Virus record (IMG/VR): IMGVR_UViG_3300010389_000162 | Coordinates: 1 to 21,437 of that record | Direction: 5' to 3' (one strand) | Length of the DNA stretch: 21,437 nt | DNA from: a virus | In this document: positions 1 to 21,437 of the stretch, piece by piece | Layout of the letters: every line of letters starts with the position of its first letter | How positions within the stretch are numbered: position 1 is the first letter of the stretch | Translations under genes and position numbers: made by a program | The notes under the pieces: model-generated | Seen by the model: the letters and a program-made list of their open reading frames with translations, nothing else | Told to the model about the DNA's origin: nothing | Database searches by the model: none

Positions 1-3
1 CAT
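1..3 (-). CDS. Possible start codon of the next leftward gene (cut by the window edge)
   Basis: The minus-strand complement of bases 3 to 1 is ATG, nine bases after the TAG stop of the neighbouring 551-aa fibre-type gene. Genes in this operon are closely spaced, so this may be the start of another leftward gene. No Shine-Dalgarno sequence is visible before it and no coding sequence can be read, so this is only a positional guess. Confidence 0.25.
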
Positions 4-12
4 TAATAGTTA

Positions 13-1668
13 CTATGGAAATACTACGGATAAATCGTGCATATACTTCCACTCATTATCAAAGGTATCGTAGAAAACCTTTCTTATTCCAGAACCTGTG
101 TCCAAATATACTTCCGCAGTCACCTTATTGGAGGATAAATCTGGATTTTGAATAGATTCAAGCTCATTAATAGTTAGTATAGGCATTTCTACGAAAGCAC
201 CTTTTTGAAGATTGTCTGAAAGGTCTATTTCTTCAAATTCTCTAACTGAAAATAAAGGCTCTTCTTTATCGTTTTGAACCTGGAGTCTATTTTTACAGGT
301 TAAGGTAGTAGATGTATATACTATGTTTTTATTATCAACACCTACTGCAATATCTGTAAATATTGCGTCATCATTATTTATTTTAAGTTCAAAAATAGTA
401 TCATCTGGAGATTTAAGGAAAATTTTATTTTTTAGAACTGCACCGACTTGAGGTGGGTTTTCAGTAACTAACTCACCGTCATCGCTTATCTGAATTCCAA
501 CTTCTGTTAGATCTTGTCTTCTTAGCTTTATGTTTTGAGGAACGCCTTCTGAAACTTCTGTTGAAGTTAGAGTACCGTCATCAGTTATAGCTATTTCATA
601 TAAAGTGCCGTTTGGTGACTCCAAAACAAAATTAGCAGCTAAAGTTGTAACCCTAAGTTCCCAGGCTGTACCCTCTGGAGAGTCTAAAAATATATTGTTA
701 ACTAAAGTTGCCCCAGCATCAGCAGGGCTAACAGCTTGTAGCAAACCATCATTTGTAACCCTAAAGTTTACCTCTTCACCGTCATCTCTTAGAATTTTAA
801 CATTTGTAACTGGGTTTAATGAACCACTTTCTGATTGAACTACACCGTCATTACCAGCAGTAAAACCCCATATAGTAGAATCTGGAGATTGGAGTGTAAG
901 ATTTGTTATAGAGGGTTTTAGCTTTATTGTAGAATTACCTTCGTCATCTACAAGATTAGCAGAGCTACTTAAATCAACAGAGACAACTCCATTTCCATCG
1001 TCCGTAACCGTATCATTGGGAAATTTTATCGTAGTTACTTTTTTAATAAGTGGCGAACCATCAGCTTCTTGAACCGTTAGGGATAGGTTTGAGCTTTGAT
1101 CTACGTATTGAAAAATAATGTCATTGGTTATATTTTGTATAACACCTGCATTGTTTTCTAGTACAACGTAGCCGATTCCAACATTTCTGCCATCTGCTTC
1201 GGGGGCTTCTGCTAATGCTGCCGATGCTGCTTCAGCACCCTGTTTTATGGACAGTTGACCCGATTCATCTATTTGTACCAAAACTTTTTTGAAGTTACCA
1301 GAGGTTAAAGATAGTGTTGAGTCTAATCCAGGGGTAACTACGATAACCCCTGCATCTGCTGCAGGAAACTCTACTGTACCACCAGAAAAACTATTATTTG
1401 TTTGTGTATGTGTTCTATTTAAAGAAGTTTCGCTATTTTGAAAAGTATCTGTACTAATATTTAAAACTAGATCTGGTGTAGTAGATTCAGATAAAAAATA
1501 AGATAGGTTTAACTCTGAGTTAATACCACTTAATATATTTTTAAGCTCTGTTGAATCAGCAGGTTTATTGTCTTGAGTACCGACATACTCGTTCTTATTA
1601 GCTATTTTATCTAGCAGAGATCTGCTGATAACCTGCCTAGTTGATGTAGAAGTCCTTCCATCTGCCAT
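13..1668 (-). CDS. Modular tail-fibre-type structural protein with six SPDG-like beta repeats (551 aa)
   Basis: Probably a virion fibre or fibre-accessory protein. Residues 97-190 resemble a module common in phage fibres: a hydrophobic beta stretch, then 'GQLSIKQGAEAAS', then 'GIGYVVLENNAGVIQNIT'. Residues 256-440 hold six degenerate repeats of the form (F/L)-x-L-x-S-P-D/N-G-T-x-(6)-I/V-x-x-D-G-x-L, clear in 'FVLESPNGTLYEIAITDDG' and 'IFLKSPDDTIFELKI'. The upstream 122-aa protein carries one copy of the same module. The remaining C-terminus (441-551) is unrecognised. No signal peptide or membrane segment is seen. The start is the ATG three bases after the upstream stop. It has no good Shine-Dalgarno sequence, so translation is probably coupled to the 122-aa gene. 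Fibre assignment is an inference from modules and position; receptor and fold are unknown. Confidence 0.65.
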   Translation of the reverse strand: MADGRTSTSTRQVISRSLLDKIANKNEYVGTQDNKPADSTELKNILSGINSELNLSYFLSESTTPDLVLNISTDTFQNSETSLNRTHTQTNNSFSGGTVEFPAADAGVIVVTPGLDSTLSLTSGNFKKVLVQIDESGQLSIKQGAEAASAALAEAPEADGRNVGIGYVVLENNAGVIQNITNDIIFQYVDQSSNLSLTVQEADGSPLIKKVTTIKFPNDTVTDDGNGVVSVDLSSSANLVDDEGNSTIKLKPSITNLTLQSPDSTIWGFTAGNDGVVQSESGSLNPVTNVKILRDDGEEVNFRVTNDGLLQAVSPADAGATLVNNIFLDSPEGTAWELRVTTLAANFVLESPNGTLYEIAITDDGTLTSTEVSEGVPQNIKLRRQDLTEVGIQISDDGELVTENPPQVGAVLKNKIFLKSPDDTIFELKINNDDAIFTDIAVGVDNKNIVYTSTTLTCKNRLQVQNDKEEPLFSVREFEEIDLSDNLQKGAFVEMPILTINELESIQNPDLSSNKVTAEVYLDTGSGIRKVFYDTFDNEWKYMHDLSVVFP

Positions 1669-1671
1669 ATA

Positions 1672-2040
1672 TTAAACAACTTTCGTAAAGGTAACTTCGT
1701 CACCTTGCACTAAATCAAAAGTAAATGCTATTTCAGTTTTAACACCTATCCCTGCATATTCGTAGTCAGAACCTAGATCTACAACACTTGAATTCAATTC
1801 AACTTGTAATTCTTGACCCAAATAAGTTTCACTATTGGGTAGTGCTATGGGTGATCCTGTTGATACACCGCCCACCCCAATGACCAAAGTTTCATTGTAC
1901 ACAGTGCCTGTAGTTGTATTTGAAACCCCTTTGTTAGTTACTTTTAGATGACGTATTGAGCCATTAGGCGAAGTAAGAACGGTAGCATCGCTCGATTCTA
2001 CACCTCTCATAACACCATTTACTAACTTTAAAACTCTCAT
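1672..2040 (-). CDS. Small fibre-type protein with fibre N-terminal motif and SPNG module (122 aa)
   Basis: A short structural protein assembled from modules seen in its neighbours. Its N-terminus 'LKLVNGVMRGVESS' parallels 'LSRLLNGVQRHVDLA' of the 1069-aa fibre, which suggests a shared docking or trimerisation motif. Residues 21-42 contain 'LTSPNGSIRHLKVTNKG', one copy of the repeat found six times in the downstream 551-aa protein. Residues 71-122 ('LQVELNSSVVDLGSDYEY', then a closing 'VQGDEVTF') match a beta domain also present around residues 718-768 of the 927-aa protein. The start is supported by AAGG about eight bases before ATG. The gene is preceded by a 113-bp structured gap containing a promoter-like element, so it may begin its own transcript. 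It could be a fibre adaptor or chaperone-like fragment; the exact role is unknown. Confidence 0.65.
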   Translation of the reverse strand: MRVLKLVNGVMRGVESSDATVLTSPNGSIRHLKVTNKGVSNTTTGTVYNETLVIGVGGVSTGSPIALPNSETYLGQELQVELNSSVVDLGSDYEYAGIGVKTEIAFTFDLVQGDEVTFTKVV

Positions 2041-2055
2041 AAAAATTACCTTAGA

Positions 2056-2104
2056 TAAACCTTACATCTTTTAAAAAAATAATACCACAAAGATATAAGG
2101 TTTA
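2056..2104 (-). repeat. 16-bp inverted repeat with a 17-base loop upstream of the 122-aa gene
   Basis: The arms are 2056-2071 and 2089-2104. They are complementary except at one position (2065/2095), which becomes a G-U pair in minus-strand RNA, so the stem would be complete in leftward readthrough transcripts. The loop (2072-2088) holds most of a TGTGGTATTAT promoter-like element. The Shine-Dalgarno sequence of the next gene lies just beyond the left arm. Possible roles are an RNA processing site, a leader structure or a protein-binding dyad. Confidence 0.7.
2079..2087 (-). promoter_or_regulatory. Putative extended -10 promoter (TGG-TATTAT) for the 122-aa gene
   Basis: On the minus strand TGG at 2087-2085 is followed by TATTAT at 2084-2079, which fits the TGn-TATAAT extended -10 consensus with one mismatch. 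No convincing -35 is present. A start near 2072 would give a leader of about 30 bases to the ATG at 2040. The same GTGGTAnnAT pattern occurs in other gaps of this window. Confidence 0.4.
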
Positions 2105-2124
2105 ATTGGGGAGGCTAGGGAAGG

Positions 2125-2144
2125 TGGGGAGGATTCCCTCCCCA
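2125..2144. other. GC-rich perfect stem-loop (8-bp stem, 4-base loop) after the 1069-aa gene
   Basis: TGGGGAGG (2125-2132) and CCTCCCCA (2137-2144) form a perfect 8-bp stem with a four-base loop, about ten bases past the stop of the 1069-aa fibre gene. A second GGGGAGG at 2108-2114 could compete for the same CCTCCCC arm. Position and stability suit a transcription terminator or mRNA 3'-end stabiliser, but neither strand has the U-tract expected of a classical intrinsic terminator. Confidence 0.5.
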
Positions 2145-2153
2145 AAAGATATA

Positions 2154-5100
2154 TTAATTTATACCCATTACTTGAATTTGTACTTCTAGAGTACCGTTAC
2201 TTGCAACGTCTCTTAAAACACCAACCTTAACAACCGCTTCATCAGCAGCAGAAGGTGCTGTAAGAGTTAAGTCACCAGTAGCACTTAAGTAGACTGGCTT
2301 ACCAGCATCAGCAGCTACAAAGCTCAAGTCTGATGCTTGAAGATCTAAAGCACCAAGCTTAACAACCTTGATATCTGAACCTGCAGCAATTGCAGAAGCA
2401 GTATCGTTCATTGCCAGACCAATTACGTAAAAATTGTCACTTGCAGATGCGTCATTATCACCTTTGTAAACTCTACCTGCAGTTTCACCGTCTTGAGCTA
2501 TTCTTACAGCGTGTACTGTGTTAGCCTCAAAAGACTCACCAGCCACCATAGTCTCAGATACCTGAGATAAGTCACCAATAAGATTAGCTTTTGTAATTTT
2601 CTTATGAGCTGAAGCATCAGAATCGTAGAATACTAATTCATCACTATCAGCAATTACTGTTTCAGCAGAAAGACCGTTAATATCAAGTTCAACTTGATCA
2701 TTAGCAATCTTAATACCTTCACTAGCAGATACTGAAAGAGCCCCAGAAGCAGAAGCAAGACCATCACCAGCAATTTGAGTTAGTAAGCTAGCAAGTGTAA
2801 TTTTCTTATGATCTGCGTCAGCAGAAACAGCGTCAGCATCTTGAAAAGCAAATACGTCAGCTTCAGCCATTGATGTTTCAGCACTAAGAGCGTCAAAAGC
2901 AAGTTTTGATTGAGCTGAAGTATCAAATTCTAAGCCATTTCCAAGTTGAGCGGCAATTTTTCCAGAAGAAAGTCCAATACCATCTCCAAGAGCGTTACCA
3001 ATTGAAATTGTAGCGTTTCCAGCAGCACTATCATCATGAATAGCTAGTAAGTCAGCAGATTCAAGACTAGTTGTAGATCCAGCAATTCCATCAAGATCAA
3101 AAGCAACAGCGTCAGAAGAAATTTCAATACCATCACCAGTTTGAATATCAAGAACATCTGTATTTAAAGCTAAACCTGCACCAGCAGCCTTAGTGAGCAT
3201 TTCAGCCCATGTAATTTTTCTATGAGCTGAAGCTGAGTCATCGTAAAAACCGAAAACATCTGCAGCAGCAACAGCAGCCTCACCTGTTAGACCAGATAGG
3301 TGTAGTGCTAAGTTATCAGAACCGTCATCTTGAAGACCTTCACCTGCAAAATCAGCAGGCTCTACAGCAAGCTCATTACCAGAAAGTTTAAGTCCACCTG
3401 AAGCTAATAGGTCTAATTGAAGTTTTCCACCAGAAAATTCAAGACCAGAAGCAGCAGCTAAGTCTACAGAGATAACATTTGAAGTAATATCAATACCATC
3501 ACCACCATCAAAAGCACCAGCAGATGAGAATAATGACCAGTTAATATTGTGAGTATCTAAAGTAAGAATACCGTCATTAGCACCGTCTTTAATTAAAACA
3601 TAACCTCTACCAGAGTTAATCGTTCCATTTTCAACAAATGTAAAGTTACCAACAGAAACTTCGTTTGCAGGAGTTCCATCATGATCACTAGCTCTTACAA
3701 GCTTATCATTGGCAAGGTCATAAATATAAATACCGTTTTCTAAAGCATCTGTTTGATCTTTAAGTAAAACACGATCATCTTGAGCAAGAGTTACACCGTC
3801 CATTGCTAAAGCAGCAAGACCAGTAATCTCACCAGCAGCATAAGTACCGCCAACATCTGCAGTAGAAGCTGCACGAACTGATTCTTTTGGATCAAGACCA
3901 GCAGCAGCAGCAGAGATTTGAGAATCTACATATGCCTTGTTAGTTAAATGTGCATCATCTGTAGGCACTGTAGTATCTTTTGGTAAAGAACCAAAAACAA
4001 TGTCATCTGAAGCATCTAGCTTAATAACATTTACATATGCAGAATCTGCAGCATTTCTAATTCTTAATGCTGTATTATTTGCGAAGGCTACTTTTGCAGA
4101 AGTAATGCTATCGTCTTTAACTTCTAATTGTTGAGATCCATTCTCACCAATTGTAGAATCATCAATTTTAATAGCCAAGCCGTTAGCATTTCTGTCAATT
4201 GCTCTAGCGAGGTTAGACCCACCAGTAGCGTCAACCTTGGCTCTTAAAGCACCAGAGTTAAACTCAAGACCAGAATCAGTATCTAGATCTACTGAGAAAG
4301 CTCCAGAAGAGTAAGCTACACCATCTCCACCTGATAAAGTTAACCAGCTAGGAGCCGCAGTTCCGTTAGATTGAAGAACTTGTCCAGCAGAACCAATTGC
4401 AGAAAATTCCATTGAATCAGCATCTCCATAAACGATTGAGCCTGGAGAAGCAGAAAGGTTAGCACCTGTACCACCGTTTGCTAATGAAACGATATCATTT
4501 GAGCTAAGACCCTGAAATTCTGATCCAGATTTACTTGGATCATAGAAGAAAGAAACAATTGTTCTTTCACCAGCACCTTGCTGAATAGAAGGAGCTGGAC
4601 CAATAAAATCAACGTCAGCAGGAAAAGTGACTGATCTTCCACCTGTTCCGTCTTGGTCAATAATAAGTAAGTATTGACCACCATCTCTACCGTTAGAGAA
4701 AGTCAACGATGTAGATGCTTGATCTAGAGTAATTCTTTGTACGTTTGACTCATCCCAATCAATAGTAGAGTCAGCAGAAGCTGATTGAGATTGGATTGGG
4801 GCGTAAGCTTGACCGCCAATTTCTAATTTATTTACAGTAGTTGTTCCTGTAAAAGTCTCGTTAGCAATACCAGCAATTGTAATGTCTTTATCTTGAACAG
4901 TTAAAGTTCTAGTTGTAGCAGTAGTAACACCAGCAAGCTCAAAAGCCATCTTTTTAGTATTATCGCCATTATCCATTACTCTGAACTCGTTATCAGCAAA
5001 TTCAGTAGCACCAGCAGTAGTAAGGGCAACGTCTAGCTTTTGAATAGCATCTTGTACATCTGTCGGAGTAGCAATGTTGTTATATGTTGCACCAGAGTCC

Positions 5101-5363
5101 ATACCGATAAGACTTGCACCAGCAGATCCGTTAGAAGTAGATCCTAATTGAGTTTGGGTAAAATACCTTCCATCATGGTTGTGAAGCGCAGATGCATCAG
5201 CAGAACCGCCAATTAAGATATCTAAGTTAGTCTTAGACAATACCGTACCAGAAGCTCCAGAGCCTCCAACTTTGATTTCGCTAGCCACAAGTGTATTTGA
5301 TGCAAGGTCAACATGACGTTGTACACCGTTCAACAACCGTGACAGTTTTGTAATTTCAGCCAT
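2154..5363 (-). CDS. Long tail fibre protein with tandem repeats (1069 aa)
   Basis: Probably the main long tail fibre. The N-terminus has 'LLNGVQRHVDLASNTL' and then 'HNHDGRYFT' (61-69), a motif common in phage fibres, followed by 'LANGGTGANLSA' (294-305). Residues 477-612 form a recognisable fibre module: 'AYVDSQISAAAAGLDPKESV', 'DGVTLAQDDRVLLKDQTDALENGIY', 'VSVGNFTFVENG'. A GGDG(V/I)-to-SGLEF unit occurs twice, near 345 and 620. About four 55-73-residue repeats span 676-935, each with a pattern like 'LSAET..AdvfaFqD..s..hkKIT'. The last ~130 residues are a separate domain related to the standalone 143-aa protein. AGGAG lies six bases before the ATG. Tandem DNA repeats lie just upstream. No catalytic domain is seen. 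Fibre identity is well supported; receptor specificity is not predictable. Confidence 0.85.
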   Translation of the reverse strand: MAEITKLSRLLNGVQRHVDLASNTLVASEIKVGGSGASGTVLSKTNLDILIGGSADASALHNHDGRYFTQTQLGSTSNGSAGASLIGMDSGATYNNIATPTDVQDAIQKLDVALTTAGATEFADNEFRVMDNGDNTKKMAFELAGVTTATTRTLTVQDKDITIAGIANETFTGTTTVNKLEIGGQAYAPIQSQSASADSTIDWDESNVQRITLDQASTSLTFSNGRDGGQYLLIIDQDGTGGRSVTFPADVDFIGPAPSIQQGAGERTIVSFFYDPSKSGSEFQGLSSNDIVSLANGGTGANLSASPGSIVYGDADSMEFSAIGSAGQVLQSNGTAAPSWLTLSGGDGVAYSSGAFSVDLDTDSGLEFNSGALRAKVDATGGSNLARAIDRNANGLAIKIDDSTIGENGSQQLEVKDDSITSAKVAFANNTALRIRNAADSAYVNVIKLDASDDIVFGSLPKDTTVPTDDAHLTNKAYVDSQISAAAAGLDPKESVRAASTADVGGTYAAGEITGLAALAMDGVTLAQDDRVLLKDQTDALENGIYIYDLANDKLVRASDHDGTPANEVSVGNFTFVENGTINSGRGYVLIKDGANDGILTLDTHNINWSLFSSAGAFDGGDGIDITSNVISVDLAAASGLEFSGGKLQLDLLASGGLKLSGNELAVEPADFAGEGLQDDGSDNLALHLSGLTGEAAVAAADVFGFYDDSASAHRKITWAEMLTKAAGAGLALNTDVLDIQTGDGIEISSDAVAFDLDGIAGSTTSLESADLLAIHDDSAAGNATISIGNALGDGIGLSSGKIAAQLGNGLEFDTSAQSKLAFDALSAETSMAEADVFAFQDADAVSADADHKKITLASLLTQIAGDGLASASGALSVSASEGIKIANDQVELDINGLSAETVIADSDELVFYDSDASAHKKITKANLIGDLSQVSETMVAGESFEANTVHAVRIAQDGETAGRVYKGDNDASASDNFYVIGLAMNDTASAIAAGSDIKVVKLGALDLQASDLSFVAADAGKPVYLSATGDLTLTAPSAADEAVVKVGVLRDVASNGTLEVQIQVMGIN

Positions 5364-5396
5364 TACTTTCTCCTATTTTTGTTTATTTTCAACAAG

Positions 5397-5526
5397 GTAA
5401 CATCTTGAAGATTATGATTTCTTGCCTTTTTTTTAAAAAATGTAACATCTTAAAGATTATGATTTCTTGCTTTTTTTTTAAAATGTAACATCTTAAAGAT
5501 TATGATTTTTTGCCTTTTTCTAAAAT
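5397..5526. repeat. Three tandem 42-45-bp repeats overlapping the 3' end of the 77-aa gene
   Basis: Copies lie at 5397-5441, 5442-5484 and 5485-5526, directly abutting. Each contains GTAACATCTTRAAGATTATG (plus strand), then TTTYTTGC and a T-run/A-run. The copy at 5485-5526 includes the last codons and stop of the 77-aa gene; the other two look like duplicates of that gene end, still preserving the Lys-Lys-Ser-stop coding. Each copy has a small ATCTT-A/G-AAGAT dyad. They fill the gap before the long-fibre gene. Confidence 0.85.
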
Positions 5527-5733
5527 GTTATATTCTACGTTATTCTTGATAACCAACTTAGCACCGTAACTACTTAGAATCTCGTCAGCATCAATTTCTG
5601 CTTCTTTAATAATAAGATTGCATTTTTCCACAGCTTTTAAAAGAATTTCAGCCACCTTCTCATCTTTGGTCTTTTTGAAATCCTCAAGCTTTTTATAGTC
5701 AATGTTCAATCTTTCTCTAATCTTAGCACTCAT
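5500..5733 (-). CDS. Small charged helical protein, unknown function (77 aa)
   Basis: A short, Lys/Glu-rich protein predicted by eye to be mainly alpha-helical, with heptad-like hydrophobics through 'KVAEILLKAVEKCNLIIKEAE'. It has no signal peptide, membrane segment or recognised motif. The start is well supported: AGGGAG sits a few bases before the ATG and overlaps the region just after the stop of the 143-aa gene, nine bases upstream. Its position between two fibre-type genes suggests a virion or fibre-assembly role, such as a small chaperone, but nothing in the sequence proves this. Its last codons lie inside the third copy of a tandem repeat whose other copies extend downstream, so the C-terminus may have been altered by the duplication. 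Confidence 0.7.
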   Translation of the reverse strand: MSAKIRERLNIDYKKLEDFKKTKDEKVAEILLKAVEKCNLIIKEAEIDADEILSSYGAKLVIKNNVEYNILEKGKKS

Positions 5734-5742
5734 AAAACTCCC

Positions 5743-6174
5743 TTATAATTGACCCATAATGTCAATATGTAAAATCAAGTCCTTAAAGGCTGGGTTATCT
5801 TCATTTTTTGCGACAACACCAAGCATAACTACAAAATCACCTGCAACAAAACCATCTACGCCAATTGAGGGTAGTACGTTTGTCAAACCGCCTGTTTTTG
5901 ATATATATACAGTATCTCCAAAATCAAATGTAGTGGTTAAATCTCGAACTCTCCCTGAAGTTACAAATACGCCTTTTTTGCCATTTGGAATATCATCTTG
6001 AGATACACCAGCAATACTAATAATTTGAGTTTCAATAGAAACATCTACAAAATCTGGGTCGCCATTTGAGTTCATTCTTACTGGCGTACCTCTACCAATA
6101 GTTACGCCAGTATTGTTAGTTCTTTCGTAATCTAAAGAGTTTTGAACAATGGAGCTGTAAGGTCTATAAGTCAT
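5743..6174 (-). CDS. Standalone fibre-tip/decoration-like beta domain protein (143 aa)
   Basis: A small beta-rich structural protein. Its second half ('IAGVSQDDIPNGKKGVFV', 'GDTVYISKTGGLT', 'ILHIDIMGQL') lines up with the end of the 1069-aa fibre ('IGLAMNDTASAIAAGSDIKV', 'GKPVYLSATGDLT', 'VQIQVMGIN'). Shared features are the GxxxxxI..G turn, the VYxS.TG.LT strand, a V.xGVx strand and a final hydrophobic strand ending in MG. It may therefore be a free-standing paralogue of the fibre's terminal domain, acting as a tip, cap or decoration protein; that role is inferred. The start has AGGAT five bases before ATG, and the Shine-Dalgarno overlaps the end of the 927-aa gene, suggesting coupled translation. 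Confidence 0.7.
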   Translation of the reverse strand: MTYRPYSSIVQNSLDYERTNNTGVTIGRGTPVRMNSNGDPDFVDVSIETQIISIAGVSQDDIPNGKKGVFVTSGRVRDLTTTFDFGDTVYISKTGGLTNVLPSIGVDGFVAGDFVVMLGVVAKNEDNPAFKDLILHIDIMGQL

Positions 6175-6181
6175 TGAAATC

Positions 6182-8965
6182 CTATATAATAAACCAAGAA
6201 GTTCCGTCAGAAACTACTGTAATTGCCTCGTAAGCAACAGTTATGGGAAGTGGGTTTGCATCTCTATCAACACCGTCAAGGAGTTGACCACTAATAGTTT
6301 TAATATTTATTGTGTTTCCAACGTCTACTTTTTTAATCGTAATTTCCTTACCACTAGCTGTAGACGAAGGCAGCGTAATAGTTACATCTGAACCGCCATT
6401 TGTAACCAAAATAATGTCTTCTGTTGTTTGAACAGAATGATCTGCAATAACATTTACTACATTTTTTGGAGCAACAGTAGGAATAACGCTAACAGCAATA
6501 TCGTTATTATTTTGTATTAAGCTAACTCCAAAGCCAGCAGTTAATCTTCTAAATTGAAGTTGATTGCCAACTGTCTGCTTAAATACATCTGCTGTAGATA
6601 CTGGACCTAAATTAATGCCAGTAGCACCTGCGCCTGCGCCAGAACCGCCAGCACCGCTATCTTTAAATGCAAACTCAAGATCCTCACCAACATCCATTGG
6701 AAATTTAATCTGAATTTGAGTGCTTTGATCCCCATTAGCCCCAACTTCTTCATAATCAGCATTAGCACCAGCACATAATAAATGACCGTTTCTAAATACT
6801 TCTAGGGTCTTAGAGCCAACTTCATAATCTACCTGTATATTTTGATCTTGAGAATTTAAAGGAAGTGTAATAACGGTATCTGTAGCTACTGGACCCTGAA
6901 TCTCATTTGATGTCGCTGGAAAAGTAGAGACAACAGCCATTTTTTCACGATATGGCTTTGTATCCAATGACTTCAAAATTTCGCATATTTTTTCATCAAG
7001 TCTTTTTGCAGCTCTTGTTAGGTTTTCATTATCTACCAATGCGCAGTTTTCTTTACCAACACCCTCTTGAGTAACTGTAATAGCAAGTCCTGCAAGATCT
7101 ACGTTTACAGCATTGTCGGTCTCACCGACCTGAGAGTTTGTGATAACTAATGATCCGTCTAAATTATCTACAACATTAAAATAACCCAAGCCACTAATGA
7201 CAGATGCGAAGGCAGAGGCTACTTGGGTAGGATTTTCAGAACCAGAAAGTGTAACTTCTTGCATTACTCTTCCAGGTATTTGTGGATTACCTCCACCGCT
7301 ATTTACATTTGCCCAAAACGAATATTTATTCAAATTTGAGGCAGAGTTCATATTAAAAGCTTGACCAGTAGTAATACCAGAGGCTGGTCCAAAGAATAAA
7401 GTAGTTATTTCTGGAATGTAATTTGTTATAGAGTTTGTAAAATCTGGAGTAGTATCGGTTTCAGCAGGAGAGCCAATATAAGATAAAACCTGACCTGTAG
7501 TATTATCTGATACCTGTCTAGATTCACCTTGCTCAATTTCTCCACCAGAAGCACCTCGCATAAACACTTTGGCTACCGAACTTCCTTTGTCAGCCCTTAA
7601 AAATAACCAATAAGTATCAGCATCAAAGGGAACATCCTTTCTGTCTGCTACTTTCATATGTCTGTTTGTAGTAGGAGTGGGAACTGTTGAATAAGATCCA
7701 ATAGCATACTGAGCTTCTGTACCCACAGAACCTGTAGATACCTCTTGATAAAGCTCTGTTAAGGTAACTTGAGATGCCGTATCTACACTAGCAATTTGAT
7801 AATAAAGTGTATCATTAGCTGTTTTAACCTTAATCCAATCTTCAGCCAATACATCATTGGTCCAAGAAACACCACCAACTGACTCCACAACATTTGAGTT
7901 ATTTGTGAATATAAGTTTTGGAGCAATATCTACTCCACGAACAATCTCAATGTAGGCTACTTGGTTATCAGCAAGTGTAATATCTGTGCTCGTTTCGTTT
8001 GCGGCTATTTTATAACTAAGTCGAGAACCAACAAAATCCAAATAAAAATCTGCATCCCAATTCATTTGACCTGGAAAGTCAGCAGCATGAGAAATTGTGC
8101 CTGAACCTGTTATCTGCGTGTGTGCAAGATCAGATCTTAGGCTTGTAATTGATCCAGCAGGATTAGCAGAATACCAATAAGTCGTACCCTTAATTTGCTT
8201 AATTTCTGTCTTTAGTGCATCATCATTATCTTTAAAAGTAAAGATCTGCTTATCTCCACCTCTAAAAGGAGAAGTGGTTGTAGAAGACTTATAAAAATTC
8301 TCATCTCTACCTTCTGAGTGATTATCCCATTGAAATTCAGCAAATGGATCTGGAGTATTTGAGCCAGCAGTACCTAATCTAAAAAGCATAGGTCTGCGAT
8401 CCTCAATACTTATTACATTATTATTAGCGTCTGTTTCAACAATAGCAATCGGTAGTACATTAGATGCAAAAAGGGAAGACGATACTACGATTTTAAAGTC
8501 AAAAGTAAGGGCTAGTGGAAGGTTTTTAGTAATCTCAACTTTAGAAGTTGGATTCCATAAATATACTTGAGATGCTGTATCATCGTCTACTTGTCTAGTA
8601 AACTCTAAACCAATGTAATTTAAGGCACTTGGAGTAAATGCACCTTCAACCCTTTCGTTTGTAGTGGAGTTAATTACTTGATTATCCTCTCCTGAAGGTA
8701 CTACAAAGAACGTACCTGACTCGTCAGATTTTCCATGAAACATAGCAGATTCTTCTACTATCATCTCTAGACCAGATGCAGCACCGCCAATTGCACCTGA
8801 CATATTTAATTCCCATCCACGAATTACATAAGATTGATCTTCGCCAAGTACGAAGGATTTAAGTAACTCATCGAAATCATTACGAACTGCAGATTCTATA
8901 GAGCGTAAATGGGGAGTATCTACCCTCTGTTGATTCGTCCAATTTTGAGATCTTCTTACCGCCAT
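6182..8965 (-). CDS. Baseplate-proximal fibre / structural protein (927 aa)
   Basis: A large multidomain virion protein and the first gene of the left structural block. The N-terminal ~200 residues contain 'VIRGWELNM', 'LNYIGLEFTRQVDDDT' and 'NNVISIEDRRPML', which resemble N-termini of baseplate-attached fibre proteins. Residues ~565-635 form a beta module that includes 'GRVMQEVTLSG' and 'DGSLVITNS'. Residues ~710-770 carry an 'LEVFRNGHLL..G.DYEEVG' domain also seen in the 122-aa protein. A Gly-rich linker follows (771-783). The C-terminal ~93 residues ('VTITLPSSTASGKEITIKK', then 'YEAITVVSDGTSWFII') match a common phage fibre C-terminal beta domain. AGGA lies seven bases before ATG, with an extended -10 promoter upstream. 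It is probably a fibre or a baseplate-to-fibre linker. Confidence 0.75.
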   Translation of the reverse strand: MAVRRSQNWTNQQRVDTPHLRSIESAVRNDFDELLKSFVLGEDQSYVIRGWELNMSGAIGGAASGLEMIVEESAMFHGKSDESGTFFVVPSGEDNQVINSTTNERVEGAFTPSALNYIGLEFTRQVDDDTASQVYLWNPTSKVEITKNLPLALTFDFKIVVSSSLFASNVLPIAIVETDANNNVISIEDRRPMLFRLGTAGSNTPDPFAEFQWDNHSEGRDENFYKSSTTTSPFRGGDKQIFTFKDNDDALKTEIKQIKGTTYWYSANPAGSITSLRSDLAHTQITGSGTISHAADFPGQMNWDADFYLDFVGSRLSYKIAANETSTDITLADNQVAYIEIVRGVDIAPKLIFTNNSNVVESVGGVSWTNDVLAEDWIKVKTANDTLYYQIASVDTASQVTLTELYQEVSTGSVGTEAQYAIGSYSTVPTPTTNRHMKVADRKDVPFDADTYWLFLRADKGSSVAKVFMRGASGGEIEQGESRQVSDNTTGQVLSYIGSPAETDTTPDFTNSITNYIPEITTLFFGPASGITTGQAFNMNSASNLNKYSFWANVNSGGGNPQIPGRVMQEVTLSGSENPTQVASAFASVISGLGYFNVVDNLDGSLVITNSQVGETDNAVNVDLAGLAITVTQEGVGKENCALVDNENLTRAAKRLDEKICEILKSLDTKPYREKMAVVSTFPATSNEIQGPVATDTVITLPLNSQDQNIQVDYEVGSKTLEVFRNGHLLCAGANADYEEVGANGDQSTQIQIKFPMDVGEDLEFAFKDSGAGGSGAGAGATGINLGPVSTADVFKQTVGNQLQFRRLTAGFGVSLIQNNNDIAVSVIPTVAPKNVVNVIADHSVQTTEDIILVTNGGSDVTITLPSSTASGKEITIKKVDVGNTINIKTISGQLLDGVDRDANPLPITVAYEAITVVSDGTSWFII

Positions 8966-8990
8966 TGATATTTCCTATAATTTATTGCCC

Positions 8991-8999
8991 ATTATACCA
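8991..8999 (-). promoter_or_regulatory. Putative extended -10 promoter (TGG-TATAAT) for the left structural block
   Basis: On the minus strand TGG (8999-8997) followed by TATAAT (8996-8991) matches the extended -10 consensus exactly. A start near 8985 would leave a ~20-base leader carrying AGGA before the ATG at 8965. No good -35 is seen, as is common for extended -10 promoters. It lies in the divergent gap facing the plus-strand cassette and would restart transcription of the fibre genes. Confidence 0.55.
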
Positions 9000-9087
9000 T
9001 AATTTCATATACTAGGAAGTTTGGAGGGTGTTTGAGATTGCATCTACTTATTAAAGATTATTATTTTGTTGTATTATACTTAAATAG

Positions 9088-9096
9088 TGGTATTAT
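9088..9096 (+). promoter_or_regulatory. Putative extended -10 promoter (TGG-TATTAT) for the small-gene cassette
   Basis: AGTGGTATTAT at 9086-9096 gives TGG-TATTAT, the same pattern as upstream of the 122-aa gene but on the plus strand. A weak TTGTTG lies 19 bases upstream. A start near 9103 would leave a very short leader beginning at the GGAG Shine-Dalgarno, so an upstream alternative (TATTATACT near 9072-9080) is also possible. Confidence 0.35.
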
Positions 9097-9115
9097 TATT
9101 ATGGAGATTATAGCT

Positions 9116-9451
9116 ATGAACTATGGTGGTAGTAAATTCAAGGGGTTACGAGATAAGGAAAGAAAAGTGAATTATTCTAATGACAGAAAGACAGATGAAG
9201 AGAAATTATTAGAAGAATTTGAGAAAATGCTAGAACAAGAAGATTTTGGTACTTTTGATCCAGATTTCAACTATCCTGTATTTCCAGATAGTTCAGATTT
9301 GGAATATCCAGAAGAGCCACCCCCAATACCTAAAAAGGCTAAAAAAGAAAAAGATGGATGTAAACATGAAAAAACTAAAAAGGTTTACTATACGCAAAAT
9401 AAAGCTTACATAATGTGCTTAAAATGTAAGGCTGATCTAGGAGATGCATGA
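9116..9451 (+). CDS. Small acidic protein with C-terminal CxH/CxxC zinc-ribbon-like motif (111 aa)
   Basis: First gene of the opposite-strand cassette. I place the start at the ATG at 9116 because GGAG lies nine bases upstream; a longer reading frame opens with a TTG at 9032 but lacks ribosome-binding support. The protein has a charged helical segment (about 24-43), an acidic and proline-rich middle ('EYPEEPPPIPKKAKK') and a C-terminal putative metal site with Cys82, His84, Cys101 and Cys104. It is soluble, with no signal peptide. The zinc site is inferred from residue spacing; the function is unknown. The stop overlaps the start of the lipoprotein gene (ATGATGA), implying translational coupling. 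Confidence 0.7.
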   Translation: MNYGGSKFKGLRDKERKVNYSNDRKTDEEKLLEEFEKMLEQEDFGTFDPDFNYPVFPDSSDLEYPEEPPPIPKKAKKEKDGCKHEKTKKVYYTQNKAYIMCLKCKADLGDA

Positions 9452-9708
9452 TGAAATTTATTTTACCCTTAGCTTTATTTTTGGTGGGATGTGCTATCCC
9501 CACCATTAAGACAAATAAACCAAAAAAACTCAATTACACAGAACGTATGCAGATTAAGATACAAAGCTGCATATCTAGACTAAATAATGAGGGATTTGAT
9601 CAACAGTTAATTTACCCAATTTGTAAGGATATTTATGAGCGAAAAACAAGAATTAAGCGTTTTAAAAGAAGAGGACGGCTGGAAACTCCTAGAAGAACGA
9701 ACATTTAA
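9451..9708 (+). CDS. Small phage lipoprotein with two conserved-type cysteines (85 aa)
   Basis: The N-terminus 'MKFILPLALFLVGC' is a lipoprotein signal peptide with an LVGC lipobox. The residue after Cys is Ala, compatible with outer-membrane sorting in a Gram-negative host. The mature part has 'ERMQIKIQSCISRLNNEGF' and 'ICKDIYERK', two further Cys spaced as in small phage lipoproteins of unknown function, and ends in a strongly basic tail. AGGAG (9439-9443) is seven bases before this ATG; an adjacent ATG at 9448 is a one-codon-longer alternative. The last 74 bases overlap the next gene in another frame. It could be an outer-membrane spanin or an envelope-modifying moron product, but no matching inner-membrane spanin partner is evident. 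Confidence 0.75.
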   Translation: MKFILPLALFLVGCAIPTIKTNKPKKLNYTERMQIKIQSCISRLNNEGFDQQLIYPICKDIYERKTRIKRFKRRGRLETPRRTNI

Positions 9709-9937
9709 CGACAGATCAATAATTTGCTGGTACAATGGTGATGACGGTATTATCAGTCTAATGCTGTTTCATTTAACCGACCAGCCAAATGAACTTAGTA
9801 AAAAATCTCCATATACAACTTGGGGATATCTGACATATGCTGTATCTGGGATGTACACCTGCGAAGAGGCTGCTAAAGTAGTTAGCCTATATTTACAGGA
9901 TATGGAAAATGGCTTATATTGGTGGGAAAATGTTTAA
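9635..9937 (+). CDS. Soluble hypothetical protein (100 aa)
   Basis: I do not recognise this protein. It is mixed alpha/beta in appearance and Trp/Tyr-rich ('IICWYNGDDGIISLMLFHL', 'YTTWGYLTYAVSG', 'MENGLYWWENV'), with no signal peptide or membrane segment. The start is credible because AAGGA lies five bases before the ATG, even though the gene begins inside the lipoprotein gene and overlaps it by 74 bases. Its end overlaps the start of the following small membrane-protein gene by eight bases. This dense overlap suggests co-translation within the cassette. Function unknown. Confidence 0.65.
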   Translation: MSEKQELSVLKEEDGWKLLEERTFNDRSIICWYNGDDGIISLMLFHLTDQPNELSKKSPYTTWGYLTYAVSGMYTCEEAAKVVSLYLQDMENGLYWWENV

Positions 9938-10082
9938 GCAACACTTATTTGTAAATATTATGATGTTAATGCAGTGCGGAGCAATATATACATATTTAAG
10001 TCAGAAAAACTGGGGGTTAGCCGTATATTGGCTTTGTTGTTTAGGTATTAATTTTGTGGTAACTTATGTATTGGGTAAATAA
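9930..10082 (+). CDS. Small membrane peptide with two hydrophobic helices (50 aa)
   Basis: An ATG at 9930 opens 50 codons ending TAA at 10080-10082. GGTGGGAAA directly before it can act as ribosome-binding site. The product has two hydrophobic stretches, about 6-24 ('LFVNIMMLMQCGAIYTYL') and 29-48 ('GLAVYWLCCLGINFVVTYVL'), joined by a polar SQKNW loop, giving a hairpin membrane topology. Size and topology are compatible with a holin or exclusion-type peptide, but there is no family evidence. Its stop overlaps the next start as TAATG. Confidence 0.6.
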   Translation: MFKQHLFVNIMMLMQCGAIYTYLSQKNWGLAVYWLCCLGINFVVTYVLGK

Positions 10083-10261
10083 TGGAAGAAGATAATAAGC
10101 CAGAAGAATATTTTAGAATTAAGACAGTTAGGTACACTGATCCTGACAAAATGACCCCATATCAAAAATGGAGAGTTGTACTTGGTATTGTACAGATAAT
10201 AGCTACATTAGGTGTACCGTTTGTAATTGTAGCAATAAATGAATATTTAAAAATACGATAA
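10082..10261 (+). CDS. Small protein with a C-terminal membrane helix (59 aa)
   Basis: It begins at the ATG of a TAATG overlap with the preceding small gene and runs 59 codons to TAA at 10259-10261. The first ~30 residues are charged and polar ('MEEDNKPEEYFRIK'), followed by one clear hydrophobic helix at about 32-52 ('VVLGIVQIIATLGVPFVIVA') and a short 'NEYLKIR' tail. This is a cytoplasmic domain anchored in the inner membrane. Translation is probably by re-initiation from the upstream gene, since no independent Shine-Dalgarno is obvious. Function unknown; it is one of at least four cassette products predicted to touch a membrane. Confidence 0.6.
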   Translation: MEEDNKPEEYFRIKTVRYTDPDKMTPYQKWRVVLGIVQIIATLGVPFVIVAINEYLKIR

Positions 10262-10269
10262 TACATATT

Positions 10270-10515
10270 ATGAAACTTAAATTAAATCCACATAAATATT
10301 ACATGCCAGAACCAAAGGTTTTTAAAGAACCTAGTAAGTCTGCGCCTCACTTTCACGGTAGGTCTGCACTTTGGTGGATCTTGTGTCATCACGGATTATG
10401 GCACATAATTAAGTGGATAGTGATAGATTATTTCAAACACTATCGACCAAATAAGGAAGAATACCAGAAGGTAAACAAGGAGTATAGAAAATGGATGGAA
10501 TCTTTGAAACGATAG
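10270..10515 (+). CDS. His/Trp-rich, probably membrane-associated protein (81 aa)
   Basis: Not recognised. The protein contains seven His and five Trp in 81 residues, concentrated in 'FHGRSALWWILCHHGLWHII' and the following KWIVIDYFKHY. This stretch (about 31-54) is hydrophobic enough to associate with or cross a membrane, and its paired His could bind metal or protonate. The flanks are Lys-rich and basic, and the C-terminus is a charged helix. The ATG lies eight bases after the previous stop; its Shine-Dalgarno is weak, suggesting coupling. The unusual composition makes it one of the more distinctive products of the cassette. Confidence 0.6.
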   Translation: MKLKLNPHKYYMPEPKVFKEPSKSAPHFHGRSALWWILCHHGLWHIIKWIVIDYFKHYRPNKEEYQKVNKEYRKWMESLKR

Positions 10516-10592
10516 GTATAATTTTATTTATATTACTACCGACTATTGTAAGTCTAACTATTAGCTCATATCTAACTGATTATAAGGAATAA
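10491..10592 (+). CDS. Tiny single-helix membrane peptide (33 aa)
   Basis: This frame is short but has strong ribosome-binding support: AAGGAG at 10477-10482, eight bases before the ATG. It overlaps the end of the 81-aa gene by 25 bases and overlaps the end of the convergent 141-aa gene by 32 bases. The peptide is almost entirely one hydrophobic helix (about 7-27, 'TIGIILFILLPTIVSLTISS') with a short charged tail. It resembles small phage membrane peptides in form only; function unknown. Confidence 0.55.
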   Translation: MDGIFETIGIILFILLPTIVSLTISSYLTDYKE

Positions 10593-10986
10593 TACCTTTA
10601 AAGCTAAAGCTAACTGTAGCTACACCTTTGGCATTAACGGAAAATCTCTCATTAGTAACTTTCATTTGAGGAAGCCAAAAAATATCTTTATCTGAGTGTC
10701 TATCTTTAATTCTAAGGGAAGTATATGGATGATAAAGTATCTCATTAATTTTAGTTCTAATATCGTGACCTTGCAATCCACCTTTTAATTTAACAGATAC
10801 GCCAGATATTTGACCTTGAACAGCTATTCTAGTTACAGCTATTTCTTGTGGATATACAGAATCAATGCCGTATATCTCTTGCTCGCCATAATCAATAGTG
10901 TAGTTAATAGATTGAACTTCAGGGTATTCGTTACCTGAAATAAACAATCTACAATCTGCACCTCTTAAAACTATTGATTGAGCCAT
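10561..10986 (-). CDS. Tail-tube-like structural protein (141 aa)
   Basis: Last gene of the right structural block. The beta-rich sequence opens with 'LRGADCRLFISGNEYPEVQS', followed by an IDYGEQEIYGID stretch and a 'GQISGVSVKLKGGLQGHD' stretch. This resembles the layout of contractile-tail tube proteins of the XkdM type (a RLF.xG.E opening, then a Gly-rich strand pair), so a tube or tube-initiator/baseplate-cap role is plausible. The similarity is by eye and distant. The start has AAGGAT five bases before ATG and follows the upstream stop after one base, indicating coupled translation. The 3' end overlaps the convergent 33-aa plus-strand gene. Confidence 0.6.
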   Translation of the reverse strand: MAQSIVLRGADCRLFISGNEYPEVQSINYTIDYGEQEIYGIDSVYPQEIAVTRIAVQGQISGVSVKLKGGLQGHDIRTKINEILYHPYTSLRIKDRHSDKDIFWLPQMKVTNERFSVNAKGVATVSFSFKGIIPYNQLDMS

Positions 10987-10987
10987 A

Positions 10988-12643
10988 TTAAATCCTTGTA
11001 TTTATATCGTCATCATCGAACAAGTTACCGTCATCTGGATCTTCTCCCCAAACATAGTATCTCTCACTTGTTCTAAATCTACCCCACTTTGCCAACCCCT
11101 CATCCCCAGGATAGAGAATTACTACATTTAGTACGATACCTGTAGCCCTAACAAGATCAATAAGATCTTCAGCATACACACGACCAGAAACCATGTCTGT
11201 AACATAAAAAGGAAAATCACTTGCATCTTGTGCTACATCATATGCAAAATTTTGGGTAATTAAGGATATATTAGTTCCAGGTTCGTGAATCTGTTCAAAT
11301 TGATAGGCTGGGTTAATTAAGATTGTATTGTCAGACAGTCTAGCGATATAGGGCACTGGACCCTCCTCTTTACTAGTACCTAAACCAAATACCAAAAAGC
11401 CTTCTTCATCTGGTATCTCAGATGCATCGTCAACATTAATAATTCTTTCTGTACTAGAGTCAACCGTTATTGTGTTTTGACATTCTTCTTGACCAACAAC
11501 AAAAGACTTAGATAAATCAAATGTATATGGTCCTAAATTATCTTCTGTAGATGCTCCAGATTCTACTATATGAGCAGCACCTTGCCTATCTCTTCTAACA
11601 ACCTTTGTTGTAGCTGGAATAAATACTTCTAATAACTGAGATTCAGTTTGAAAAGCCGCAGCAAATGTTTTCTTAGAGTTAATTAACGCTCGCTTAGGGT
11701 TAAAGAACAATACGCCTTCTAAGTCAGCTTGAATTGTAGTTTCATTAAAACCATTTATATTTTCATATTCAACATATGCTTCACCAACTAATCCACCACG
11801 AACTTCTGTAATAGTAAACGTACCCTTATTATCATCTACGAATGCATCGCCATATAAATTAAGGTAATCACCCTTTTTTACACGACCTACAGTTGGATTT
11901 GGTCCACCAGTCCAAATAAGCCTAACAGCACCAGATGGTTGAACTTCCACAGTCCACTGAGTTGTAGTCTCTGCAGTAGTTTGTCTGATTTCAGGAAATT
12001 TAAGTTCATTTTGAGCACGACCACCAAGAACTCTAACTGTAGAAGATGGACCGTTTGAACTAGATAAAATATTTACAAATCCACCAGCACCATCATCACC
12101 AGCAAAAGCAGATCCTGTTCTACCAGCAGATCTTAAACCCCTGATAATTGCGTCAGATACCTCTTGGGCTGTAGCTGCGTTTATATTTGCAAATTGACCT
12201 GTACTGAAGGTAATCGTAACAGGCTCCTCACCGTCAAACTCCAGTATAAGTGTATCACCATCTTCTAATTGGTATGGCTCTAACTCTGTAGATCTAAAAA
12301 TAGACCTAACAAATTCAACACCATACATTGTTTCTAAAATTTTGTGGATTAAATCCCTAACTTGCTTTCTATTGACTACTTCAATACCAAGTCTACGAAA
12401 CACCTCATCAGACAAACCAACATTGTCTGGTCTAATAACATCTCTATCGGCAAGTAGTGCATCTAGATACCTTTCTCTGGCAGTTGTGATATAGAGCATA
12501 TCATTAACAGCGCACACATTATCAATCAGATGGCAGGAACCTGTTGCAAGGGCTTCTAAGATAGTGTTAGTATTCTCACCCCTAATACTAGGGTTTAGAT
12601 ACTGCCTTAATCTTTCTTTTTCTTTATCTAAATCCGTAGCCAC
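10988..12643 (-). CDS. Baseplate-associated structural protein sharing modules with the J-like protein (551 aa)
   Basis: Probably a baseplate or tail-end protein, placed directly after the J-like gene. The helical N-terminus (1-115) includes 'TTARERYLDALLADRDVIRP', similar in style to baseplate wedge proteins. Residues ~128-205 are a beta module. Residues ~228-283 contain 'VKKGDYLNLYGDAF' and 'NKGTFTITEV', a module repeated in the J-like protein. Residues ~404-463 ('DASEIPDEEGFLVFGLGTS', 'GPVPYIA') match another J-like module (residues ~120-182 there). The tail ends in an acidic FDDDD run. The start codon is GTG, overlapping the J stop as TAGTG, with AAGG seven bases upstream; this is strong translational coupling. 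No recognised enzyme domain. Confidence 0.65.
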   Translation of the reverse strand: MATDLDKEKERLRQYLNPSIRGENTNTILEALATGSCHLIDNVCAVNDMLYITTARERYLDALLADRDVIRPDNVGLSDEVFRRLGIEVVNRKQVRDLIHKILETMYGVEFVRSIFRSTELEPYQLEDGDTLILEFDGEEPVTITFSTGQFANINAATAQEVSDAIIRGLRSAGRTGSAFAGDDGAGGFVNILSSSNGPSSTVRVLGGRAQNELKFPEIRQTTAETTTQWTVEVQPSGAVRLIWTGGPNPTVGRVKKGDYLNLYGDAFVDDNKGTFTITEVRGGLVGEAYVEYENINGFNETTIQADLEGVLFFNPKRALINSKKTFAAAFQTESQLLEVFIPATTKVVRRDRQGAAHIVESGASTEDNLGPYTFDLSKSFVVGQEECQNTITVDSSTERIINVDDASEIPDEEGFLVFGLGTSKEEGPVPYIARLSDNTILINPAYQFEQIHEPGTNISLITQNFAYDVAQDASDFPFYVTDMVSGRVYAEDLIDLVRATGIVLNVVILYPGDEGLAKWGRFRTSERYYVWGEDPDDGNLFDDDDINTRI

Positions 12644-15600
12644 TATTCAACCTTTGATACAGCGATATCATTTACGATATCAAGGATAAATGGTTTTTCA
12701 CTTGGGTTGACAACGATAACATCATTTGAAGGACTATATGCTGGAGAGCTGATTGATACAGCAGTAGTACCAGGAATAGTATTAACAGTAGAAATAATGT
12801 CAGAAATTGCAATTGATTGACCAATTGGGCTTGAGTTAATTAATGCAGCGATATTATTTCTAACCTGTTCTGTAATTCTAGTAAAAGGAACACCAGTTCT
12901 AACCCTAACATTTATTCCAACTTCAATTTTCTTAACTAGAGGCGGTTCAATAAAAATCTCAGCTCCAGCAGCAGATACACCTGGATATGTAATACTATCT
13001 CTAGGGTCTCCATATACGATTCTATTTGCTTCAGCAATTAATCCAGTGTGATACTTATACGCATCAATACCACGCTTAACAGTTTCAGAGTAATTAAGCT
13101 TGCTAACAGCAGTCATTGTAATCTCAGCAGCTTCATTGATCTTATTAAACTGATTATCATTATCATAGATAATAATTACAGAAGTGTTGTTTGTTGGATC
13201 TACAGTCTTATTGTGGATTCTCTTAAATGCTGTATATGGTTTTTCCTCATCTACATATACCTGAACACTAAGATCATTAAGCTGTTGATTAGTAACAGAT
13301 CCTAAAATAGCATCTACAACAATTCTATTCTTAGACTGAACTTCTACAATATTGTAAGTACCTCTATTTCCTGAGCCAAGCACACTACCAGAAATAATAA
13401 ATCTATCTCCAGCTACAGATGTTTCGTATGGACTAATAACCATTCCAGGGTTTTGACACTCAAGAACATCACCAGCAGTTGAACTTACTGTTATTCCAGT
13501 CTCAGCTACTGCTCTAGCATTGGCACATTCTATGAAATTATCGCCCGAATTAGTAACCATAAAAGTACCACGATTGCCACCAGCAAATGCTGTACCAACG
13601 GTAATTGTATCCCCAATCTTAGCTTCAGAAAGACTTGGCGTAGTACCAGATCCATTCCATTCAATTCTCATATCACCGCTAACTGTAACGTCAAATTGAG
13701 TTGTAGAAGTAAATCCAAGTGATCTTAAATTATCACTCATAAATACTCTTTCTTCAATTGCAGAATCATTCTCAATGTATATTGAATTGTTGAATCTTCT
13801 AATAACTCTAAACTTACCTTGGTTAAGTGGGGAGAATGGAGACCTAATATCTACAGTGTCGCCTTCGCTTACTTCAGTTGAGATAACGATGTCAGGAATA
13901 CTAACAGGAGCAGAAGTGGCGTTAACACCCTGACTATTGCTAGTAGAAATAGTTTTCCCATCTTCAGATACTCCTCTAACTTTAAATGTTCCGTTATTAG
14001 CACTGTCAGCAAAGTTTCGAATTACAATAGTATCTCCAATATTTACCTCACTAAAACTTCTAACACCTGAAGTTATACTATATTCAGTGGAAAGTGAGTC
14101 TGGGTTATAAAATACAGACATATTTCCACCACCATTATTAATTTCAACATTTTTTGCAAACGCTGGGTCTAAGCCAGTAATACCATCCCAACTAATACAC
14201 ACTAAAGAACCATGCTTCTCTACATGAAAAGCCCTACCTCTAGTTAAAACATTTTTTCTAGGTTGACCAAAATACCTATCATTAATATCCCTATTCCCAA
14301 GCTCAGTAATAGATTGATCAGGATCTGGCTGGTTAGGAGTAATAGTTACATTTGTAGTAAAGCTAATTCCAGTTGTTTTCTTTTGTACGTTTTTAGCTAC
14401 AAGTTTAACATATTGTCCAGTGTGAAAACCGTTAGAGGAAGCCCTTGCAATATTCACTCTAGCAAATTCAGTGTTAGTCGCTACTGAAGCAACACCAGAA
14501 ATTAGAGCATCTGAAATATTTCCAATACCTCCAGATACAGTTACAGCACCAGAATTACCAAAGGTATCTGTAGCTATTTGTAGTCTTGTGTTTCTAATTG
14601 TATTATCTACAACCCCTAGAGTTGTAATACCACTTACAGCCAATACAGAAATAAATTCTTTTAATTGTTTTGCCGTTGTTGGAACAAGTCTAACCTCTTG
14701 ACCTTCGGAAAACTTATAAGCCTCTGAAGTATTGGTATCAAATGAAGCTAGAGCCAAACTATTTTTAAATAGAAATTGTCTATTTGGAGCCGAGTTGGTA
14801 AGCTCAGAAAGCTCAATAAAATTTTCACCGTCAACTAACTGGATACCCTCACCGTTTGTAGCAAACCCACCATCTTCATGTGTACTTAATGAAATCACAC
14901 CAGCACCAGAAGTACCACCATCATCAAGAACAGAAGCTATCAAAAAGTCAGCAAGATTTGCCGCAATGTAATCTACAATTTCCTGTGAAGTAGTATCAGA
15001 ATTTTCATATAATGAGATTGTATTAGTTTCTAAAACAGCCACGCCATTTTCTGCAGTGGCTTGACCAGCAGGCATTCTTACGGTAAACGATGTAGAGTTG
15101 GCAGAAGAAATTCTATAAACACCAGTATTTTCTAGGCTAAACTCTCCAGTACTACCGATATTCACAAAATGACCAGCCATCAAAGTTACCATTTGTGGAT
15201 TAGCACCAGTACCATTCCAAGTATAAGTAACTTCATCTGTACCAGCGTTTGGGGTGCTAGGTGTAACTGTAACATCAAATTCAGTAGTTCCATCAATATT
15301 ATTTGCAACGGCAGCACCAGACTTTAAACCAATTCTTATTTTAATATCTGATTCAATAAATATCTGGTGAAAGATTTCTAGATCAGGTGATTCTGGATAT
15401 ATATACCCAACATTTAAACGCTCTCCAGATTTACCCCATTGAAATGCCTTATAAAGAATAGCATCCTCAGCCACACTACCACTTGGATCAATAACATTTT
15501 TAGCCTGCATATAAGCTTTGTAGTTTTTAAAACTAAAGCTAGATCCAAAAAACTGCTCGAACTCGGTTGTTGTGCCAGATGCAACATCATAAGCTCTAAA

Positions 15601-18597
15601 CTCATCTGTATTGGCTGGCATAGTAGTATTGGTAATAGCCCTTCTATAAAGATTTATTGGGAATGTTTTATTAGAGGCATCTGTATCTAAAACAACAGTA
15701 AAACTATCATTGTAATCAAAATCATATGGAGAAGCCACATAAAATCTATCTCCAATTCTTAATCTTCTGAGAATCGAGCTATCTTCTATATCAACGGTAG
15801 TCCCAGCAAGCGCATCAATCTGACTGCACTCTCCAAAACCTTGAGCATCATTAATATTTACATTTTTACTTAGATATGGATGAAGAAAGCAAATCATTGA
15901 GTTTTGATCAATGCCCTGAGCAGCCAAATCCAAAGCTGATTCAAAATCAGGGATTAAACTATTAGGTGGATCTGTCTCTCTTTCAGACGTAACTGATGAA
16001 TGCACAAATAATGGAAATTGAGCAGTATCGTTTACAGTTTCTTGAAACCCAACTTGTGAAAAAATACTGGTCGAAGATTGACCTTCAGTGAAGTTTAGGT
16101 TTTTAGCAGCATTATTAAATGTTATAACTAAGATAGAACCATTTGTTTCATATGTATTTGTTCTTAAGTTAATTATCTCTTCGTTTTCTACGGATGCAGA
16201 AGTACCTATAACACCAGCTTCAATTAAAGCGGCTGCGACATTTATATTATAGCTACCAGCAGGTATTTGTACTTTTTGTGGAGCCACTTCAGATCTTAAA
16301 AATTTAATACCCTCTACAAAAGCAACATTGGATTGAAGTACAACAGAATCATATTCATTTTTAGTTACGATAAATTCAAAGTAATCATTAGCGTTTGTTT
16401 CTGTACCTACAGCATGTACCCTACCTTCAAACCTATTTGTAGAAGAAGCCTCTTCACTCCAAATGATAAAATAATCGCCAGGTTGTACATTTGCAAAGGC
16501 ATTAGTCTCACTAGATACAAACCTAACTGTATTAGCAGGCTGTTTTGAGATACTAAATAAAGTATCGGCAACAACGCCATTATTGATAATAGAAGCTTGA
16601 TCATTATCAACTAAAAACCAAATTTGAGCATCAGAAGCAAAGCCAACATTGCCACCCAGTATAGGGTCTGTAGATACTTCAGCTCTGGTAAATTCAGTAC
16701 CAGCAGTTAAGCTGTCACCTTCCTCTAAAGGATCATTAAGTTTAAATTGCGCAGTATTTCTAGAAAGAACATAGTCAGATTCTTTACCAGTAGCGGCTAA
16801 TCCTCTAGATTCAGTAAAAACACCTTTTGCAACAAGGGTGGAGGAAGTGTCAATGTCCAAACTTGCTCTTGAGTTAGCCCCAAGGTTAGATACAAAAACA
16901 ATTCTATTTCCATTAATAGAGGCTGTAAGACCAGTAATCTTAGAGTTAATAACATTAACCCAAGACTGAAGTGTATTATTTTTAGATACGGTTGTATGTG
17001 TTCCCTCAGCAAGAAAATCACTATCTAGAAACGTATATACGATAGGCTGGGTTCCGTCAACAGATACAACTAATGTATCACCGCCTTGAATTGTACTAGA
17101 CCAATCATTTTGGTTTTCAGATTCAACAGTAGCTTGCCTACCATTTCTACTTAATAATTGTTTATTTTTATACAATTTTAAAGTTTCTTCCTCAGACGTT
17201 GTTAACCCAAAAGCAAGACCAGCATCTGTGCCAGTGGTTGGATCTGTTTTTTGTAGAAACTCGTTTGTTTCAGACTTAGCTTGAATTGTGATTTTAGTTC
17301 CGTTTTCTACTGTTCTAGCTGAGAAATCAATATTTGGATTAGCGTTAATACTAGAAACAACTTCAAATGCCGTAGCAGCACCATTAGATCTAAAGTCACC
17401 TTCATTAAAAACGTGCTCAGATAAAATACCACCTACAAGGATGGCTAATCTATCATTAGGGTTAATTTCAAATGGGGCTTCCTGAGTTGATTCTAAAAAT
17501 GCCTTAACAACAGAGGTTTGTTGTCCACCAGTCTGTAATTGAAAATTAGTTTCACCACCAAGGGCAGAGTCTACAATAAATTCAAGACCTACACCTTCAA
17601 ATAACTCTTCGTAACCCTCTCCATTATCAATAAAAAGAGTCGTATCGTCTGCTGAAAAAATCTCATTAGAAGTTATAACTGCATTTTCATCTGAAGCCTG
17701 AGCATTAAGTGTTGCATTCTTAATGGCATTGGCTGTACCAAGCCCTCTAGAGATTCTGGCTTTTTTAATCCTAACTCTAAGGTCTTCGTCTGTTTCGGTG
17801 TCACGACCAGTTGTAAATGGATTTGGGTTTGTAACCGTAGCACCTGTAAATGGCTCTGTAACAAAGTTACGAATAGCGTTTCTAGGCACATTGCCTTCAG
17901 TCCCAGGTACTTGAGCAGACACATTAACTTGAACAACTTCTGTTTCACCATCTAAAATAACAGCAGATTGGGTTGTAGAGAAATTTACTTCTGGAGCTGA
18001 GCCAGTACCGAGAGTTCTGACCACAGTACCAGAAGGAATATTTCTAGTTCCACCTTGAGATAAGATAACAGCCTCTGACAAGTTATGAAACTTTGTTGTA
18101 GGCGTGTCAAGGGTAATCTCCCAAAAAGAGCCAACCTCAACAACATTACTATATGCAATTGGACCTTCTATGTTCGGTGTACCACGACCTATGTATAGAG
18201 AGCCAGATGTTGGAAATCCAGAGGCATTGGAAACCTGAATTGTAGTAGAACCTACGTTGGGAGGATTACCACCAGCATATATTTTTGTTGAAACCTTAGT
18301 AAATGAAGTGTCTGTAATTGTTACCTTTCCTGTGGCAACACGAGCAGATAGAGGCGTTACACGCTCTTCCTGTGCAATTCTCTGTAGAGCTTCGCCTTCA
18401 GCCCTATCCACAGAAAATTCTCTTAAAATGGCAAATGTATCGCCAGAGGCTCTATATACAGCCTGAGCCATAGCTTCAAAAAAACTAGTAACAGCAGAAC
18501 CTACGTTGAGGTCATTTACCCCAATCCTAGCCATATAGGAGGCGAGCATATCCCCAAGTATCTGTTCATACGATTTTGGATTTGGCAATTGAGCCAT
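12643..18597 (-). CDS. Giant baseplate J-like protein (gpJ/gp47 family) with ~1500-aa internal expansion (1984 aa)
   Basis: This is a baseplate wedge protein. The N-terminus matches the J family: 'ALQRIAQEERVTPLSARVAT', 'VNVSAQVPGTEGNVP', and 'TGRDTETDEDLRVRI' followed by the RGLGTANAIKNAT stretch. The C-terminus (about 1835-1984) matches its end: 'IFIEPPLVKKIEVGINVRVR', then the 'NSSPIGQSIAISDIISTVN' and 'IPGTTAVSISSP' stretches. Typical J proteins are roughly 300-500 residues. Here residues ~305-1830 are inserted between the two halves and consist of beta-rich modules, several of the form 'xxGDxxxI...N(R/Q)G(T/K)F.V' (clearest at 1504-1780). A FPTSGSLYIGRGT module (120-182) recurs in the next gene. 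AAGGAG lies six bases before ATG. Confidence 0.85.
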   Translation of the reverse strand: MAQLPNPKSYEQILGDMLASYMARIGVNDLNVGSAVTSFFEAMAQAVYRASGDTFAILREFSVDRAEGEALQRIAQEERVTPLSARVATGKVTITDTSFTKVSTKIYAGGNPPNVGSTTIQVSNASGFPTSGSLYIGRGTPNIEGPIAYSNVVEVGSFWEITLDTPTTKFHNLSEAVILSQGGTRNIPSGTVVRTLGTGSAPEVNFSTTQSAVILDGETEVVQVNVSAQVPGTEGNVPRNAIRNFVTEPFTGATVTNPNPFTTGRDTETDEDLRVRIKKARISRGLGTANAIKNATLNAQASDENAVITSNEIFSADDTTLFIDNGEGYEELFEGVGLEFIVDSALGGETNFQLQTGGQQTSVVKAFLESTQEAPFEINPNDRLAILVGGILSEHVFNEGDFRSNGAATAFEVVSSINANPNIDFSARTVENGTKITIQAKSETNEFLQKTDPTTGTDAGLAFGLTTSEEETLKLYKNKQLLSRNGRQATVESENQNDWSSTIQGGDTLVVSVDGTQPIVYTFLDSDFLAEGTHTTVSKNNTLQSWVNVINSKITGLTASINGNRIVFVSNLGANSRASLDIDTSSTLVAKGVFTESRGLAATGKESDYVLSRNTAQFKLNDPLEEGDSLTAGTEFTRAEVSTDPILGGNVGFASDAQIWFLVDNDQASIINNGVVADTLFSISKQPANTVRFVSSETNAFANVQPGDYFIIWSEEASSTNRFEGRVHAVGTETNANDYFEFIVTKNEYDSVVLQSNVAFVEGIKFLRSEVAPQKVQIPAGSYNINVAAALIEAGVIGTSASVENEEIINLRTNTYETNGSILVITFNNAAKNLNFTEGQSSTSIFSQVGFQETVNDTAQFPLFVHSSVTSERETDPPNSLIPDFESALDLAAQGIDQNSMICFLHPYLSKNVNINDAQGFGECSQIDALAGTTVDIEDSSILRRLRIGDRFYVASPYDFDYNDSFTVVLDTDASNKTFPINLYRRAITNTTMPANTDEFRAYDVASGTTTEFEQFFGSSFSFKNYKAYMQAKNVIDPSGSVAEDAILYKAFQWGKSGERLNVGYIYPESPDLEIFHQIFIESDIKIRIGLKSGAAVANNIDGTTEFDVTVTPSTPNAGTDEVTYTWNGTGANPQMVTLMAGHFVNIGSTGEFSLENTGVYRISSANSTSFTVRMPAGQATAENGVAVLETNTISLYENSDTTSQEIVDYIAANLADFLIASVLDDGGTSGAGVISLSTHEDGGFATNGEGIQLVDGENFIELSELTNSAPNRQFLFKNSLALASFDTNTSEAYKFSEGQEVRLVPTTAKQLKEFISVLAVSGITTLGVVDNTIRNTRLQIATDTFGNSGAVTVSGGIGNISDALISGVASVATNTEFARVNIARASSNGFHTGQYVKLVAKNVQKKTTGISFTTNVTITPNQPDPDQSITELGNRDINDRYFGQPRKNVLTRGRAFHVEKHGSLVCISWDGITGLDPAFAKNVEINNGGGNMSVFYNPDSLSTEYSITSGVRSFSEVNIGDTIVIRNFADSANNGTFKVRGVSEDGKTISTSNSQGVNATSAPVSIPDIVISTEVSEGDTVDIRSPFSPLNQGKFRVIRRFNNSIYIENDSAIEERVFMSDNLRSLGFTSTTQFDVTVSGDMRIEWNGSGTTPSLSEAKIGDTITVGTAFAGGNRGTFMVTNSGDNFIECANARAVAETGITVSSTAGDVLECQNPGMVISPYETSVAGDRFIISGSVLGSGNRGTYNIVEVQSKNRIVVDAILGSVTNQQLNDLSVQVYVDEEKPYTAFKRIHNKTVDPTNNTSVIIIYDNDNQFNKINEAAEITMTAVSKLNYSETVKRGIDAYKYHTGLIAEANRIVYGDPRDSITYPGVSAAGAEIFIEPPLVKKIEVGINVRVRTGVPFTRITEQVRNNIAALINSSPIGQSIAISDIISTVNTIPGTTAVSISSPAYSPSNDVIVVNPSEKPFILDIVNDIAVSKVE

Positions 18598-18607
18598 TAT
18601 AATCTCC

Positions 18608-18619
18608 TTAATATATTAA
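18608..18619. repeat. 12-bp perfect palindrome next to the J-like gene ribosome-binding site
   Basis: TTAATATATTAA is a perfect dyad touching the AAGGAG Shine-Dalgarno of the J-like gene and just downstream of a promoter-like element. It may be an operator, but in AT-rich DNA such a site can arise by chance. Confidence 0.35.
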
Positions 18620-18629
18620 AGATTGTTTT

Positions 18630-18638
18630 ATTTTACCA
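18630..18638 (-). promoter_or_regulatory. Putative extended -10 promoter (TGG-TAAAAT) before the J-like gene
   Basis: On the minus strand TGTGGTAAAAT (18640-18630) gives TGG-TAAAAT, one mismatch from an extended -10. It lies in the 45-bp gap between the 911-aa gene and the J-like gene and would give a leader of about 27 bases. No clear -35 is seen. It belongs to the same recurring GTGGTAnnAT motif set. Confidence 0.4.
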
Positions 18639-18642
18639 CAAA

Positions 18643-21378
18643 CTAAGCTCTTACATCGAAGCTTATAGGCACAACACCGCTATCGTTAGCGATACGAACA
18701 GCCATATCAATAGCTAATGTTGATCCAGCTAATCTAACTGTAAATCTTTCTAAACCATTAAATCTTGGATCTGTGGCAATCAATCTATTCATACTCTTTA
18801 AAATTTGACCATCTTCAATATCTGCTACAGACACACCAGCCTCAAGACCAAGACCAAAATCTAAGTGTCTTAGAAGTGTACCTCTTTGAGTTATAACTTT
18901 CATCCTAAGTGCCTGAATTAAGTTGGTTAATCCGTTAGCAAGTCTAAAATCCCCAAGAGAATTTAGTGCAATATCATTCTGCTCAGTAAGTAGAAAGTCA
19001 ACCTTAGATATTTTAGTTAAGTTTTGATCATTTAGTTGAGGTATTTCAAAAGTTCTATCATCCTCTTCTGCAGGAGTTGCTACTGGTATATATATCTGAT
19101 TCTGACTATTTACAGTTCCAGGTAAGTACCCCTGCATTCTTGCATTTGCAGAAGATAGTAGTGATTCTAAATTGTCTTCTCCATCTACAGTTACTAAAGT
19201 GGTTGTATTATTTATTTCTTCTATATTGATAATTTTTCTAGCAAAAGACGGTACAGTATCAGATTGTAGAATAATCCTTTGCCCTAAAAACAGCCTATCT
19301 TCTTCATTATTTACAGTGAACTGTCTACCCTCTCCATTAGATAGAAATTCATATACAAACCCTTCTTCATCAATATATGGAGATCTTAAGGAGTTTATTG
19401 TCGCAATCTCAATCCACTTATCAGAATTACCTAAATATCTTGCTGCAATTTCTTCAATTGTCGATCCAAAAGGAACAGGCACTAGGGTCTTAGATGGAAA
19501 GTCATCAAAAGCAATACCAGCCTCATTAGCCAAACCACCAACGTATTCAAGAGGGCTTTGAATGCTGAGGTCATTAAATCTCTTAGTAGCAGTGAGTAAG
19601 TCATAAGATTGAATAACCTCATATAACGCTGCTAATATCTCATTCTCCTCTACAGACATTTGAACAATTCTCTGTCTGGGGTCTGGTCTTCCATAAACAG
19701 AAGAAAAGGTACTATCTCCTGCGCCAAAAGTATTAGATATTTCTAAAGCAAGTGTTTGAATTTCTTGCTTAAATTCTCTTAAGTCATCAATAGTAATAAG
19801 CCTAGCATTCTCTAGTTCAATATCAAAAGCTTCTTGTTGCTCTACAGATAAATTCATATCGTCTACAGAGATGGCGTTGTAAAGCTCAAAATTTTCTTCT
19901 GGATTTTGAAATACATTATTTAAAGGGTCGATATCATTAAGTTGAGATGCTTGGCTACCTAAAGCACCAGCAGAAACAGCATCTGAGTTCAAACCTTCAT
20001 TGTTTTTATCACTATCTAAAACAGCACCTACAACTTGTCCAGCCCTGCTTTCTGTAGTATTAACATTTCCAGTAGGATTGACAGCAACATTGGTTGTAGA
20101 TACACTATTTCCACGACCAGAGCCGCCTCTACTGACTGGTCTTTTAAACGCTCCTTCTAGATTGTTTTTTATAGCTTCTTTCATCGTATCATAATCATTG
20201 GCTATATTTCTAGGTAAATCTGCAGCAGTAAAGATAAGACCGCCAAGATCCTTTACAACTAAGCTAGTTTGTCTAAGCACATTAAATATACCTTGGACAT
20301 CTCCACGAACAGCTTTAATAAGATTTGTAGCCTGACTTAATAATCTTCTAGTCTCATTTAAAGTACCATTAACTCTTTGAAATAAATTAGCTTCAACTGT
20401 AGGTAGATCACCACCAGCAAATCCAACTGGTTGATTCAGGTCAACTCTTTTCCAAGCCTTAAACTGCATATTAAACATAATCTCGTTTGGCTTTTGCTGA
20501 GATTGCTGTAGACTAAAATTAACTGGAGTTACTACAAATGTTTTATTTTGCTTGGGTATATCAAATACTAATCTCCAGTGTTTATTTTTTGGATCTTTCT
20601 TAGCTTGCGCATACCTTTCTAAGAACTGAGCTAAGTATAATGCTTGATAATATCCTGTAGAAAATTCACTAGCCTCAGTCTCAAAAGGTTCTGTTGCAGG
20701 CGTAGTTTTGTTAGGATTATCACCAGCAAATACACTAGATACTCTATCTACGGCATTAGCTAGATTATTAAAGGCATCTAAAGTGCCGCCAAAAATAGAA
20801 CCTAAAGATGAAGGACTTTTTAAAGATCCAGCTCTGGTAGGTTTTCTAGCCCATATACCAGTAGTACCAGCAGCAGTAATAGTCTTAAATTTAATACCGT
20901 TATGCTCTTCTACAATACCCCTCATAGTAGCAGAAGTATTGATTGCAAACTGATCTTGTATGGTTAATTGTTGTGGAGATATGGGCAATGCAATTTCCCA
21001 AGAGCTGCTTACAGGTTCTTGCGTATAAATATATTCTAACCCTGTATTTCCCTTAACCTCAAAAAATTTAACTTTAGCACCAGCTATAGTATCCTTTCCT
21101 ATGACAGAATTATTCCTAGCATCAATTACAAGTAATCTATAGGGATATAGCCTATTCCATCTAAATGGATCAATATCAACTGGTTTGAAAAAAGCTTCAT
21201 TTTTAGTAAATTTAGGGTCAAACCTGCCTAATCCTGGAAAACTACTAGCCCCACCCCAAGGGAGAGAGGAAACATCACCTCTATTATAAGGGTCTGAAAT
21301 TTTAGCCCCATCGCCAGTATCAATACCTAAATTTTTATTGACGAAGTTGGAAATGTCTGAGATTAAGCTACCTGCCAT
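18643..21378 (-). CDS. Fused tail-hub-like / LysM-like / gp25-like baseplate protein (911 aa)
   Basis: A multidomain baseplate protein. Residues ~75-175 ('YPYRLLVIDARN', 'SSWEIALPISPQQLTI', 'KTITAAGTTGI') and ~240-312 ('HWRLVFDIPKQNKTFVVTPV', 'FNMQFKAWKRVD') look like a tail-hub or tail-associated domain. A Gly/Ser/Asn-rich linker (about 413-470) and a helical region follow. Residues 631-668 ('VPFGSTIEEIAARYLGNSDK', then WIEIATIN) are LysM-like, as in T4 gp53. Residues ~790-911 resemble gp25/gpW, with 'QRGTLLRHLDFGLGLEAGVS' where the family has its conserved Arg and FG motif, then TDPRFNGLERFTV. In T4 these last two are separate wedge proteins (gp53, gp25). The start has AAGGAAATATAATG. It sits just before the J-like gene, the classical neighbour of gp25. 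Confidence 0.75.
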   Translation of the reverse strand: MAGSLISDISNFVNKNLGIDTGDGAKISDPYNRGDVSSLPWGGASSFPGLGRFDPKFTKNEAFFKPVDIDPFRWNRLYPYRLLVIDARNNSVIGKDTIAGAKVKFFEVKGNTGLEYIYTQEPVSSSWEIALPISPQQLTIQDQFAINTSATMRGIVEEHNGIKFKTITAAGTTGIWARKPTRAGSLKSPSSLGSIFGGTLDAFNNLANAVDRVSSVFAGDNPNKTTPATEPFETEASEFSTGYYQALYLAQFLERYAQAKKDPKNKHWRLVFDIPKQNKTFVVTPVNFSLQQSQQKPNEIMFNMQFKAWKRVDLNQPVGFAGGDLPTVEANLFQRVNGTLNETRRLLSQATNLIKAVRGDVQGIFNVLRQTSLVVKDLGGLIFTAADLPRNIANDYDTMKEAIKNNLEGAFKRPVSRGGSGRGNSVSTTNVAVNPTGNVNTTESRAGQVVGAVLDSDKNNEGLNSDAVSAGALGSQASQLNDIDPLNNVFQNPEENFELYNAISVDDMNLSVEQQEAFDIELENARLITIDDLREFKQEIQTLALEISNTFGAGDSTFSSVYGRPDPRQRIVQMSVEENEILAALYEVIQSYDLLTATKRFNDLSIQSPLEYVGGLANEAGIAFDDFPSKTLVPVPFGSTIEEIAARYLGNSDKWIEIATINSLRSPYIDEEGFVYEFLSNGEGRQFTVNNEEDRLFLGQRIILQSDTVPSFARKIINIEEINNTTTLVTVDGEDNLESLLSSANARMQGYLPGTVNSQNQIYIPVATPAEEDDRTFEIPQLNDQNLTKISKVDFLLTEQNDIALNSLGDFRLANGLTNLIQALRMKVITQRGTLLRHLDFGLGLEAGVSVADIEDGQILKSMNRLIATDPRFNGLERFTVRLAGSTLAIDMAVRIANDSGVVPISFDVRA

Positions 21379-21393
21379 TATATTTCCTTGAAT

Positions 21394-21425
21394 TTGACAT
21401 AGTTAGGAGGGATTTGTGGTACTAT
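21394..21425 (+). promoter_or_regulatory. Possible rightward promoter or gene start at the window edge
   Basis: TTGACA (21394-21399) is followed after 20 bases by TACTAT (21420-21425), preceded by TGG in extended -10 fashion, pointing out of the window. The same bases can be read differently: AGGAGG (21405-21410) lies five bases before a GTG at 21416 that opens a reading frame to the edge. The two readings compete and the window ends too soon to decide. Confidence 0.3.
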
Positions 21426-21437
21426 TCAATATAAAGA

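What the first reader, a model, noticed from the sequence alone, without database searches (positions are those of the whole stretch)
9116..10592. Opposite-strand cassette of seven tiny, overlapping, envelope-oriented genes inside the tail operon
Between two leftward structural blocks lie seven small rightward genes linked by overlaps (ATGATGA, a 74-base overlap, an 8-base overlap, TAATG, a 25-base overlap). Products include a lipoprotein, at least three membrane peptides, a His/Trp-rich protein and a CxH/CxxC protein. The strand, gene size and dense packing are those of a moron-like accessory unit; an envelope target (lysis, superinfection exclusion or anti-defence) is inferred. No recognisable holin, endolysin or spanin pair is present, so this may be a new small-protein system.
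Basis: partly seen in the sequence, partly recalled or inferred. Interest (0 to 1): 0.65.

Follow-up and report, generated by a model that had tools for sequence, protein, structure and literature searches.

The report
Swappable small-gene cassette in phage tails
Seven tiny genes running backwards inside a phage's tail gene block are real, and they sit in a slot where related phages carry different sets of small genes or none, so they are probably optional tools against the host or rival phages and not parts of the virus particle.

Summary
In detail: seven + strand ORFs cover 99.5% of 9116-10592 (0 of 2000 shuffles; best 51%) at the stated overlaps. P1-P4 and P7 have relatives under purifying selection; P5 and P6 are orphans. 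The cassette fills a variable slot between two conserved structural genes (141-aa tail-type gene; 927-aa gene) in a family of large myophages distantly related to Myxococcus phage Mx1. Of 29 representatives, 6 (Mx1 included) are empty; the other 23 carry antisense genes in differing combinations. A remote clade has other cargo there: exonuclease, SLT transglycosylase, lipoprotein metalloprotease, Vsr-like nuclease. The leader has divergent extended -10 promoters (TGGTATWAT on the cassette strand in 10 of 15 leaders; 0.21 expected). P1 is a fusion of two families that relatives keep apart. 'Moron-like accessory unit' is supported. 'Lysis' is disfavoured: two large records (153-155 kb) with an empty slot lack P3 and P4 anywhere. 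Best mechanism: early/middle, non-virion host-manipulation genes with envelope members, most likely superinfection exclusion; function is inferred, not shown. As a locus it is a new member of a known kind, made of undescribed small-protein families.

The parts
8966..9115 (.). Divergent leader: extended -10 TGGTATTAT for the cassette (9088-9096, +) and TGGTATAAT for the 927-aa gene (8999-8991, -); TTAAAGATT box from 9051 (+), i.e. AATCTTTAA pointing at the - strand gene
9116..9451 (+). P1, 111 aa, CxH...CxxC DLGD zinc-ribbon-like C-terminus; fusion of the N-terminus of family P1a ('YGGSKFxGLRDKERK') with family P1b, separate genes in relatives
9448..9708 (+). P2, 85-86 aa lipoprotein (lipobox LVGC) with two further conserved Cys; relatives in L005, L006, L054
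9635..9937 (+). P3, 100 aa, soluble, Trp-rich; core family of the slot; confident model (pLDDT 90.9), beta sheet plus C-terminal helix; no significant match in sequence or fold
9930..10082 (+). P4, 50 aa, two hydrophobic segments, strongly conserved (61-82% identity)
10082..10261 (+). P5, 59 aa, polar N-terminus plus C-terminal membrane segment; orphan
10270..10515 (+). P6, 81 aa, basic, His/Trp-rich, no clear membrane segment; orphan
10491..10592 (+). P7, 33 aa membrane peptide, last gene; runs into the 3' end of the opposite gene, as its relatives do
10561..10986 (-). Conserved 141-aa tail/virion-type protein, boundary of the slot
6182..8965 (-). 927-aa structural-type protein, other boundary of the slot

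Best explanation
A modular accessory cassette occupies a fixed slot between two conserved structural genes of large contractile-tailed phages distantly related to Mx1. It is transcribed antisense to the structural block from its own host-type (extended -10) promoter, divergent from that of the 927-aa gene, so it probably belongs to an early or middle class and its products are not virion parts. Cargo is gained, lost, fused and reassorted between related phages. The likeliest job is manipulation of the infected host: P2 (lipoprotein) with small membrane peptides P4, P5 and P7 acting at the envelope, most likely to block adsorption or DNA entry of rival phages, and soluble P1 and P3 acting in the cytoplasm. 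Shown: the slot, cargo turnover, selection, absence of P3/P4 from large empty-slot records. Inferred: timing, localisation, exclusion function (about 0.35 for exclusion taken alone; about 0.9 for the accessory slot taken alone).
For: Slot and turnover: 23 of 29 representatives hold antisense genes, 6 are empty, including isolate Mx1 with 27 bp between the two genes. Cargo always opposite to the tail genes. P3 found only at this slot in 18 loci, and absent from the rest of the large records G001, G003, G004; P4 absent from G001-G004. Remote clade carries exonuclease, SLT, M10-like lipoprotein protease, Vsr-like nuclease there. Promoters: 10 of 15 leaders against 0.21 expected. Purifying selection. 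Small phage lipoproteins and early exclusion: T5 Llp (PMC9586334).
Against: No protein matches a known exclusion or anti-defence family. Promoter class rests on motif conservation, not transcripts. P3, the most widespread gene, is not an envelope protein. No terminator was found at the cassette end. A link between P2, P4 and P3 as one function is weak: P2+P4 occur without P3 in L006 and L054, and P3 without either in L012, L016, L031, L035, L040, L042.
Confidence: 0.6

Rival explanations
1. A lysis or lysis-control cassette: P4/P7 as holin or antiholin, P2 as an outer-membrane spanin-like lipoprotein.
For: Small membrane peptides and a lipoprotein; the same slot carries an SLT transglycosylase in L024 and L058; in Mx1 a GH19 endolysin lies just downstream of the 927-aa homologue; in L055 a P4 relative lies in another opposite-strand cluster with a signal-plus-coiled-coil-like protein.
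Against: No endolysin, holin or i-spanin-like protein in the cassette. Empty-slot records of 153-155 kb lack P3 and P4 anywhere yet must lyse. G001 keeps an SLT gene elsewhere. P4 is far more conserved than holins usually are (general knowledge).
Confidence: 0.15
2. An anti-defence or host-takeover island: P3 and P1 inhibit cytoplasmic defence or host processes, and the membrane proteins counter membrane-acting defence.
For: P3 is the core gene, small, soluble, acidic; variable fixed-site loci of short ORFs in other phages hold anti-CRISPRs (PMC4378225); a nuclease and an exonuclease occur in the slot in the remote clade.
Against: No PADLOC or fold match beyond background; no defence system tested; the host is unknown.
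Confidence: 0.3
3. Chaperone, assembly or decoration genes for the neighbouring tail proteins.
For: Position inside the tail block.
Against: Opposite strand, separate promoter, absent in relatives that keep the same tail genes, several membrane-type products.
Confidence: 0.05

Closest known systems
Phage morons / regions of genomic plasticity holding short accessory ORFs (for example in Pseudomonas Mu-like phages, PMC4378225)
   Same: Fixed inter-genic site in a conserved genome, zero to several short ORFs, own promoter, each phage with its own set
   Different: Multi-gene overlapping cassette antisense to tail genes, in large phages whose lifestyle was not tested here; no terminator seen; the small-protein families are undescribed in the libraries searched
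T5 Llp / T1 Cor superinfection-exclusion lipoproteins (PMC9586334)
   Same: Very small phage-encoded lipoprotein next to tail genes, probably expressed apart from late genes
   Different: P2 has no sequence match to any phage record, has two conserved extra Cys, and neighbours other small membrane genes; target unknown
Myxococcus phage Mx1 (OR576727, PMC10720576)
   Same: Same order of baseplate J, 141-aa and 927-aa type genes (33% and 38% identity)
   Different: Slot empty; different lineage, 55.5% GC
YkuJ and PARP WGR domain folds (P3 only)
   Same: Similar small alpha/beta arrangement, VIA Z 6.6 (rmsd 2.9, 72 aligned) and 6.2 (rmsd 4.2, 75 aligned)
   Different: Z below 8 may mean only a common arrangement; no sequence support

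Membership tests
Moron | Inserted between two genes that are adjacent in related phages | tested here: met
   Six empty-slot relatives including Mx1
Moron | Own transcription promoter | tested here: met
   Conserved extended -10 on the cassette strand; predicted only
Moron | Own terminator | tested here: inconclusive
   Scan finds one + strand site inside the cassette (10019) and none at its end
Moron | Usually a single coding region | tested here: not met
   Seven overlapping ORFs; hence 'moron-like', not filed as a moron
Moron | Base composition differs from neighbours | tested here: inconclusive
   Cassette genes 27-38% GC against 37.4% for late genes
Moron | Expressed from a repressed prophage | not testable with these tools
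   No lysogen or transcript data
Llp/Cor superinfection-exclusion lipoproteins | Short lipoprotein with lipobox | tested here: met
   P2 signal with LVGC, conserved G14-C15
Llp/Cor superinfection-exclusion lipoproteins | Sequence similarity to Llp or Cor | tested here: not met
   tblastn of P2 against 50,697 phage records gives no match at E<=1; profile finds no PDB chain at E<=10
Llp/Cor superinfection-exclusion lipoproteins | Blocks the phage receptor | not testable with these tools
   Needs an infection assay
Lysis cassette | Endolysin with holin and spanins | tested here: not met
   No match for any of the seven proteins in Pfam, PHROGs or NCBIfam
WGR domain (P3) | Sequence or fold match to WGR | tested here: inconclusive
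   VIA Z 6.2 to PARP1, tied with YkuJ; no Pfam hit

The most novel reading that the evidence does not exclude
P2, P3 and P4, with interchangeable partners, form a previously undescribed phage exclusion or anti-defence module that circulates through one dedicated antisense slot in a widespread, almost uncultured family of Mx1-related phages.
Probability: 0.3. Interest if true: 0.6.

Novelty: new member of a known kind. Interest (0 to 1): 0.38.

Why it matters
It marks a dedicated cargo slot in a large, nearly uncultured phage family. Because cargo is swapped while the flanks stay put, the two flanking genes can be used as bait to collect new small phage proteins systematically, including candidates for exclusion and anti-defence, and Mx1 offers a cultivable relative with an empty slot.

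Tried and rejected
DNA search of the cassette in annotated phages: nothing. Single-sequence searches for P5 and P6, and for the 927-aa protein in viral contigs: nothing. P3 fold: no Foldseek match at E<=0.001 in PDB or viral models; VIA matches are within background; WGR idea not supported by sequence. Weak antibody light-chain profile hits to P3 rejected as spurious. P2 model too poor for a search (pLDDT 65.5). Reading the TTAAAGATT box as a cassette activator site: tempting because it lies about 18 or 28 bases before the -10, but box plus -10 occurs only once in eight records, and the box recurs genome-wide as RYAATCTTTAA just before starts of genes on the other strand, so it more likely belongs to those genes. 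Endolysin family searches in relatives: amidase_2 and phage lysozyme gave no match; GH19 and GH108 uninformative because controls did not ring. Host: one Bdellovibrionales and one Saprospiraceae MAG contig plus Mx1; binning is too weak to name a host. A phylum-wide genome search failed on its input and was not repeated. No Rfam match in the window.

Full report
Observation. The seven ORFs are present as described. In 2000 dinucleotide-preserving shuffles, + strand ATG ORFs of at least 33 aa covered 13% on average and 51% at most, against 99.5% observed; 7 or more ORFs appeared in one shuffle. The - strand of the same stretch has 23% coverage.

Context. The window is a linear 21,437-base virus record of structural genes on the - strand: baseplate J-type (1984 aa), baseplate-type (911 aa), tail-fibre-like (1069 aa), a cement-type protein and others. 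The cassette lies between a 141-aa conserved tail/virion-type gene (10561-10986) and a 927-aa gene (6182-8965).

Relatives. The 141-aa protein finds 26 loci in IMG/VR and, among annotated phages, only Myxococcus phage Mx1 (33% identity; the 927-aa gene 38% over its N-terminus), a contractile-tailed phage of 169,621 bp (PMC10720576). In Mx1 the two genes are 27 bp apart: an empty slot. Among 29 representatives placed on a tree, 6 are empty (L003, L008, L010, L018, L023, Mx1) and 23 have genes in the slot on the strand opposite to the tail genes (L015 is cut by its contig end). The commonest full version is P1a-Px-P1b-P3-P4-P7 (L009, L013, L019, L020); reduced versions hold P3 with Px (L012, L042), P3 alone (L016), or Px alone (L002, L004); P2-bearing versions are L005, L006, L054 and the window. 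L005 has an in-frame stop in P3. Empty and filled states are intermixed on the tree, so gain and loss have recurred, although many internal branches are weakly supported.

Mosaicism. P1 of the window joins the N-terminus of family P1a (NYGGSKFxGLRDKERK, as in L006) to family P1b, which are separate genes with Px between them in relatives. A deletion from P1a to P1b is the simplest reading. P1 is closest to L006 (64%), whereas P3 is closest to L013-type sequences (71%), and the window groups with the L009/L013 clade by flanking genes.

Selection. Pairwise pN is below pS in all pairs for P1b (21), P3 (55), P4 (45), P2 (6) and P1a (6), 13 of 15 for P7 and 43 of 45 for Px. For closest pairs dN/dS is about 0.06 (P3), 0.07 (P4), 0.11 (P7), 0.18 (P1b). 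Many synonymous distances are saturated, so these are indications and not rates.

Remote clade. In L024, L025, L026, L057 and L058 the slot holds other antisense cargo: an RNase_T-type exonuclease, an SLT transglycosylase, a coiled-coil Cys-rich protein, an M10-like lipoprotein protease (L058) and a Vsr-like nuclease (L057). The slot therefore carries unrelated cargo in different lineages.

Expression. In 15 cassette leaders the strict extended -10 TGGTATWAT occurs on the cassette strand in 10 and on the opposite strand, towards the 927-aa gene, in 8, against 0.21 expected for each; L009, L012, L019 and L020 have degenerate forms, and in L005 the motif lies just inside the ORF start used there. 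A generic -35/-10 scan is uninformative. A second motif, RYAATCTTTAA, occurs in all eight relatives searched (48 sites against 2 for the reversed control) and in most of 31 stretches examined lies within about 55 bases upstream of a gene start, pointing at it. At the cassette leader it points at the 927-aa gene. I read it as a candidate phage late promoter or leader signal; this is inference.

Proteins. P3 gives a confident model (pLDDT 90.9), a beta sheet with a C-terminal helix, but no significant fold or sequence relative. P2 is a lipoprotein with two conserved extra Cys; its model is poor. P4 and P7 are small membrane peptides; P5 has a C-terminal membrane segment; P6 is basic and not clearly membrane-bound. 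None has a family match at a meaningful E-value in Pfam, PHROGs, PADLOC or NCBIfam.

Function. Lysis is disfavoured because 153-155 kb records with an empty slot lack P3 and P4 anywhere, although they may be incomplete. Structural roles are disfavoured by strand, promoter and dispensability. What remains is host manipulation: exclusion at the envelope (P2 with P4/P5/P7) and/or anti-defence by soluble P1/P3. I put superinfection exclusion first for the envelope members by analogy with T5 Llp (PMC9586334), and note that this is analogy, since the membership test by sequence failed.

Verdict. A real, conserved, modular accessory cassette in a fixed slot; moron-like but multi-gene; function inferred. 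The locus type is known in other phages (PMC4378225); the small-protein families and this slot were not found described in the libraries searched.

Noticed in passing
window 5364-5500: Two exact copies and a third degenerate copy of a roughly 43-base unit carrying ATAATCTTTAAGATGTTACATTTT lie upstream of the 1069-aa tail-fibre-like gene; same RYAATCTTTAA motif as elsewhere in the family.
   Followed up: partly
window 18610-18625; G001-G003, G008 records (L063-L093): RYAATCTTTAA recurs upstream of structural genes, often 4-55 bases before the start codon and sometimes with almost no leader: candidate late promoter of Mx1-related phages.
   Followed up: partly
L013:3710-3806 (- strand): A 97-base tRNA-like gene with a four-base anticodon call (atga) sits in the cassette leader.
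   Followed up: no
L035:8409-9209 and 10738-11427; L012:13920-14588; L054:8569-9336: GIY-YIG-like homing endonuclease ORFs (by eye) inserted beside the same structural genes in several relatives.
   Followed up: no
L055:3375-6015: A P4 relative in a different 54-kb phage contig, again in an opposite-strand cluster of small genes next to tail genes, with a phosphoesterase and a signal-plus-coiled-coil-like protein.
   Followed up: partly
L005:3737-4057: P3 interrupted by an in-frame stop: decay or sequencing error.
   Followed up: no
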